From Verrucomicrobiales bacterium (GTDB lineage Bacteria > Verrucomicrobiota > Verrucomicrobiia > Verrucomicrobiales > DEV007): a stretch of DNA of 64,000 bases. The notes beneath the pieces are model-generated. The model did not search any database. It was given only the letters and a program-made list of their open reading frames with translations, and had not been told where the DNA came from. The stretch lies in assembly GCA_002698785.1 (NCBI GenBank), contig PAAG01000060.1:1-64000 (forward strand). Direction: 5' to 3'. Of this stretch, positions 1 through 64,000 are shown piece by piece. The number at the start of each line of letters is the position of its first letter. Position 1 is the stretch's first letter. Both the position numbers and the translations under genes were made by a program.

Positions 1-278
1 AGAAGCTCGGTCATTGCGCCACCTCACTTTGTGGCTCCTCAGTCGCAGGAGAATCACCGCTCTTTCGAAGCGCCGTGTGAGGCGGGTTAGTTGCCAGCGT
101 CACGCCTCACCCTGATTTTCGAACACACCCAAGTTCGTTTTTTGTAACTTGCTATACTTGCAAAGGGTAAAACCATTTCACATGCCAAGAAAAAAGATCT
201 GGGTCGTGGTGTTTGTACAGAAATTTGGTGAGGTGAGGCTTTGGTGAGAAATCGACCGATTGAGGTGAGTATGATATC
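1..278. other. left flank of IS3 element, no gene
   Basis: No convincing coding frame is seen. The stretch contains an 8-bp inverted repeat (gtgaggcg at 77-84, cgcctcac at 103-110) and several copies of ggtgag between about 229 and 268. It may be the remnant of a gene end or of an older mobile element; nothing more can be said from the sequence. Confidence 0.4.
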
Positions 279-314
279 TGGACCATGAACCTAACCCAAA
301 GTAAGAATATGGTC

Positions 315-635
315 ATGAAACGAAGACGACGCTACACCGCTGAGTTCAAGCAACAGGCTATGGAACTGGTAGAGGCCGGAAGACCTGCGGCAGAAGTAGC
401 CGAGGAGTTCGATATCGAGCTGAGCTGCCTCTACGCGTGGATGCGCAGAGCCAGGGCAACGCAAGAGGCGCAGGGAGGTAGCGACGTTGTGCGAGCCGAA
501 GGCGAGCACAACGAAGCGGACGAACTGCGCCGCTTGCGGCGCGAGAACGCCCGGCTGCGCTCGGAAAACGTCATTTTAAAAAAAGCCGCCATCATTATCG
601 GGACCGAATTCCCCCGGCAAACCGACGAGAGATGA
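315..635 (+). CDS. IS3-family transposase OrfA
   Basis: OrfA is the DNA-binding subunit of an IS3-family transposase. It begins with the family-typical basic sequence MKRRRRYTAEFK followed by a helix-turn-helix (about residues 10-45). A leucine-zipper-like stretch near the C-terminus (ELRRLRRENARLRSENVILKK) is the part that normally mediates multimerisation. I chose the ATG at 315 because it matches the usual OrfA N-terminus. In-frame ATGs at 285 and 309 would add a few residues, but the one at 285 abuts the putative terminal repeat. The stop codon overlaps the OrfB ATG (ATGA at 632-635), and an A7G run at 578-585 could shift ribosomes into the OrfB frame. Confidence 0.88.
   Translation: MKRRRRYTAEFKQQAMELVEAGRPAAEVAEEFDIELSCLYAWMRRARATQEAQGGSDVVRAEGEHNEADELRRLRRENARLRSENVILKKAAIIIGTEFPRQTDER
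578..585 (+). other. candidate -1 programmed frameshift site (A7G)
   Basis: Seven A residues followed by G lie in the 3' part of orfA. OrfB is in the -1 frame relative to orfA, and that frame has no stop between the run and the orfB ATG at 632. A -1 slip here would therefore give the OrfAB fusion, which in IS3-family elements is the active transposase. This matches the A6G-type sites known in the family; activity is inferred. Confidence 0.6.
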
Positions 636-1489
636 TTCTTTCGATCCATCGAAAAACCGGCGAGAGTTTACGTCGCATTACCGATGTTCTCGGGTTCGCA
701 CGCAGCAGCTTTTACCAACAATCGCGCGAGACCCCGACTCAGGTCGAGGACCGCCGTATGGCAAAGGTGATCAGTGAAATCTTCCATGCTCATCGTGCCC
801 GCTATGGCTATCGCCGAGTACAGGCAGAGCTCCTCGATTGTGGCATCCGCTGCGATCCCGGACGGGTGCGCCGCTTGATGAAGCAAGAAGGGCTGCGAGC
901 CGTCCAGCCACGCCGTTTTCGGCCGCGAACCAGCGATGGAAAAGCCTCTGCTCCCTCGCCAAACCTGCTCGCTGGCAAGAACGCCATACCGGGGAAGCCA
1001 GATAAGGTCTGGACTGGCGACATCACTTACATCCCGAGTGCTTCGGGTTGGCTCTACCTCGCCGTGGTGGTCGATTTATACTCTCGCAAGATCGTGGGTT
1101 GGAGCTTGGCGAAAACCATGAAAACAGAACTCGTTTGTCGGGCGCTGAAGCAGGCCTTGCAAACGCGACGTCCCGAAACTGGATTGATCTTCCACAGCGA
1201 CCGGGGGAGCCAGTATGGGAGCAGGCGTTTTCGACGGTTGCTGAAGGCAGCGGGAATCCGTCAGAGCATGTCGGCGAGGGCCAATCCCTACGACAATGCC
1301 TGGACCGAATCCTTCATCGGAACGCTCAAACTCGAAAATGCTCCTGCCTGCAACTACACGGACGACCGGCAAGCGCGCACCCATCTCTTCGAGTACATCG
1401 AAGGATATTACAACACGCGACGCAAACACTCAGCACTCGACTACCGAACTCCCGCTCAGTACGAACGGGTCACTCTATCTTTAACATAA
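632..1489 (+). CDS. IS3-family transposase OrfB (DDE integrase core)
   Basis: This is the catalytic subunit of an IS3-family transposase, 285 residues. The N-terminal HTH_21-like part (about 35-95, with HRARYGYRRV) is followed by an rve integrase core. Catalytic residues are D130 (in WTGDITYI), D190 (in FHSDRGSQY) and E226 (in AWTESFIG), with the 35-residue D-E spacing typical of the family. The length is normal and there is no interruption. It overlaps orfA by four bases and is expressed by coupling or through the OrfAB frameshift product. Confidence 0.93.
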   Translation: MILSIHRKTGESLRRITDVLGFARSSFYQQSRETPTQVEDRRMAKVISEIFHAHRARYGYRRVQAELLDCGIRCDPGRVRRLMKQEGLRAVQPRRFRPRTSDGKASAPSPNLLAGKNAIPGKPDKVWTGDITYIPSASGWLYLAVVVDLYSRKIVGWSLAKTMKTELVCRALKQALQTRRPETGLIFHSDRGSQYGSRRFRRLLKAAGIRQSMSARANPYDNAWTESFIGTLKLENAPACNYTDDRQARTHLFEYIEGYYNTRRKHSALDYRTPAQYERVTLSLT

Positions 1490-1508
1490 TAACCCAATCA
1501 ACGGTCCA

Positions 1509-1793
1509 ATAATCCCTTGCACCTCAAGGAATGTCAACGAGAGATCAAAAATTCATTTTTGGTTGGTTTAATCCTTGGTCTTGGTTGGGTGTCGAACAAC
1601 GGAATCCGGCTTCCATACGCACTCTGGTTGGTGGGATTCTTTGTCCCGGTGCAAGATAGGTTCCGCTTTTGTCGGTTCAAAAGTTACCAAGGCGCTGCCT
1701 GCTTTGGAACGCACTCTTCGATGCCAGCCCATGTCGCAGTCGCCCGGAAAATCGATTTCATGTTGTCGGTAGGAGTCTTCTTTTGGGCCTGTT
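1509..1793. other. non-coding gap between IS3 and IS110 transposases; possible IS110 right-end region
   Basis: This 285-bp stretch has no believable gene; an open frame on the + strand running from it into the transposase is only a shadow. It lies 3' of the minus-strand IS110-family transposase. In IS1111-type members of that family the non-coding 3' side encodes the guide (bridge) RNA, so it could be such a region. I found no clear subterminal inverted repeats, so the element ends remain undefined. Confidence 0.3.
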
Positions 1794-2879
1794 CTAAGCT
1801 GCCTGGAGCGATGGATTTTCGCTGTTCTTCAGCGCGACGTAGTCGCTCCGATCCTGCCACATCGCCAGCATGAGCACGGCCAGTTTGCGGGCCACGGCGA
1901 TGATGGCTTTTTTCTTCGCACTCCGGCCTCCTTTGGCGGCAAGCTTCAACCCATGTCGCCGCAAGTCGCAGTCGGGTCCGTAGTGCCCAAGCAGGTATTG
2001 GGAACATTGCACTAACAGACTTCGAAGGTAGCGGTTTCCGGCTTTACTCACGGGAAGCTCCCGATCGGTTTCACCGGATTGGTCGCGCTTGGGAACCAAT
2101 CCTAACCAGGCCCCTACGTCTCGCGCTTTCGGGAAGCGGTTGGGATCTTCGACGCTCAGCACGAAGCATAGTGAAGTGACTGGTCCGACTCCGTCGATCT
2201 GCTGTAGGTGCTGGGCCTCGGGGTAGTCGGTCCTGGCGGCGTCGGCGATGGCTCGATCGTAGTGTTTGATCTGTTCGTTTAATCCGTCGATGGCCTTGAG
2301 GCCGGGTTCGACGGCGGCGAGAAGCTCGGGGGTGTCTTCAAGGCAGGTTCTCACTCGCCTGGCAAAGGCTGGGGTCGATACAAGCGGCATACGCTCTCCC
2401 ATACTCTTGAGCAGGCCGCGGATGGAGAGCACGATGTTGGCTCGCTGTCGCACGAGGGTGTCCCGCAGTTTGATTTGCATGAGGTCTCGCTGGGTGCGCT
2501 CACTACGATGATGGACGGGATGAAGCAGCTCGGGATCGATGCGCAATAGTTTGGCGAGCATAGCGGCGTCGCGACGGTCGCTTTTGCGCTCGTTTTCGTA
2601 GATGGCTCGCACGCGCCGGGCGTTGGCGACGGTCACGGCCATCCCTTCGGCTTTCAATAACCGGTCGATCCAGGGGCTGTGGGTTCCGACTTCGATGGCG
2701 ACGCGCGCACCGGGATAGGTCTTGGCCAGTTTCCGAAGGCTGTCTTTGTGGTTGGGTATTTCAAACTCTTTCTCCACTTCTCCGGTCTTGCCCACAAGGC
2801 AAACTGCGTGTTTCTTGTCTCCGAGGTCGATGCCGATTACGGCGTTCGAGGTTTGCGTAGATTGCGTTTTCTTTTTCAT
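1794..2879 (-). CDS. IS110-family transposase (DEDD/serine recombinase)
   Basis: A 361-residue IS110-family transposase, full length for the family. The N-terminal RuvC-like DEDD domain shows D18 (GIDLGDKKHA), E63 (AIEVGTHSPW) and the D101/D104 pair (KSDRRDA). A helix-hairpin-helix-like IDGVGPVTS (about 228-236) opens the C-terminal Transposase_20 domain. That domain ends in a segment with the expected nucleophilic serine S278 (PVSKAGNRYLRSLL). These enzymes move their elements with guidance from an element-encoded non-coding RNA. The start codon is about 60 bp from the truncated ISL3 transposase, which suggests this element inserted into or beside it. Confidence 0.93.
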   Translation of the reverse strand: MKKKTQSTQTSNAVIGIDLGDKKHAVCLVGKTGEVEKEFEIPNHKDSLRKLAKTYPGARVAIEVGTHSPWIDRLLKAEGMAVTVANARRVRAIYENERKSDRRDAAMLAKLLRIDPELLHPVHHRSERTQRDLMQIKLRDTLVRQRANIVLSIRGLLKSMGERMPLVSTPAFARRVRTCLEDTPELLAAVEPGLKAIDGLNEQIKHYDRAIADAARTDYPEAQHLQQIDGVGPVTSLCFVLSVEDPNRFPKARDVGAWLGLVPKRDQSGETDRELPVSKAGNRYLRSLLVQCSQYLLGHYGPDCDLRRHGLKLAAKGGRSAKKKAIIAVARKLAVLMLAMWQDRSDYVALKNSENPSLQAA

Positions 2880-2937
2880 ATCACCGAAATCGTAATCTCT
2901 CTCGGCGCCGGTGGCACGGCCTCAATTCCTTCTCATC

Positions 2938-3839
2938 TTATCTATGGAGGGTGGCTTTCTGTGCGGGGAAGAGTTTGTCGGGGTGGGAGCGCAGGGCGGC
3001 GAGGTAGCCTCTGTGGTTTTTGACGTGGGGTGCGATCTGGCGCACCAGGTCCATGAAGTGTTGTTGGATCACTCGAATGACGTGGTAGCGATCAGCGACG
3101 ATCTTGGCGTTGGGGAAGTGTTTGCGAACCAAGGCGCGGTAGGAACTGCTCAGTCCATGCATGCGACGCGGACATTCTGTTTGCCTTTGAGAGCGATGAA
3201 GTAGGCGTCGAGGCTTTGCGGATCACGGCCCTGGACGGTGTCGAAGACGTGTCGGGTCCGTAGGTTGCAGAGCGTGGTCGCGAAGCGGGTGCTGCGATGG
3301 GAGTTGGTCTTCTTTCGATGGATGGAGTGTTCATCAATCCCGAGGACGGGAGGGCAGACTCCATCGAAGCGTTCCCGAGCTTTGCGCTCGGTGTATTCGT
3401 GATAGAAGCGCTCAACGGAGGCCGAGCCGAGCACGCTGCCTGCGATACCATCCCGATGCTGCTCATAGACCTTGCGACGGAACGGTTCGGAAGAGTGTCG
3501 ATAGGGTTTTATGCCAGGCAGCAGAGGAAGGAATGACTTTCGACATCGCCGACACTGGAAGCGACGCGTGTGGACGCGGAGGTAGGTGGTTCTACCAAAG
3601 GCGTCGAGGTGACGAACCGTGCGTGAGTAGGGCCCCTTGGTGTAGACCTTGAGGCCCCCGGCCTCGCTACGCTCGTCACGGTGGCCTTGCGGTCTACACC
3701 AAGGGCAGGCTGGACGTGCGTTCTCCCACAGGCTCAAGTGCAGCACCGAATGGTATCGGTGCTCTTCGATCCTATCAACCCGATACCCGGCAATTCCAAT
3801 TTCTTTCAGCTCTCCTGACATGAGCGAACCATTGTTCAT
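2938..3839 (-). pseudogene. ISL3-family transposase, frameshifted and 3'-truncated
   Basis: Two overlapping minus-strand frames (3839-3150 and 3162-2938) make up one ISL3-family transposase. The first carries a zinc-finger-like region with C45-x2-C48 and C96-x2-C99, a helix-turn-helix region, and the first DDE aspartate D169 (GIDEHSIHRK). It ends directly after the second conserved aspartate (VACMD). The other frame continues with LSSSYRALVRKHFPNAK and DRYHVIR. Loss of one base after the GAC codon (near 3152-3156) explains the break. The reading then stops at 2938 without the last ~100 residues of the family, close to the IS110 transposase start. The combined product is non-functional unless rescued by frameshifting. 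Confidence 0.85.
3634..3705. repeat. 15-bp perfect (20/23 imperfect) inverted repeat inside the ISL3 zinc-finger region
   Basis: cccttggtgtagacc at 3634-3648 is exactly repeated in inverted orientation at 3691-3705. With five further matches towards the centre it forms a stem of about 20 of 23 pairs around a 26-nt loop. The loop is GC-rich and contains ctcgctacgctcg. On the coding strand it adds the segment RPQGHRDERSEAGG straight after the CPWC half of the zinc finger, where family members usually have only a few residues. It looks like a small palindromic insertion. Confidence 0.6.
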
Positions 3840-4631
3840 TTTTACTCATGTCCCCATTTCTTGAGTCCGTAATCTCAATCCTCTGGACCTTGGTTGGCGA
3901 GAAACTGCTAGAGCGATGATAAACGATCAGAGTTGTGTCAGGAGTCTTATCAGGAGAAAAAACCAAAGGGATTGCGTAAGTTGAGATTGGTGTGGTGAAA
4001 TTCGTCCCTTTCGCCGTGCTTCATCTTTCTTTCCGTCAAAGTCGAGAAGGCGATTACCCTTGTGTGTTCGAAGCAGAAAAATGGTCAGGCACTGAGGTTT
4101 TAGATGCCTGCACTCGAAGGGACTTTTACCTTCCAGCACAGGCTGGAACGTTGTTCGGTGTAAGAATCCGCTGCGAGGTGTTCTTACTCAAATGACTCCC
4201 GTGGGGGGGGGCATTTGAGCTCTGATTCAGCCTCTCCCTAAATACAAATTTTGCGAACTAGAGAAGGCTTTTCTCGCAATGGAAATAAATGAAAGTGTAT
4301 CACACCGAGGGCTTTTTCGTGTTGTTGAAATGCCACCAAGTGTGGTCTCATTCATAGGCGTTTCCAGAGCTTGCGCGAGGTCAGAGTAAAAAGTGTGTTT
4401 TTTGGAGTGCTGAAGCTTGCGTCACATAGGTAGATCAGGATTGCAGCAAAGGTGTTTTAGAAGGCATAGACATAATTATCACGTATTTTGGGTGAAACGG
4501 AGAAAGTGAGTAATTGAGGCTTCTTTTCTCGCCTGATCGTTGGGAGGCGTCTGTAGTTTCCTACATCTGAAATCTTTTGTGCTATTCTTTTGTCGGCAAT
4601 GGGGGATGTGTTTGTTTGGTGTTATATTTTA
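3840..4631. other. intergenic region between IS remnants and the 4683 operon
   Basis: No convincing gene is seen in about 0.8 kb. Short open frames on either strand have no recognisable features. The stretch contains a perfect 7-bp stem-loop (ttccagc 4131-4137, loop acag, gctggaa 4142-4148) without a following T run, and a run of nine G residues at 4203-4211. The right part is A/T-rich, as expected of a promoter region. Confidence 0.4.
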
Positions 4632-4659
4632 TTGCACGGTTCTGACAAAATGATATAGC
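4632..4659 (+). promoter_or_regulatory. possible sigma-70-type promoter
   Basis: TTGCAC (4632-4637) and TATAGC (4654-4659) are separated by 16 bases and lie about 25 bases before the ATG at 4683. Each hexamer matches four of six consensus bases. Spacing and location fit a housekeeping promoter for the downstream three-gene run, but the match is modest. Confidence 0.35.
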
Positions 4660-4682
4660 CTCTTTTGACGATAGAATTCATT

Positions 4683-5288
4683 ATGAATCAGCCAAATGAT
4701 CAGGGTTTCAGTGCTCGTGAGGTGAGATTAGAAAACCATACAGAGACAATGAACTCTGTTTCTCACGGAGAAGAAGTGGGTCCGGGTGGGTATCCGCCGC
4801 AGGAAAAATGGGATCAGGGTGGCCCGGTAGGTGAGGCGCCGGGGCAGTATAATTACTCAGCTCCGTTTGCTGAGAGTCCGGCAACAATGCCAAAAACGCC
4901 CGCAGGAGGTGGGAAAGCTGCGTTGTGGGCGGTTCTTGGGGCAGTTGGCGCAGTGCTGATGATTGGTGTGGTTTTTGTTGTATATCAATCGCTGCAAGAC
5001 CCATTTCGAACTCTCGATACATTCCCGACTCAAAGGTATCTTGATAACTACGAGGGCGTTGTCGGTAGTCGGTTTCGGGCAAGTTTAACGGTAGATGCGG
5101 AGTTGGGAGGTACGTTTGATATGGGTAGGTTGTTGACCTTTCGCGAGGAAGTTACGCAGAAACCTCTTGCGGTTTTAGTGCCGCCGAATCTGGCCCAGAC
5201 AGGCTTTTCCAAGGGGCAGAGCTATGTGGCGGAAGTTGAAGTTGGCCAGGGAGGGCTCATTCATGCTCATGGATTTAAAAAGAATTAA
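4683..5288 (+). CDS. single-pass membrane protein of unknown function
   Basis: About 201 residues. A polar N-terminal region rich in Gly, Pro and Gln (about residues 1-75) is followed by one strong transmembrane helix (AALWAVLGAVGAVLMIGVVF). A C-terminal domain of about 105 residues comes next, starting near FRTLDTFPTQRYLDNYEG. The topology is probably N-in with the C-terminal domain in the periplasm. I do not recognise a family. I chose the ATG at 4683 rather than the upstream in-frame TTG at 4665. The stop is one base before the next start, so it is probably translated with the following secreted protein and the ABC transporter. It could be an accessory subunit, but nothing shows this directly. 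Confidence 0.7.
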   Translation: MNQPNDQGFSAREVRLENHTETMNSVSHGEEVGPGGYPPQEKWDQGGPVGEAPGQYNYSAPFAESPATMPKTPAGGGKAALWAVLGAVGAVLMIGVVFVVYQSLQDPFRTLDTFPTQRYLDNYEGVVGSRFRASLTVDAELGGTFDMGRLLTFREEVTQKPLAVLVPPNLAQTGFSKGQSYVAEVEVGQGGLIHAHGFKKN

Positions 5289-5289
5289 T

Positions 5290-7338
5290 ATGAGGGTTTT
5301 ACTTGGGATTTTATTTGTTTCGATTTTCTGGGGTTATGCTCTGTCGCAAGAGGCAAAAAATGGGGGAGAAAAGGGTGGCGGAGAGAAAGCGGGGAAGGCG
5401 AAAGCTGCTGGGAATGCTCCAGAGACGACCGAGAAGGAAGCTTCGCCATCAGAGACTGCGACAACTAGTGCGCTAGACTACCTTTTCAATCGCAAGGCGA
5501 AGGATGGCTCAGCGGTCGATAAAGGGAATACCATTGCCGAGGCAATAGGGACGAAAGCGCTTGCTGATGAGGCTCTTGACGGTGTGACACGTGAAATCGA
5601 TCCCGAGTTCGAAAGCTACTTAAACGCGCCAGAGCAGAATCCTGAATTGGTGGAGGCATATAACGAGATGCTTGATGAAACCGTTCAGCATCTACGGGAG
5701 CGACAAGCGTACGATGCTATCGCTAACTTGTATGTGCTAGGGCGATATTCGTGGGACGCTAGGATCAGCGATCAATTGGCCAACCGTGTGATGGCCCTGC
5801 GCGACGCGAAAATGAGCCAGCAGCGCCTGGAGAGTGACAATAAGACGCTGGAGGAGAAAATTCGGGTAGCGAATTACAACGCGGATGCGCTCGCCGAACG
5901 AGTGCAGAAGCAGGAAGCCGATTTCCAGCGCAGGCAGTCCCTCCAGGCTCGTAAGGCCAACAGCCAGAATCAAAAAGACAACCAGAACAATAATAACAAT
6001 CGTAACTCTGCCTTTCTTCCATCACCGGAACAGAGTCAGCAGGCTGTGAGTTCTGTCATGGGCCGGCTGCAACTCTCTGAGGAGTATTTCAAGTCTCTCG
6101 ATTCTCGAGCACGGGTTCGTTTGAACGAGAGAGAGATGGAGCAGATCGAGAAGCAGGCTCGAACTGATTTTCAACAGTATATCGGGGTTCTGTATGAAGG
6201 GCAGAGGCATCACCATGCAGTTCTGGCTGCCGATTTCTATCGAGTTTTGTTTGGTGACGGGGACTTACCTACCGAGATGGCCAGCCAGGCAACTGCTGCA
6301 GCGGAAATTGTCGGTCGTATCGAAAACGATGTAGAGGTATTTAAGTATAAAGTAAGCAAAGATCAGATGGCTGGAGCGTCCGCCATTTTGCAGGAGGCAT
6401 TTTCTCTATCGAAAAACCACCCGGCTTTACGGCTGGTCGATCGGGAGGAGAAGCTTAAGGTAGCAGACTACCTGGCAGATATGCAGCGGTTGCGTAATAT
6501 GATTGAAGCGCGTGATTTTGGGGCTCTTGAGTCTGCTCTTGAGCGGTTGGAGAATGAGATCCGTGATTTTGACGGCACGAAGCCGAGGTCGCTGGTAAAT
6601 GCTGTGAAGAGAGAAAGTGATATGCGCCTGGGTATGGCCAAGCTTGCTGCACAGCAAGGTGAGCTGGAGAAGGCTCTGGAGGAATTTAAAGCGGCTTCCC
6701 AGTCGTGGCCCGATAATCCCCGACTAACCGAGGCCTCGAATCAGTTTTTTGAAACTCAGGATGTTATGAATCAATCGAACGATGAGTTCGATCGAGCTTA
6801 TGCAGCCGAGGACTATCGCCTGATTTTTGAGCAGCAACTTGCTTTCGCCACCGCAGTGCGTGGCGATGCCGAAAGAGAGGATCAATTGCGTGAGGCGCTG
6901 GAGACTGTGAAGGCTGCTGAACTAGCCTTGGAGAAAGCGAAGCTCCTTGAGCGAAACCGAGATCCGTTTGGCGCATGGGAGGCGGTAGAACTTGCTGCAG
7001 AGGACTGGCCCGAAGATTCCGAGCTGAATCGACGTCGCGCCGATCTGGCGATTCGAGCTTCGGAATTTGTCAGCGCCGTCTCCAAGGCTCGCGATGCGGA
7101 AATCACCGGGGACTATGGTTTTGGACTTACATGGTATATCAACGCACAAAGTAAGTATCCCGCGAGTCAGTTGGCAAATGAAGGTATTTCACGCCTGACG
7201 GATCGCGTCCTTGGCCGACCTGTTATGGAGCTCGAGGAAGAGAAAGAGGAGAAACGCTCTTCGTCGAATGATTCAGAGTCTACGTCCGAGGACGACTCCG
7301 AAACTGTGGAGGATGAAAAAGAGGATGCCTCTGCGTAA
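5290..7338 (+). CDS. secreted coiled-coil/TPR-like protein, unknown function
   Basis: About 682 residues. The start at 5290 is chosen because a signal peptide begins there (MRVLLGILFVSIFWGYALSQ); an upstream in-frame start at 5224 would bury it. After a Lys/Gly/Ala/Glu-rich linker come helical segments and a coiled coil (about 175-221, SQQRLESDNKTLEEK). An Asn-run follows (about 227-240), then helical repeats resembling tetratricopeptide units (GELEKALEEFKAASQSWPDNP). The tail is acidic (SESTSEDDSETVEDEKEDASA). The architecture suggests a periplasmic scaffold or assembly factor. It lies between a membrane protein and an ABC transporter, with a one-base gap upstream and about 70 bases downstream. 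The exact role is unknown. Confidence 0.75.
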   Translation: MRVLLGILFVSIFWGYALSQEAKNGGEKGGGEKAGKAKAAGNAPETTEKEASPSETATTSALDYLFNRKAKDGSAVDKGNTIAEAIGTKALADEALDGVTREIDPEFESYLNAPEQNPELVEAYNEMLDETVQHLRERQAYDAIANLYVLGRYSWDARISDQLANRVMALRDAKMSQQRLESDNKTLEEKIRVANYNADALAERVQKQEADFQRRQSLQARKANSQNQKDNQNNNNNRNSAFLPSPEQSQQAVSSVMGRLQLSEEYFKSLDSRARVRLNEREMEQIEKQARTDFQQYIGVLYEGQRHHHAVLAADFYRVLFGDGDLPTEMASQATAAAEIVGRIENDVEVFKYKVSKDQMAGASAILQEAFSLSKNHPALRLVDREEKLKVADYLADMQRLRNMIEARDFGALESALERLENEIRDFDGTKPRSLVNAVKRESDMRLGMAKLAAQQGELEKALEEFKAASQSWPDNPRLTEASNQFFETQDVMNQSNDEFDRAYAAEDYRLIFEQQLAFATAVRGDAEREDQLREALETVKAAELALEKAKLLERNRDPFGAWEAVELAAEDWPEDSELNRRRADLAIRASEFVSAVSKARDAEITGDYGFGLTWYINAQSKYPASQLANEGISRLTDRVLGRPVMELEEEKEEKRSSSNDSESTSEDDSETVEDEKEDASA

Positions 7339-7407
7339 CGCAGGCTTTTCCCATTGTTAAAAGCGTGCAGGCAAGTTCCTCAGAGAAAAAGCGCGAACTT
7401 CTCCTCG

Positions 7408-9129
7408 ATGGAAACAGAAACACTTTTACAGGAATCAGTCGGTTCTCCCGTGAAATCGACCGCCGTCTTTGTACGCGATCTTTCATTGAGCGTTCCGAAC
7501 CGGCGGAACAAAAAGGAGACGAAGTTTCTGCTGGATAATATTTCTTTTGATCTACCCGAGGGGACCTTTACTGCGATTGTTGGGCCGTCTGGGTGTGGAA
7601 AAACGACCCTGATACGCCTTTTGGCCGGGCTGCGGAATCAGACCTCCGGAGAGGTCAGGCTGGCGGGACATACTCCTGGATCGTTGCGGGCAGGTTTGCC
7701 TCTCGCAATCGGGTATCTGCCGCAATTTTCCGCTTTGCACGATTCTCTCACGGTGCGGGAAACGCTCGAAGATGCCCTTGCGATTCGTTTACCGGGATCT
7801 GTGCCCAAGGCGCAGAGACGGCAATGGTTTAATTCTGTGGTCGATCTTGCCGGGTTATCCGGCGTGCTCGATCAGGCTTGTGAGACTCTTTCCGGCGGGC
7901 AGAAACGACGCCTTTCTCTTGCCGAGGAGCTTATTGGCGATCCACCCTTCCTTTTCCTTGATGAATTGACCAGTGGCCTCGATCCGAATGCAGATCTCGA
8001 AATGATGCAGTGGATGCGGGACCTGGTTCGACGGACGGGAAAGACGGTTGTAATGGTCACGCACTCAGTTGCGAATTTGGACCAGTGCGACAAGGTTTTG
8101 TTTCTCAATGCTGGGAAGTTGTTGTTCGCAGGAGCACCTGAGGAGTTCCTGCCTGCCTTCGGCGCTGGCTCGATCGAAGAGATTTACGCTACAGCCGGGA
8201 GATATGACGCCGCTCCCTATGAGGGGGATCAAGCAGTGCCGGAGCCTCGCCCCCTGAAATCGTCGCGCCCTGCGAATGCCATGTCGCAGTTTGGTATCTT
8301 GATGAGGCGCCAGGTACGTCTTTTGTTTCGAGACAAGGGTCAGCTGGGTTTGCAGCTGTTGCTTTTAATTAGTTTTCCGGTTCTTGTGGCGGTATTTGCT
8401 CTCGATGGCCTACCTGCAGTGCAGAGTCTGTCTCTTGAGGTAGAGACATCGGTCGTGGAAGGATTGGCGGAGCAATTGTCCTATCTGAAAGAATCTTTCG
8501 ATGTGGCATCTCTCGTACAGGGGTTGGCAATGTTCCAGGTGATCCTCCTGACCCTGATGGGGGCAAATAATGGGGCTCGTGAAATCGCAAAAGAAGCGCC
8601 CATTTTGCAGAAGGAACTCAGGGCAGGGCTGTCTGCCTTCAGCTACTGTACCACCAAGGTGATCCAGGTGACCCTATTTTCTGCCATACAGAGTTTCTGG
8701 ATGACCTGGTTTGTGAAGGAGATGTGTGGCTTTCCGGGGAGCTTTGCGGATCAATATATGATTCTCTTTCTCGCCACGGCCGCGATGAGCAATACGTGCC
8801 TATTGTTTTCGGCAATTTCCAGGACACCAGAAAAAGCGTCGCTGCTATCAATCTACCTCGTGGGCTTGCAACTGCCCTTGTCCGGGGCGGTGTTGGCGCT
8901 TCCTGAATTGTTGCGATGGGCCACGCAGCCGGTGATTGCTGCTTACTGGGGGTGGAGTGGGTATCTGCGAACGCTAGAGATGTTTCGACAGTATGATGTG
9001 GTGCAACAGGCAAGTAAGACGGAGATTGCGATCTCCTCCTCTTCCGTAGTTGTTTTATCGGCACACATAATTGTCGGCTGGATGTTGGTTGTGTTTGCCA
9101 TAAAGCGTTCTTCTTTCCGGTCAGAATAA
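7408..9129 (+). CDS. ABC transporter, fused ATPase and ABC-2-type permease
   Basis: About 573 residues from the ATG at 7408; an in-frame TTG at 7354 would add 18 residues lacking features. The ATPase domain shows Walker A GPSGCGKTT (59-67), the Q-loop glutamine (about 106), signature LSGGQKRR (151-158), Walker B FLFLDE (171-176) and the H-loop histidine (about 199). The C-terminal half (about 320-573) has several hydrophobic helices of the ABC-2 membrane type. The ATPase-then-permease order is that of half-transporters of the ABCG type, which act as dimers. The substrate cannot be told from sequence. Location after the membrane and secreted helical proteins suggests export or envelope assembly. 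Confidence 0.9.
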   Translation: METETLLQESVGSPVKSTAVFVRDLSLSVPNRRNKKETKFLLDNISFDLPEGTFTAIVGPSGCGKTTLIRLLAGLRNQTSGEVRLAGHTPGSLRAGLPLAIGYLPQFSALHDSLTVRETLEDALAIRLPGSVPKAQRRQWFNSVVDLAGLSGVLDQACETLSGGQKRRLSLAEELIGDPPFLFLDELTSGLDPNADLEMMQWMRDLVRRTGKTVVMVTHSVANLDQCDKVLFLNAGKLLFAGAPEEFLPAFGAGSIEEIYATAGRYDAAPYEGDQAVPEPRPLKSSRPANAMSQFGILMRRQVRLLFRDKGQLGLQLLLLISFPVLVAVFALDGLPAVQSLSLEVETSVVEGLAEQLSYLKESFDVASLVQGLAMFQVILLTLMGANNGAREIAKEAPILQKELRAGLSAFSYCTTKVIQVTLFSAIQSFWMTWFVKEMCGFPGSFADQYMILFLATAAMSNTCLLFSAISRTPEKASLLSIYLVGLQLPLSGAVLALPELLRWATQPVIAAYWGWSGYLRTLEMFRQYDVVQQASKTEIAISSSSVVVLSAHIIVGWMLVVFAIKRSSFRSE

Positions 9130-9660
9130 GAAGAGAATTTCTTGGTGTATTTGGGCGGCCTTAGTAAATTTGTTTTGCCTTATGGGGTGGTCATACTAAC
9201 AGTGGATACGGGAATTCTGATTTATTCAATTACTCGATCTATAGGATCATATAATTTCAAATTCAATGATTCAGATTTAAAGAAGGCGGGATTGCCCTTC
9301 GGTATGGCAGGTAGCCTACGTCACGGGCTCTTATCCTAAACGCGATATTAGTGGGAAATGCTACATAAATAAAAAATCATCTTCTTGTCGCGCAATTACC
9401 GGGAAATACTGCACGCAAGGAAAACCGAGGCATTACTAAGTCGCGCTCCATCCTCCCCCCCCCTACTTGACTGTGAGTGTGCCACAAGAAATAGGCTGTG
9501 GCAGTTTATCAGCCTGCATCTATTGCGTATTTTTTCCTTATCGGAAGTCAAATATCCATATAAATAATCTCAAAAAAAGCTTGTCAACGTCTCTGCTTTG
9601 TTAAATTCTCTTTCTATGGTAAGGATTTCGAATTCATTGTAGACTACGAGTTTCTTTATA
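9130..9660. other. A/T-rich intergenic region
   Basis: About 530 bp with no supported gene. Short frames at 9142-9339 and 9385-9567 lack ribosome-binding sites and recognisable features. It contains a run of nine C residues (9455-9463) in otherwise A/T-rich DNA. No clear terminator follows the ABC transporter. The end presumably carries the promoter for the gene at 9661, but no good match to consensus hexamers was found. Confidence 0.4.
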
Positions 9661-10866
9661 ATGCAACCACTTGAGAGGATTCGAGCAATGGGCCGAAAGC
9701 AAACTTTAACAGTAGTTGTTTTTTTTCTACTTGTTGTTCTCATCGCTTCATCTCACGTTTCTTCCAGTGAGCCAAAAAGGTGGATTGATCTTATGGGTTA
9801 CGCGGAATTGTCTGCGACAATTGGAGTTTTGGGAGGTGGAGACTATGAAGTTCCACTTCGATTGAAATTGAATACTAGAGGTGGTAATGGCGTTATCTTG
9901 CCGTCTGGGTGGACAATTCCTCTTATAGAGTCACGCTTAGTTCAAACGGATGAACGGAATGTGGAAGCCTGGTTGCCGAACGGAGAGAGAATTTCGTTTC
10001 GTTTGCGCGAGGACGGTGGGCTGGAGTCGGGAGCAGGTTATAATGCTTCCAGAGAGGGCGGGGCGGTTTCTTTTGAATACGGTAGGAAATTCTACCGCTT
10101 CGATAAAGGCCGGATAAGGGAAATGATCGTTCCGACCGGAGAGAAGTTTGAGTGGCGCTACCGCTCTGACAACGATATTGATATTTATCGGGATGGACGT
10201 AGTGTTTTCCGCTCTACCCGGCATGAGAGTGGCTCGGAAGGTGTTCTTGACCTGAATTTTATTCAGAATCGCTCGACCTGCCGTATCCATTACGACGTCA
10301 TCCCTGACATTGTTTCAAAGAACGTTGCGGCTTTGAGAGGTCGCGCCTTCCCTACGGTATACCGAATCGAAATGAGTGACGGCGGTGATGCTTTTGTAGA
10401 GGTCGATGATGAGGGGAGTAGCACATTGATTACGGTCGAAAACTGGCCCGATGCTGTTCCAGATCGCATGGTTCTTGAGCTTGATAAGGAGACTCGCCTT
10501 CTTCGGAGAATGAATGAATTTTCGTTTCACGTGGAAGACATGGCTCCGACAAACAAAGTATTATTCTCTGTTCCTCGTATTACGGTTACCGATGCGAACT
10601 CGGAGGAGACTAAGTTGTTGCAGAAAGGAAAGTTTCGGATCGACAAAGGTCGGCCGCAAGTGGAGATCGGTCTTGAGGACACGGTAGAGAAATATTATCT
10701 TTCAACCAGTAGCGGGCGGAAACTGAGGAAGAGAGTCGTAAATGGTCAAGAGGTGTTCCGTGGCTACTATGACGAAGAGGGGAGGAACCTCATCACTGTT
10801 GAAGAGGGTGTCAGAATTGATTGGAGCAGTTTTCAAGAAGGTAGTGAGTTTCAGGGACCGCATTAG
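9661..10866 (+). CDS. secreted protein of unknown function with RHS/YD-like N-terminal character
   Basis: About 401 residues (392 if the ATG at 9688 is used; that start gives the neater signal peptide MGRKQTLTVVVFFLLVVLIASS). The mature part is rich in beta-strand-like segments. A block such as GWTIPLIESRLVQTDERN followed by WLPNGERISFRL, and later FYRFDKGRIREM and GEKFEWRYR, resembles the strands found at the start of RHS/YD-repeat proteins. It is far too short for an RHS toxin, and no toxin domain is present. It is the first of a run of secreted proteins on the same strand. Function is not known. Confidence 0.65.
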   Translation: MQPLERIRAMGRKQTLTVVVFFLLVVLIASSHVSSSEPKRWIDLMGYAELSATIGVLGGGDYEVPLRLKLNTRGGNGVILPSGWTIPLIESRLVQTDERNVEAWLPNGERISFRLREDGGLESGAGYNASREGGAVSFEYGRKFYRFDKGRIREMIVPTGEKFEWRYRSDNDIDIYRDGRSVFRSTRHESGSEGVLDLNFIQNRSTCRIHYDVIPDIVSKNVAALRGRAFPTVYRIEMSDGGDAFVEVDDEGSSTLITVENWPDAVPDRMVLELDKETRLLRRMNEFSFHVEDMAPTNKVLFSVPRITVTDANSEETKLLQKGKFRIDKGRPQVEIGLEDTVEKYYLSTSSGRKLRKRVVNGQEVFRGYYDEEGRNLITVEEGVRIDWSSFQEGSEFQGPH

Positions 10867-10917
10867 ATAAATTTTGGGGTGGATTAAATTACCTCGAAAA
10901 CAGAAAGAGAATAAAAA

Positions 10918-11241
10918 ATGAGAAGGTTTATTATTTTAGGTAGCGTATTAATGTGTCTTAGTATCGGATTTGTGTTTCCAATTCTGGAATCCACCGCGGG
11001 AGTTTGCTCTCAAGTCCCCGATACTTGCTCGGTGCGTAGTTGCCCAGGTTCAACGGCACAGTTCACCGATGCAGTTTGGGAAGACGAGAGGGCATCGCCG
11101 GGTTCGGGCGATACAGGTCAAAAACAGAGTAGTGACACCTTTAATGGCGGATTTTTTAATTCCCAGGTAGCAGGTGTCTGCACTTATATCAATGATGCTT
11201 GTGCGGCTTTGGAGGATTGCGATGACGATCCAGGCGAATAG
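10918..11241 (+). CDS. small secreted cysteine-rich protein
   Basis: 107 residues. Cleavage is likely after a hydrophobic signal sequence (MRRFIILGSVLMCLSIGFVF). The mature part has six cysteines in two clusters (C30, C37, C42 and C88, C95, C101) separated by a polar, low-complexity middle. The tail is acidic (DCDDDPGE type). The even number of cysteines suggests disulphides. A clear terminator follows at 11273-11302, so it may be made in larger amounts than its neighbours. I do not recognise a family. It could be a secreted or surface peptide, or a structural protein. Confidence 0.65.
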   Translation: MRRFIILGSVLMCLSIGFVFPILESTAGVCSQVPDTCSVRSCPGSTAQFTDAVWEDERASPGSGDTGQKQSSDTFNGGFFNSQVAGVCTYINDACAALEDCDDDPGE

Positions 11242-11272
11242 GGGCTAAAATTGTTGGATACCCTACGAGGTT

Positions 11273-11302
11273 GTGGTGCTCTATTGAGCACCACGATTTT
11301 TT
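11273..11302 (+). terminator. rho-independent terminator after the cysteine-rich gene
   Basis: A perfect 9-bp stem (gtggtgctc 11273-11281, gagcaccac 11286-11294) with a 4-nt loop is followed by six T residues (11297-11302). It lies 31 bases after the stop codon of the small cysteine-rich protein and separates it from the gene at 11364. Confidence 0.85.
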
Positions 11303-11363
11303 GGGGGCCTTTCATTTAACCTTGACGATCTACATTGCGATAAAAGGAAAATAGAAAATCAAT

Positions 11364-12296
11364 ATGAGTTCCCGAAGATTGATCATGTGCCTGGGTTTGG
11401 TATGCGTCTTATTGACTCTCTTGATGCCTTCATCGAAACTAATGTCGCAATCACTATCGGTTGGGCAGGCAACGTTGGATGGTGCGGGAGTGTTGAAAGA
11501 CCTTCTTCAGATCCCTTCTAGGGTTTCGCTGATTCCCGATTGTTCCTTTGCATATACATCTGTTAACTTCTCGGCAAATGGTCAAGAAGGTGAAGTAATT
11601 CGAAGACGTTTTGTGAAACAGGGGGAAATGTGGAAGGAAGAGTCTTACAGGCCGGATGGAAGTCTGCGAATCGTCAACTCTTACGATGGAGAGAATTATT
11701 TTACCTACATACCAACAGCTAATCAACTTGCTGTCTCCCAGAATCCTAAGGCGGTCGAAAGGTTCACCGTAGAGTCCTTCGCAACCAATCCGCTCTACAC
11801 GTGGTCAAATGTAGTTTTCCTTGCTGCTCATGAAAAGTTTAAGATACCGGAGTTAGAAGACGGCGATTTGCTTGAGGAGGAATTAACAAAGTTTCAGGTT
11901 CTTCCTTCTTCAGCAGTTGTAACGAGTAGGGGAGGGGAGGTCGGGCTTGAAAGTCCGGAGATGGTCTGCAAGATATCTTACGATCGCAGTGAAGAGGGAG
12001 AGGTTTTGGTTTCCGAATACACCTTGAGGCTGAAGGATCCTGATGGGAAGCTGTATGATAGGATTTCGAGAAAATCGATGTTGGATTGGAGAACAGAGAA
12101 AGTGGGTGAGGTGGATGTAATATTTCCTCGCCGGGTGGAGGTCGACACTTTTGACGCCGGGAAGCCCGGCGTGAGCACGGGAGGAAGCATCTTTGAGTAC
12201 GAAGAAGGGACCCTAGTGAAGGGGACCGGAAAACTAAAGAAAATAGACTTTCAGGTGCCTCTCAGTTCGGTTTCGAATCCAAGGTTTATCAAATAG
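11364..12296 (+). CDS. secreted protein of unknown function, LolA/outer-membrane-sorting-like fold possible
   Basis: About 310 residues with an N-terminal signal peptide (RLIMCLGLVCVLLTLLM). The mature part shows alternating beta-strand patterns such as EVIRRRFVKQGEMWKEESY, SLRIVNSYDGENYFTY and WRTEKVGEVDVIFPRRVEV. These resemble the LolA/LppX-like half-barrels of PVC outer-membrane lipoprotein-sorting-like proteins. This fold is inference; no catalytic motif is seen. It follows a terminator, so it starts a new transcript, and is followed after 232 bp by a DUF1573 protein. Confidence 0.65.
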   Translation: MSSRRLIMCLGLVCVLLTLLMPSSKLMSQSLSVGQATLDGAGVLKDLLQIPSRVSLIPDCSFAYTSVNFSANGQEGEVIRRRFVKQGEMWKEESYRPDGSLRIVNSYDGENYFTYIPTANQLAVSQNPKAVERFTVESFATNPLYTWSNVVFLAAHEKFKIPELEDGDLLEEELTKFQVLPSSAVVTSRGGEVGLESPEMVCKISYDRSEEGEVLVSEYTLRLKDPDGKLYDRISRKSMLDWRTEKVGEVDVIFPRRVEVDTFDAGKPGVSTGGSIFEYEEGTLVKGTGKLKKIDFQVPLSSVSNPRFIK

Positions 12297-12512
12297 CCAA
12301 GCAGTTGTTTTTAGAATTGGAGATGCCAATTATATTTCGAGGAGAACAACATTTTTTAGAGCCGAGATCTCGTATTATCTGGTATATGACAATGTCAGTC
12401 TCACCAATGGAAAGTCTTCTTGGTAGCGCGAGTCATTGATTTGATTGGAGTTGAATGATTTCTCAGGAATAAGCTGAGATACTGAAAATTGTATTAGATC
12501 ATTTCCGGCCGG

Positions 12513-12520
12513 GGAGGTGA
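12513..12520 (+). promoter_or_regulatory. strong Shine-Dalgarno sequence of the DUF1573 gene
   Basis: ggaggtga lies 8 bases before the ATG at 12529. It is one of the few good ribosome-binding sites in the window and fixes the start of this gene. Confidence 0.7.
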
Positions 12521-12528
12521 ATTAAAAA

Positions 12529-13491
12529 ATGAAGCTTCGTATATTATCACTATGCATTGGTTCTCTCTTCGTTGGAGCTCTTTTAAGTAAGCAATTTGCT
12601 CCCCGGGTTTCAGCGGTCACGGAAATTGATTTGGGGAAAGTTTCACCTGAAACCGTTATTCGAACTTCTTTTAAGATCTCAAACAGCGGCCATAGAGCAC
12701 TACGCGTTTTTGATTTCAAATCTGATTGTGGATGTGCGACAATTGCGAGCGAGGAAATATGGATTGAACCTAAAAAATTTACTGAAGTAAAAGTATTGAT
12801 CAGAGTCCCAAAGGGAGATTCCCAACGTTCGTTTAAGGTGATATATCGCACGAATGATAGCGATCTTCCGTATAGCACATGCCGCTTTGAGATGGTTGCA
12901 GAATATGGAGTGAAGCTTACACCCGGAAGAGTGGTCTACTTGCCTCTTGGAGGTTCGGATTTGGGAGGATCGGATGGAAAACAAATTGTCACGGCTAAGG
13001 TATCTGATAGTCGTCCCGATTTTACATCATTGGAAGTAGAATCAGAGGTCGATTTTATCGAAGCTGAATCGTTGCTACTCAATGATAGGGAGGGACAAAT
13101 TCTCATTCGTCTTAAGAATCCGTTCATTTGTGGGGAATTCAAAGCGCATGTTTCTGTAATATATCGTTTGGGGAACGAAGCGATTAGCTCCGCTGATATT
13201 CTTGTATGTGGTCGTGCGGACGATCAAGTGGTTGCGATTCCGTCGATAGCGCGGCTGAGTCTTTCTGACCAAAGAGAGTTACGAGTGCATGTAAAAGGTA
13301 ATCCGAAGAGTTCCCCTGAAATCGAATTATACGGTTTTGGAGAAAATGTAATTCGTGGAGATTTCGAGGATGATAATGTTCTATTGATATCCCTCGACGA
13401 TGGAATGGAGAAACCAGATGCTGGTGCTGCTATTCTACGTTGGCCTGCCGAAGAGATGAGTCTGTCGGTACCAGTCAGTGTTGAGCGCTAA
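12529..13491 (+). CDS. DUF1573-domain secreted protein
   Basis: 320 residues with an N-terminal signal/anchor segment (LRILSLCIGSLFVGALL). A DUF1573 Ig-like domain follows (about 30-110), with the framework DLGKVSPET, SFKISNSGHRALRV and the diagnostic SDCGCA at 65-70. The rest forms beta-rich segments of similar character. DUF1573 proteins are abundant in planctomycetes, verrucomicrobia and Bacteroidetes and are exported. The CGC motif could bind a metal or form a disulphide, but its role is not established. A rhodanese and a MauE-like protein about 8 kb downstream are frequent companions of this family. Confidence 0.85.
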   Translation: MKLRILSLCIGSLFVGALLSKQFAPRVSAVTEIDLGKVSPETVIRTSFKISNSGHRALRVFDFKSDCGCATIASEEIWIEPKKFTEVKVLIRVPKGDSQRSFKVIYRTNDSDLPYSTCRFEMVAEYGVKLTPGRVVYLPLGGSDLGGSDGKQIVTAKVSDSRPDFTSLEVESEVDFIEAESLLLNDREGQILIRLKNPFICGEFKAHVSVIYRLGNEAISSADILVCGRADDQVVAIPSIARLSLSDQRELRVHVKGNPKSSPEIELYGFGENVIRGDFEDDNVLLISLDDGMEKPDAGAAILRWPAEEMSLSVPVSVER

Positions 13492-14048
13492 TATAGCACA
13501 ATAGACCTCTTGCTCATGGGAGGTTTCTTTCCTTCTGCTCTGCCGACTAACTCATAAGGCAGTAAAAACTAGCGACGCTGCTCATTTGGTCTTGATTGAT
13601 AATCTGGAGATTCATGATGTAAGGGACACCTTTGTTTTTTTTGGAATCAAACATGAATAGGTGGTAAGGTAAAGAAGGGTGCGCCGCAGGACTGTCTTCG
13701 GGTCGGATTTAGTAGAGAAATTGTATTTTTTGTAAACTCGCATTTTTTATTTTCGAGCGTCAAGGCTTTGAGAACGAAGAGGATCTTAGGTCAGGGGAAG
13801 GGTATGATTTATCGAAGATGCGGTTATCTGAGGTAAGTAGTTTTTTTGTTTAGGTCGCTTGTGAAGTGTCGGAAGTTGATAATGATATCGTTATTTTTCT
13901 GGTTTCTAAAACACGTTTTTTTACCTTAGTTTTTTGCATGGGATCTAAGGTATTAGGAAAAAGGATGTAAGATATAGATAGTTTTGTAGGGGAATTTCTT
14001 GCATGTTTGTCCGTTTTTATGCAATTGTCTCATAAATCTTGATTGGTT
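13492..14048. other. A/T-rich intergenic region before the hydrolase cluster
   Basis: About 550 bp with no supported gene. It starts with a weak hairpin followed by T residues (13505-13530) and is otherwise A/T-rich with many T runs. The promoter of the hydrolase cluster presumably lies here, but I cannot assign hexamers with confidence. Confidence 0.4.
13505..13530 (+). terminator. possible weak terminator after DUF1573 gene
   Basis: acctc (13505-13509) can pair with gaggt (13520-13524) around a 10-nt loop, followed by ttcttt. It lies just after the DUF1573 stop codon. The stem is short, so this is a tentative call. Confidence 0.35.
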
Positions 14049-16064
14049 ATGCATGCTCGAATCGTGACTTGTTTTTTAGTGACGTTTTTTTTACTTTTTA
14101 CTCAGGTTAGCGGTTTGGTAGCTCAGCCTAGATTTCACGAGGTTGCTGATCCCGGAGGTTTTGAGTTCTTCGAATCCTATATTATTCCTATTCCCGATGG
14201 AGGAAGGAGTTTACTAATCGGCTGCTTCGACATGGCAAAACCTGCGGTCGCTTTGGAGCAGAAAGCATGGACGGAGTTTGGGGAAAAAAATGGGTTTGGG
14301 TTGATGTCTATCGGGTTCAAGCCGGGTCCGGGGATACGGGATAAGGATGTGGTTGGGCGCGAGTTGGCTCGTTTGATTGATGAGGCGGTAGCAGAGGCTT
14401 TCCCGGGTAATCCGAAGCGTATTGGCTATGCCCGGAATTGGGGGGCAGAGTGGTTTCTTCGAGCAATTCAGGCGGATCCGGAGAAGTGGAGTTTCTGGGG
14501 GGTGTGTGGAGTCATGGATTATCCTTTTGCGCCGAGGGGGCGAAAGGAGGCTGGCTTTCCTCCTGGGCTTATCATGAATGATGACCCAGCTCTGTATAGA
14601 GAGTCTTGGGAGTATTTCATGGATTTGCGGAAGATTGATCCTGCAAACCAGAAGATGACATATATAGGAAGTAATCGTAAGCAGCTGGACAGTGCTTTCT
14701 TAAATCGGTTCTTTCGTCAGTATGTCGGGGCGGTGTATTCTGGGAAGGTTGAGGGGCAGGGATACTGGCTGGCTGGTTTTGGAGCTGAGGGGCCCCCGCA
14801 GGAGGGAAAATCGCAGTGGACGCATCATTCCTGGCTCCCAAATGCAGAGGTTGCAGGGGCCTGGAAATTGTTGAACCGGGAGGCTCCGCAACCTCCAGGA
14901 TCTTCGCGGGAGAGAATCACCTTTGATTCGGAGGTCGGCGAGGATGAGGTGTGGTTACACATTCCGGGAGAGATGGCGAGTGATTCTGCGCTTCCCGCGC
15001 GGACGGTCATGTTGTGGCTGACGCGCCGTACGGATGAGGGGGGGACGGAGAAAGCGGTAAAGAACCAGAACGATCCGGTGATTCGCTTTGCGGAACTGAA
15101 TCGCATCCCTGTGTTCTGTTGGAATGCGGGCCGTGTATGGACAGAGGATCCGCTCCAGATCAGTCAGGAGCTACCAGAGGGGAGAAAGGAGCAGGCCGAT
15201 CATGAGTTCGTTAAGATAGGCGATGCAATGGTGGAGGCGATTCGTCGTGTATGTCGCGATCGTGGATGGCCAGACGCGGGTTGGCTGCTCTCCGCAGATA
15301 CGGTTGCGTCGCGTTATGGTTTGATGATGGCTCAGGCGTATCCATTTATCGGAGTCCAACTCCATTCTGCGACAGGGTATGAGGAGTTGGTGAAAGAGCC
15401 CACTGTCCCGTGGTTGGTAACAAGTGGTTGGAATGACGGATCTGCTCCGGAGACTCGACAATTTGCGGTAAAGGCGAATCAGGAGAAGTGGCCGGTCCTT
15501 TATAAGAAGTATCCGGCGATGGGCCATAGCTTGCGGTGGGATCAGCGAACGCTGGCGGCTCAGTTCTTCGATCATGTTCTGTGGTTGCGAGATGGAGGAG
15601 CGAAGGAGTATCCGTGGTTCGGTGACTGGAACAAGCCGCCATTACCAAAGGAGTATCGCGTAGTGGAAAATGAGGATGGAGAGGTACAGCAACCAGATTT
15701 ACCTGATGACTTTAGACGAGGGGACTATGCACCGGATCGCCCGAAGCCGTCCTCCATTGGGGAATGGTTCTCAGAGTCTCTGACTCGCGGCTTTCTAATC
15801 GGAGATTGGCGCCAGGGAAACTTGCTCCATCCTGACGATCAGAAGGTGACGACTCCCTGGTGGAGGGTGCGATTGCCCAATCGAGAACTGGCGGAGGCCT
15901 GGCGTGTGATTCATACGGATTTCCCGGACCTCAATGAAAACGAGGTAACGGTGCTGGCTGAATACGAAAAGCGAATCGCGGAGGATGATGAGGCGACTGC
16001 TCGGTACGAGGAGTCGCAGAAAAAGGCGAAAGAGGCGGCAGAGAAAGAGCAGAAGAACGAATAA
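14049..16064 (+). CDS. secreted multi-module alpha/beta-hydrolase-like protein, probable pseudoenzyme
   Basis: About 671 residues from the ATG at 14049 (MHARIVTCFLVTFFLLFTQVS signal peptide; an upstream in-frame TTG is less likely). Two tandem alpha/beta-hydrolase-like modules can be seen, each closing with a WLPN(A/R)-like or WWRVRLPNRE-type segment. In both, the nucleophile elbow is lost: YARNWGAEWF in the first and LSADTVASRYGL in the second, neither of them GxSxG. The acid and histidine regions (SGWNDGSAPET, AMGHSLRWD) remain in the second. A Lys/Glu-rich helix ends the protein. It probably binds rather than hydrolyses something. It is 18 bp before a longer paralogue with which it shares the module plan. 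Confidence 0.75.
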   Translation: MHARIVTCFLVTFFLLFTQVSGLVAQPRFHEVADPGGFEFFESYIIPIPDGGRSLLIGCFDMAKPAVALEQKAWTEFGEKNGFGLMSIGFKPGPGIRDKDVVGRELARLIDEAVAEAFPGNPKRIGYARNWGAEWFLRAIQADPEKWSFWGVCGVMDYPFAPRGRKEAGFPPGLIMNDDPALYRESWEYFMDLRKIDPANQKMTYIGSNRKQLDSAFLNRFFRQYVGAVYSGKVEGQGYWLAGFGAEGPPQEGKSQWTHHSWLPNAEVAGAWKLLNREAPQPPGSSRERITFDSEVGEDEVWLHIPGEMASDSALPARTVMLWLTRRTDEGGTEKAVKNQNDPVIRFAELNRIPVFCWNAGRVWTEDPLQISQELPEGRKEQADHEFVKIGDAMVEAIRRVCRDRGWPDAGWLLSADTVASRYGLMMAQAYPFIGVQLHSATGYEELVKEPTVPWLVTSGWNDGSAPETRQFAVKANQEKWPVLYKKYPAMGHSLRWDQRTLAAQFFDHVLWLRDGGAKEYPWFGDWNKPPLPKEYRVVENEDGEVQQPDLPDDFRRGDYAPDRPKPSSIGEWFSESLTRGFLIGDWRQGNLLHPDDQKVTTPWWRVRLPNRELAEAWRVIHTDFPDLNENEVTVLAEYEKRIAEDDEATARYEESQKKAKEAAEKEQKNE

Positions 16065-16082
16065 ACGGTGGAGGGCTTACGT

Positions 16083-18752
16083 ATGCATTTATCCAAATTT
16101 CTCTGCCTGCCATTCTGGGGAATCTGGGGTGGGTTTTTCTTCGGGTTCGCAGGAGCTCTTCTTGCACAAGAAGAAGATGGGCTTGAATCGCCAAAGGAAG
16201 TCATCGCAGAGAGTGAATACTTCACTGAGATTTCAGGAAAGTTCGAAGTCTTCGAACAGAATAACGTAAAAGGAATTCTGTTTGTGATAGGGGGAGCAGA
16301 TCATATCGGTGAGATCGAGTCGTCGGAAAACTGGGAGAAACAGTGCATGGTCGCTGACTGGGCTCTTGCCTCAGTTTCGATTATTGAGTCGGAGAAACGA
16401 GTGGATCGAAGGGATGAGCCGGAGGTCAGGGGGAATTTGGAGAGACAGTTGTTTTCGTGGCTTTCGGAGAAAACGAAGGATATGTCGAGTGAGGGGCAAG
16501 CGCCGAGTGAGTTGCCGGTTTTTCTGTATCTAATTGGTGATGGAGCAGATTGGTTTTTGCCGATCGTAGTGGATGGGGATTTACGAATCGCGGGGTGGGC
16601 ATCGAAGGCGGCCAGGAGATATCCTAATGTGACTGGCCCGCCGCTACCTGGCAAGTTACCAGAGGGGCAGCCCATGATTCCAGGAACAATTGTCGGTGTC
16701 AAAGGAAGGAATCGGGACGACTGGGAATTCATGCGCACAATAAGGAAGTCAGATCCGCGAAATCGCGTCAGTTTCGTTCCTTATCAATCGCCGAGAAACA
16801 GTGATTGGTATGCGGATGAGTTTGCTTTGATCTTCTTTCAGGAACTTGCCGTTATCGATCCTGGCGGCGGGGGCATGTGGCTTCACTACGAGAGCGGTGA
16901 AGCTCTGACTCAGGATGTGATTGAGTCAGAAGAGATAGACGTTCTCGCGGATTATATTTGGTTTCCGAGCGCTTTTGTTGCCGGGGCATGGAATGCACTC
17001 ACAGAGTTTCGGCCGACTGAGCCGGAGTATGTTGTGAAGATGTTTTCCCGCCGACCACTCCGCACGCCGAATTTTGTAGATACTTTCGAACTGCACCATA
17101 ACAAGCTAGGAAAAGAGCCAAAGGCGATTCTTCTGGTCGCTGTCGACTCAAAGCGACCGCAGTTTTATTTCCAGAGCCAAGAGTGGGTGGACTTTGCTCG
17201 CCGCCCCGGCTGGTCTTTGATGGTCATGAATGTGAAGAATGGTGCCAAAGTTCGTAGCCACAATCAAATGGCGACCTGGTTGGAGACGCAGTTGTTTAAT
17301 TTCATCGACAAGGGTGCCTATAAAGATCAGAAGGGAATTCCTATCGTCTGGTACGGTATTGGCAAACCATCATACTGGATGCAGAGGATTATGGTATCGC
17401 GTCCGGAACGATTTGTCGGGTGGGCGTCCATGGGCGCAACCGAGTTTGCGGCTTTGCCGCAAGGGACGCGGCTACCTCCGGGGCTTGTTATTGCTGCACG
17501 ACCGGAGACACACTTTCCGAACCTCTTCTTTCTGCAGGATATTCGGAAGGCAGATAAGGCCAATCGTGTTTGCATGATCGCTCGGGATGACGCACTGATT
17601 AGCAGTGCACACACGGATGAGTTTGTCATGAGTTTCTTGGATGGCGCTACGAGCCAATCGAGAGAAAAGGGCTTTTGGCTGCGATATCGAGACGGAAATA
17701 AACTTACTCTTTCTGAAAGCAAGCAGGGGGTAGACCCTGCCGACTATGTGTGGCTTCCAAATCGGACTGTTGCGGGCGCATGGAACCTTCTGAGTCGAGA
17801 GCGGCCGCAGATTCCCTTCCCTACCATTAAAAAGTTCACGATCAAGACGAGGCTTGAAGAGCAACCAGAGTTGAATCTTTTCATCCGGATCCCAGGAAGA
17901 AAGAAAGGAGAACCAAAAGATATGGTAAGTGGTGTCCTCTGTTTTTGTACATGGCAACGAGAGGATACCTCATTGTACAACCGGCTGAAACGTCCGGACG
18001 ATCCACTGGTATCTTTTGCGGATAGAAACAATCTGGCTGTCATTACTTGGAATACAGCAGGTATGCTTCCTCCGGGAACGAGCATTGACAGCTTGAGTGA
18101 GGAGGAGGAGAAAGCTCTCGCAAAGAAGTTCGATACAATCGGTGAGGCATGGATGAATGGGATTGAAAAGGTTTGTCGAGACAACAAGCTCCCAGATAGC
18201 GAGTTTCTTCTACATGGGATATCTCGAGGTTCTACCTATGCGCACCGCCTGGCCCTGAGGCACCCTGAAAAGTTTCTCGCGGTCCATACACATATTGCAA
18301 GTCACTACGAACATCCCACGGAAAAGGCTTCGAACCTGATGTGGCTGGTCACTACTGGGGAGATTGATGGTGGCTACCGCGCCTCTCGCGAATTCTTTCT
18401 CGAAGCAAGTGAGATGGGATATCCTACTTTGATCAAGGCAGGGCCCAGTCTCGGGCATTCAATGAGGGACGATATAGAGAAGCTCTCGCTACAGTTTTTC
18501 GATTTTGCTCTACGATTGCGTGAAGCCGCGAACATGCGGCGAGAAAATCCCAAAGAGGATGGAGATGCGAAGATCACGGCCGCTGATCTTTTCCGCGAAA
18601 GGTTGGAAACGGCATCATATTTCGGGGATTTTATTAATCACGAAGTCTACGTGAAATCGGAGGGGGAGTGGGTTCCCGAAGGGCAGCGGATTTTACTGCC
18701 CACCGAGGAACTTGCAAATGCCTGGGGAGCTGCACCTGAGAGAGGGTATTAG
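16083..18752 (+). CDS. secreted three-module alpha/beta-hydrolase-like protein with one intact active site
   Basis: About 889 residues from the ATG at 16083 (signal peptide MHLSKFLCLPFWGIWGGFFFG; an upstream in-frame GTG at 16068 is less likely). Three consecutive hydrolase-like modules are present. The first two have degenerate elbows (YLIGDGADWF, WYGIGKPSYWM). The last has a good GISRG at 712-716 (nucleophile S714), with an acid region TTGEIDGGYR and a histidine GHSMRDD. Each module boundary carries DYVWLPNRTVAGAWN-like sequence. One active plus two inactive modules suggests substrate binding by the dead ones. Substrate unknown; an esterase or depolymerase-like role is possible. Confidence 0.8.
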   Translation: MHLSKFLCLPFWGIWGGFFFGFAGALLAQEEDGLESPKEVIAESEYFTEISGKFEVFEQNNVKGILFVIGGADHIGEIESSENWEKQCMVADWALASVSIIESEKRVDRRDEPEVRGNLERQLFSWLSEKTKDMSSEGQAPSELPVFLYLIGDGADWFLPIVVDGDLRIAGWASKAARRYPNVTGPPLPGKLPEGQPMIPGTIVGVKGRNRDDWEFMRTIRKSDPRNRVSFVPYQSPRNSDWYADEFALIFFQELAVIDPGGGGMWLHYESGEALTQDVIESEEIDVLADYIWFPSAFVAGAWNALTEFRPTEPEYVVKMFSRRPLRTPNFVDTFELHHNKLGKEPKAILLVAVDSKRPQFYFQSQEWVDFARRPGWSLMVMNVKNGAKVRSHNQMATWLETQLFNFIDKGAYKDQKGIPIVWYGIGKPSYWMQRIMVSRPERFVGWASMGATEFAALPQGTRLPPGLVIAARPETHFPNLFFLQDIRKADKANRVCMIARDDALISSAHTDEFVMSFLDGATSQSREKGFWLRYRDGNKLTLSESKQGVDPADYVWLPNRTVAGAWNLLSRERPQIPFPTIKKFTIKTRLEEQPELNLFIRIPGRKKGEPKDMVSGVLCFCTWQREDTSLYNRLKRPDDPLVSFADRNNLAVITWNTAGMLPPGTSIDSLSEEEEKALAKKFDTIGEAWMNGIEKVCRDNKLPDSEFLLHGISRGSTYAHRLALRHPEKFLAVHTHIASHYEHPTEKASNLMWLVTTGEIDGGYRASREFFLEASEMGYPTLIKAGPSLGHSMRDDIEKLSLQFFDFALRLREAANMRRENPKEDGDAKITAADLFRERLETASYFGDFINHEVYVKSEGEWVPEGQRILLPTEELANAWGAAPERGY

Positions 18753-18767
18753 ACCACATTTCATTGA

Positions 18768-19688
18768 ATGAGAGTGCGGATTACCTTGGTAGCTTGGTTG
18801 ATGGTCGGCGTATTGGAGGGCCTTTCCCATTGCCTGATCGCTTTGGAACCGGATAAGCCAGACGAAGCAGATCTGAAGCGGGTGGTTCAGATGCCTGACG
18901 GGATCCATCAGGTTTCTTTTCCAAGCAGTGCTACCATTGATCGCGCCGATTTGTACTTCTGGTGTCCGGCCGGTGCTGAGAACCGTGTAAGAGCCGTTAT
19001 GGTCATTTCGCCAGGAAGGAATGGGAATGGACTTCCTTTCCTGAATAGGGCGGAGTGGCGGGAGTTTGCCTCGATAAATAATCTGGCTCTTTGTGCATTG
19101 TCGTTTTCGTCGAAAAAAAAGTTCGTCGATCAGTCGTACTCGAATGCCAACTCTGGTTCCGGCAAAATGGTGACTCAAGGGATCGATGCATACCTAAGCT
19201 CGATCGGAAAAGACCCACTTCCGTTGTTGATGTACGGTTTCTCAGCTGGAGCGCGGTTTACTGCATCATACGTGGAGGAGAATTCCGACCGGGTAGTCGC
19301 ATGGTGTGGACAAGCAGTAGGAAAGTGGGAGAGAGCGAAAGCAACCGAGGCAAAGCCTCCCGGAATCGTGGCATGTGGAGAGTGGGATGCGGGCTGCTAT
19401 CACGCATCTCTTATCTATTTCCAGCAAGGAAGGGAACTTGGAAAGCCGTGGACATGGATATGCTTGAAAGAGACAGGCCACCAGAGATCTTCAGAGTTGG
19501 ATGAATATGTGAGGGCATTCTTTGCCGGCGCTTTGAATCAGGAAGATTTCGAGCGCCGAAATGGCTCATACTTCGATATAGACACACGAAAAAGTCTGAC
19601 TCGCACGGAGCAGGAAGATTGGCCGATTTTTGCCTCCTGGGTTGCCGAGGGGATGGCAGACTCGTGGCTCCTATTGCACCAACCGTAA
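18768..19688 (+). CDS. secreted alpha/beta hydrolase, intact triad
   Basis: 306 residues with a signal peptide (RVRITLVAWLMVGVLEGLS). The catalytic elements are a GFSAG elbow at 157-161 (S159), an aspartate in ACGEWDAGCYH and a histidine in KETGHQRSS. It is the single-module member of the three neighbouring hydrolase genes and resembles dienelactone-hydrolase/PHB-depolymerase-like enzymes. It lies 15 bp after the three-module paralogue and 6 bp before a membrane-protein gene, so it belongs to the same transcript. Confidence 0.82.
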   Translation: MRVRITLVAWLMVGVLEGLSHCLIALEPDKPDEADLKRVVQMPDGIHQVSFPSSATIDRADLYFWCPAGAENRVRAVMVISPGRNGNGLPFLNRAEWREFASINNLALCALSFSSKKKFVDQSYSNANSGSGKMVTQGIDAYLSSIGKDPLPLLMYGFSAGARFTASYVEENSDRVVAWCGQAVGKWERAKATEAKPPGIVACGEWDAGCYHASLIYFQQGRELGKPWTWICLKETGHQRSSELDEYVRAFFAGALNQEDFERRNGSYFDIDTRKSLTRTEQEDWPIFASWVAEGMADSWLLLHQP

Positions 19689-19694
19689 CCTACC

Positions 19695-21074
19695 ATGCGC
19701 GATTACTTTTTCGAGGGGATTAAACGTTTAGATTGGGGATTTAATAATCCTAACATTACGGCTGGTTTGATCGCCATTTTGATGATGGCCGTCTGGATCT
19801 TGTGCCGGATTCATCGTTGGGGCTTTTGGCCTTCTCTTCTAGGCTTCACTGCATTAGGAGTATGCCTCATCCAGACGGTATCCCGTGGAGGAATGGTAGC
19901 TGCATTCGTTGGCGGACTTGTGATGGTGGTGCTAGCACCTCGTCCATGGAAGAAGAATCGTTGGTTGCCGATCGCTGTTTGTCTTATTGGACTTCTTGGG
20001 TATGCCTTCTGGCATGGTGTGGCGAAAAGGTATGCGGACGGTATTGTGGAAGAGGATGGGTCTGTAACAAATCGTTGGATCATCTATCGGACGACGCCTG
20101 CTATGATGGTTGATGCGCCCGAAGGATGGGGTTTGAAGAAAGCCAGTATCGCCTTTCACAACTTCTACCAGCCCGAGGGGAGGTTTGAGCGATACGGAAG
20201 CCTTGTGAGCAGCCATCTTACATGGATGGTGGAGTTTAGTTGGCTGGGAAGATTGGGATACGTTCTTGGCTGGATGTGCGTCTTTCTGCTCTGCTTTCCC
20301 TCTAGGAAGAGACGGTGGTATGAGGTTGGGCTAGCTGTCTGGATTTCATTCGCTACGGCTGCGACTTTTACCACAATGGCGAATCGCTGGATACTTTGGG
20401 TGGTTCCTGCTGTCTTTTTCACCGCAGTTACCGTGGAAAGAATACGGCTTCGAGACTGGCCATCAATGAAGGGATGGGGCTTGCCAGTTGTTGCGGCGAT
20501 TTCCGTGTTGATAGTGATTGGTGTGATCGGAATTTGGGGGAGCCCATCGAATCCTAAGGTGACGAATGAAAGTGGTTGGGTGACAATCGGAAAAAACGGG
20601 AAAGGGAATAACAGAATTTGGATTGTAGATCCCGATTCCGAAATTCTGGGAAAGGCATATGGGCAAAGACTGCGGGGCTTGGCTTCCCTTCTTGATGAAA
20701 CGGAAAACCGAAGTGTTGCAGTGCAGTGGGAGAAAATCGAGCCGATTCCCAATCGAGATGATGTTGTTTTCTTGAGCGGAGTCGGGTTGCAAGAAGTTTC
20801 CGCGCAAAGGATGGATCAACTGGTAAATAGTGAGAGGTGGATTCTTCTTAATCCTGACATGCCTTCTGAGGAGCTGGTTTCAAGAATCGAGTTGCTTCCT
20901 GAAGTATGTATCTTTTGGGGGGAGTTTAATCCCGGTAGAAGTCGGTATATATGGCAGTCGATTGCGGAAAAATATAAGCATGTTTCGTTTGAAACTGTAA
21001 CAGCAGCAGGTAAGTATTTGCCGAACTGGACTGAGCTCGTCTATTATGAAAATACCGAAGAACCTGGTTCGTGA
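19695..21074 (+). CDS. polytopic membrane protein, O-antigen-ligase/polymerase-like, with soluble C-terminal domain
   Basis: 459 residues. The first ~290 residues have about eight hydrophobic helices. The segment IQTVSRGGMVAAFVGGLVMV and the later RWIIYRTTPAMMVDAPEGWG are laid out as in the Wzy_C/O-antigen ligase family, in which a conserved Arg and a P-x-G-x-G-like loop are typical. The last ~160 residues are soluble and look like a hydrolase-like half-fold (RIWIVDPDSEILGKAYG). The N-terminus lacks the first helices usual for full ligases, so it could be a truncated or specialised relative. It overlaps the next gene by 29 bp. A role in surface polysaccharide handling is inferred. Confidence 0.65.
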   Translation: MRDYFFEGIKRLDWGFNNPNITAGLIAILMMAVWILCRIHRWGFWPSLLGFTALGVCLIQTVSRGGMVAAFVGGLVMVVLAPRPWKKNRWLPIAVCLIGLLGYAFWHGVAKRYADGIVEEDGSVTNRWIIYRTTPAMMVDAPEGWGLKKASIAFHNFYQPEGRFERYGSLVSSHLTWMVEFSWLGRLGYVLGWMCVFLLCFPSRKRRWYEVGLAVWISFATAATFTTMANRWILWVVPAVFFTAVTVERIRLRDWPSMKGWGLPVVAAISVLIVIGVIGIWGSPSNPKVTNESGWVTIGKNGKGNNRIWIVDPDSEILGKAYGQRLRGLASLLDETENRSVAVQWEKIEPIPNRDDVVFLSGVGLQEVSAQRMDQLVNSERWILLNPDMPSEELVSRIELLPEVCIFWGEFNPGRSRYIWQSIAEKYKHVSFETVTAAGKYLPNWTELVYYENTEEPGS

Positions 21075-21567
21075 TTCGATTGGAAGTGCTACTTTATGTA
21101 TGCTCTCGTGCGGAATCGGTTTGGCGGCCAATCTCCTCCGAGAGGATCCACTCGAACTCGCATACGTAGCTCCCGGAGGCTCATTTGGATTGGTGAAAGA
21201 GCTGGGTGATTGGAGAGATGGAGTGCACAGGATTGAAGTTGGCATCACTAAAGAGCTAGTTGAGAAAAGGGGGGCCCTCATTCTCGATGCCCGTCCAGAC
21301 CTTTTTTACGAATTTGGTCATATTCCCGGGGCTCTCAACTTGTCCCGTAAAAACTTTGAAGCGGAGCTTCCTGCGGTGGAAGAGAAGTTGGGTAGAGCGA
21401 AGGAATTAGGGGTTCCAGTCGTGGTGTATTGCGCGCACAAGCATTGCGAAGATGCCTCGATTGTAGCGTCTCGAATTCTTGAAAAAGGAGAGAGGGTGAT
21501 ATTGATATACGAAGGGGGATACGACGAGTGGGAAGGCCTTGGTTTGAGGACGGCTGAGGGAAGATGA
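21046..21567 (+). CDS. rhodanese-domain protein, membrane-anchored or exported
   Basis: 173 residues. An N-terminal hydrophobic stretch (SIGSATLCMLSCGIGLAANLL) can serve as a signal or anchor. The rhodanese domain (about 65-170) has DARPDLFYEFGHIPGALNLS and the active-site loop VVVYCAHKHCEDAS with C129, plus a second cysteine at 134. It overlaps the upstream membrane protein by 29 bp. With the MauE-like protein immediately downstream it forms a pair common in PVC bacteria, probably handling sulphur or thiol redox in the envelope. Confidence 0.85.
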   Translation: MKIPKNLVRDSIGSATLCMLSCGIGLAANLLREDPLELAYVAPGGSFGLVKELGDWRDGVHRIEVGITKELVEKRGALILDARPDLFYEFGHIPGALNLSRKNFEAELPAVEEKLGRAKELGVPVVVYCAHKHCEDASIVASRILEKGERVILIYEGGYDEWEGLGLRTAEGR

Positions 21568-21600
21568 GGAGAATGACACCTATCACATTTTCGAACGACC

Positions 21601-22065
21601 ATGCCCGAAGCAAGCTTATCAAACACCGACCTTCCCCGCTTCTCCTCCTCCGGGGTAGTTTCCATGGTTTCTCGAGCGGTGCTCGTGGGAGTGTTCCTTT
21701 ATGCGGGAGTGGTTAAAATCATCAATCCCGCAGAGTTTGCCGGTAGTATCGCTACATTTGAGATTCTACCGGAGGGGTGGTCAAATTTTGCTGCCCTCTT
21801 TCTCCCGCCTTTTGAGATATTGGCTGCGCTTCTTCTTCTTGTTAGGTCCGGTGTTTCCATTGGTTCCCTATCATTGATGGGCTTAAGTGGCATCTTCCTG
21901 ATCGCTTTAGTTTCGGCGGTTCTAAGGGGGCTTCCGGTTGACTGCGGATGTTTCGGTTCAAGTGGTCCTTCCAGTCCCAGTAAGATATGGCTTGCCGTTT
22001 GCCGCGATGTCCTGCTCCTTGGAATGAGTCTCTTCGTGTATTCTTTCAACTGTCGAGAGCGCTAA
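21601..22065 (+). CDS. MauE/DoxX-like membrane protein
   Basis: 154 residues with four hydrophobic helices. The family-typical start of the first helix (VLVGVFLYAGVVKIINPAEFA) and the PVDCGCFGSSG segment (C115, C117) identify it as a MauE/DoxX-like protein. MauE-type proteins act in disulphide formation or maturation of exported proteins. Together with the rhodanese and the DUF1573 and cysteine-rich proteins upstream, a periplasmic thiol relay is plausible. An internal ATG at 21664 is an alternative start. Confidence 0.82.
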   Translation: MPEASLSNTDLPRFSSSGVVSMVSRAVLVGVFLYAGVVKIINPAEFAGSIATFEILPEGWSNFAALFLPPFEILAALLLLVRSGVSIGSLSLMGLSGIFLIALVSAVLRGLPVDCGCFGSSGPSSPSKIWLAVCRDVLLLGMSLFVYSFNCRER

Positions 22066-22285
22066 TTCAGCGGAGGCGGGTTTTAGCAATGGAGAAGAAT
22101 GCGTTCGGTGTTTTTTTGTCGTAATGTGCTGAAAGTTAACGCTTTATTGGATCTAACCCGTCCGGAGGAGCCATCTTTGCGATTTCTTGAGTCTGGGCGA
22201 ACCTCATGTGACCAATCTGGCACTGTTTTCTGCCTTCGTTTTATAAATGAGGGAATAGGTTTCGGCTTCCCTGTAACTCCAATAG

Positions 22286-22654
22286 ATGAGTAAGAAAGAC
22301 CAACAGAACGAAACGGAAACAGCTGGTACGACAGAAGAACTCCAGCAACATGGTAAGCCTAATGTGCGCATCCTGTATGAGAAGACCGAGGCGTCTTTCA
22401 TCAATCAGGTTATCGTAAATTCGGGACGAGATCAGATCATTCTCGATTTTTCCACGGGCATTATTTCGGATCATGCGAGTGGAAACCACGTGCTTCCCAT
22501 TCAGCATCGCCTAGCGATGACTCCAGCCAATGCGGCGAGTCTCGTGAACACTCTGGGCGGTGTCCTTCGCCAGATGAGCGAGGCAAACCAGAAGGCTGCA
22601 GAGGAAGCCGCTGATGCTCCGCAGGAAGGCGAAGTCGCCCTATCCGAAGCCTGA
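22286..22654 (+). CDS. DUF3467-family protein
   Basis: 122 residues, cytoplasmic. The core FINQVIVNSGRDQIILDF followed later by HRLAMTPANAASLVNTLGGVL matches the pattern of DUF3467 proteins (small proteins of unknown function). The N-terminus is Glu/Gln-rich, and the C-terminus Ala/Glu-rich and probably disordered. It starts the export-like locus, followed after 25 bp by the GAF/HlyD protein. A chaperone or regulatory role in that locus is possible but unproven. Confidence 0.8.
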   Translation: MSKKDQQNETETAGTTEELQQHGKPNVRILYEKTEASFINQVIVNSGRDQIILDFSTGIISDHASGNHVLPIQHRLAMTPANAASLVNTLGGVLRQMSEANQKAAEEAADAPQEGEVALSEA

Positions 22655-22679
22655 TTTTACTAACCATTAGAAGAGGGAA

Positions 22680-24539
22680 GTGGATCTCAATCTACGAGCC
22701 GATCCCTCCGCTACAGAGACTTCTCAACCGTCCGCGAGTAGCACGGCAGCCGAGTTTCGTGCGGTTCAGGCGATCGAGAATGACACCCAGTTCGTCGGCG
22801 CTGTCGCCGGACTGTTGGTGTCGTTCATGCGCGGCCGCGGGGGATTTGTTTTCGCCGGAAAGGCGGGGACGGCTCCTCAGTGCATCGCGAATCGTATGGG
22901 GGCGGGGCTGGGACCGAGGGTTCTATATTCTCCCGAGATCCGCGAGACGGTGGAGAAGGTGCTGGCGTCTGGCGCAGCGCAAAGGAGCCACGTCGCTGTG
23001 GAGGGGGGGGATGCCTTTATTTTCATCTGCACTCCTGCGCGAGGAAAGGATCAGGCGGGACTTGCGGTTGGTGCTCTGCTGGGACCAGAGCGTGCTGATT
23101 CAATTCGGGAATGTGAGGTGCTTCTCGGTCTGATTTCCGAGCTTTTCGATCGCAGGACGCGGGCAGTGGAGCATGCTCATGTTCGAACGGGATTTGAGCG
23201 GACGAAGGTGCTTCTGGAATTATTTCATGAGGCGGGGCAAGCTGAGGAGTATGAAAAGGCGCTCTCGATCCTCGCCGAAGAGATTCGTCGATTTGTCGGG
23301 TGCCACTACGTGGCTTTCGGGTTTGGCTCTGTGCAGCGAATGAAGGTGGCAGCTGTTTCGGGAGGGGGCAATCACGATCACCGGGGCCAGACGGCGAGTT
23401 TGATTTCGCGCGCTCTTTCAGAGTCTCTTGGCGTGGAGTCTGAGATCGCATGGCCACCTGGGTCAGGGTTTCCTGATTCGGTTTTGCCCGCAGGCAATCA
23501 GGTGGAACTGATGCGTGCGATCTCGTGTGATGCCATGGTCGCGCTTCCGCTAAAGCCAGATGACGATCATGATGCTGTCGGTGCGTGGATGTGTGGCTGG
23601 AAGGGAAAAGCGACGGCGTTTCGTCACAAGTGGGAATTGATCGAAGCTCTCACTCCTCATCTTTCTGTCGTCGCCGAATTGATTCGCGCCTCGAAACCAA
23701 GGGGGCTGCGCGGGAAGGTCGAGCAGGCATGGAAGAAAAGTGGCATTGGGAAGAAGCTACTATGGATCGGACTTCCGCTGGTGTTCGCTGGTGCAATGGT
23801 GTGGCCGGTGCCTCACCGGGTCGCGGCGGATTGTCTACTACAGCCCAGTGTGACCCGACACATTGCGGCTCCTTTTGATGCCGTTTTGGAACGGCCGATG
23901 GTGAAGCCAGGTGAAGTTGTGGAAGAGAATCAATTGCTGGCTCGGTTGGAAGAGCAGGACCTAGGTTGGCAGCTTGCCGATTCGGTCACAAAACGAGATG
24001 CGAAAATCAAGCTGCGGGATGAAGCTCTGGCGAAAGATGAAGTGCTCTCGGCACAGCTTGCGGATCTTGAGGTGGAATCGCTTGCGCTCGAAATCGAAGT
24101 CTTGGAATGGCGGCAGAAAAATTTGGAGATTTTTTCTCCTGTGGATGGTCTCGTTCTTTCCGGTGACCTTGAGCAGTCCGAAGGGGTACCGGTGTCAAAA
24201 GGGCAGAAGCTTTTTGAGATTGCACCAGTCGACGACTTGAAGGCCGAGATTTCCGTGCCGGATTCGGACTCACCGTTTGTTGAAGCTGGGATGACGGTGG
24301 TGATACGGTTGGGAGCATACACGGATGAGGAGTTTTCTACCGAGATCGTGGAGGTCTATCCCATTGCCGAGATTCAGGATGGCGAAAACGTTTTCGTCTG
24401 TTATGCTCGCCTTGCTAACGCAGATGCTCTTTTGCGTCCGGGCATGCGAGGGAAAGCCCGAATCGAGGCTGGGACGAAACCTCTGGGGTGGATTCTTTTT
24501 CGAAAACCTATCAATTTTCTCCGCCTGCAACTCTGGTAG
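22680..24539 (+). CDS. GAF-like/HlyD-type membrane-fusion protein
   Basis: 619 residues with a GTG start at 22680 preceded by agaggga. Residues 1-355 form a large cytoplasmic part whose centre (about 180-330) has the pattern of a GAF domain (LSILAEEIRRFVGCHYVAFGFG). One transmembrane helix (359-379, LLWIGLPLVFAGAMVW) is followed by an HlyD/RND-adaptor periplasmic part. This holds two biotinyl-lipoyl halves (RHIAAPFDAVLERPMVKPGE and IFSPVDGLVLSGDLEQSEG) split by a coiled coil (about 435-480), and a beta-barrel region. Such adaptors link inner-membrane transporters to TolC, here encoded downstream. A sensory GAF-like domain on an adaptor is unusual and suggests gated export. Confidence 0.85.
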   Translation: MDLNLRADPSATETSQPSASSTAAEFRAVQAIENDTQFVGAVAGLLVSFMRGRGGFVFAGKAGTAPQCIANRMGAGLGPRVLYSPEIRETVEKVLASGAAQRSHVAVEGGDAFIFICTPARGKDQAGLAVGALLGPERADSIRECEVLLGLISELFDRRTRAVEHAHVRTGFERTKVLLELFHEAGQAEEYEKALSILAEEIRRFVGCHYVAFGFGSVQRMKVAAVSGGGNHDHRGQTASLISRALSESLGVESEIAWPPGSGFPDSVLPAGNQVELMRAISCDAMVALPLKPDDDHDAVGAWMCGWKGKATAFRHKWELIEALTPHLSVVAELIRASKPRGLRGKVEQAWKKSGIGKKLLWIGLPLVFAGAMVWPVPHRVAADCLLQPSVTRHIAAPFDAVLERPMVKPGEVVEENQLLARLEEQDLGWQLADSVTKRDAKIKLRDEALAKDEVLSAQLADLEVESLALEIEVLEWRQKNLEIFSPVDGLVLSGDLEQSEGVPVSKGQKLFEIAPVDDLKAEISVPDSDSPFVEAGMTVVIRLGAYTDEEFSTEIVEVYPIAEIQDGENVFVCYARLANADALLRPGMRGKARIEAGTKPLGWILFRKPINFLRLQLW

Positions 24540-24556
24540 TGGTCCTTTGTTAGAGT

Positions 24557-26815
24557 ATGGATTCGGATCATGCAGTTAGAGAATGGTCGATATCGCGCCC
24601 GAGGTTGCGGGGTGACCTGAGGTTCCATTTTCAACAGGACAAGGGGAAACCAATCTATGTGATCGAAGATCTAGCGAACCGAAAATATCTACAAGTGGGA
24701 CTGCCAGAGTATCAATTGATTCGTGGTCTCGATGGAACGAAGACTGTAGCGACTCTTCTCGCGGAGAATGCGGGAAGACAGCGGGATGAGGCATTGTCAG
24801 AATCTGAAATGATGTCGGTGTTGCGGTGGTTGCTGGATCAGCATCTGCTTGAGCCCGAAAGCCTGGACCAGTCGAAGCGCCGTCATCGAGAAGCACCGAA
24901 GAAGAAACCTGACAAGCAGGGCGGCATCATGGGGGTGCTTTTCTATCGCCAGCCGATGGGAAGTCCAGATCGGTTTCTTGGGATCATGGCGAAGTGGTTT
25001 GGGTGGAGTTTTTCCAAACCATTTTTCCTGCTGTGGGTGGTTCTTATTCTTGTTGGTGCCTACCTAGGATTCGAGAATGGGCAGCGATTGTTGAAGGCAT
25101 TAGGTGCTGCGGTAATGCCTTCGAGCTGGGTTATTCTCGCTCTTGTCTTCATCGGCCTGAAGATTTTGCACGAGATCGGACATGGGATCGCGGCAAAACG
25201 TTATGGCGGGGTAATTCCAGAATGGGGAATACAGTTGATTGTGCTGATTACCCCACTGACGTATGTGGATGCGAGTTCGAGTTGGAGCTTCCCCTCGCGG
25301 TGGCACCGGCTCGCTGTAGCTGCTGCGGGGATGTATGTGGAATTAGGGCTGGCTGCGATCGCACTTACCGTGTGGACATTTTCCGATCCGGGATGGGTCC
25401 AATCGCTGGCGGCAAATGTAGTCGTGTCAGCATCCGTGGTGACTTTGTTATTCAACGCGAACCCGTTGATGCGATTCGACGGTTACTACATGCTCAGCGA
25501 CGCCACGGGGATCAAAAACCTGAGTGGTAAGGGGATGATGATGCTGCAATGGCTGGCGAAAAAGATCTTCCTCGGAATACAGCATTTACCTCTACCGAAA
25601 GGAACGCGTAAACATCGCTGGTTTATTGGCGCGTACGGAATTGCGGCCGGTATCTGGCGCGTGTTGCTGATGACGGGCATTCTCCTCATTCTTGCAGCAA
25701 TGTTCAAGGGAGTGGGGCTGCTTCTTGCGATTGCTGTCGTGATCGGATCAACCTGTGTGGGAATTGTAAAAATGTTCCGTTTTTTGCTGGCGCGCGAGCA
25801 AGGTGTTCGCATGGGGGCTGCGCTTAGCCGAATCGGATTGGCTGTTCTCATTGCCGCGGCGATTCTGTTTTTCTGGAAGATTCAGCCGGCCCCTAAGGCA
25901 CCTGCAGTGGTGAACTATCCTGAGAAGACAATTCTGCGAGTCGATTGTCCTGGTGAGGTAGTGGGCATTCATGTGAAAAACGGTGATGTGGTGAAAGAGG
26001 GGCAAAAACTATTTACGCTGGCGAACATCGAAGAGGAGAAGCTGGTGGAGAAGCTGGATGTCGAGTTGAAGTATGCCGAACTCCAGAGCCGTGAGCTGTT
26101 GGCCATTGACGAATTTCCTACCTATCAGGCTCAGATGAAGAGGGTGGAGGGATTGAAAGAGCGTCTTGCCAGCCAGAAGGAGAAAGTGGAGTCATTAGTC
26201 GTTTGCGCCCCTGTTTCCGGGCGTGTTCATCTCCGCGAGACAGATGGGCTCGAAGGCCGATTCCTTGAGACGGGGCGTGATTTGTTGATCATTCTACCAA
26301 AGGTTGTCCCGACTGTTTTGATAAGTGTTTCTCAGGATGATCTTCGAGAGTTAGACGGGAATCTCTCTCGTGAGATTAGTCTAAGGTTGAACGGTCGATC
26401 TGAGGAGTTGCTGGCTTCCCTGACAAGAATCGAATCTCGGGCGACAACGGGTGTTCCGCATTCGGCGTTGTCAGCATCATTCGGTGGACCTTTGTCTGTG
26501 CGGCGAGACATCGACCGATCTGAGGAAAGGGAGCGAGGTCTGGCCAGGGAACGGTTTCAGCAGGAATCGCTGAACCACTTTTCCCGGTTGGGTGATGCCC
26601 AAAGTGCAATACCGCAGGAATTGATTCGAGCGCGGTTTGCTGCGTATGCGGAGCTGTCGGATTTAGAGGGCGTGGAAACTCTGCGCGAGGGTGAGTGGGG
26701 CTTTGTGAAAATGAGCGCGGCAAGAGAAATACGTCTGGGGAAATGGCTCTACGATCATGTGCATCGGGCGCTCCTTGAGAAGTTTGAGAAGACACAGGAG
26801 GCGACGCCGATATGA
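24557..26815 (+). CDS. PqqD-like/M50 metalloprotease/HlyD fusion protein
   Basis: 752 residues. Residues about 6-98 resemble PqqD-like winged-helix domains that bind leader peptides in RiPP pathways (YLQVGLPEYQLIRGLDG). A multi-pass M50 site-2-protease-like part follows, with HEIGH (205-209) and the third-ligand region NPLMRFDGYY with D308. After further helices, about 454-582 is an HlyD-like periplasmic part with two lipoyl halves (DCPGEVVGIHVKNGDVVKEG and VCAPVSGRVHLRETDG) around a coiled coil. Related M50/HlyD fusions occur in PVC genomes. It may act as the inner-membrane export gate or processing unit for the giant protein; that is inference. It overlaps the next gene by 4 bp. Confidence 0.85.
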   Translation: MDSDHAVREWSISRPRLRGDLRFHFQQDKGKPIYVIEDLANRKYLQVGLPEYQLIRGLDGTKTVATLLAENAGRQRDEALSESEMMSVLRWLLDQHLLEPESLDQSKRRHREAPKKKPDKQGGIMGVLFYRQPMGSPDRFLGIMAKWFGWSFSKPFFLLWVVLILVGAYLGFENGQRLLKALGAAVMPSSWVILALVFIGLKILHEIGHGIAAKRYGGVIPEWGIQLIVLITPLTYVDASSSWSFPSRWHRLAVAAAGMYVELGLAAIALTVWTFSDPGWVQSLAANVVVSASVVTLLFNANPLMRFDGYYMLSDATGIKNLSGKGMMMLQWLAKKIFLGIQHLPLPKGTRKHRWFIGAYGIAAGIWRVLLMTGILLILAAMFKGVGLLLAIAVVIGSTCVGIVKMFRFLLAREQGVRMGAALSRIGLAVLIAAAILFFWKIQPAPKAPAVVNYPEKTILRVDCPGEVVGIHVKNGDVVKEGQKLFTLANIEEEKLVEKLDVELKYAELQSRELLAIDEFPTYQAQMKRVEGLKERLASQKEKVESLVVCAPVSGRVHLRETDGLEGRFLETGRDLLIILPKVVPTVLISVSQDDLRELDGNLSREISLRLNGRSEELLASLTRIESRATTGVPHSALSASFGGPLSVRRDIDRSEERERGLARERFQQESLNHFSRLGDAQSAIPQELIRARFAAYAELSDLEGVETLREGEWGFVKMSAAREIRLGKWLYDHVHRALLEKFEKTQEATPI

Positions 26816-28125
26816 GCGGCTATTCGGATACAGTCAAACGCTTTGAAGAGATCTACCGGCCTGCGGGGCGGCAGGAAGTTCTCGACGCATGGGAGCGCTG
26901 TAACAATGACAATTTGCACGTTTACGTTCACACGCCGTTCTGTGCGAGTGTTTGCAAGTTTTGTTACTACAAAGGAGTCGAGTTCAATAAGGAGAAGGAA
27001 GGAGAACTTTACGCGAAGTATTTCGATGATTATCTCCCTCGCGCGATTGAACCATTTTCTGAGGTGATTGATTCTCGCAGTGTCAGGAATTACTTTTTTG
27101 GCGGGGGAACCCCGAGTTTGATGTCCCTTGATACGATGGAGACGCTTTTTCAGCGGCTTCCCTCTTTTCCTAGTGCGGAGACGAAGACCTTTGAGGTTCA
27201 TCCCGCTGTGTGGAGCAAGGAACAAATCGACTTGTTGGCGGAATATGGATTTAACTGCTGTATTGTCGGCGTCCAGTCCTACGATCCGGATGTGCTCAAG
27301 CGCCAGAATCGCCTCGCTGCTTCGCCGGAGAAAATTCATGAGCTTGTCTCATATATTCGAGGCAAGGGAATGTACGTCGCGGGTGATTTGATCTATTACA
27401 TGGATCGCATCAACCCCGACGAGATTTTCGAACGAGATCTGCGGCATGCCGTAGACTCAGATTTCGATGTGTTAAGCCTTCAGTTGAACTACGATCTGCT
27501 TTCGGCGGATCACCTGACGGATAAGTTCTTTCAGATGATTCTGTCTTCTCCCCTCGCTCAGACGCATTATTGGGAGAATGACGACAAGAAAGACCTTACC
27601 GTGGCATTCAAACGGACTTTGAAGTGTCTTCGTGTCGTGCGAAAAGGTATTCCCATTGAGGATTATCGGGAGAAGATCTTTCGTTTTGTCCAGACAATGG
27701 ACGAGGGGTCCAAGCACGCGGGGAATCTTGGGCATTATCCTTCTTCGATCGGTTTTGGCTCTTACCGGAATTCACGCAAGAACACTTTTTCTACGATTCG
27801 GGACAGGAAATCACTATTTGAATACATCGAGGTAAACGATGAATGGGAGCCGAGATATTTTGTCACCTATGAATGGCAAGAGGCATTGTTTTTTGAGGAT
27901 ACTGTCAGAGAGCTTGATAAGCTGCGAGAGATCGGCCCGCCGCCACGGGGGATGAAAATCTGCTTTGAGAATAAGCTGACGGTGAAGAACGAGAATCACA
28001 TTATTAGGGAGCCTGGATCGCAATCGAACTTGTCGGTTGTCTGGGATTACCGGAATCCGGATATCGATGCCTATATCCAGAAATTGAAGAGACTTTTTCC
28101 CCACTGGAACTGGAAAAAATTCTAA
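26812..28125 (+). CDS. HemN/HemW-like radical SAM protein
   Basis: 437 residues. The 4Fe-4S motif C44-x3-C48-x2-C51 (PFCASVCKFCYY) and the SAM-binding glycine motif FFGGGTPS (about 95-102) place it in the HemN/HemW superfamily. An aromatic residue follows the third cysteine, as in HemW rather than the CxC of oxygen-independent HemN. Further HemN-like segments (VGVQSYDPDVLKRQNR, GDLIYYMD) are present. The C-terminal ~150 residues (after LGHYPSSIGFGSY) are not typical of HemW. Related enzymes include heme chaperones and class C radical SAM methyltransferases that modify peptides. Its place between the PqqD-like fusion and two oxygenases favours a protein-modifying role. Confidence 0.88.
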   Translation: MSGYSDTVKRFEEIYRPAGRQEVLDAWERCNNDNLHVYVHTPFCASVCKFCYYKGVEFNKEKEGELYAKYFDDYLPRAIEPFSEVIDSRSVRNYFFGGGTPSLMSLDTMETLFQRLPSFPSAETKTFEVHPAVWSKEQIDLLAEYGFNCCIVGVQSYDPDVLKRQNRLAASPEKIHELVSYIRGKGMYVAGDLIYYMDRINPDEIFERDLRHAVDSDFDVLSLQLNYDLLSADHLTDKFFQMILSSPLAQTHYWENDDKKDLTVAFKRTLKCLRVVRKGIPIEDYREKIFRFVQTMDEGSKHAGNLGHYPSSIGFGSYRNSRKNTFSTIRDRKSLFEYIEVNDEWEPRYFVTYEWQEALFFEDTVRELDKLREIGPPPRGMKICFENKLTVKNENHIIREPGSQSNLSVVWDYRNPDIDAYIQKLKRLFPHWNWKKF

Positions 28126-28145
28126 CCGAGACACCGAATACGATC

Positions 28146-28811
28146 ATGCCTACCGAAACCTGGTTTCCGATTTTTGTATTCTATGAGGACATCGAGTTTT
28201 CTCCCGAGGTGAAAAAGGGAGCGGTCGAAGCGATTGAGGAGCACATCGAATGGGAGGTCTTTGAGACTCGCGGGGCCATTACGGCAAGTACGGCGACGAA
28301 TCGATTTCATCACGACCCTCGCATCCGGGATCTGATCGCCGAGATGCAGCCAGGGTTCGAAAAGTGTTTTTACGAGGATCTGAAAATCGATCCGGAAAAA
28401 GTCAGAATTTTTATCGGGCGTTGTTGGCCTGTTATCCAGATCAATAATGGAGACAGTGGGATCAAGCATTTCCACCGAGGGGGAACCTTTTCGTGCGTAG
28501 TGTATCTGGATGTTCCGGATGGGGCTGGCAGTCTGGAGTTTTTTAAACCTACGAATCTCGTTTGTGATGGTCTTCCGAAGAAAGAGCTAACACCGCTCAC
28601 TTTTACCTCGGCGAACTATCCGGCAAAGGAGGGGAGGATGGTTCTTTTTCCTTCCGAGATCGAGCATCGGCGAATGCGGAATAAAGGGGAGGGGGAAGGA
28701 AAGCGTCTCGCCATCGCAATGGACATTTATACGAGCAGTGAGATCGATCACTACGAGGCGGGCCGACCGCATTTAGAATATTGCATTCCGCTTTCTGAAT
28801 TGAGTAAGTGA
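28146..28811 (+). CDS. 2OG-Fe(II)-oxygenase-like protein (first of two)
   Basis: About 221 residues. A double-stranded beta-helix core is suggested by the iron-ligand motif IKHFHRGG (H108, H110) and the distal histidine H174 in EIEHRRMRN, with a nearby basic residue for 2-oxoglutarate. The spacing and the pattern FSCVVYLDVPDGAGSLEF resemble the TIGR02466-type putative 2OG-Fe(II) oxygenases. It starts with PTETWFPIFVFYED, the same opening as its downstream neighbour. Substrate unknown; position suggests the giant protein. It lies 20 bp after the radical SAM gene and its stop overlaps the next start. Confidence 0.8.
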   Translation: MPTETWFPIFVFYEDIEFSPEVKKGAVEAIEEHIEWEVFETRGAITASTATNRFHHDPRIRDLIAEMQPGFEKCFYEDLKIDPEKVRIFIGRCWPVIQINNGDSGIKHFHRGGTFSCVVYLDVPDGAGSLEFFKPTNLVCDGLPKKELTPLTFTSANYPAKEGRMVLFPSEIEHRRMRNKGEGEGKRLAIAMDIYTSSEIDHYEAGRPHLEYCIPLSELSK

Positions 28812-29413
28812 TGAAAGGCACTCGCGAGGACTGGTTTCCGACTTCGGTCTGGTATTTTGATCTGGACGATATCCCAGCGCGTCATCTGGAGATGATCGAT
28901 GATCTTCGCCGTCTGCGAGAGGAAGATGAAATAGGTGTAACAGGTAGGTCGACAGAACTGGGGTGGCACAGTCATGTCGATCTTCATGAGAATCCCATTT
29001 TCGCGCCGATCATGCGGGCAGCTCTGGATGGGGGGATGGAAGTTGCTGCGCACCAGGATTGGGATCTCGATCGAGTAGAAATCTTTGTGATAAACTCGTG
29101 GGGGATCATCAATCCGAAATACGGCTACAATGCGATGCACAATCACCCGAGTTCGGTCCTCAGTGGTGTGTATTATATCAAAGCGCCGGAGAACTGCGGC
29201 GATATTGTGTTTCGTGATCCCCGTGAGGTCTGCCAGATGGTAGTGCTTCCCACAAAGAAACAGAACCGATGGACGTATCAGCGAGTTTTTTATCGCCCGA
29301 AGGAGGGGCGGCTCCTGATATTTCCCAGTTGGCTGCTGCACGAGGTGAAGCCGAACCTTAGTGAGGAGGAACGGATCTGTGTGAGTTTCAATATCGGTTA
29401 CCGGCAGAAATAG
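28811..29413 (+). CDS. 2OG-Fe(II)-oxygenase-like protein (second of two, TIGR02466-like)
   Basis: About 200 residues. The iron ligands are H110 and H112 (AMHNHPSSVLSGVYY) and distal H177 (SWLLHEVKPN), followed by RICVSFNI. The series HNHPSSVLSGVYYIKAP, GDIVFRDPRE and GRLLIFPSWLLHEV is typical of the TIGR02466 family of putative 2OG-Fe(II) oxygenases. The ATG at 28811 overlaps the upstream stop (TGATG); an in-frame GTG at 28808 is an alternative. The two oxygenases share their opening residues (EDWFPTSVWYFD versus TETWFPIFVFYED), so they probably arose by duplication. Confidence 0.85.
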   Translation: MKGTREDWFPTSVWYFDLDDIPARHLEMIDDLRRLREEDEIGVTGRSTELGWHSHVDLHENPIFAPIMRAALDGGMEVAAHQDWDLDRVEIFVINSWGIINPKYGYNAMHNHPSSVLSGVYYIKAPENCGDIVFRDPREVCQMVVLPTKKQNRWTYQRVFYRPKEGRLLIFPSWLLHEVKPNLSEEERICVSFNIGYRQK

Positions 29414-29652
29414 GCCTAACCGATTGAGGCGCAATTGACTGACCATGTTCGATGTTCAACGCCGATTGTGGGTGCCAACTGTAATGTGACACTTGGTTAA
29501 GATATCGTAACTGATCCAGCAGTGCTGTAGGGATCTGAAATGGTAGTTTCAGCGCGAAATCTCTCCGCTGAGCCCGGTTTGCCGACCCTGGGAACTATTG
29601 GTTCCATCTCAGCTTTTTTGTTTCCCATCTCAATACCTTTTAATCCCACTGT
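29414..29652 (+). promoter_or_regulatory. leader region of the giant gene
   Basis: 239 bp without a gene, presumably holding the promoter of the 30.9-kb gene. A 6-bp stem (ctgaaa 29535-29540, tttcag 29547-29552) and a 5-bp stem (ggaac 29591-29595, gttcc 29601-29605) followed ten bases later by a T run can be drawn. Neither is strong. No convincing -35/-10 pair or Shine-Dalgarno sequence was found. Confidence 0.4.
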
Positions 29653-32600
29653 ATGAGCAAAAAGTCTGACTCTAACGAGTCTTTGCGCACCGGCGTTGAC
29701 GACAAGCCGAGAGTTTCTTCTACAGAAACCAAATCATCCGGAATGCGTTCCGGAATCGACACTTTCAAGAAATGGTTCAACAAGACGTTTCAATCAGATA
29801 GCGAAGAAGAGAATGATCGTGTTCGATTCGAAAACCTTGAACCACGTTTGCTATATTCAGCCTCTCCCTACGTCGATCCTGCACAGGCAGATGCGGATCA
29901 GGACAACACCGATCAGCAGGAGGTGATTGAGAATTCTGCTCCGGCAGATACGACTGGATCGGGTAGTGGGCAGTTTGACTCGCTTACTCAGCAAGCAGCG
30001 GAGAATGGAACGATCCTTCCCGAAGGTAGTTTTCAAGGAATTGAGGCAGGCGGTATTTCTCTTGATGAGTTGTCCGAGGCGGCTGTTCGGCGCTGGGAAG
30101 ACGAGGGGCTGAGCCAAGAACAGATTCAAGTTCTCTCCGAACTCGAGTACGAAGTTGAAGATCTGGGCGTGGAGGGACAGCTCACTGAATTCCGTGATGG
30201 AACTCTGGTAATCGATGACGATGCAGCCGGTTCAGGTTGGTTCGTAGATGGGACTCCTTTCCTCGATGACGAGTATGGATTCTACCAGGAGAAGATGGTT
30301 GCTTTCGATAACGCAGCCGCTGGAAAAATCGATCTTCTTACTGCTGTTTTTGAAGGGCAGGGACAGGCAATCGGCATCATCGATTCACCCGCAAATACTT
30401 CAGACACTTTCCTCGGTCGTTTCGAGCCAGGAGAGCGGGTGACTCCAGCCCGTTGGTATTCTGAAGGGTCTGTGGCAGGAACTGTCGTTAAATCGGACGA
30501 ACCGGACGTCATGCTTTCTACTTCGCCGCTTACGGAAGACGAGCTCGGTATCGTTGCTGATGCGGCAAAGCAGCGCTGGATCGAATCGGGACTGACTGAC
30601 GAACAGAGGGAAGCTCTCAATGATGTCGTGTTTACGATTGGTGACCTCGGCGAAAACCGTCTCGGTGAAACAACTGGCCTTGAAATCACAATTGATGATG
30701 ACGGTGCCGGTGTAGGCTGGTTCGTCGATATGACTCCGGGTGAGGATGAGGAGTTCATCCTTGGTGAAGATGGTCGCTATCGCAGTAATACGAGCGACCA
30801 GTATGATCTTCTTACAGTGCTTATGCACGAGTACGGACATGCTCTCGGCTTGGGAGAATCGTCGAGTGGGGATCTTGACGACGTGATGACTCATGAGTTG
30901 GATGTCGATGAACGCCGTCTCCCAGCAGACATGCAGGCGGCAGGAGCATCACCGGGGACGATCACTATTCCTCACTACGCGGGCGGAGCGGACATGACTG
31001 CTCCCAACCCCGTCGTTGCTCTCACCAGCCCAATGGGAAGTCCGGTTTCTTCCAGCCAGAACCCATTCAGTTATTCCGTGACGTTTGGGGAGGAAGTGAC
31101 CGGTTTTGACGAGACGGACTTGACTATCGTAAACGGATCGATCGCTAATTTCACGACGAGCGACAACATTACTTGGACGTTTGACGTTTCTCCGACTTTA
31201 GATGGTGATGTGAGTGTTTCGGTAGGGGCGTCCGTCGCCGCTGATCTGGCGATGAACGCTAACACTGTTTCGAATACTGTAACGATCCGAAGCGATCGCA
31301 CTTCGCCTACTCCGGTAGTCAGTGGTACGACAACTCCGACAAATCTTAGCACGGTTACTTTCACCGTTGATTTCGGTGAATCGGTGACAGGATTCGATGC
31401 ATCCGATCTTACAATTACCAACGGAACCGTGTCGGGTGGAATCACCAATAACGGTAGCGGTTCATATACTGTTAACGTGGCGGCGACTACGACGGGTACG
31501 GCGGTCTCTCTGGGGGTCGCGGCGTCTGCTGCGACCGATTCCGCAGGCAATGTCAGCTTCGCTTCCAATAGTTTTTCGATTACCCCTTTGTCCGGGGGAA
31601 CGTTGTCCCTGACGGGAACGTCGGGCGACGATACTTATTACATTCGTGCCCTCGGAAATGGCCAGGTGTTCGTTACTACCAGCAAGACGCAGTTCGACCT
31701 TGAATTGGTGAGTCTGAATACCGGAGGCGACACTTACAGCAACGTCGATATCATCGACATCGATTCTCTAGCGGGGTCCGACAATATTGTCCTGCACACA
31801 GCTGACGACGACCTTCGTGATACGGACGGTAATTTGATGTCCTTCGATTTTACCGGTTCGGACCAACTGAAAATCGAGACCTACACCGAGTTGGACGACA
31901 TTGAATTCAGGGGATCGATCGTGAATGATGGCAAAGTGGTCATTGAGTCGGGTACGATTCTGGGGGCGTTCTTTTCGTTCAACTCTCTTTCCGGTGCGAT
32001 CAAGCTGGGAGAGAATACAGTGATCTCGACCGATGTAGGGACCGATGCTAGCGACATCGAAATTCTCGGCAAGGATATCACTCTTCAGTCAGGGACACAG
32101 CTCAACGCGACCTCGAGTAGTGGAACCTCGGGGGATATCACAATCAAAGCCGAGGACAAGACGTTGACGGCCGATTTTTCGATTATCGGCGTCACCAAAA
32201 ATGCAGCGAGTATCTCAATCGATGATTCGACCATCACGGGAAAGGATGTCACGATCAAGGCTCTTGGCCAAGACCTTACTCTCGCGGATGCGGTTCCGAA
32301 ATGGGCCTCGAAGCAATTGTTAGGTCCGATTGGTAACCTTGGAATAGATGCATTGCTAGGGGCTATCCCGATTCCTGCTTCCGTAATGATTCGGGGTAGT
32401 GATGCGACGATCGACATTACCGGGAATACTACAATTGAAGCAGAGAACAAGGTCACAATTGAGACCAAGGCGGTCAGTGACTCGAGTAGCCGAGCCATCA
32501 GCGTGAAGACACCTGGGCAAGGTGGGGTTCTTGGCGTTTTGAATTCCATCAGCGTGGCTTACAGCCAGGGTACTGCAACTTCGAAGATCAACATTGCTGG

Positions 32601-35600
32601 TGGAAGTGGAGCCGAAACAGTAACCATCAATGCTGGTGGAGATGTCGACATTAAAGCCAACCTTAAGAATACAGCAGTCGCGACAGCGCGAACCACTGGG
32701 AACATTTCAGTGACGGCTCCTGCAGATCCGAAAGCCATCGGTGCTTCCGCTGCGGTGTATAACACGGTTTCGACTGTGAATAATATCATCGATCAATACA
32801 CGACGATCGATTCGGGTGGTAACGTCAATATCCATTCGATCGCGGAGACGAAGAATTCTGCGAGTGCAGGTGTTGCCATTTATATCGATGGCCTGGGGAG
32901 TCTCGGACTGACTCTCGGATTTGAAGACCTCGATATTTTAACGAGTGTCGATGCCGATATTACTGCTGTCGGTCGCGATGTCGACAGCACCTTTACGCTC
33001 ACGGATGCCTCGACAGCCAACGATACGATCTCGATCACTGGTCATGGCCTCAGCACGGGGGACATGATCACCTACAATGCGACGGGCACGGCGATAGGTG
33101 GTCTTGTCAGTGGAGAGCAATACTACGTCGTTAAGATCGATGATGATACGATCAAGCTGCAGAATACGCCTGCGATCGACATTGAGAACGAAGAGGTCGA
33201 TCCCACTTCAACGCACACGGTCGCACGGACCACGAGCTACCTTTTCGATCCGACGAATACAGGAGGAATCGTGGATCTTTCTGACTCTTCCATTCTATTC
33301 ACGGGTCATACTCTCGTTACTGGGCAGAAGATCGGCCTCACGGGAACTTCGGTTGACGATGTCGAGATCGAGGGGCTGGACGATAGGACAGAGTTTTACG
33401 TGATTGAGCACGCGACTGACTCGAACCGAATCCAGCTTGCGGCGAGCTACGACGATGCGATCGCAGGGACTGCGATCACATTTACCGATTATGGAATAAC
33501 CGTGGACACCGACGGAGACGGTGTTAGTGGACATGCCATCATTTATGAGGAAGTAGCCAAGTCTATAAATCCATCAACGGCTGTCGATGGTGAAGGTGAT
33601 ACGATTACGATCAGTGGTCACGGATACACCACGGGGGATCTCATTGTTTACCACACCGATTCGACAAAGACTTCGGAAGTGCTCAACAGCAAGGTTACGA
33701 CTTTCAATCCTCTTTCCACTGCAAACGGGGGAGACGTTGATCTGACCACTAATACTATTCTTTCAGAAGGCCACGGGCTGGAAACAGGGCAGGCGGTGAC
33801 ATTCGATTTCGTGGAGGGAGATACTCCCCTCGATGACAACGGGACAGGGCTTGCCGATGGCGTGACGCTCTATGTCATTAAAGTCGACGACGATAATTTC
33901 AAGCTTGCAACGACTCGCGACAACGCCTCCGCCGGAACCGCGGTTAATTTCACGACAGAAGGATCTGGATCTCTCCAGGCGGTCGAGACGGACCGGGTGG
34001 TTACCACTTTCGATGGAGGGAGAACTGAGCCGATTGTGGATCTCGGTGCCGAGACTATCGAGCTGATTGGTCATGGATTGAGGACCGGTGACATGGTCTA
34101 CTATACTTCAGTGGGAGGAGAAGCCGTGGGCGGCCTTCAGGAGGATGTGGACTACTACGTGACGGTTATTGACAGCGATCACATCACGCTGAGCCTGACC
34201 GATGGCGGTGCGGCGGTGAATTTGACCAGCCGCCCTGATGCCCTCGGTTCCGGATTACACGCTCTCGGCGTGACCCGCATTCACACTCTAACAGATGTGA
34301 CCGACAGCGCGATCGTAAACATGGGCACGGACCGGATTACTCTTTCCAATCACGGGATGGAGAGTGGCGACGCATTTGTCTACGATGCTCAGGGAAATGA
34401 TGTGATTGGCGGATTGGAAGATGGTGAGACGTATTTCGTAATTAAAATCGACGACCACACGTTCGAAATAGCCGACTCGGAACTGGAAGCGACCGACGAA
34501 GACGGAACTACGAAGATCGACCTCACGAGCGGAGGCACTGGAGAGCAGCGATTTCTACAGGAGAACTTCGGCCTCGAAGTCTTTGACGCTACGCTAACCC
34601 AGCCAGTTGACGTCGACAATAACCAGATCACGATCAAGAATCACCTTTTTACTACGGGCGATGAGATTGTCTACCTGAATGGGGGGAACTCCAACATCGG
34701 AGGCCTGACTAATGGGAAAACTTATTACGTTATCGTCGTTGACGAGAACACCATCGAGCTGGCGACTACCGAGACGAGAGCTTTGACCTCGGTTAACGGA
34801 AGTTTGGCCGAAGACATCACGAGCGTTGGCGGGGGACTTACGCATGGATTCGAACGCGCTGCAGTTCTGGAAGTCGGTGACACTCCGATCCGGGGGCTTG
34901 AGGATGGAGGTGCTTACTATGTAACGGTGGTTGATTCGAATACCATTCGTCTCGCCGAGTCAGAGCAAGAGGCGTATTTTGCGGACATCGACACATCGAC
35001 TGGTGACGCCAGTGGGCACTCTCTTGCCACTCGCGACGGCAAAGGGATCAAGATTTTGTCTGAGCACACTAAAGGAAGTAACAAAGTGAAGTCAGGTGCT
35101 TCACTTGGAACTGAGCCTTCTATCAAGGATCTATTGGGTAAGGGCGAAATGCTTACCTCGGGAGCTCGAATTGCGGCAGTTGCGACCACGAATTCGAAAG
35201 ATCTGTTTGCTAAAGGCGGAGTTGGTGCTGCTCAACAGCCGAACTCTCTCGGGACTGCGTCTGCTGCCGTTGGTCTTCAGTTTGTTGAGCATGACGTAAG
35301 TGCAATCGTTGGTTCGAACGCTGTGCTGAAAGCCAATGGCAATGTGGAAGTGATTGCCCAGAAGCTTTCCCAGAAGTCTTCGATGAATATCGAGGGTAAG
35401 GTTTCGCCTGACAAAGGCGGGAAGAAGTTCGCTGTCGGCATTGCCTTGGGGGTCAGTGAACTGGACTACGATGTCCAGGCCATCGTCAAATCCGGTGCAG
35501 AGATAGATGCCAGCGGAACGACAACGGTTAAAGCTGAGTCTCTTCACCCACTCATTATCGAGCCAATCGATTTGATTCCATTTGCATCAATCATCCGACA

Positions 35601-38600
35601 GGATGATCCCAACGACGCTGAGAGCGTCTACAAAGACATTGGTCAACTCTTGAATGGTAAGCTTGGGATGGACCAGATCCTCAATACCTTCGTGAACTCG
35701 AAAGGTAAGGCTCCCGAGGCAAAATTTACCCTGACCGGTTCTGTCGGTGTAACGGTAGTAACTTCCGTTGCCGAAGCGATTGTTGAAGACAACGTCGAGA
35801 TCAACCAGGATGTGGCATACCAGACCGACGATCAGATTGTCGAAGTGGTAGCGAACACTAACATGGATCGTATCGGGTTCGGTGGAACGATCTCCTTCGA
35901 CGTCAACGACAAGGGGTTTGTAAAAGGTTTCCGAAAAGGCTTCTTTGGTGGCGGTGGCTATAAGGAAGTTCTGCTTCTGACGGGTAACCAGGCTGGAACC
36001 CTCGGGGTTGGGGGGACGGTTCTTTATGAGGAACTCGACAATGACACGCGTGCCATCATCGGTGAGAACGTAAAAATCCACACGGGAGACGACGGCTACC
36101 TGAATGTTTCAGCGACCGAGACTTTCTTCGGTCTCCAGATTGCGCAGGCTGGCGGTAACTCTGGACACACGGGAATCGCTGGCGCTTTTGATGTGGTAAA
36201 GCATACGTCGGACGTCGAGGCATCCATCGGCAGTGGATTGTTTTATCGTGGCGGAGATATTACCATTTCCTCTAACAATACTGCTGATCATTTTACTTTC
36301 GCGGGGGCCATTCAATTTGCGGAAGCAATCGGCATCGGTGTTTCCGGATCGATCGTGGACCTAAATCGTGACACGCTCGCGTATATAGGGGATCTCAGAG
36401 ATTCTGATAACACGACAACGGGCGACAATGGGTCTGATATCGACATAGTCGGCGACCTTACGATCACTGCTGACACGGGCGGGAAAATTCTTTCGGGTGC
36501 CATTGCAGGATCAATTGTTTCCCGCGCTAAGCCGAAGGCCAGTTCCTCCAGTGCATCTGCTGGTGGGAACGCTGCGGATGCAAATCAAGGAATGTGGGGT
36601 GTTGGCGTATCTGGAGATGTTACGGTTCATTCCATTACTGAGAATACCCGCGCTTACATTAATGATGATGGTGTCTTCACCGTGAGTGGGGGAGGTGATC
36701 TCGACATTCGATCCGAGAATGCTACGACGAATCAAGGTGGAGGGCTTTCCATTTCGTCTTCTGCGAACAAAGGAACTTCCGCCGCCATTGCTGGATCGGT
36801 TGCAGTGAACACAGTGGATGTTGATACTCAAAGTTTCGTAATCGGTTCGACCTTCGACTTGGTTGATGCCGTTACGTTGATGGCAGATCAGGACCGCCTA
36901 GTTTTTACGATTGGTATTGGTGCGGCAGGTGCCGCATCGGCAGCAGGTAAGGGACTCGCCATCGCTGGATCTGTTGCCATCAACACGATCACGACAGTTA
37001 CGGAGGCCTATCTCGATGGCGTTGATTTCACGGCCACAAGTGGAGGGATGACTCTTCACGCAAAAGACGGTAGCTCGCTTACTGCGCTAGGTGGTGGATT
37101 TGCCCTCGCTGGAGGTTCTGGCGGCGCTGCAGGTATTGGTGCTGCCGTTGGAGTGAACACGATCAATGCGACCACGCGTGCGGAAGTTCGCGGAACGTCG
37201 AAGCGGTCGGCATTTTCGAATATGGGGGCGACAACGATCGAAGCGATCAACGACCTCACCGTTTCGGCTGGTGGGCTTGCTGTGGGAGGCTCTACAGCCA
37301 CTGAGGGATTTGGAGCATCAGGAACGGTGGCGGTGAATGATATTACTTCTACGGTGTCATCAAAGATCGACAAGACAGGTCTCGCCATTGATCCTTCCAC
37401 ATTCGGGTCTGTGACGGTGAGTTCTGACGATGATTCTTCGTTCGTTGTGTTTACGGGAGCAGGGGCCGGTGGGGATAAGGGTTTCGGAGCCTCCATTAAC
37501 GTGAACATCATGAACAACAACGTCGATGCGTTCGTGAACGATTCGCATCTCGTTTCCAGTGGCGCTTTCACCATTGATGCGGATGAGAACGTCACTTACG
37601 ACACATATGCCGTAGCTGTTGCTGTCGGATTGGGCGGATCGAGCTTCGCTGCCTCAGTGATCGTGAATACTCTCGACAACAATACCGATGCGTATGTGTC
37701 AGGGGGATCGACGATTGTCTCTGGCGGAACCTTTACCGTCGAAGCGACAGATACGACTACGATCCGGGCGGGCTCCGGACAGGTTTCTGTGGCGCTCGCA
37801 ATCTTCGATACGGGCGCTGCGGTGGGCGGTTCGGTCAATGTCACAACGATGAACAACGATGTGAACGCCTACATCAGCGGTTCCGATGTGACGACGACGA
37901 ACAGCGGAAACATTATCGTAAACGCACAGGAGGTAGTCGATCTCGACTCAGTCGCCACCGGAGGTAACTTCGGGACAGACGTTGCAGCGGGTGGATCGGT
38001 TGTGGTAAACACGCTCAACAACAACGTGAACGCCTATATCACCGGAAGTAGTTCGGACATTCTCGCCGACGGTTCGGTGAAAGTCGCAGCTACGGAAGAC
38101 GAAGACGTTCTTTCCGTTGCGGTCGGTCTCCAGATCGGAACGATCGCCGCTGGCATATCGAACTCGACGGTGGTTTCGACAGGGAATGTGAAATCCTGGA
38201 TTGCAAATGGTGTGACGGTCGACGGTCGGGGAAACAACACAGTCACGGTGAACAATGGAAAAGGATCCTCCGGTAGTCGAAATTCCGAGACTCGTCGTGG
38301 TGTCGCCGTATCCGCCGTGAGCTACGACGACTATCGAACTACGGCTGCGGGTGGCGCGGTATCGGTCGATAAGCCCGGATTCGCCGGATCGGCGACGGTG
38401 GTTGTGATCGACAACGATGTCTACGGATACATCGACGATAATGCCAATATCAACACAGGAACAACGAGTGAGCACACTGATCAGAGTGTGAGCGTACTGG
38501 CCAGCGACGATACGAATCTTCTCGGTGTGGCCGGATCGGCGGTCGGATCCTTCGGCACCAGTGGTGCTGGTGTGGGAATCGATGTTTCGGTCCTGACAAA

Positions 38601-41600
38601 AGACACCAAGGCATATGTTGGAGATGGCGCGGATATCGACGCGAATGCGAATGTGGAGATTGAAGCTCTCTCTGACGAGCGGGTGATCACGGTGAGTGCT
38701 GCTATCGCTGTGTCAGGAAACTCCAGTCTCGCCGGTGCGGTCGGAGTATCCGTTTACACGATCGATACCAAGGCCTATATCGAAGGTGGAACCTCTGCGA
38801 CACCGACCACGATCGATGCGGTAGGCAGCATTGTTGTGAATGCGGATGAGACTCTCGAGATCGATATTATTGCCGGCAACATCGCCGGTGGTGTCGGCGC
38901 GAACGGATATGGTGGGTCGGTCGCCGTTCCGGTAATCAACAAGGATACCTATGCCTATGTCGGCGACTATGCCGAGCTGAATGCGTTCGCTAACAAAGAC
39001 GCGATCAATGTCAAGACGGGCGAGTTTTCCGAGACGTTTGTGGATAATTCCACCGCCGAGGGTGAAGTGAGTCCGGTCGATATTGGTAATACGGATGTCG
39101 ACAGCCAGTCGCTTTCTCAACAGCGTGAGATTTCTTATAGTACTACCAACATCAAAGGTATTGCCGTGGTGGCGACGAATGCGGACGATATCGAGACATT
39201 TACGATGGGTGTCGCGGCAAGTGCCGGAAATGCGATCTCGATCTCTGCATCTGTCAATGTCGTTACGAACACGACCCAGGCTTACATTGGAGACAATACG
39301 AAGGTGAACCAGAACCGCACGAGTGTCGGTTCTGAGCAATCCGTTCTTGTCGGAGCAGGCAACGATTTTTATCATATGGGTATCGCCGGTGCGGTCGCTA
39401 TCAGTGGTGGCGGAGCTGGTGCACCAGGTGTCGATGTAGGAGTTGTGACGAATACGACGCGGGCCTACATCGGGAAATCTTCGACGGTGGATGCTTCGCG
39501 AAATGTAATTGTTCAAGCTCAGTCGGCGGAGGATATTCTCTCAGTCGCTGCTTCAATCGCGGGATCGGGTGGAATATCTGGAGCGGGTAGTGTGGCTGTG
39601 ATCGACATTACAAATTTGACTGAAGCCTACATCGGTCAGCAGGCCGATGTGAACGCCGGAGGAAACGTGCTGGTCAATGCGTCCGATGCAACTGATATCG
39701 ATCTTGTAGCAGGCGCGGTTGCTGTCGCTCTCGGTGGTGGTGGTGTCGGAGCTGGTGTCGGCGTGATTTCCATTACGAAGGATACGAAAGCTTATGTTTC
39801 CGCCGGTGCGGATATCGATGCGAAAGGCAATGGTTCCAACAATGTGATCAACGACGTGTTCAGCGGATCGATAGGAACAAACAGCTTCAATCGCGTTGAC
39901 GACATTCGTGGTCTGGTGGTGAACGCGAATAGCAGTGAAGACGTTCTTGTGGTTGCTGCAGCGGGTGCGGTGTCCAGTACGGTTGCTATTGCTGGTGCGA
40001 TATCTGTCGAGGTCATTGATTCGGATACGCAGGCCTTTATCGAAAGCGGTGCAGGAATCAACGATGAGACTCAGATCAACCAGGACACATCCGGTGTTCA
40101 TGCCAATCAGGATGTCTATGTCACCGCAGCGAACCATGTTGAGGTTGTCACAGTGGATGCTTCAGTGGCCGGATCTTTGAAAGGTGCACTCGCTGGCGGG
40201 GTCGATGTTGGTGTTCTGCGAAACGACACGACGGCTTACCTGGCTGCAGATCGCACACGGGCCAATCGTGACGTAGAAGTAAGCGCGCTTGCTGATCGCG
40301 ATATTACCAGTGTAGCGGCGAGTGCTGCCGCATCGACTGTGGGGATTGCCGGATCAGTTTCTGTATGGAACATAGCGGGAGACTTGAAGCAGAATTACAC
40401 GGCTGACAGCAGCAGCGATAATGTTCTTCAGTCGGATTCTGATGGAGAAACTGTTGATGGCTTTGCCGACGACAGTTCTCAGGTGGATTCGAATTCACTT
40501 CTTGGCGGGTATAGCTCCAGTAGCGATAGCCAGAGTTCACAGCAAGTCGCTTCGGCATCGAACAGTGCGAATCAGTCCTACATCGATAGCAGTAGCTCCT
40601 CTCTAGTGTATGGCGGGTTTTACAGTGGAGCAATCGATCCGGGGACAACTGCTTTTATTGGCGACTCGGCGATTGTTGAGGCCGGCGACGATATCGAAGT
40701 AAATGCGCGTGAGCGAGTCAACTTTACGCAAGGGACGGGGCAACTGGCGCTCGGTCTCGGTGGTTCGGTTGGTGGCTCTGTTGGGGTTAGCACAATCGAT
40801 TCGAATGTGACTGCCTACGTAGGGGACAATGCGACAATTGGCGCTGGCGACGATATTTCCATCACCGCGCAGGTAGATGAGGATCTCGACTCTACTTCGT
40901 ATGGCGGTAGTTTCGGCGGGCTTGTTGGCTTGGGGGCTCAGGTTGCCATTATGAACAACAAATCCGATGTCACGGCATACATTGGTGATGGTGTTCGTGT
41001 GGTTACGGGAGATGCCTTCACTGTCACAGCAGATCGTGATACGGATGCGATTCTCGATACGAGTTCTGTCGCATACAGCGTCGGTGCTGCGGTTGGTGTG
41101 GCTTATGCCGAGATCGATATCACGGGATCTACCAAGAGCTTTGTTGGAGAGAATGTGGAGGTGGGTCAGGAATCGGGTTACTCGGTCTCAAGTATGTCGG
41201 TTAAAGCCGACTCATTCATCACAGGGAAGGCAAATTCAGAGGCGAGCACTGGTGGTCTTATTGGCTCTGGTTCCGGCGTTGTTTCAAAAGTCGATATTTC
41301 TCCTGACATCGTTGCTGCGGTGGGCTGGGATCGCCAAAACAATGAAGCAGGAACGGGCGGCGGAAGTTACAAATTGACCGGCGCGTTCAGCCTTATCGCG
41401 CTGTCTCGTGCTTCAGCCGATCTTGATGTGCTTGGAGAGTCGGTCGCAGGAGGGATCTCGGTTGGTGTTTCGCTCGCAGAGGGATTCATCAAGCCTGACA
41501 TTGACGCGGTGATCGGTGGGAATGTCTCAATTGAGGCTGCTTCGATTAATGTTCAGTCGCTGCACAATTTCAAAGAAGACGGCACTGCATACACGGACGA

Positions 41601-44600
41601 GCTGAACGTCTACGGCCGTGGATCAAGTGGGGCTTTGATCGGGGGCGGTAATGGTGTCGATATCGAAGGAACTCACGCGGCAAAGGTAGATGCTATTGTT
41701 GGTGACTCCGTTACGCTCAACGCGACTGGTACGACAATCTCGATTGAAGCGCTGGGTCGAAATCAGGTAGATGTCGAGGGTACAGGGAGTGCCGGAGGCT
41801 TCATCGGTATAGGCGTTGTCCTTGCTGATGCGAAAATCTCCTCTGACCAGCAGACTCAGGTCATTATTGGAGACAGTTTTGATTTTGATGCGGAGACTAA
41901 CGTATCCATTCTCGCTGATTCGGACCACGTTCTCGATTTGCGGACCGAAGGTGGCGACGGTGGCTTTATCGGATACTCGAAGGCGAAGTCTAACGGTGTC
42001 ATCAACGATGAAACAAAGATTACGATTGGATCGAGTGGAACCATCGACGCGGAAGGTCGTCTTGATATCGACGCGCAGTCGAATATGAAGCATGATCGAC
42101 GAAGCGAAATCCAATCCGAGGCAGATGGGGAAGGGGTAGGATCGGGCGGCGACTCTGACTCTGATCTCACAGTCACTTCCACCATTGCGACCGCAATCGG
42201 TGCCTCTGTGCTTACTGGCGAGACGGTTGCTTCGATACAGGCTCGTAGCACAGCGATCGACCTCGAAGCTGATTCCGATACGCACGTGGGTGCTTTAATT
42301 TCTTTTGCGGATTCCGACGCGAATATGATCACGGATTCGAATGTTTCCGTGACGCTGACTGGAGCCGAGATCGTGGGTGCCGATCAAGTAATTTTGAAAG
42401 CGGACCACGCTAGCATCGATACCCGTTCAGAAGCCGACACCGATTACGAGGCGGGAACGGGAACGAGCAACGCTGACGCGAAAACAGACCAGAGCACTAC
42501 GACCACCGTCACGGCAGACGCGAACTCCATCATCAAGACCCGCGATCTCGATGCGACGGTCAATTCTACAATGACTAGCCGGAGTGCGAGTGGCGACCGT
42601 CACGGGAATACGGTCACGGTTGGCGGTAGCGGCACGAGCGATAGCACGAGCGGTTTCTCACAGACCCGTCTGATGACGTTCAACGCGACGGTGCGACTGC
42701 CCGGAGCAAGTCCGAAACTCGAGATTCAGGCGGATGGCACGATTGTCAAAGACGGCATTGAAGCTGCGGAGTCCGGTGGAGTCGTTACTGTCGAGGATAT
42801 CCTCAGTGATGCCTCATTCGGAGGAACGGTCGATTTTTCAGTTTCGAGCAGTTCGGTGAGTTCGGATGGAGTTATTACGGGAACTCCGAAGTTCGAATTC
42901 GAGCGTGCATTTGAAAGCGTTAAGATCGAAAACAAATCGACGTGGGATCTAGTGTTCAATCAGATCGACACGGTTAACGACAGCGCCCTGACAAACTCTC
43001 AGCTTCAGAGCAATATCACGGTAACAGCTCCCGATAAGTCCGGATTCAATATCGACGATGTGGGCACGACCCGCGGCTCTACCAATGTGACGATCGAGTC
43101 TTTCAATGAAACAGCAGTCAATAATATCACTTTCACGGAGTATATCGATAACCCGACTGTAGGAACGATCACGATCTCGACGGCGAACGGAAGTATTCTC
43201 ACCGACGGAACCAGCGATTCGAAGATCCGCGCGGGGGACAGCAGCTATGCAGGGGACCTTGTGCTGACTGCAGAGGGTGGAACGATCGGTTCTTCGGCGA
43301 ATCCTCTTCGGATTCTCACGGTGACGGGTGTGCTTGCCAGTGCGACCGGAAACATTTTCCTGACAGAGATCGATGGAGACCTGACGATCGATTCGATTGT
43401 TTCCGACACGGGAAATGTGACGATCGTTTCTGCCGGGGCGATCCTTGATGGAGATAGCGACGGTTCTGTCGATGTGTATGGCGTGACTGTATCTCTGAGT
43501 TCCCAGTCTTCGACAGTTGGAACTTCGGGTAACGCCCTTGAGATCGAGGCGACTACTTTGAACGCCAGTGCCAGCAGCGAAATCAATGTTTCAGACATCG
43601 ACTTTATGGGGCTCGCCATCGGGAGCGTAACCTCGACCACCGGAGACATCACTATTTCGGTGATCGATTCAGATGTGGCCGATCAGGAGAACCTCACTCT
43701 CACTGGAGCGACTATTCGTGCTGACGACGGCTCTATTGTACTGAATGTGGGGGACAATGTGTCGATCGATTCCGCTTCGACGGTTGAAGCCAAGACCGTC
43801 GGAACCCCGATGACCTACAATAGCGTCACGATCAATGCCGACTCTGGAGATGCGGAAGTGGACGGTGCGCTCGTCCAAATCGACGGAACGGTGACTGCGG
43901 GTGCCAACGGCGTTGTATACATCAACGGTGCCGGGGACGATGATGTGTTTGCGATTCGGAAAACGTCGACCGCGATGGTCCTGCGCGGACTTGCTGGAGC
44001 AGATACATTCCTGCTCGGAACCATGGCGGTAGCTTCTGCTGCGACGAATGCGGGCGGTAACGTGAATTCGATTCGCGGGCGTGTCACGGTGGATGGCGGT
44101 CTCGATACCGACCTCCTCTGGCTGGACGACACAGGCGATGATACCGGGAACACCGGCGTTCTGACAAACACGCTTGTCACTGGTTTCGGGGCTACGGGCG
44201 GAGTGCAGCTTTTCGAGAACAGCGATGCCGACGACTTGGTCGAGACGCTTCGAATCAGCCTGGGTGAGGGAGCAGACGACATCGATGTACAGAGCAGCCG
44301 ATTCGGAATGTCCTACGAGGTCGATGCCGGTCTTGGAGATGACGACTTCACTGTGGGCGATGCGAGCGATCTGCTCGAATCTATTGCCGGACGTCTCGAC
44401 CTGGACGGTGAAGGTGGGACCAACACTATCATTGTCTCCGATAGCGGCGAGGACGACGCTGACAGTGGGAACGTTAACGTCGGTTCTGTTACCGGTTTCG
44501 GTGCGACGGAAGCGATCGGTTTCAGCAATATGGCAACACTGGAGCTGCACCTCGGATCGGAGGTGGATACGGTCGCAGTTAACGGAACGTCGGACGGCAC

Positions 44601-47600
44601 ACTTACGACGATTTTCGGAAATGACGGAGTGGATCTGATTTCTGTGGACGACCTCAGCAGCGTCGCGAGCCTGTTAAGGATCGATGGCGGTGACGATGGC
44701 GAGAATCTTGTTCTCAGCAACGCCGTTCTCAGCAACCTGACTTTGGACTCTGACTCGGTGTCTGGAAACGGAACCCTGGCCGGGACTGGGTTTGGCTCTG
44801 GCGGCTCGGTCGAGTTCCGTGGCTTCTCGACTGTTGACCTGAATATTACAGGAGGATCTGCGGACTCGGTAACTATCGTCGATACAGTGCTTCCTCTTGA
44901 CGTGACGTTCTCTTCTGGGAACAACTCTCTGGCGGTTACGACCACTTCCCACAATGTCACAGCGACCCTTGGATCAGGTAACGATACAGTCGAAGTTTAT
45001 GATGTTGGAGCCAATTTCTCAGTTGTAGGAGCAGCAGGAGGAAATAACACCGTAAAGGTAATGCGCTCCACTGCGACTACTGGGCAGGTGGGTGAAATCA
45101 CGGGCTCCGGATCTGCTGGAGCAATCGGTGGAGCACTCTGGTCGGGTGGCACATTTTCTTTCTCTGATGTCGATGACGTTGAATTCTATTTCGGTCAGGC
45201 AAATGACACACTCACGATCAACAATACGCTGACGGCTACAGAGGTTCGAGTCGAAGGTGGAAAAGGTGATGACGAGATCGTTCTTGAGTCAATCGGGACG
45301 TTGAACACCACGGTCATCGGCGACGAGGACACAGACTTAGTGAGGGTGGATATTGATACTGATCCGGCAGCGGGCTCATTCACTCAATTAGCTCTCGATG
45401 TCGAACGATTGATCGTAGACAATTACGACAATACCAACGCTGTTTCATGGACCCACGCTGATGGCACACTTTCTACGACAGCTGGGAGCATCATTAGCAC
45501 TGACGGTGCTGAAACAGTTGAGGTAATCGGGGGTAAGAATAATAATCACAGCCTTTCAGTCAGCACCGCGGGTAGTAATGATATCGTGAGCGAGATTGAA
45601 GGAAACCGGGTGTCTTTTCGCACAGGGCTCACTGTGGTGGACCCGGATGGTGAGTCGAACACGTACACGAATTACACAGATGTCGTATCTTTCGATTCTA
45701 TGTCAGGCTCGGGGCTGACTCAATACATCGAGGATGGCTTGATGTTCTCCCGGACTTCGGGTTCATTCTCCCGCGATGACACCGTAAGTGCATCTCTCCG
45801 AGCTGATTCGAATTCGACGGTTATTGAACTGACCTCAGCGACGGCAGGCGAGGCATTCTCTTTTTACTCCCTCGATGTCGCGCTTCTAAGTGCAGCAGCC
45901 ACAAGCTCCAGCATCGAATTTGTCGGAACTCTTGCCAACGGACAGACACTCACTACGAAAACGGTGAATGTCGATGGTGGGGCGAGAATGGTAACGCTCG
46001 GTGACTTTGGCGACGAGTATACAGCACTGACGAAGCTGGAGATCAGGATGAACTCCAGTGACATGGTGATCGACAACATCGTCGCAGACGAACTCTTCTC
46101 CGTGGGAGCTGCTAACACCGCCAACGTGGCGACCGAAAATACCGCTACTCTCAGTGGAAATGTTACGATTAACATCAACAGCAGTGGCGCGGCCACGATA
46201 GCCGGATACGGAAACAACAGCACCGGACTGGGGGCGAAACTCACAGTGACACAATCGGGTGGTATCGTTTACTTCCGTTTTCAGGGCGATCTCAACATTG
46301 CTGCAGGGACCAATTTTTACTTCACCGGTTCGGACAACTATGGAGTTTCAATCCACGCTGACGATGTGACGATCGGCAATAATGTCCAGGTCTTTGCTGA
46401 TGGCGAAAATGGTACAGATGGCACAACCGGTGATGATGGCAATGACAGCACGATCACGGACGCTCCAGGAGGAGGGTGGTACATAACCCCTGGTTCGGGG
46501 GGCAGTACTCGGGCGACTGTGTCAGCAGGTGCTGGTGGACCAGGCGGAGGTACGGGCGGGACTGGAGGCTACGGAGGTGACGGTGGAACCGGCGGTTACG
46601 GAGGCAACACCCAGAATGAAATTGGAAACAGCGCGGGATCCAGCGGGGATACCGGCAATACCGGCACTGGTGGGGGCGGGGGCTCCGAAGGTGGAGATGG
46701 TGGTGTCGGTGAAGCGGGACTTGGAGGTTCTGCGGGGTCTACGGTGAGCGTTGGTGGCGACTCCGGAGGTGGAGGGGATGCAGGGACTGGTGGTTCCGGC
46801 GGTAGTGGCGGCGACGACGGTGGCTTCTTCGATTCTGCTGGATCAGGTGGAGGTGGTGAAGTGGGTAACCCCGGAGATCCTGGTCTCAATGCAGATGATG
46901 CTAATGGAAGTGTGATGAATGGAACGCACACAGATCTCGGACTAACGATTTCAGGCGGTGGAGGTGGATTTGGCGGTGCCGGCGGAGGTGGTGCTGGCGG
47001 CGGTGGTGGCGCTGGATCCGGCGGGTCTGGAGGTAACAGTGGTGCTGGTGGCGCCTGGGATGGCGGTGGCGGCACCGGCGGTGGTGGTGCACCAGGGCGC
47101 GCTGGCGGCGGTGGTGGCGGTGGAGCCAGTGGTGGTTCCGGCGGCGGCGGTGGCGGAGCATTTGAAATTCTTGCTCAGGGTCTTTTGACTGACGGAAGCG
47201 GAAACTCGACTTGGGACGCTTCTGGTGGTGATGGTGGCGACGGTGCTGCAGGCGGTGACGGCGGGAGTGGCGGAGGCACCTATTTTGCAGGAAATTCGGA
47301 TGTGGAGTCCAATGGCGATGGCCAACACGGCAGTGGCAGTGGCGGTGATGGAGGTGCAGGTGGTGCCGGCGGAAACGGTGGCGAAGGCGGTGACAGTCTT
47401 GCAGGTGGCGGCGGTGCAGGCGGAACGATCAAGTTCTACGCCTCAGTGCTGGATGTCGATGGTGTCAGTGTAGACACTCATGGAGGAGCTGATGGAGACG
47501 GCCTAACTAATGCACACGATGGACGACTTGTGCTTGGTGGCAACAATTCGCTTAACTCGACCGTGACAAGTGTCGGAGGTCAACCGGCTACGGCGAACCT

Positions 47601-50600
47601 GACGGGGGACCAGATACCTCAGGTCTACACGGGATATCGACGTGATAATAATTTCGTCGAGATGGATATTTCGGCGGACTACAGCACTCCGTATATCGCG
47701 GGTCTTGAGGGGGGCGCGGAAATTTACGGCCAGGTCGGCGGTCTGATTGGCAGTGATCTATCTAGTTGGATTGACGTCGACTCGGCTGAGGCTAGCGGAG
47801 CCCTGGTGGCATTGGTACGTTTGAGTAATGTTCCTGCGAACTTCGGCGATATCAATACTACCGGGAGCGCAATCGATTACACCAATTTCGATCTGGTGCT
47901 CGTTGTGAACTTGACGACATTGAACCTTCAAAATCCTCAACTCGGCATCAGTATAGGAGGCGCTGACACAGAGGTGACTCCGCTCAAGATCGGAGGACTC
48001 AATCGAACGACTGCGTTGGGTGGTGACGGCAATGATGACAACATGTCTGCCCTGAACGGTTCAGCGCAGAGCTTTGCTGCAAGCGAAGCCGCGGGAGCCT
48101 CAGGTGGAGAACTCAGTGTCTGGGCGACCCTTGTTCCGAAGAATTCAGGCACATTGTATTTCAATCTTCAGATCGACGAGTTCTCAGGAAAGACGGGGTC
48201 GGTGGTAAATATCGACTCGGCCGACCAGGTCGGCGATGAGCTCTTATCGGGTGGTGTGAAATATATCAAGGCGGCACGACCCACGCTTCCGGGAAATCCG
48301 GAGATTGCCGGCCTAAACGCCATCGATACAGGACTGACTACAAGCGGCACAACGCAGCATGTATACGGTGTTAGTTCCGCGGATGACTCTCTGCTCGTGA
48401 TCGATACGTCGACCATGAACCAGCGTCAGCAGTTGAGTAACAACTACGACGGTATCACGGGGATGGACAACCCAAGCGACCTGATATTGGTCGGAACGGG
48501 AACCAATACTCAAATTTATGTCGCTTCTACCGACTCAGGTATGATCAATGTTTTCGACCGTGATGAATCGGTAGGAGACCTTTCTTTCAATAGTGGTAAA
48601 TCTGTATCGCTCAGCGGAGTCACCGACTTGGAAAGTAACAGTTCGGGAACCTATGTTTTTGCCCTGTCTGGGGACGATCTCGTTCGCTATTCCCGCGATA
48701 CGACCACGGGTGCGCTGGGCGGTGCACAAACGTATACTCTAAATGGTGCAGGCTTCAGTGAAGTGACTCTGGGTGCCGGCGATCAGTATGCTTACCTGTT
48801 GAGTGACTCCGGGGATACTCTCACAGTAGTGGACGTGTCTGGCGGGACGATGTCATACGTTAGCCAGGTTTCCGGAGTTGGGCTTGGGCTGGATGCTCCT
48901 TCATCCATTACCGTTGCAGATACAACTGTCTCCGGGGTTCGATCCGTTTATGTCACAGCATCAGACGGCAACTCGCTCACGCACTTTGAAGAGAGTGGGG
49001 GAATCCTGACTTTCATCGAAAACTATGTGAATGATGTCGATGGTGTTCGAGGTCTCGCAGGCGCAAGTGATGTATTGGTCACGCCAGACGGAAAGTACAT
49101 TATAACTACTGGTTCGGAGAGTAATGCAGCTGCGGTCTTCTCTCGTGACGAAACGACTGGTGAGCTTAGCTTTGTCCAGGTCATTCGTAACGACGTGGCA
49201 GGTGCTGAGGGGCTTTCAGGACCGAGAGTGATTACTACTCTCAACGTTGGAGATGCTAGAGATGGTGAGAAATTCTACGTTGGTAGCCTAGGTTCGGCTA
49301 CTTCCAGTGGCGGGCTCGCGGAATACCTGAACTTGTCTTTTGGAAGTGCCCTTCCAGATCCAACAGAGATCGTAACGGAGTTTAGCAATATGAACGCCCT
49401 GACGGTTTCAACCGGAAGTGGTGTGGATACGGTGACCCTGATCGATGCGCCGGATTCCACCGTCGCGACTCTGACAATTAACTTGGGTGACAATTCCGAT
49501 GTCGATGGTCAGGATGTTGCGGTGATCCAGGACCTGAGTGCTACCACTATCATAAACGGCGAAGGTGGCAGCGACGATATTCAGATTGTTGGAAGCGCAC
49601 CCAACGCAACTCTCATTGTTAATGCTGGTGACGGTGATGATACGATCGATTTGCGCACCGCTGCATCGGGCATGAGCATCACGATCAATGGTGATGGTGA
49701 CGACGATACGATTACGGTAGCGGGCAAGCAGATCCCGTTTGGAGTTAACCCCGTGGTCAATGGAGGCTCGGGCACTGACTACCTCCGGCTTGATCCGGAA
49801 GATGATGATATCACTTCACAGGAATACACCTTCAACACAACTACCCGGATTTTCTCTGCTGAGACGGGTTCATATGGAAATGTGACTTGGGATTCCGCTT
49901 TGGAGTTTCCGACCGTGATTGCTCCTCCAATTATCACCTTTGGGAAGTCGAAGTATGTGACGAACGAGGGTGCAACCACTGGAGATGGAAGCAGTGGCAG
50001 CATCACCTTTTCCGTTACCGTGCAAGATCCTGACGGCTCCGGGTTGACGGAAACGAAATGGGACATCGATGGAGATGGAACTTTTGGAGAAGCGACTGGA
50101 GATACGATTACCCTGACATGGGACCAGCTTAGGGACCTAGGGCTCGGTGACGATGGGACGTTTACCATCGGTGCAGAATCGACGAATGCACAGGGTACGA
50201 CCCGCGCATTCGCTACCGTCGAGATTTCGAATACCGAAGTGGTGGTAACGGCAGTGGACAAGACGACGCAGGGATCTTCCGGCACGACCGATGTGGGCGA
50301 TACCTACGAGATTGAGTTCCTCGGATACGATCCGGGTGCGGATCGCATCACCGATTGGATCGTGGACTGGGGCGACGGAACGGCGACGCAATATCTCGGC
50401 TCCTCGGTCCTTGGTGCCGCTCACGTTTTTGCCGGACCAGGTAACTTTACGGTGACTGTTCGTGCGCGAGATGACGACAATGAAAACACTGCGGAAGGGT
50501 CGCTTCCTTCGGATACAATCGCAGTAGCGGTAACTGTCGATCCCGCAGAAATCGATCCAGGCGGTCCGTATGAGATCGAAGAAGGTGAATCCGTCACCCT

Positions 50601-53600
50601 TTCCGCAACGGCGACGGGGTCTCCGGTTTCCTTCAAGTGGATCATCAACGGTCAGGAATACATTCCGAGCGGTGACATGGCGAACCCAACGATCGACTGG
50701 GCGACGCTCGAGTCTCTCGGAGTAATTGATAGCTCTACGGCAGGTGCGACTGACCCTGACGACTACGAGATTCAAGCGGTGGCGATCTACTACAACGAAT
50801 CGACGGGAATGAATCAGGAATTCACTTCCGGAGAAACGGCGTATCTCTCGGTCAATAACGTGGCGCCGACCATTTCCAGTATTACCAACGATGGCCCTGT
50901 ATTGGAAGACCGGGAAATTACAGTAACGGTGAATGGCGCCGGCGACATTGCGTCAGCAGACGATTCGGGGCTCACCTATGAGTTCGACTTCGATGGCGAT
51001 GGAACTTATGAGGTGTCCGGAACCGATGCCTTTGCCTCACATACCTACACGGACGACGGTGTCTTTACTGTGGGCGTCCGGGTGATCGACAAGGACGGCG
51101 GCACCGCTACTTTCCTGCACGACGTTACCGTTGAAAATGAAGATCCTACCCGAATCATTGCCGGTGCGAATTCCACCGACGAAGGGGAAACGTATTCTCT
51201 CAGCCTGAGTGCAACCGATCGGGGAGACGATACCATTTACGAATGGGTCGTCGACTGGGGTGACGGCACGATCGACACTTTCAACACCGATGCCGTGGTC
51301 GCGACACACCAGTTTGCCGACAACGGAAACTACACGATCCAGATCACTTCGCGCGATGAGGACGGCGTTTACTCCGACTCGAAGAATGTCACGGTGAACA
51401 ACTCCGCGCCGATGCTTTCCAACGTGTCTGCGACGACGATCAACGAAGGAGAATATACCGTTCTCTCCGGAACCATTACCGATGCGGGTGCGGACAGCTT
51501 TACGCTCACGGTCGATTGGAAAGATGGAACGGTAGAAACCTTCGACATCGCGGCAGGAACGACAGACTTTTCCCTTCGCCATCGCTATGAGGATGATCCG
51601 GTATTGGGAACTTCCTCCGACATTCTCACGATCGACCTGACTATTGAGGATGACGATCACGCGACGGTAGGAAACGGCCTGAGCATGTCGACGACGACGG
51701 TTCAGATCAACAATGTCGCTCCCGAGCTTCAGACCACGCTGGACATTGCGTCCATCATCGAGACGGGAAGCGTGACGCTCTCCGGTCTCATCGACGACCA
51801 AGGTGATGGCGACATCGATTTCGCCGGCGGCGCTACCATGACGCTCGATATCAACTGGGGAAGTGCGGAATCTGTCAGTCCGAATAACGTACAGAGTTTC
51901 CTTCTCGGAGGGACGGTTCTTACCGAAGCGGTCGATGGCATCAACTGGGATCCGACAACGCGGATCTTCTCCCTGAGCCACCAGTATCTCGACGACGATC
52001 CGGACGATGCAGATGGATTCGACCAGCAGGATACCTTTACGATTTCCGTGACGGCAACCGACGACGACACTGGTGTATCGAACGTTTCCGAACAGGCGAT
52101 CGAGGTCACTAACGAAGCCCCGGTCATTACCAGCTTCGACGAGGGTGACGCCAAGATTCACGAGGCCGCTCTCTCCGGAACGGATGTGAAACTCGAAGCC
52201 GAGTTCTACGATATTTCCTCGAACGATACGTTCCAGGCTACCATTGACTGGGGCGATGGAACGGTCGAAAACGTTGCGGTCTCTTTCAATACGTTGACGA
52301 ACCAGGGAGCGCTACTGGCGACTCACCAGTATACAACGGGTGGAGTGTTCGACGTGACGGTGTTTATCTCCGACGACGACGACGGTGATTCTCAAACGGT
52401 CCTGACAAAGACCTACGTGATCGGTGTGGAGCAGACAGGTAGCGACCTCACCATCACCGGCACGGAGTATCAGGACAATCTCTCGATCGACCTGAACAGC
52501 TCGACCAACGAGATCGAAGTGACCGAGCTTGCCGGTGGGCGCCAGCGCACCTTCTCCGTGGGAACGATCACGAATCTCACGGTGAACCTGAACGGCGACA
52601 ATGACTCGCTTTACTTCGATCCTGACACTGAGATCTCCGGTACGACAACCATCGACGCCGGTAGCGGCAGCGACATGGTCACGATCGAGGGGCAAAACGG
52701 AACCGGTTCCGGCATTCTCAATGTTCTCGGGGGAACCGGGAACGACATGATCTCGATCACCGACAGCAAGTTCAGCGGCAGCGTGACGATCGATGGAGGA
52801 GAAGAAGATGCATCGGGTAACTTCGGCTTTGAACAGGGAACCTTCGCCGGATGGACGGTAACCATCGACGAGAACTTCGGAACGGTTCTCATCGACGACG
52901 GAACCGCCGACCCTGCCATCTACACCCTTTCGGGCGATATCCCGACCGGGAATACCGCAGCGCCGAATACGGGGGCGGGAGCCATCCTTTTCCAGAATGG
53001 CGATCATTCCATCCACCGGGACATTACCCTCCCGGAAAACGGAGTGGGCCTGACATTGAACTGGTCCGACTACGTTCACCTCATCACCAGCGGGCAGCTC
53101 GTTCAGAATGGTGGCTTCGAGCTGGGCGACCTCACCAACTGGGATATCGCATCGGGAGATGTCGCGATCGACGACGGCACATACGATCCGGTGGGAACCG
53201 GCGGGACGGTTGCCCCGAACGGTGGTGGAAACCAGGTCGTTTTCGAGGGGATCGGGACGCATTCGCTGACGCAGACGATTTCCGTGCCAACGAATGCCGA
53301 TACCGTAACTCTTTCCTGGTACGACCAGATCGAGAATTTCGAAACCGATTTCATCGACGGAGTTCGGGAATGGAAAGTCGAAGTGCTGGACGAAAGTGGA
53401 AACCTTTTTGAAGAGCTCTTCACAACGGAAGCGGGTGAAGCCCTCCAGCGTCCATACGCAGAACGCACCGCCGACCTTTCGGCCTATGCCGGTCAGACGA
53501 TTCAGATTGCCTACACGCTGGTGAGCGACTCGGCGGACTTCGTTGTCCGTCTCGACGATGTGAATCTCGACTTCACCGCACCGAACGATTTCTCCGCCGG

Positions 53601-56600
53601 TTCGACCGAATGGCGAGTCGAGGTGCAGGATCTCAATGGCGCGACCTTGGAGGTTCTTCATCAAACGGAAGCGGGCGATCCCACCGATACCGGTTGGGTC
53701 GATCGCACAGCCGACCTCAGCGCCTACGCCGGGGAGACGGTCCGTATCGCGTTCATCATGGACGACGATTCGAACATGTTTAACGTCCGCCTCGACGACA
53801 TTTCAGTGACCGATCTCAAGGGCGATACACAGACTATCGAGAACCTGAACGACTTCGACACGCTCACCATCGACGGCGTCATGCAATCGGGCGGAGCGGG
53901 AGACGGCCTGAATGTTCGTGGCACCGAGCAGATCGAAATTTCGAACAGCTCCTTCAATGGAAATGCGGGTGACGGTATCGACATCGCTTCGGACGACGAC
54001 GACTCCATCACGACCGTCACGCTCGATCAGGTGGAAGCTTCGAATAATGCGGGGATCGGTTTCACTGCCGAAAACATCGCGGCGCTTTCCGATACCGACG
54101 GCGTATACAGCGGCAATACTTCGGGCGGTTTCTACATCGACGGACTCACTCCATCCGATGGCGACACCACTTACCTGAATACGGTGACGAACGGCGGCTT
54201 CGAGTCCGGCGATTTCCAGGGCTGGTTTGTTTCTGTCAGCGATGAAGGTGCGCTTCAAATCGACGATGGCTCCGTCGATCCATCCGGTTCCGGAGTGTCC
54301 GTGAATCCGGAGAACGGCAGCTATCAGGTGGATTTCGAAGGAAGCGGCACGAACGTTCTTTCCCAGATTATCTTCATCAAACCGGGTGCCGATTCGGCGA
54401 CCCTGACATGGATCGATCGCATCGAGAACTTCGCGGCCATTACGAGCGAACTTCTCACGAACGGCGGTTTTGAAAACGGAGACCTTTCCAACTGGAACTC
54501 CAGCGGAAATGTCAGCATCGACGATGGAACCTTGGATCCGTCAGGGTCTCCTTCGACGACCGATCCGCAGGACGGTAGCTATCAGGCGACCTTCGCTGGA
54601 GTGGGAACGAATGTGCTTACCCAGCAGTTCACAATCGCGGCTGACGCTTCTTCGGCGGACCTCACGTGGTATGACCAGATACAAAATTACACCGGTGTCT
54701 ACTCCGACGGTTCCCGCCAGTGGAAGGTCGAAGTCCTCGACACGATGGGCAATGTCCTCGAGGTGCTTTACACCACGGAAACCGGGGACAGTGCGGTGCA
54801 GGGATACTCGAGCCGGAACGCCGATCTGTCCGCCTATGCGGGGCAGACGATCCAGGTGGCCTTTACCCTCATCACCGACTCAGAGGAGTTTGTGGTTCGC
54901 CTCGATCAGGTCAGCCTGACGCAGTCGATACCGGACGACTTTGTCGATACCACTCGCGAATGGCGCGTGGAAATCCGCGATGCGGTGACCGACGTTCTTT
55001 TGGATGAAGTTTACACCACCATGCCGGGCGACCCGCAGGAGCAGGACTTCACCGAGCGCTCCGCCGACCTTTCGGCATACATCGGACAGGAAGTGAGAAT
55101 TTCCTTTGTCCTTCAAAGCGATACCGAAGACTTCACCGTGCGTCTGGATGAAGTGCAGGTCGCAGTGACCAGGCCAGCGCCGGTCACCGACCTGACCCTG
55201 ACACGGACCGAAGCGTACGACAATGGAACCGGTGATGGAATCAATCTTGCCAATATCGAGTCGAATGTTTCGCTCTTCGGCATCAGCGCTTCTGCAACGA
55301 CTGGATCGCAGGCGAACGGAGTCGTGCTGAGGGGAATTGGTGGAAACATTGAGATCAACGATTCCGGCGCCATCTCTTCCGAGATCAACGGCAACGATGG
55401 AAACGGTCTCACCGTGACGAATTCGCTCGGTGACCTCGACGTCACTAATGCGGACATCAATTCGAATGGCGGAACCGGCGTCTACCTGCAGACCGTGGGC
55501 GACGTCAACTTCACCAGCGTCGAAGTCGACGGAAACGACAAGGGGCTCGTTGTGGAAGATGACCCTGCCACAACCGCCAATCCGGGAACGAACACCACGA
55601 CAGGTTCGGCGTTCTCGTTGGACGACCGGTTTGTCCTCACTACCGATGCCAACGTGCAGGACTCGGATACCGTGCCACACGTTTCCATCGCGAGAACTGA
55701 TGGCGGTTACCAGGATGTCTTTGCCTTCACGGTAGAAAATATCAATGACATGGGTGTCTTCGATATCGACGGGGCGACCGGCTTCGATGCCACGCTGCTT
55801 CTCTTCGATGCTTCCGGAAATCTCATTGCCTCTAACGACAATGCACTTGCTGCTGACGCAGGTAGCCCGGGAACGAGCGACTCTTTCCTTGAGTTTACTT
55901 TCACAGCTGTAGGCGCCTACTACCTCGTTGTTCGCGGAAGTGACGGGTCTCCGACTAGCGATCCGAATACGGTTGTGGCCACCAGTGCTCTGCCGGTGGG
56001 GGCCAGCTACACGTTGAATGTTTCTCTCCAGAACGTGGATACTGGATCGATCGGTAGCTTTACCGACACGGATGGTTCATACAGCGGAAACGGCGACGGT
56101 GGTATCGACATCGCCAGCGCTGAGCGCGACCTGACATTTGTCCGCACCACTGTGACGGATAATGGAACGGGCGACGGCGTCGTTGCCGACCTCGTGGGTG
56201 GAGATGTCCTTTTCCAGGGCGTGACCATCGGGCAGACGGCCGGAACCCAGCAGAACGGCGTCGTTCTCACTTCGATCACAGGCAATGTGACGGTGGAAGA
56301 CTCGGGCGCGATTTCCTCGACCATCAGTGGAGGAACAGGAACAGGCTTCTCGCTCGACAATTCCGCGATCGTCGGCAGCACGACTGACCTCGCGATGACG
56401 AATGCGACGGTGAGCGGCTTTACCGGAACCGGTATCGATCTGAACTCGATAGACACTGTCATGCTGATCAGCACGACTTCGAGCCAGAATAATATCGGCC
56501 TGAATGCCACGACGATCACTTCGTTCAGCGACACCGACGGCACTTTCAATGGGAACGCCGATGGTGGTATCATACTCGACATTGTGAATGGCGACATCAC

Positions 56601-59600
56601 CATGGTCCGGACCGAGGTGCACGGCAGTGACGCCGACATGAATGGCGCGGGCGATGGAATCACCGCATCGAATGTGACCGGGAATGTTCTCTTCCAAGGA
56701 ATCAAGGTTAGCGAAGACACCGCAGAACAACAAAGCGGTATCGTTCTGACGACGATCACCGGAAACGTAACGGCCGAGGATTCCGGTGCGATCTCTTCCA
56801 CCATCAATGGCGGAGCGGGCACGGGCTTCTCGCTGGATAATTCGGCGATCATCGGCAGCACGACCGACCTGACGATGACGAACGCCTCGATCACTGGATT
56901 TGACGGGACAGGTATTCTTCTGAATTCCATCGACGCGGTCGTCCTGACAAACACCACCTCGAGTCAGAACGGTAAAGGTCTCAACGCATCGACGATCACA
57001 TCCTTCTCCGACACCGACGGCACCTTCAATGGGAACGCCAACGGCGGCATCATGCTCGACACTGTGAATGGCGATGTCACCATGGTTCGGACCGAGGTGA
57101 ATGACAGCGACGCCGACATGAACGGAACCGGAGACGGAATCACCGCATCGAACGTGACTGGTAACGTTCTCTTCCAGGGAATCAATGTCAGCGAGGACAG
57201 TGCCGAGCAACAAAGCGGTATTCTTCTGACGACGATTACTGGAAACGTGACGGTCGAGGACTCCGGAGCGATTTCCTCGACGCTGATGGGCGGCGGGGGA
57301 ACCGGGTTCTCACTCGATAATTCCGCGATCCTCAACAGCACGACCGACCTGACGATGACGAATGCCTCGATCACCGGGTTTGCCGGTACAGGCATCAACT
57401 TGAACTCCATCGACGCGGTCGTCCTGACAAATACCACTTCGAGCCAGAACGGCAAAGGTCTCAATGCCACGACGATCACTTCCTTCTCCGACACCGACGG
57501 CCTCTACAATGGAAACGTCGACGGCGGTATCATGCTGACAGGCGTGACCGGGGAAGTCGACCTGACTCGCACCGAAGCGTCGGACAACGACTCCGATTCC
57601 AACAATGTGGGAACCGGATTTGCCGCGGATACCGTAGGCGGAAAGGTCACAATCCTTGGCAGTACCTTCGATGGCGGAGGTACAGCTCCTCAGGAGAATG
57701 GCGTTACTTTGAACGCGATTACCGGTGACATCACCATCGGCGATTCCGGTGCGTTTAGCACATCGATTTCCGGCAACACCGGCGCCGGTCTGGAAGTAAC
57801 CAATTCTGCGACTTCCAATGTTTCCCTGACTAACGTCACTGCGGACAACAACGGTGGCAACGGTATTTCTCTCACCGATGTGGCAGACGTCGATTTCACG
57901 GGTGTATCCGCCAGCAGCAGCGGTAAGGGTGTGGAAGGGCTGAACTTCGGTTCCTTCACCGATACGGACGGCACCTTCGATTCGAATGTCGACGGAGGTA
58001 TCGAGCTGACAAACCTCACTGGCGATTTCCGCCTGACGCGCACCAGTACTTCCGATAATGATAGCGACCAGAACGGAATCGGAAACGGCATCGAAGTTCT
58101 CGGAGTGAGTGGACTCGCGAGCCTGCTCGGCATTTCGGTAAACGACAGCGATCGAGCGGGAACCGGAGCTTCGCAGGTGAACGGAGTTCTTCTCGGAAAC
58201 ATTGCAGGACACATCACGGTCGCTGCAGCAGGAGCCACCGGGACGACGATTACCGGAAACCGCGGCGTCGGTCTGGGAATTGCAGGATCTCCTGCGTCGA
58301 ACGTCACCATATCCGATTCCACCATCGACGATAACCTTGACGGCGGTGTCGACATCGAATCCGGCGTAAACGTATCGATCACCGATTCCTTGATTCGCGG
58401 AAACGGCGTCGGTGTGACCGCCGGAACGTTCTCCGATTTTACCGTCACGAGAACAACGATCTCCGATAATGAAGACGGCGGTATCGTTGTAGTGGATGTG
58501 TCAGGAAATGTCCTCTTTGACGAAGTCACAGCTACGGATAACGACGCCGACAACGACGATGCGGGAGGTGGCTTCCAGGCATTTGCTCTTGCGAATGCGA
58601 ATGCCATCGGCGGATCGTTCATCGTCGAGGGCTCGACATTCTCGGACACCGATGGAGAAGGAACTATCGCCCATCAGCAGTTCGGGATCTCTGTCGACGG
58701 TCTGGGTGGCAGCTTCATTGTTCAGGACAACGACGCGGGCACCCGCTCCAGCGACATCTCTGGAAATGACACGTCAGGTATTGAGATCACCGATCTTAAC
58801 GGCAGCAACGTTGTCATACACAACGCAACGGTATCCGGAAACGGAAGCGCCGACGGAACAGAAGATGGAGCTGGAATTATTCTGACAAACATCGGAACTT
58901 TTACTGCAAATTCAATCACGGTAGAAGACAACGCCGATGGAGGCATTTACCTAACGGACGTAGCTGGTTTGGCAGAATTCATCGATTCTTCCTTCAGTTT
59001 TAATGACTCGGACGGAGACGGTATGGGGGATGGTATATCGATTACCAATGCGACTGATATCGAGTTCAGCCATGCTATTGCGAACAGGAACGGCGAAAGA
59101 GGCCTGGATGTATCGAACTTTGCCAGTGCGACCATCGTGGGTGGTTCGTTCTCTGGAAACGCTTCGGCTGGGATGCGATTCAGCGATGGGAATGTGGTCA
59201 GAATGGTTTCTACCGCTGCAATAGGCAATGGTGTCAACGGTATTGAGATTTCCCAAACATACTACGCAAACTTGCAGGCTGTCGGTTCGTCTTTGAACGG
59301 AGGCAATGGGCTGGTTCTCACCGATGTTGTGCGCCTCGATGACAAGGCCGGGAAATACCGAGCCAACCAGTTGAACGGAGTCAACCTTACAAACGTTTAT
59401 CAGGCGAGGTTGGAAAGAACCGAGATCCTCAATAACAAAGCTCCTTCTCTGAGGCTGGACACGGTGAATCGCCTCACTTTCGCCAAGATCGACTTTGATG
59501 GATCGAAAGGGAAGGATGTGAAGACAATCGTCCTTCAGCAGGGATCGCTCGCTGTTAACCTAATTGAGAAGGTCGAAGTCGAACAATTGCTCCTCCGCAA

Positions 59601-60555
59601 TGATACGGTCCTCAACGGATCGGGAACGACTACAGCTTTGATCAAAGCCTACAAAGGTTCAACAATTGCTCCAGGAGGCGATGGTATCGGCATTATTGGA
59701 TCGACTACGGGTATCCTGATGAAGCGCGGTTCGAATCTACAGATCGACATTGGCGGTCTCTTACCCGGAGATTCTAAAGACGGTTACGATCAATTGTTGA
59801 TCGAGGGAAGTGTGAAAATTCAGATCGCCAACCTCGAATTCCGGCCGTTCAAGGATTTCATCCCGGGAGAAGACGATCGCTTCATCTTCATCGATAACGA
59901 TCAACATGATAACATTCGAGGTCGCTTCCACAGGCTGCCCGACGACGCTGAGGTTTCCAACTTCCTTGATGCAGGTCTTGATGCGACGATCACTTCCAAG
60001 GGCGGCGATGGAAATGACTATGAAATAGTAACCGAAACAATTATCATTCCGCCTGATATCTTCGATGACGTTACCGAAGCGATTGAGGATACGTTGGGTG
60101 GTGATCTGCCCGTCGATCGTTCCGGGGTCTTCTCACAGGATCGGATTTACTTTGGATTCTTATATAGTGACGGCGGATCGAGTATAGGTAGCTCTGCCTT
60201 CCACTCACGTTTTGCAGCTGATTACAATCCACTCTGGCCGATGTTCAGCGGAATGGTGACCCCTGGCTCTACCGTTTTCGTGACTCTCTACGATTCGAAT
60301 GGAATGATCGTCGGTCAGCAACTCGCTAGTGCCGATTCCATTGGCCAGTGGATTACGGTGTTCTCTGGATCTGATTTCGCCGATCCACCGTCTCGTGTCA
60401 CTGTCGAGGTGACGCCGCCAGTGTATCGCCCGGATACGGCCTCTTTTGAGGAATATTTCATTCCAGTTGGTGACCCTATCGGAATGGGAATCGGCGAACA
60501 GATTCATCTCGACGGCTTTCTTTTGAACGGAGTCGTTCTTAACCCCGCAGACTGA
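29653..60555 (+). CDS. giant LEPR-XLL surface protein, 10,300 residues
   Basis: One uninterrupted 30.9-kb frame. Order of parts by residue: polar N-terminus without hydrophobic signal peptide; LEPR-XLL (FENLEPRLLYSASP, 59-72); two metzincin-like domains (about 145-250 dead, about 300-425 with HEYGHALGLGE 392-402); two bacterial Ig-like domains (about 454-646); a GHG repeat array (about 1127-1797); a leukotoxin-like array (about 1870-4100); Asp/Asn-rich RTX-like stretches (about 4750-5250); a polyglycine part (about 5625-5930); a lactonase-like beta-propeller (about 6216-6546); PKD domains (about 6870-7600); four jelly-roll-like modules (about 7720-8510); a PPC-like domain (about 8656-8793); a parallel beta-helix (about 8800-9950); and a unique C-terminus. 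It is probably cell-surface or secreted and adhesive. The flanking genes suggest dedicated export. Confidence 0.9.
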   Translation: MSKKSDSNESLRTGVDDKPRVSSTETKSSGMRSGIDTFKKWFNKTFQSDSEEENDRVRFENLEPRLLYSASPYVDPAQADADQDNTDQQEVIENSAPADTTGSGSGQFDSLTQQAAENGTILPEGSFQGIEAGGISLDELSEAAVRRWEDEGLSQEQIQVLSELEYEVEDLGVEGQLTEFRDGTLVIDDDAAGSGWFVDGTPFLDDEYGFYQEKMVAFDNAAAGKIDLLTAVFEGQGQAIGIIDSPANTSDTFLGRFEPGERVTPARWYSEGSVAGTVVKSDEPDVMLSTSPLTEDELGIVADAAKQRWIESGLTDEQREALNDVVFTIGDLGENRLGETTGLEITIDDDGAGVGWFVDMTPGEDEEFILGEDGRYRSNTSDQYDLLTVLMHEYGHALGLGESSSGDLDDVMTHELDVDERRLPADMQAAGASPGTITIPHYAGGADMTAPNPVVALTSPMGSPVSSSQNPFSYSVTFGEEVTGFDETDLTIVNGSIANFTTSDNITWTFDVSPTLDGDVSVSVGASVAADLAMNANTVSNTVTIRSDRTSPTPVVSGTTTPTNLSTVTFTVDFGESVTGFDASDLTITNGTVSGGITNNGSGSYTVNVAATTTGTAVSLGVAASAATDSAGNVSFASNSFSITPLSGGTLSLTGTSGDDTYYIRALGNGQVFVTTSKTQFDLELVSLNTGGDTYSNVDIIDIDSLAGSDNIVLHTADDDLRDTDGNLMSFDFTGSDQLKIETYTELDDIEFRGSIVNDGKVVIESGTILGAFFSFNSLSGAIKLGENTVISTDVGTDASDIEILGKDITLQSGTQLNATSSSGTSGDITIKAEDKTLTADFSIIGVTKNAASISIDDSTITGKDVTIKALGQDLTLADAVPKWASKQLLGPIGNLGIDALLGAIPIPASVMIRGSDATIDITGNTTIEAENKVTIETKAVSDSSSRAISVKTPGQGGVLGVLNSISVAYSQGTATSKINIAGGSGAETVTINAGGDVDIKANLKNTAVATARTTGNISVTAPADPKAIGASAAVYNTVSTVNNIIDQYTTIDSGGNVNIHSIAETKNSASAGVAIYIDGLGSLGLTLGFEDLDILTSVDADITAVGRDVDSTFTLTDASTANDTISITGHGLSTGDMITYNATGTAIGGLVSGEQYYVVKIDDDTIKLQNTPAIDIENEEVDPTSTHTVARTTSYLFDPTNTGGIVDLSDSSILFTGHTLVTGQKIGLTGTSVDDVEIEGLDDRTEFYVIEHATDSNRIQLAASYDDAIAGTAITFTDYGITVDTDGDGVSGHAIIYEEVAKSINPSTAVDGEGDTITISGHGYTTGDLIVYHTDSTKTSEVLNSKVTTFNPLSTANGGDVDLTTNTILSEGHGLETGQAVTFDFVEGDTPLDDNGTGLADGVTLYVIKVDDDNFKLATTRDNASAGTAVNFTTEGSGSLQAVETDRVVTTFDGGRTEPIVDLGAETIELIGHGLRTGDMVYYTSVGGEAVGGLQEDVDYYVTVIDSDHITLSLTDGGAAVNLTSRPDALGSGLHALGVTRIHTLTDVTDSAIVNMGTDRITLSNHGMESGDAFVYDAQGNDVIGGLEDGETYFVIKIDDHTFEIADSELEATDEDGTTKIDLTSGGTGEQRFLQENFGLEVFDATLTQPVDVDNNQITIKNHLFTTGDEIVYLNGGNSNIGGLTNGKTYYVIVVDENTIELATTETRALTSVNGSLAEDITSVGGGLTHGFERAAVLEVGDTPIRGLEDGGAYYVTVVDSNTIRLAESEQEAYFADIDTSTGDASGHSLATRDGKGIKILSEHTKGSNKVKSGASLGTEPSIKDLLGKGEMLTSGARIAAVATTNSKDLFAKGGVGAAQQPNSLGTASAAVGLQFVEHDVSAIVGSNAVLKANGNVEVIAQKLSQKSSMNIEGKVSPDKGGKKFAVGIALGVSELDYDVQAIVKSGAEIDASGTTTVKAESLHPLIIEPIDLIPFASIIRQDDPNDAESVYKDIGQLLNGKLGMDQILNTFVNSKGKAPEAKFTLTGSVGVTVVTSVAEAIVEDNVEINQDVAYQTDDQIVEVVANTNMDRIGFGGTISFDVNDKGFVKGFRKGFFGGGGYKEVLLLTGNQAGTLGVGGTVLYEELDNDTRAIIGENVKIHTGDDGYLNVSATETFFGLQIAQAGGNSGHTGIAGAFDVVKHTSDVEASIGSGLFYRGGDITISSNNTADHFTFAGAIQFAEAIGIGVSGSIVDLNRDTLAYIGDLRDSDNTTTGDNGSDIDIVGDLTITADTGGKILSGAIAGSIVSRAKPKASSSSASAGGNAADANQGMWGVGVSGDVTVHSITENTRAYINDDGVFTVSGGGDLDIRSENATTNQGGGLSISSSANKGTSAAIAGSVAVNTVDVDTQSFVIGSTFDLVDAVTLMADQDRLVFTIGIGAAGAASAAGKGLAIAGSVAINTITTVTEAYLDGVDFTATSGGMTLHAKDGSSLTALGGGFALAGGSGGAAGIGAAVGVNTINATTRAEVRGTSKRSAFSNMGATTIEAINDLTVSAGGLAVGGSTATEGFGASGTVAVNDITSTVSSKIDKTGLAIDPSTFGSVTVSSDDDSSFVVFTGAGAGGDKGFGASINVNIMNNNVDAFVNDSHLVSSGAFTIDADENVTYDTYAVAVAVGLGGSSFAASVIVNTLDNNTDAYVSGGSTIVSGGTFTVEATDTTTIRAGSGQVSVALAIFDTGAAVGGSVNVTTMNNDVNAYISGSDVTTTNSGNIIVNAQEVVDLDSVATGGNFGTDVAAGGSVVVNTLNNNVNAYITGSSSDILADGSVKVAATEDEDVLSVAVGLQIGTIAAGISNSTVVSTGNVKSWIANGVTVDGRGNNTVTVNNGKGSSGSRNSETRRGVAVSAVSYDDYRTTAAGGAVSVDKPGFAGSATVVVIDNDVYGYIDDNANINTGTTSEHTDQSVSVLASDDTNLLGVAGSAVGSFGTSGAGVGIDVSVLTKDTKAYVGDGADIDANANVEIEALSDERVITVSAAIAVSGNSSLAGAVGVSVYTIDTKAYIEGGTSATPTTIDAVGSIVVNADETLEIDIIAGNIAGGVGANGYGGSVAVPVINKDTYAYVGDYAELNAFANKDAINVKTGEFSETFVDNSTAEGEVSPVDIGNTDVDSQSLSQQREISYSTTNIKGIAVVATNADDIETFTMGVAASAGNAISISASVNVVTNTTQAYIGDNTKVNQNRTSVGSEQSVLVGAGNDFYHMGIAGAVAISGGGAGAPGVDVGVVTNTTRAYIGKSSTVDASRNVIVQAQSAEDILSVAASIAGSGGISGAGSVAVIDITNLTEAYIGQQADVNAGGNVLVNASDATDIDLVAGAVAVALGGGGVGAGVGVISITKDTKAYVSAGADIDAKGNGSNNVINDVFSGSIGTNSFNRVDDIRGLVVNANSSEDVLVVAAAGAVSSTVAIAGAISVEVIDSDTQAFIESGAGINDETQINQDTSGVHANQDVYVTAANHVEVVTVDASVAGSLKGALAGGVDVGVLRNDTTAYLAADRTRANRDVEVSALADRDITSVAASAAASTVGIAGSVSVWNIAGDLKQNYTADSSSDNVLQSDSDGETVDGFADDSSQVDSNSLLGGYSSSSDSQSSQQVASASNSANQSYIDSSSSSLVYGGFYSGAIDPGTTAFIGDSAIVEAGDDIEVNARERVNFTQGTGQLALGLGGSVGGSVGVSTIDSNVTAYVGDNATIGAGDDISITAQVDEDLDSTSYGGSFGGLVGLGAQVAIMNNKSDVTAYIGDGVRVVTGDAFTVTADRDTDAILDTSSVAYSVGAAVGVAYAEIDITGSTKSFVGENVEVGQESGYSVSSMSVKADSFITGKANSEASTGGLIGSGSGVVSKVDISPDIVAAVGWDRQNNEAGTGGGSYKLTGAFSLIALSRASADLDVLGESVAGGISVGVSLAEGFIKPDIDAVIGGNVSIEAASINVQSLHNFKEDGTAYTDELNVYGRGSSGALIGGGNGVDIEGTHAAKVDAIVGDSVTLNATGTTISIEALGRNQVDVEGTGSAGGFIGIGVVLADAKISSDQQTQVIIGDSFDFDAETNVSILADSDHVLDLRTEGGDGGFIGYSKAKSNGVINDETKITIGSSGTIDAEGRLDIDAQSNMKHDRRSEIQSEADGEGVGSGGDSDSDLTVTSTIATAIGASVLTGETVASIQARSTAIDLEADSDTHVGALISFADSDANMITDSNVSVTLTGAEIVGADQVILKADHASIDTRSEADTDYEAGTGTSNADAKTDQSTTTTVTADANSIIKTRDLDATVNSTMTSRSASGDRHGNTVTVGGSGTSDSTSGFSQTRLMTFNATVRLPGASPKLEIQADGTIVKDGIEAAESGGVVTVEDILSDASFGGTVDFSVSSSSVSSDGVITGTPKFEFERAFESVKIENKSTWDLVFNQIDTVNDSALTNSQLQSNITVTAPDKSGFNIDDVGTTRGSTNVTIESFNETAVNNITFTEYIDNPTVGTITISTANGSILTDGTSDSKIRAGDSSYAGDLVLTAEGGTIGSSANPLRILTVTGVLASATGNIFLTEIDGDLTIDSIVSDTGNVTIVSAGAILDGDSDGSVDVYGVTVSLSSQSSTVGTSGNALEIEATTLNASASSEINVSDIDFMGLAIGSVTSTTGDITISVIDSDVADQENLTLTGATIRADDGSIVLNVGDNVSIDSASTVEAKTVGTPMTYNSVTINADSGDAEVDGALVQIDGTVTAGANGVVYINGAGDDDVFAIRKTSTAMVLRGLAGADTFLLGTMAVASAATNAGGNVNSIRGRVTVDGGLDTDLLWLDDTGDDTGNTGVLTNTLVTGFGATGGVQLFENSDADDLVETLRISLGEGADDIDVQSSRFGMSYEVDAGLGDDDFTVGDASDLLESIAGRLDLDGEGGTNTIIVSDSGEDDADSGNVNVGSVTGFGATEAIGFSNMATLELHLGSEVDTVAVNGTSDGTLTTIFGNDGVDLISVDDLSSVASLLRIDGGDDGENLVLSNAVLSNLTLDSDSVSGNGTLAGTGFGSGGSVEFRGFSTVDLNITGGSADSVTIVDTVLPLDVTFSSGNNSLAVTTTSHNVTATLGSGNDTVEVYDVGANFSVVGAAGGNNTVKVMRSTATTGQVGEITGSGSAGAIGGALWSGGTFSFSDVDDVEFYFGQANDTLTINNTLTATEVRVEGGKGDDEIVLESIGTLNTTVIGDEDTDLVRVDIDTDPAAGSFTQLALDVERLIVDNYDNTNAVSWTHADGTLSTTAGSIISTDGAETVEVIGGKNNNHSLSVSTAGSNDIVSEIEGNRVSFRTGLTVVDPDGESNTYTNYTDVVSFDSMSGSGLTQYIEDGLMFSRTSGSFSRDDTVSASLRADSNSTVIELTSATAGEAFSFYSLDVALLSAAATSSSIEFVGTLANGQTLTTKTVNVDGGARMVTLGDFGDEYTALTKLEIRMNSSDMVIDNIVADELFSVGAANTANVATENTATLSGNVTININSSGAATIAGYGNNSTGLGAKLTVTQSGGIVYFRFQGDLNIAAGTNFYFTGSDNYGVSIHADDVTIGNNVQVFADGENGTDGTTGDDGNDSTITDAPGGGWYITPGSGGSTRATVSAGAGGPGGGTGGTGGYGGDGGTGGYGGNTQNEIGNSAGSSGDTGNTGTGGGGGSEGGDGGVGEAGLGGSAGSTVSVGGDSGGGGDAGTGGSGGSGGDDGGFFDSAGSGGGGEVGNPGDPGLNADDANGSVMNGTHTDLGLTISGGGGGFGGAGGGGAGGGGGAGSGGSGGNSGAGGAWDGGGGTGGGGAPGRAGGGGGGGASGGSGGGGGGAFEILAQGLLTDGSGNSTWDASGGDGGDGAAGGDGGSGGGTYFAGNSDVESNGDGQHGSGSGGDGGAGGAGGNGGEGGDSLAGGGGAGGTIKFYASVLDVDGVSVDTHGGADGDGLTNAHDGRLVLGGNNSLNSTVTSVGGQPATANLTGDQIPQVYTGYRRDNNFVEMDISADYSTPYIAGLEGGAEIYGQVGGLIGSDLSSWIDVDSAEASGALVALVRLSNVPANFGDINTTGSAIDYTNFDLVLVVNLTTLNLQNPQLGISIGGADTEVTPLKIGGLNRTTALGGDGNDDNMSALNGSAQSFAASEAAGASGGELSVWATLVPKNSGTLYFNLQIDEFSGKTGSVVNIDSADQVGDELLSGGVKYIKAARPTLPGNPEIAGLNAIDTGLTTSGTTQHVYGVSSADDSLLVIDTSTMNQRQQLSNNYDGITGMDNPSDLILVGTGTNTQIYVASTDSGMINVFDRDESVGDLSFNSGKSVSLSGVTDLESNSSGTYVFALSGDDLVRYSRDTTTGALGGAQTYTLNGAGFSEVTLGAGDQYAYLLSDSGDTLTVVDVSGGTMSYVSQVSGVGLGLDAPSSITVADTTVSGVRSVYVTASDGNSLTHFEESGGILTFIENYVNDVDGVRGLAGASDVLVTPDGKYIITTGSESNAAAVFSRDETTGELSFVQVIRNDVAGAEGLSGPRVITTLNVGDARDGEKFYVGSLGSATSSGGLAEYLNLSFGSALPDPTEIVTEFSNMNALTVSTGSGVDTVTLIDAPDSTVATLTINLGDNSDVDGQDVAVIQDLSATTIINGEGGSDDIQIVGSAPNATLIVNAGDGDDTIDLRTAASGMSITINGDGDDDTITVAGKQIPFGVNPVVNGGSGTDYLRLDPEDDDITSQEYTFNTTTRIFSAETGSYGNVTWDSALEFPTVIAPPIITFGKSKYVTNEGATTGDGSSGSITFSVTVQDPDGSGLTETKWDIDGDGTFGEATGDTITLTWDQLRDLGLGDDGTFTIGAESTNAQGTTRAFATVEISNTEVVVTAVDKTTQGSSGTTDVGDTYEIEFLGYDPGADRITDWIVDWGDGTATQYLGSSVLGAAHVFAGPGNFTVTVRARDDDNENTAEGSLPSDTIAVAVTVDPAEIDPGGPYEIEEGESVTLSATATGSPVSFKWIINGQEYIPSGDMANPTIDWATLESLGVIDSSTAGATDPDDYEIQAVAIYYNESTGMNQEFTSGETAYLSVNNVAPTISSITNDGPVLEDREITVTVNGAGDIASADDSGLTYEFDFDGDGTYEVSGTDAFASHTYTDDGVFTVGVRVIDKDGGTATFLHDVTVENEDPTRIIAGANSTDEGETYSLSLSATDRGDDTIYEWVVDWGDGTIDTFNTDAVVATHQFADNGNYTIQITSRDEDGVYSDSKNVTVNNSAPMLSNVSATTINEGEYTVLSGTITDAGADSFTLTVDWKDGTVETFDIAAGTTDFSLRHRYEDDPVLGTSSDILTIDLTIEDDDHATVGNGLSMSTTTVQINNVAPELQTTLDIASIIETGSVTLSGLIDDQGDGDIDFAGGATMTLDINWGSAESVSPNNVQSFLLGGTVLTEAVDGINWDPTTRIFSLSHQYLDDDPDDADGFDQQDTFTISVTATDDDTGVSNVSEQAIEVTNEAPVITSFDEGDAKIHEAALSGTDVKLEAEFYDISSNDTFQATIDWGDGTVENVAVSFNTLTNQGALLATHQYTTGGVFDVTVFISDDDDGDSQTVLTKTYVIGVEQTGSDLTITGTEYQDNLSIDLNSSTNEIEVTELAGGRQRTFSVGTITNLTVNLNGDNDSLYFDPDTEISGTTTIDAGSGSDMVTIEGQNGTGSGILNVLGGTGNDMISITDSKFSGSVTIDGGEEDASGNFGFEQGTFAGWTVTIDENFGTVLIDDGTADPAIYTLSGDIPTGNTAAPNTGAGAILFQNGDHSIHRDITLPENGVGLTLNWSDYVHLITSGQLVQNGGFELGDLTNWDIASGDVAIDDGTYDPVGTGGTVAPNGGGNQVVFEGIGTHSLTQTISVPTNADTVTLSWYDQIENFETDFIDGVREWKVEVLDESGNLFEELFTTEAGEALQRPYAERTADLSAYAGQTIQIAYTLVSDSADFVVRLDDVNLDFTAPNDFSAGSTEWRVEVQDLNGATLEVLHQTEAGDPTDTGWVDRTADLSAYAGETVRIAFIMDDDSNMFNVRLDDISVTDLKGDTQTIENLNDFDTLTIDGVMQSGGAGDGLNVRGTEQIEISNSSFNGNAGDGIDIASDDDDSITTVTLDQVEASNNAGIGFTAENIAALSDTDGVYSGNTSGGFYIDGLTPSDGDTTYLNTVTNGGFESGDFQGWFVSVSDEGALQIDDGSVDPSGSGVSVNPENGSYQVDFEGSGTNVLSQIIFIKPGADSATLTWIDRIENFAAITSELLTNGGFENGDLSNWNSSGNVSIDDGTLDPSGSPSTTDPQDGSYQATFAGVGTNVLTQQFTIAADASSADLTWYDQIQNYTGVYSDGSRQWKVEVLDTMGNVLEVLYTTETGDSAVQGYSSRNADLSAYAGQTIQVAFTLITDSEEFVVRLDQVSLTQSIPDDFVDTTREWRVEIRDAVTDVLLDEVYTTMPGDPQEQDFTERSADLSAYIGQEVRISFVLQSDTEDFTVRLDEVQVAVTRPAPVTDLTLTRTEAYDNGTGDGINLANIESNVSLFGISASATTGSQANGVVLRGIGGNIEINDSGAISSEINGNDGNGLTVTNSLGDLDVTNADINSNGGTGVYLQTVGDVNFTSVEVDGNDKGLVVEDDPATTANPGTNTTTGSAFSLDDRFVLTTDANVQDSDTVPHVSIARTDGGYQDVFAFTVENINDMGVFDIDGATGFDATLLLFDASGNLIASNDNALAADAGSPGTSDSFLEFTFTAVGAYYLVVRGSDGSPTSDPNTVVATSALPVGASYTLNVSLQNVDTGSIGSFTDTDGSYSGNGDGGIDIASAERDLTFVRTTVTDNGTGDGVVADLVGGDVLFQGVTIGQTAGTQQNGVVLTSITGNVTVEDSGAISSTISGGTGTGFSLDNSAIVGSTTDLAMTNATVSGFTGTGIDLNSIDTVMLISTTSSQNNIGLNATTITSFSDTDGTFNGNADGGIILDIVNGDITMVRTEVHGSDADMNGAGDGITASNVTGNVLFQGIKVSEDTAEQQSGIVLTTITGNVTAEDSGAISSTINGGAGTGFSLDNSAIIGSTTDLTMTNASITGFDGTGILLNSIDAVVLTNTTSSQNGKGLNASTITSFSDTDGTFNGNANGGIMLDTVNGDVTMVRTEVNDSDADMNGTGDGITASNVTGNVLFQGINVSEDSAEQQSGILLTTITGNVTVEDSGAISSTLMGGGGTGFSLDNSAILNSTTDLTMTNASITGFAGTGINLNSIDAVVLTNTTSSQNGKGLNATTITSFSDTDGLYNGNVDGGIMLTGVTGEVDLTRTEASDNDSDSNNVGTGFAADTVGGKVTILGSTFDGGGTAPQENGVTLNAITGDITIGDSGAFSTSISGNTGAGLEVTNSATSNVSLTNVTADNNGGNGISLTDVADVDFTGVSASSSGKGVEGLNFGSFTDTDGTFDSNVDGGIELTNLTGDFRLTRTSTSDNDSDQNGIGNGIEVLGVSGLASLLGISVNDSDRAGTGASQVNGVLLGNIAGHITVAAAGATGTTITGNRGVGLGIAGSPASNVTISDSTIDDNLDGGVDIESGVNVSITDSLIRGNGVGVTAGTFSDFTVTRTTISDNEDGGIVVVDVSGNVLFDEVTATDNDADNDDAGGGFQAFALANANAIGGSFIVEGSTFSDTDGEGTIAHQQFGISVDGLGGSFIVQDNDAGTRSSDISGNDTSGIEITDLNGSNVVIHNATVSGNGSADGTEDGAGIILTNIGTFTANSITVEDNADGGIYLTDVAGLAEFIDSSFSFNDSDGDGMGDGISITNATDIEFSHAIANRNGERGLDVSNFASATIVGGSFSGNASAGMRFSDGNVVRMVSTAAIGNGVNGIEISQTYYANLQAVGSSLNGGNGLVLTDVVRLDDKAGKYRANQLNGVNLTNVYQARLERTEILNNKAPSLRLDTVNRLTFAKIDFDGSKGKDVKTIVLQQGSLAVNLIEKVEVEQLLLRNDTVLNGSGTTTALIKAYKGSTIAPGGDGIGIIGSTTGILMKRGSNLQIDIGGLLPGDSKDGYDQLLIEGSVKIQIANLEFRPFKDFIPGEDDRFIFIDNDQHDNIRGRFHRLPDDAEVSNFLDAGLDATITSKGGDGNDYEIVTETIIIPPDIFDDVTEAIEDTLGGDLPVDRSGVFSQDRIYFGFLYSDGGSSIGSSAFHSRFAADYNPLWPMFSGMVTPGSTVFVTLYDSNGMIVGQQLASADSIGQWITVFSGSDFADPPSRVTVEVTPPVYRPDTASFEEYFIPVGDPIGMGIGEQIHLDGFLLNGVVLNPAD
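29821..29868 (+). other. LEPR-XLL motif of the giant protein
   Basis: Encodes VRFENLEPRLLYSASP. LEPR-XLL is an N-terminal motif found in very long exported proteins of PVC bacteria and is thought to be a sorting or export signal. It is preceded by a short basic, amphipathic-looking stretch (FKKWFNKTF) but no hydrophobic core. Confidence 0.85.
33031..35040 (+). repeat. GHG-type tandem domain array in the giant gene
   Basis: Seven or eight diverged copies of a ~90-100-residue unit with the pattern GHGLxTGDxVxY, GGLxxGxxYYVxxxD and TIxLAxxxxxA. Unit starts are near 33031, 33301, 33610, 33766, 34062, 34342 and 34636, with a partial copy near 34866. The copies are diverged at DNA level. The regular Gly-His-Gly and Tyr-Tyr-Val blocks suggest a compact beta-rich domain. 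Confidence 0.75.
35250..41900 (+). repeat. leukotoxin-like repeat array in the giant gene
   Basis: More than twenty units of roughly 60-90 residues carry the pattern Gly/Ala-rich strand, AGSVAVNxIxNxTxAYI and a short Asp/Asn turn. Examples are GGSVVVNTLNNNVNAYI near 37990 and GASINVNIMNNNVDAFV near 37490. The same pattern occurs in fusobacterial leukotoxin/large adhesin-like proteins and suggests a long beta-solenoid. Unit identity is low at DNA level. Confidence 0.7.
46530..47430 (+). repeat. polyglycine low-complexity region in the giant gene
   Basis: About 300 residues are dominated by glycine, many as GGG runs (AGGGGAGGGGGAGSGG), interspersed with Ser, Asp, Asn and Thr. The DNA is rich in ggtggcgg repeats. 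It separates beta-rich parts and could be a flexible linker or a Gly-rich fibre-forming segment. It is a likely hotspot for replication slippage. Confidence 0.85.
48300..49270 (+). other. beta-propeller (lactonase/YVTN-like) domain in the giant protein
   Basis: Several ~45-residue blades have the strand pattern VYVTASDGNSLTHFEESGG, followed by LxFxxxxxNDVxGxxGLxGxxDVxVTPDGKYI. This is as in lactonase/YVTN beta-propellers with a GLxGASDVLVTPDGKYI type blade. Such domains in surface proteins usually bind ligands or partners. Confidence 0.7.
50245..52430 (+). repeat. PKD-domain array in the giant gene
   Basis: About seven tandem PKD-like domains. They share the strand WxVDWGDGTxxTF, a following xHxYxxxGxFTVxVxxxDxDG, and linkers such as VNNSAPMLSN and VENEDPTRII. 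PKD domains are extracellular protein- or glycan-binding modules. This block has higher GC than the AT-rich genes upstream of 14 kb. Confidence 0.8.
52816..55180 (+). repeat. jelly-roll-like repeated modules in the giant gene
   Basis: Four copies start with (N)GGFExGDLxNWxxS or the variant GNFGFEQGTFAGW (near 52816, 53110, 54187 and 54464). Four end blocks have the plan WxVEVxDxxG, ADLSAYAGQTxxIAFxLxxDS and FVVRLDDVxL (near 53370, 53605, 54710 and 54955). The layout resembles carbohydrate-binding-like jelly rolls. Similarity between copies is visible at the DNA level. Confidence 0.75.
56053..57500 (+). repeat. about 480-bp tandem repeats in the beta-helix part
   Basis: Units of roughly 465-480 bp start near 56053, 56520 and 57000, with a diverging one near 57480. 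Each encodes SFSDTDGTFNGNxDGGI, NVTGNVLFQGI and SAISSTI-like turns (DSGAISST). Adjacent units are highly similar at both DNA and protein level, indicating recent duplication. The region continues as a diverged right-handed beta-helix to about 59500. Confidence 0.8.
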
Positions 60556-60556
60556 T

Positions 60557-62749
60557 ATGTTTAGAAACTGTTGCAAAACATTACCGTCGGAAGGCGGGAA
60601 AAGGGCGCATAGGTGCAACGTGAGCCGTTACACAGACAGATCCTCAGCAAGGGGGGCACTCCTCTTCTTGTCATTACTGGCTGCCCTGTTTTCTACAGGG
60701 GGCCAAAATGGTAGAGCTGATTCTATTCAAGCTCAGCCGCTACTTTCGGCAGAGCCGGTGGCAGGAGAGAAAGAGAGAAAACCGCTGTTGAATTCGTTTT
60801 TCGGTGAAAAGCGGGGGGCAAAGAAAAGCGAATCTCCCGAGATGGCTGTAGAGCCAATCTCAGCGAAGCCAGTTGAAGTTTCGGCAGCTACTGAGTCAGC
60901 AGATCTCCCTGCAGTAAAGGTGACCAAGAAAGGGGAACCGGTGGAAGACTCGATCAAGGTAGGTTACGAAACATCTTCTCCTGCAGAGAAAAAGTCTGTT
61001 CTGGGCTGGTGGTTCAAGAAGGGAGAAGCTGAAGCTGATAAGATCGAAGAGAAAGAGATTTTCGAACCAGCGCCGGATGTCGACAATTCAGAAATATTCG
61101 AGGCTCAGACGATTGCCCTTACCAAGTCGGAATCTGAACTTGCAGTCGATGCGAGGATTGAAAAACTGTATAACGAAATCGAAGGCCGCATCTGTCAGTT
61201 TACCGATCCGGAATTGAACATCAATCAATTTGCCGGAGACGGGGTGCCGATCGATTTCAACGAAACGTGGGGGCAAGACATTCTTCGCAGCTATTGGGGT
61301 GGACAGCCTCGAATTTCTCGTTCGCTAGATTCGGTTTATTCAGCGGCCATGAGCCACTCCTACCGAGTGAAGGATCTTACCTACATCCCACAAATTACTG
61401 AGACGAACATCGGAGCTGCTGAGGGCGAGTTCGACCCGGAAATTTTCAGCGAACTTCGCCGCGAGCATATCGACGAGCCCACCGGCTCGACACTCACCAC
61501 GGGGACAACTGGCCGGTTGATCGAAGACAACTGGACCGGAGAGGTGGGAGCCCGCAAAAAATTTATCAATGGTGGTGAAGCCGAGCTTTCTCACGATTTT
61601 CTCAGTCGAAAAAACAATTCGACGTTTCTTGATCCGAATCCGCAGACGCAGACCGACGTTCGCCTCCGTGTCGTCCAACCGCTCCTTCGAGGAAACGGTA
61701 TTGAGTACAACACAATTTCCATCAAAGTAGCCAATCTGGACACTCGTATCGCGACTGAGCAGATGGTCAATGCGCTCGAAGATTACCTGCTTGAGGTCAA
61801 TCGCAGCTATTGGGGGGTCTATCTCGCTCGTGCAGCCTATGCACAACGTCTCGAACTTGTGGGAGTGACAGGAGATGTCGTGAATCTCCTTAAAGAACGC
61901 GAGGAGATCGATGCCGAAGCTACTGCGAGTGAAATTGTTCGTGCCAAAGCTTCACTGCTTGAGAGAAAAGCCGATCTGATCCGAAGCAAAACCGCAATAC
62001 GCACAGCCGAAGAGCGCCTTCGCTCCCTGTTGAACGATCCCAGCATGCCAATGGGAATGGCGGCGGAGTTTATCCCATCTTCCAAACCGATTCTCAGTCC
62101 TCCCTGCGATGATGTGCAAACAGTTGCTCACCTCGCAATCAAGAACCGTGCCGAAATCGTAGGAAGCGAAAACGCGATTCGCGTGGCCGGTCTTCGGCGG
62201 GATGCCGCCCGTCACGATCTTCTTCCAAGGCTGAATGTCACGGGTGAAATCGGATATGCAGGACTTGACCGCGGCAGGGACTTTCGCGGTGCCTACGACG
62301 ATACCAACGAATACGGTGCCGGTTGGGCATTCGGCTTTACCTTCAGCCAGCCTTGGGAGCGCCGTTTCGCCAAGTCTTTCGAAGTACGTCGCGATCTTGA
62401 ATACGATCAGGCCGTCAACCAGCTCCGTCTCGCCGGAAATGAAATCATCCTCGATGTGCTCGTGAGCTATCGCGAAGTGGTCACCGCCTACCAGGACATG
62501 CAGGCCAAATACCAGGCCGTTCGCGCCTCTCGCGAGGAAGTCCGCAAACTCGAAGAGCTCGTTAAGACCGATGCGGGCGAAGACTCTGGTCGCACCATCG
62601 GTTCCCGTCTCCAGATCCTGCTCGACGCCATTGAGCGAAACCAGACCGCCGAAGAATCTTACCTCGTTTCCGTCGTGGCATACAATTACTCCCTCGCCGC
62701 CCTCGAACGGGCCAAGGGCACCTTCATTCGCCTCGACAACTACAAGTGA
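60557..62749 (+). CDS. TolC-family outer-membrane protein with long N-terminal extension
   Basis: About 730 residues, beginning one base after the giant gene's stop codon, so probably co-translated. After a short basic segment a signal sequence is seen (ARGALLFLSLLAALFS). Residues about 55-190 form a Glu/Lys/Pro-rich low-complexity extension not normal for TolC. The TolC-family part has OEP-type helices and strands (LRVVQPLLRGNGIEYN, VNRSYWGVYLARAAY, RLNVTGEIGYAGLDRG, FTFSQPWERRF, ALERAKGTFI). TolC channels pair with HlyD adaptors, two of which are encoded upstream. The extra N-terminus might contact other partners or the wall. It is 61 bp from the SecA-like gene. Confidence 0.85.
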   Translation: MFRNCCKTLPSEGGKRAHRCNVSRYTDRSSARGALLFLSLLAALFSTGGQNGRADSIQAQPLLSAEPVAGEKERKPLLNSFFGEKRGAKKSESPEMAVEPISAKPVEVSAATESADLPAVKVTKKGEPVEDSIKVGYETSSPAEKKSVLGWWFKKGEAEADKIEEKEIFEPAPDVDNSEIFEAQTIALTKSESELAVDARIEKLYNEIEGRICQFTDPELNINQFAGDGVPIDFNETWGQDILRSYWGGQPRISRSLDSVYSAAMSHSYRVKDLTYIPQITETNIGAAEGEFDPEIFSELRREHIDEPTGSTLTTGTTGRLIEDNWTGEVGARKKFINGGEAELSHDFLSRKNNSTFLDPNPQTQTDVRLRVVQPLLRGNGIEYNTISIKVANLDTRIATEQMVNALEDYLLEVNRSYWGVYLARAAYAQRLELVGVTGDVVNLLKEREEIDAEATASEIVRAKASLLERKADLIRSKTAIRTAEERLRSLLNDPSMPMGMAAEFIPSSKPILSPPCDDVQTVAHLAIKNRAEIVGSENAIRVAGLRRDAARHDLLPRLNVTGEIGYAGLDRGRDFRGAYDDTNEYGAGWAFGFTFSQPWERRFAKSFEVRRDLEYDQAVNQLRLAGNEIILDVLVSYREVVTAYQDMQAKYQAVRASREEVRKLEELVKTDAGEDSGRTIGSRLQILLDAIERNQTAEESYLVSVVAYNYSLAALERAKGTFIRLDNYK

Positions 62750-62769
62750 CGGCATTTCGCGTGCCGGTT

Positions 62770-62810
62770 CCGAAAATCGGGTCCCGGCGCCGAGGGGATC
62801 GGATTTTCGG
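62770..62810 (+). promoter_or_regulatory. strong stem-loop ending at the SecA-like start codon
   Basis: The arm at 62770-62785 pairs with 62795-62810 in 15 of 16 positions (one G-T wobble, one mismatch) around a 9-nt GC loop. The outermost nine pairs, ccgaaaatc with gattttcgg, are perfect. The right arm ends directly before the ATG at 62811, and no T run follows, so it is not a normal terminator. It would enclose any ribosome-binding site and could set the level of the SecA-like protein relative to TolC and the giant protein. Confidence 0.65.
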
Positions 62811-64000
62811 ATGATCACACAGTTTGCGAAGCAGTATGACAAGCGCTCCTACCTCGAGGGGCGGCTCCGTGCTGGTTGGAAACGCGCGCTGAATCCGCAG
62901 GGCGGCCATAACGACCAGCTTCGTCTCCGGAAAATCCTTTCGATGGAGGAGGAAATGGCTGCACTCACCGACGAGGAGATCCAGCAGAGGTCTCACAAGT
63001 GGAAAGAGGAGATGGAAAAGGGGGCCATCGAGTGGGAAGACATCGTCGAGCCTTCCTTTGCCCTGCTCCGTGAAGCCGCCCGCCGTGTTCTCGGGCTCTT
63101 TCCGTATCCCGAACAGGTGCTCGGTGGGCTGGCCCTCGTTCGTGGATGTGTCGCCGAGCAGGCAACCGGGGAGGGGAAAACTCTGACGACTACCATTCCA
63201 TCCTATTGCTTCGGGCTCACCGGAAAGGGCGTCCACGTCGTTACCGTCAACAGCTACCTCGCAAAGCGGGACTACGAGTTCGCCAAGCCGCTCTTCGAAT
63301 TCCTCGGCTTGACCATCGGTTTTCTCGAAGAACAGGGGGATCCGGCAGACAAGACCAAGGCCTATCGCTGCGACATTGTTTACGGCACGGGCTACGAATT
63401 CGGTTTCGATTACCTTCGCGATCAGCTGAAACTCTTACAAAACCCTAAACCGTCTCCCGTCGACCGGCTTTGTGGAGTACTCATGGGGGAGACTTGTCAG
63501 GAACCGGAACTCATGCATCGCCGCCTCAGTTTCGCCATTGTCGACGAGGTGGACAGTGTGCTCATCGACGAGGCCGGGTCGCCCCTACTGCTCAGTGGAG
63601 CCGGACGGGAAGATTTCGATCCCCGTCCTTTTCAACGAGCCCTCGAACTCACCAGCGAGCTGGAAGAGGGCCGCGATTACTGGCTCGAACGCGGGCGCAA
63701 TGTTACCCTGACACGACAAGGGAGGCAAACCGCCCATGCGGCGAAAGGCGTTCCCTGGGCAGCCTTGATACGTCCCTGGAAAACCTACGTCGTCAACGCA
63801 CTCGTCGCTGAGATTCTCCTGCGTCGCGACGTCGACTACATTGTCGAGGACGACTCCGTCATTATCATCGACGGCAATACCGGGCGAGCCCATGCCGAGC
63901 GATCCTGGCGCGACGGACTTCACCAGGCCGTGGAGACCAAGGAGCAAGTCACCATTAAATCCGAGAACCAATCCGTCGCCAGTATCACACGCCAGCGGTT
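62811..64000 (+). CDS. SecA-type ATPase, divergent; 3' end outside the window
   Basis: The first 396 residues of a SecA-like motor; the gene runs off the window. Nucleotide-binding motifs are Walker A TGEGKT (119-124) and the Walker B region AIVDEVDSVLIDEA (222-235). Other SecA landmarks are GVHVVTVNSYLAKRD, YGTGYEFGFDYLRD and GLHQAVETKEQVTI. Several positions differ from housekeeping SecA: QATGEGKT for MRTGEGKT, VNSYLAKRD for VNDYLARRD, DEAGSP for DEARTP, and IDGNTGR for IDEFTGR. It may therefore be a second, dedicated SecA. Position after TolC, the giant protein and HlyD proteins suggests it powers export of the giant protein. A housekeeping secA in an unusual lineage cannot be fully excluded without the rest of the genome. 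Confidence 0.8.
   Translation, partial: MITQFAKQYDKRSYLEGRLRAGWKRALNPQGGHNDQLRLRKILSMEEEMAALTDEEIQQRSHKWKEEMEKGAIEWEDIVEPSFALLREAARRVLGLFPYPEQVLGGLALVRGCVAEQATGEGKTLTTTIPSYCFGLTGKGVHVVTVNSYLAKRDYEFAKPLFEFLGLTIGFLEEQGDPADKTKAYRCDIVYGTGYEFGFDYLRDQLKLLQNPKPSPVDRLCGVLMGETCQEPELMHRRLSFAIVDEVDSVLIDEAGSPLLLSGAGREDFDPRPFQRALELTSELEEGRDYWLERGRNVTLTRQGRQTAHAAKGVPWAALIRPWKTYVVNALVAEILLRRDVDYIVEDDSVIIIDGNTGRAHAERSWRDGLHQAVETKEQVTIKSENQSVASITRQR

Follow-up and report, generated by a model that had tools for sequence, protein, structure and literature searches.

A cassette of a secondary SecA_DEAD protein, an M50/HlyD protein, a GAF-HlyD protein, an HlyD protein and sometimes an outer membrane efflux protein (OEP) was described by Kamneva, Poudel and Ward (2015; PMC4452313), who proposed SecA as the ATPase and the M50 protein as a possible pore and termed the broader role of the secondary SecA locus "completely unknown". 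PqqD, LEPR and giant have 0 occurrences in the main text of that paper, which gives no cargo. A precedent for an RRE domain fused to a peptidase comes from daptide RiPP clusters, in which the peptidase is grouped with PF02163 (PMC10036551; NF041824). LEPR-XLL proteins are mentioned in passing in PMC10868602 and PMC9611531; among the matches listed from the open-licence literature, they received passing mentions only, and none linked PqqD/RRE, SecA and LEPR-XLL.

The window analyzed here is a stretch of 64,000 nt from a Verrucomicrobiales bacterium (GCA_002698785.1, contig PAAG01000060.1, positions 1–64,000, forward strand). Its locus is the same cassette as in the 2015 study, with genes for M50/HlyD and HlyD proteins in the neighbourhood of a short secondary SecA. 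Added here are an RRE domain in the M50/HlyD protein (PqqD/RRE-M50-HlyD protein, PMH), a count of the kept catalytic residues and a link to LEPR-XLL proteins, all three of which appear only here when set against the main text of that study. PMH resembles the daptide fusion in combining RRE and peptidase and differs from it in the added HlyD adaptor; its recurrent companions are export genes and giant proteins, whereas the daptide fusion accompanies a short precursor peptide. In type I secretion (HlyB-HlyD-TolC) the signal is C-terminal. The PMH locus shares with that system HlyD-type adaptors, a TolC-type OEP and a large cargo candidate with 10 GGxGxD, but it has a SecA-like ATPase and an RRE-M50 protein, a search with one ABC query gene showed no recurrent ABC motor, and the signal proposed here is N-terminal. 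The features of the window are collected in Table 1.

Table 1. Features of the locus, with positions in the window.
Feature	Position	Strand	Evidence
DUF3467-like small protein, occasional cassette neighbour	22286..22654	+	23.5 bits, below cut-off 25
HlyDN, partner HlyD protein, 619 aa	22680..24539	+	HlyD_3 3.7e-17
PMH, 752 aa	24557..26815	+	ATG start; ORF, profile and model evidence
PqqD/RRE-like winged-helix domain, PMH residues 15–100	24599..24856	+	Family profile matches, AF2 model, VIA
M50 membrane core, 7 predicted TM helices, residues 154–439	25016..25873	+	AF2 helices, hydropathy
HEIGH zinc motif, H205/E206/H209	25169..25183	+	Conservation in relatives
D308, third metal-ligand candidate, within NPLMRFDGYY	25478..25480	+	Conservation in relatives
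HlyD/MexA-type adaptor domain, residues about 447–720	25895..26716	+	Pfam HlyD_3, Foldseek
HemN-like radical SAM protein (CASVCKFC)	26812..28125	+	PF04055
2OG-Fe(II) oxygenase-like protein	28146..28811	+	PF13759
2OG-Fe(II) oxygenase	28808..29413	+	PF13759, TIGR02466
Giant cargo candidate, 10300 aa	29653..60555	+	0 Cys, 10 GGxGxD
LEPR-XLL leader element RFENLEPRLLYSASP, giant residues 58–72	29824..29868	+	NF012209 above cut-off
OEP, TolC-type outer membrane efflux protein	60557..62749	+	PF02321 2.3e-21
aSecA, accessory SecA-like ATPase	62811..64000, continuing past window end to contig position 64751	+	SecA_DEAD 2.5e-93, P-loop_SecA, SecA_PP_bind

Domain architecture of PMH

The PMH open reading frame (ORF) matches positions 24557–26815 exactly on the + strand and encodes a PqqD/RRE-type winged helix at the N-terminus, followed by a membrane core of the M50 (site-2-protease-like) type and an HlyD/MexA-type adaptor. 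The sequence-only reading had placed these three parts in one chain, and profiles, models and relatives bear it out; all three recur in relatives whose record titles span many phyla, so the architecture is not a chance reading.

The window copy alone gave no Pfam PqqD match at E ≤ 1, nor at E ≤ 0.1 in a family scan, in which 29 of 76 family members singly matched Pfam PqqD (PF05402); TIGR03859 PqqD was matched by 21 of 76 at E ≤ 0.01. When a profile of the 76 N-terminal domains of the PMH family (A4) was searched against the PDB, the best 4 of 16 matches at E ≤ 10 were all PqqD/RRE, namely PqqD 3g2b (E 1.7e-5), PqqC/D 5sxy (E 0.0013), the lasso RRE TfuB1 6jx3 (E 0.012) and PqqC/D 5vrd (E 0.023). 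Alignment A3 comprised 77 of 80 named loci (L135, L152 and L153 left out for length or open ends), and A4 also left out L122 and L154; alignment A1 left out L100 and L105 and held the C50 paralogue as a trimmed copy. AlphaFold2 modeled PMH residues 1–120 in the RRE order b-b-b-a-a-a, a three-stranded sheet with a three-helix winged helix, with block-mean pLDDT of 89–97 over residues 11–100. The best RRE match by VIA was a TbiB1-leader complex (5v1v_A, Z 10.4, rmsd 3.1, 87 aligned), near which two methyltransferases, as non-RRE chains, reached Z 9.6, and PqqD 3g2b itself gave only Z 6.4 over 58 residues. TbiB1 RRE-leader complexes were also the best 4 of 1061 Foldseek matches of this domain, with 0 of 1061 at E ≤ 0.001. 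Profile and predicted fold thus support membership of the PMH N-terminus in the PqqD/RRE superfamily, and the PqqD-like fold expected of this domain on its own is supported by both the sequence profile and the AlphaFold2 model. Unlike PqqD and the stand-alone RREs TbiB1 and TfuB1, which it resembles in profile and fold, this domain is fused to a membrane protease-adaptor, and it is proposed to read leaders on proteins of thousands of residues.

The membrane core carries HExxH and a distal Asp, as expected for M50 site-2 proteases. H205, E206, H209 and D308 are all kept in 38 of 38 rows of one alignment and, in a larger alignment, in 78/78, 78/78, 77/78 and 78/78 rows, respectively, in line with the earlier assignment of HEIGH and D308 to a metalloprotease. 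Pfam Peptidase_M50 scored 26.6 bits on the window PMH, just below its cut-off of 27.2, and 34.7 bits, above the cut-off, on a relative in L102. The closest NCBIfam model was daptide_HExxH (NF041824), of which positions 2–365 of 379 aligned to PMH residues 16–402 (E 2.3e-44; 152.1 bits vs. the model's own cut-off of 300). Given the conserved catalytic residues, PMH is a putative intramembrane protease. Hydropathy showed seven peaks in the core and a loop at residues 301–353 with 8 K/R and 2 D/E; we read the predicted topology as N-in/C-out, a reading to which loop 216–247 (0 K/R, 2 D/E) gives no help. On the adaptor part, Pfam HlyD_3 scored 29.5 bits (cut-off 22.2), and the 50 Foldseek matches listed for the full-length model were periplasmic adaptors such as MexA, MacA, AcrA and EmrA. 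The cut-off of the type I secretion HlyD model TIGR01843 was not reached (29.7 vs. 208.65 bits).

The recurrent cassette around PMH

The recurrent companions of PMH are HlyDN, a small HlyD protein (sHlyD), an OEP of the TolC type and aSecA, an accessory SecA that is short. In a survey of 114 loci (116 minus the duplicates L145 and L157), an HlyDN homologue lay ≤1 kb from PMH in 94/114 loci, an OEP ≤8 kb away in 44/114 and aSecA ≤6 kb away in 58/114, the last two counts being lowered by loci cut at contig ends. The HlyDN relative in L078, the sole one scanned, also carries a GAF domain (6.4e-9). In the window genome, the giant and the OEP stand between PMH and aSecA, which lies ~36 kb further downstream; aSecA, with its start position chosen by us, scored 837.9 bits against an aSecA model that was built with the same sequence included. 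An apparent PMH-aSecA fusion in L144 (1203-aa ORF) was rejected, as it resolved into a normal PMH (714 aa) and an aSecA ORF with an out-of-frame extension. The earlier picture of one protein that recognizes, clips and hands over a substrate is too simple, because PMH belongs to a multi-gene accessory-SecA machine that was partly described in 2015.

Among 188 genomes of the class, aSecA (E ≤ 1e-145) was found in 21, all of them with PMH, and 15 of the 36 PMH genomes had no aSecA at this threshold; in G016, LEPR-XLL and PMH were present and aSecA was not found. The confinement of aSecA to PMH genomes would also suit a machine in which the M50 part is mainly an inner-membrane pore or anchor replacing an ABC transporter, aSecA, and not a leader, is what docks on the RRE domain and proteolysis plays a secondary part. 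A pore has been proposed before (Kamneva et al, 2015), and an ABC motor was not seen to recur near PMH: with the ABC gene of the window, which itself sits 15 kb upstream, as the one query, homologues occurred ≤8 kb from PMH in 11/114 loci, a count that distant ABC proteins could escape. A bare pore, however, would not need the nearly invariant HExxH and D308, and those of the 15 genomes without aSecA that are in the 38-row alignment retain the N-terminal domain. We regard this alternative as unlikely.

Candidate LEPR-XLL leaders and their co-occurrence with PMH

NF012209, the LEPR-XLL model, scored 22.1, 25.4 and 23.8 bits at the giant N-terminus (cut-off 17), and the giant has HEYGHALGLGE at residue 392. 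Among 750 non-cassette ORFs near PMH, 26 carried the motif L[EQ].R.[LMV][LMFYW] within their first 110 aa; one of these matches (L185, position 101) looks like chance. Permuted motifs (1263 patterns) gave a mean of 1.9 and a maximum of 13 for the 750 ORFs, and a mean of 0.12 and a maximum of 9 for the 45 ORFs of ≥1200 aa; we would attribute the high maxima to permutations resembling the real motif. The NF012209 model misses variant leaders, since those of L142 and L126 fell below its cut-off and those of L136, L103, L102 and L104 were unmatched. Pfam Planc_extracel (PF07595) had no match on the window giant and was weak on the leaders of L103 (E 0.0049, 17 vs. 25.5 bits) and L104 (E 0.15). Large ORFs upstream of PMH in other-phyla loci (e.g., L159, L173 and L181) were counted neither way; a first impression that such ORFs were leaderless was dropped, because the ORFs begin at the locus edge and their true N-termini lie outside the view.

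PMH and LEPR-XLL giants co-occur and are physically linked. Among 318 genomes of the phylum, every one of those that had an ORF of ≥1000 aa with LEPR-XLL also had PMH (21/21), compared to 67/318 overall (Fisher p 4e-16); in the class, the numbers were 18/20 and 36/188 (p 2e-13). Kinship was handled by genus counts only, which in the class gave PMH in 17/19 genera with such LEPR-XLL ORFs vs. 29/111 (p 1.5e-10), with genus g78 scored as lacking PMH although its genome G128 has it. The ≥1000 aa counts drop short-ORF matches (G113, G124 and G128 in the class; G113, G124, G204, G227 and G379 in the phylum), and with these included PMH was present in 20/23 and 22/26, respectively. PMH-negative genomes had LEPR-XLL in ORFs of any length in 3/152 (class) and 4/251 (phylum) cases. 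G034 (85% complete) and G118 have a LEPR-XLL ORF of ≥1000 aa, but PMH matches in the adaptor region only. Conversely, 18 of the 36 PMH genomes of the class had no such ORF. LEPR-XLL sites in ORFs of ≥1000 aa lay ≤10 kb from PMH in 14 of 56 cases, vs. 0.29 expected. The choice of LEPR-XLL as candidate leader in the sequence-only reading is strengthened by this co-occurrence and by the frequent neighbourhood of the two.

PMH genomes with non-verrucomicrobial labels had LEPR-XLL in 36/50 and in an ORF of ≥1000 aa in 27/50, whereas the 14 control genomes had none at that ORF threshold. Of the 80 named loci from which this sample was drawn, 15 were left out for their verrucomicrobial labels, and 15 more were dropped by eye, mostly as short contigs (not L127 and L162), with L169 being a genome already included. 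Of 30 leaders fetched from these genomes, 24 showed the motif, five loci were too short to read and the L216 leader was not read. By hand count of matches reaching model position 640 or more, at least 41 of the 50 had aSecA, a lower bound because G462 (L173) and G455 (L161) show a SecA-like locus gene without such a match. LEPR-XLL and aSecA were not associated in these 50 genomes (30/41 with aSecA vs. 6/9 without, p 0.70).

The giants might instead cross the inner membrane by SecYEG, driven by housekeeping SecA or aSecA, with PMH limited to trimming the leader and delivering the chain to the OEP. The DEAD, preprotein cross-linking and P-loop domains of SecA are all retained in aSecA, and the 15 PMH genomes without aSecA fit this route as well. 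The N-terminus of the window giant lacks an extended hydrophobic stretch (0.38 as the best mean over 12 residues), which argues weakly against it, as the means of 29 leaders range over 0.3–2.46 and a few attain signal-like values. We consider this route quite improbable.

A proposed export route and local neighbours

In our judgement, PMH probably sits in the inner membrane as the subunit by which an accessory-SecA secretion machine receives its cargo. This machine would export LEPR-XLL proteins, chiefly the giants among them, and we propose the LEPR-XLL leader as its cargo tag. The leader binding, the cleavage and where it occurs, the role of aSecA as motor for these cargoes, the topology and what forms the membrane pore are our inferences. 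The cytosolic RRE/PqqD domain would bind a basic N-terminal leader ending in F.LE.LEPR.LLSA, and the M50 site, open to the cytosolic side in our topology reading, would cut at or near this element. Where present, aSecA would drive the chain through the inner membrane; the HlyD domain would then carry it on across the periplasm and outer membrane together with both partner HlyD proteins and the OEP.

More tentatively, and with somewhat less than even confidence, LEPR-XLL may mark a distinct bacterial secretion pathway. In it, the tag would be read by an RRE-type domain and taken off by an intramembrane protease, and a SecA paralogue dedicated to the route would push proteins of up to 10,000–20,000 residues through a TolC-type conduit, with no ABC transporter involved; part of the translocation path might be formed by the M50 core. 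If true, this would join two orphan observations, the secretion-like locus with a second SecA and the LEPR-XLL proteins, define an export route for very large bacterial proteins and widen leader recognition by RREs to include giant proteins as well as peptides.

Directly downstream of PMH, the window has a radical SAM and two 2OG genes, and these, with the daptide protease as closest NCBIfam model, recall a RiPP system, in which a small peptide would be modified by the radical SAM and 2OG enzymes, with PMH as protease for its maturation, and the giant would be no more than a neighbour. Against this stand the daptide score at about half its cut-off, the tracking of PMH by LEPR-XLL giants and the survey, where homologues lay near PMH in 2/114 loci for the radical SAM gene (≤9 kb) and 0/114 for both 2OG genes, as counted with single-sequence profiles that distant homologues may escape. 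We hold the RiPP explanation to be highly improbable. As parts of the machine that we propose for LEPR-XLL proteins, the radical SAM and 2OG enzymes were rejected on the same counts, and we treat their genes as local additions outside the recurrent machine. A homologue of the DUF3467-like small protein lay ≤4 kb from PMH in 10/114 loci.

Architecture of the PMH protein and its N-terminal domain

The open reading frame for which the sequence-only reading proposed a PqqD-like domain, an M50 protease and an HlyD adaptor in one chain (PMH) is genuine; it starts 17 bases past an HlyD-type gene and shares 4 bases with the gene that follows. AlphaFold2 (AF2), with 77 relatives, modeled the full-length protein with a mean pLDDT of 90.8 and a pTM of 0.80. 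The proposed protease residues, HEIGH and D308, were borne out by conservation: H205, E206, H209 and D308 were all kept in 38/38 sequences of a first set, and in 78, 78, 77 and 78 sequences, respectively, of a second, partly overlapping set of 78.

The PqqD-like domain held for the family but not for the window copy alone, which as a single sequence had no PqqD match in a Pfam search, so that the assignment had to rest on family evidence. Of the 16 PDB matches that a profile of 76 PMH N-terminal domains gave at E ≤ 10, the best four were PqqD 3g2b (E = 1.7e-5), PqqC/D 5sxy (0.0013), the lasso RRE (leader-peptide-binding type domain) TfuB1 6jx3 (0.012) and PqqC/D 5vrd (0.023). Taken singly, 29/76 domains matched Pfam PqqD (E ≤ 0.1) and 21/76 the NCBIfam PqqD model (E ≤ 0.01). 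The AF2 model of residues 1–120 has three strands, then three helices. Its top four Foldseek rows were TbiB1 RRE-leader complexes with weak E-values (0.013–0.06), and 0/1061 matches reached E ≤ 0.001. With VIA-align, the model scored Z 10.4 against TbiB1 (rmsd 3.1, 87 aligned), 10.2 against TfuB1 (rmsd 2.9, 84 aligned), 9.6 against two non-RRE methyltransferase chains, and 6.4 against PqqD 3g2b (58 residues). Fold search and sequence profile together make the domain a winged helix by fold and PqqD/RRE by sequence profile.

The membrane core comprises seven hydrophobic helices, which, with a positively charged loop (301–353), suggest an N-in, C-out topology that would place the RRE on the cytosolic side of the membrane, HlyD in the periplasm, and HExxH and D308 close to the cytosolic face. 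Loop 216–247, cytosolic under this reading, has zero K or R, and the topology therefore stays a prediction. The closest NCBIfam model was the daptide protease, which aligns to residues 16–402; PMH shares its RRE-peptidase fusion but scores under the family cut-off. According to the daptide paper (PMC10036551), daptide clusters were discovered via a fusion of an RRE and a peptidase of the PF02163 group, which gives the RRE-M50 fusion a precedent.

LEPR-XLL proteins as candidate cargo

In our judgment, LEPR-XLL proteins are likely cargo of the PMH machine. Counting LEPR-XLL within ORFs of at least 1000 aa, PMH was present in 18/20 giant-bearing genomes of the class sample versus 36/188 overall (p = 2e-13; by genus, 17/19 versus 29/111, p = 1.5e-10), and in 21/21 versus 67/318 of the overlapping phylum sample (p = 4e-16). 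LEPR-XLL in an ORF of any length occurred in only 3/152 (class) and 4/251 (phylum) PMH-negative genomes. Across both samples, 14/56 LEPR-XLL sites lay within 10 kb of PMH, with 0.29 expected under uniform placement. PMH-bearing genomes with non-verrucomicrobial labels had LEPR-XLL (E ≤ 0.01) in 36/50 cases, 27/50 in an ORF of at least 1000 aa; at the same threshold it was found in 0/14 control genomes.

Of 750 non-cassette ORFs in the 116 loci, 26 had the motif L[EQ].R.[LMV][LMFYW] within their first 110 residues (permuted motifs: mean 1.9, maximum 13), as did 16/45 ORFs of at least 1200 aa (mean 0.12, maximum 9). Leaders from several phyla show a basic stretch, then roughly F.LE.LEPR.LLSA, a common core that follows from their having been found with the LEPR-XLL model. 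Two further LEPR-XLL giants are encoded in the source genome: the contig that carries the window has one of them, just beyond the window end, and a different contig has the other. The window giant contains zero cysteine and 14.1% D+E versus 3.9% K+R; near its N-terminus lies a matrixin-like HEYGHALGLGE, whose final E occupies the usual third-ligand position.

Features of the window and of related loci
Feature	Location	Positions (strand)	Remarks
Transposase-like genes	Window, left end	285-3839	IS3-type pair by appearance, and others; by-eye reading of translations
PMH	Window	24557-26815 (+)	752 aa
HemN-like radical SAM gene, two 2OG-Fe(II) oxygenase-type genes	Window, between PMH and giant	26812-29413	Radical SAM motif CASVCKFC
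LEPR-XLL giant	Window	29653-60555 (+)	10300 aa; LEPR-XLL match at residues 58-72
Accessory SecA	Crosses window end		SecA_DEAD (2.5e-93), P-loop_SecA, SecA_PP_bind
Second giant	Contig C3 (L010, L011)	66042-91379	8445 aa; after OEP, accessory SecA and small HlyD gene
Third giant	Contig C44 (L012-L013, start of L014)	18386-43523	7771 aa; tryptophan-halogenase-like gene (PF04820, 1.6e-101) directly upstream
Second accessory SecA	Contig C2	384058-385992	
Second PMH, HlyD partner	Contig C50 (L005)	563419-567618	PMH 40% identical; no giant within 30 kb read
Short tagged protein	L102	1439-1936	165 aa
Short tagged protein	L104	518-973	151 aa
ORF with variant leader	L103	1756-5049 (-)	

Within the class, 18/36 PMH genomes had no LEPR-XLL ORF of at least 1000 aa, and two genomes (G034, G118) had such an ORF with PMH matches confined to the adaptor region. 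Variant tags near PMH in some LEPR-negative genomes indicate that PMH substrates may not be limited to giants. The tags FEIEVLESRELFAA and FEIEGLESRQLFAA occur in short, related-looking proteins of L102 and L104 (FEIE.LESR.LFAA), possibly small cargo. The L103 leader carries LEALEQRQLLAGG and matches Pfam Planc_extracel weakly, below the cut-off (E = 0.0049), a hint that LEPR-XLL and this motif of planctomycetes could be two forms of the same tag.

The recurrent cassette and the accessory SecA

ORFs were annotated in 36 class loci and 80 named loci from many phyla (114 distinct without duplicates). A homologue of the upstream partner HlyD lay within 1 kb of PMH in 94/114 loci; a 6-kb limit took in a small HlyD in 75/114 and an accessory SecA in 58/114, and an 8-kb limit a TolC-type outer membrane efflux protein (OEP) in 44/114; labels are from our own profiles, the HlyD families cross-match, and contig-end loci depress the counts. 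The accessory SecA differs from the same genome's housekeeping-type SecA (a split match on contig C10). It occurred (E ≤ 1e-145) in 21/188 class genomes, with PMH in 21/21, and a profile search did not find it in genome G016, which carries both LEPR-XLL and PMH. Among class PMH genomes, a giant was present in 17/21 with and 1/15 without accessory SecA (p = 1e-5), while the 50 genomes with other labels showed no such association of LEPR-XLL (30/41 versus 6/9, p = 0.70; 41 is a lower bound).

In the most likely mechanism, the RRE domain of PMH would read the LEPR-XLL tag, M50 would cut it, accessory SecA, where present, would drive transport, and the OEP would make up the conduit together with the HlyD parts. 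The analysis demonstrates the architecture, the conservation and the linkage; the steps of binding, cutting and SecA drive, as well as the topology and the pore, are inferences. We judge leader cutting by M50 reasonably likely, and leader binding by the RRE slightly less so, though still favored. Such a locus, with a secondary SecA_DEAD beside M50/HlyD, HlyD and GAF-HlyD genes, was described by Kamneva, Poudel and Ward (2015; PMC4452313). They proposed that SecA acts as the ATPase and that M50 may form a pore, and considered the locus's broader role "completely unknown"; the words PqqD, LEPR and giant do not occur in the main text of that paper. Among the open-licence papers searched, LEPR-XLL is mentioned in two, both times in passing.

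The radical SAM and 2OG genes, which may modify the window giant as a candidate role, are not conserved with PMH across the surveyed loci; radical SAM homologues lie near PMH in two others (L135, L140), both labeled Fuerstiella.
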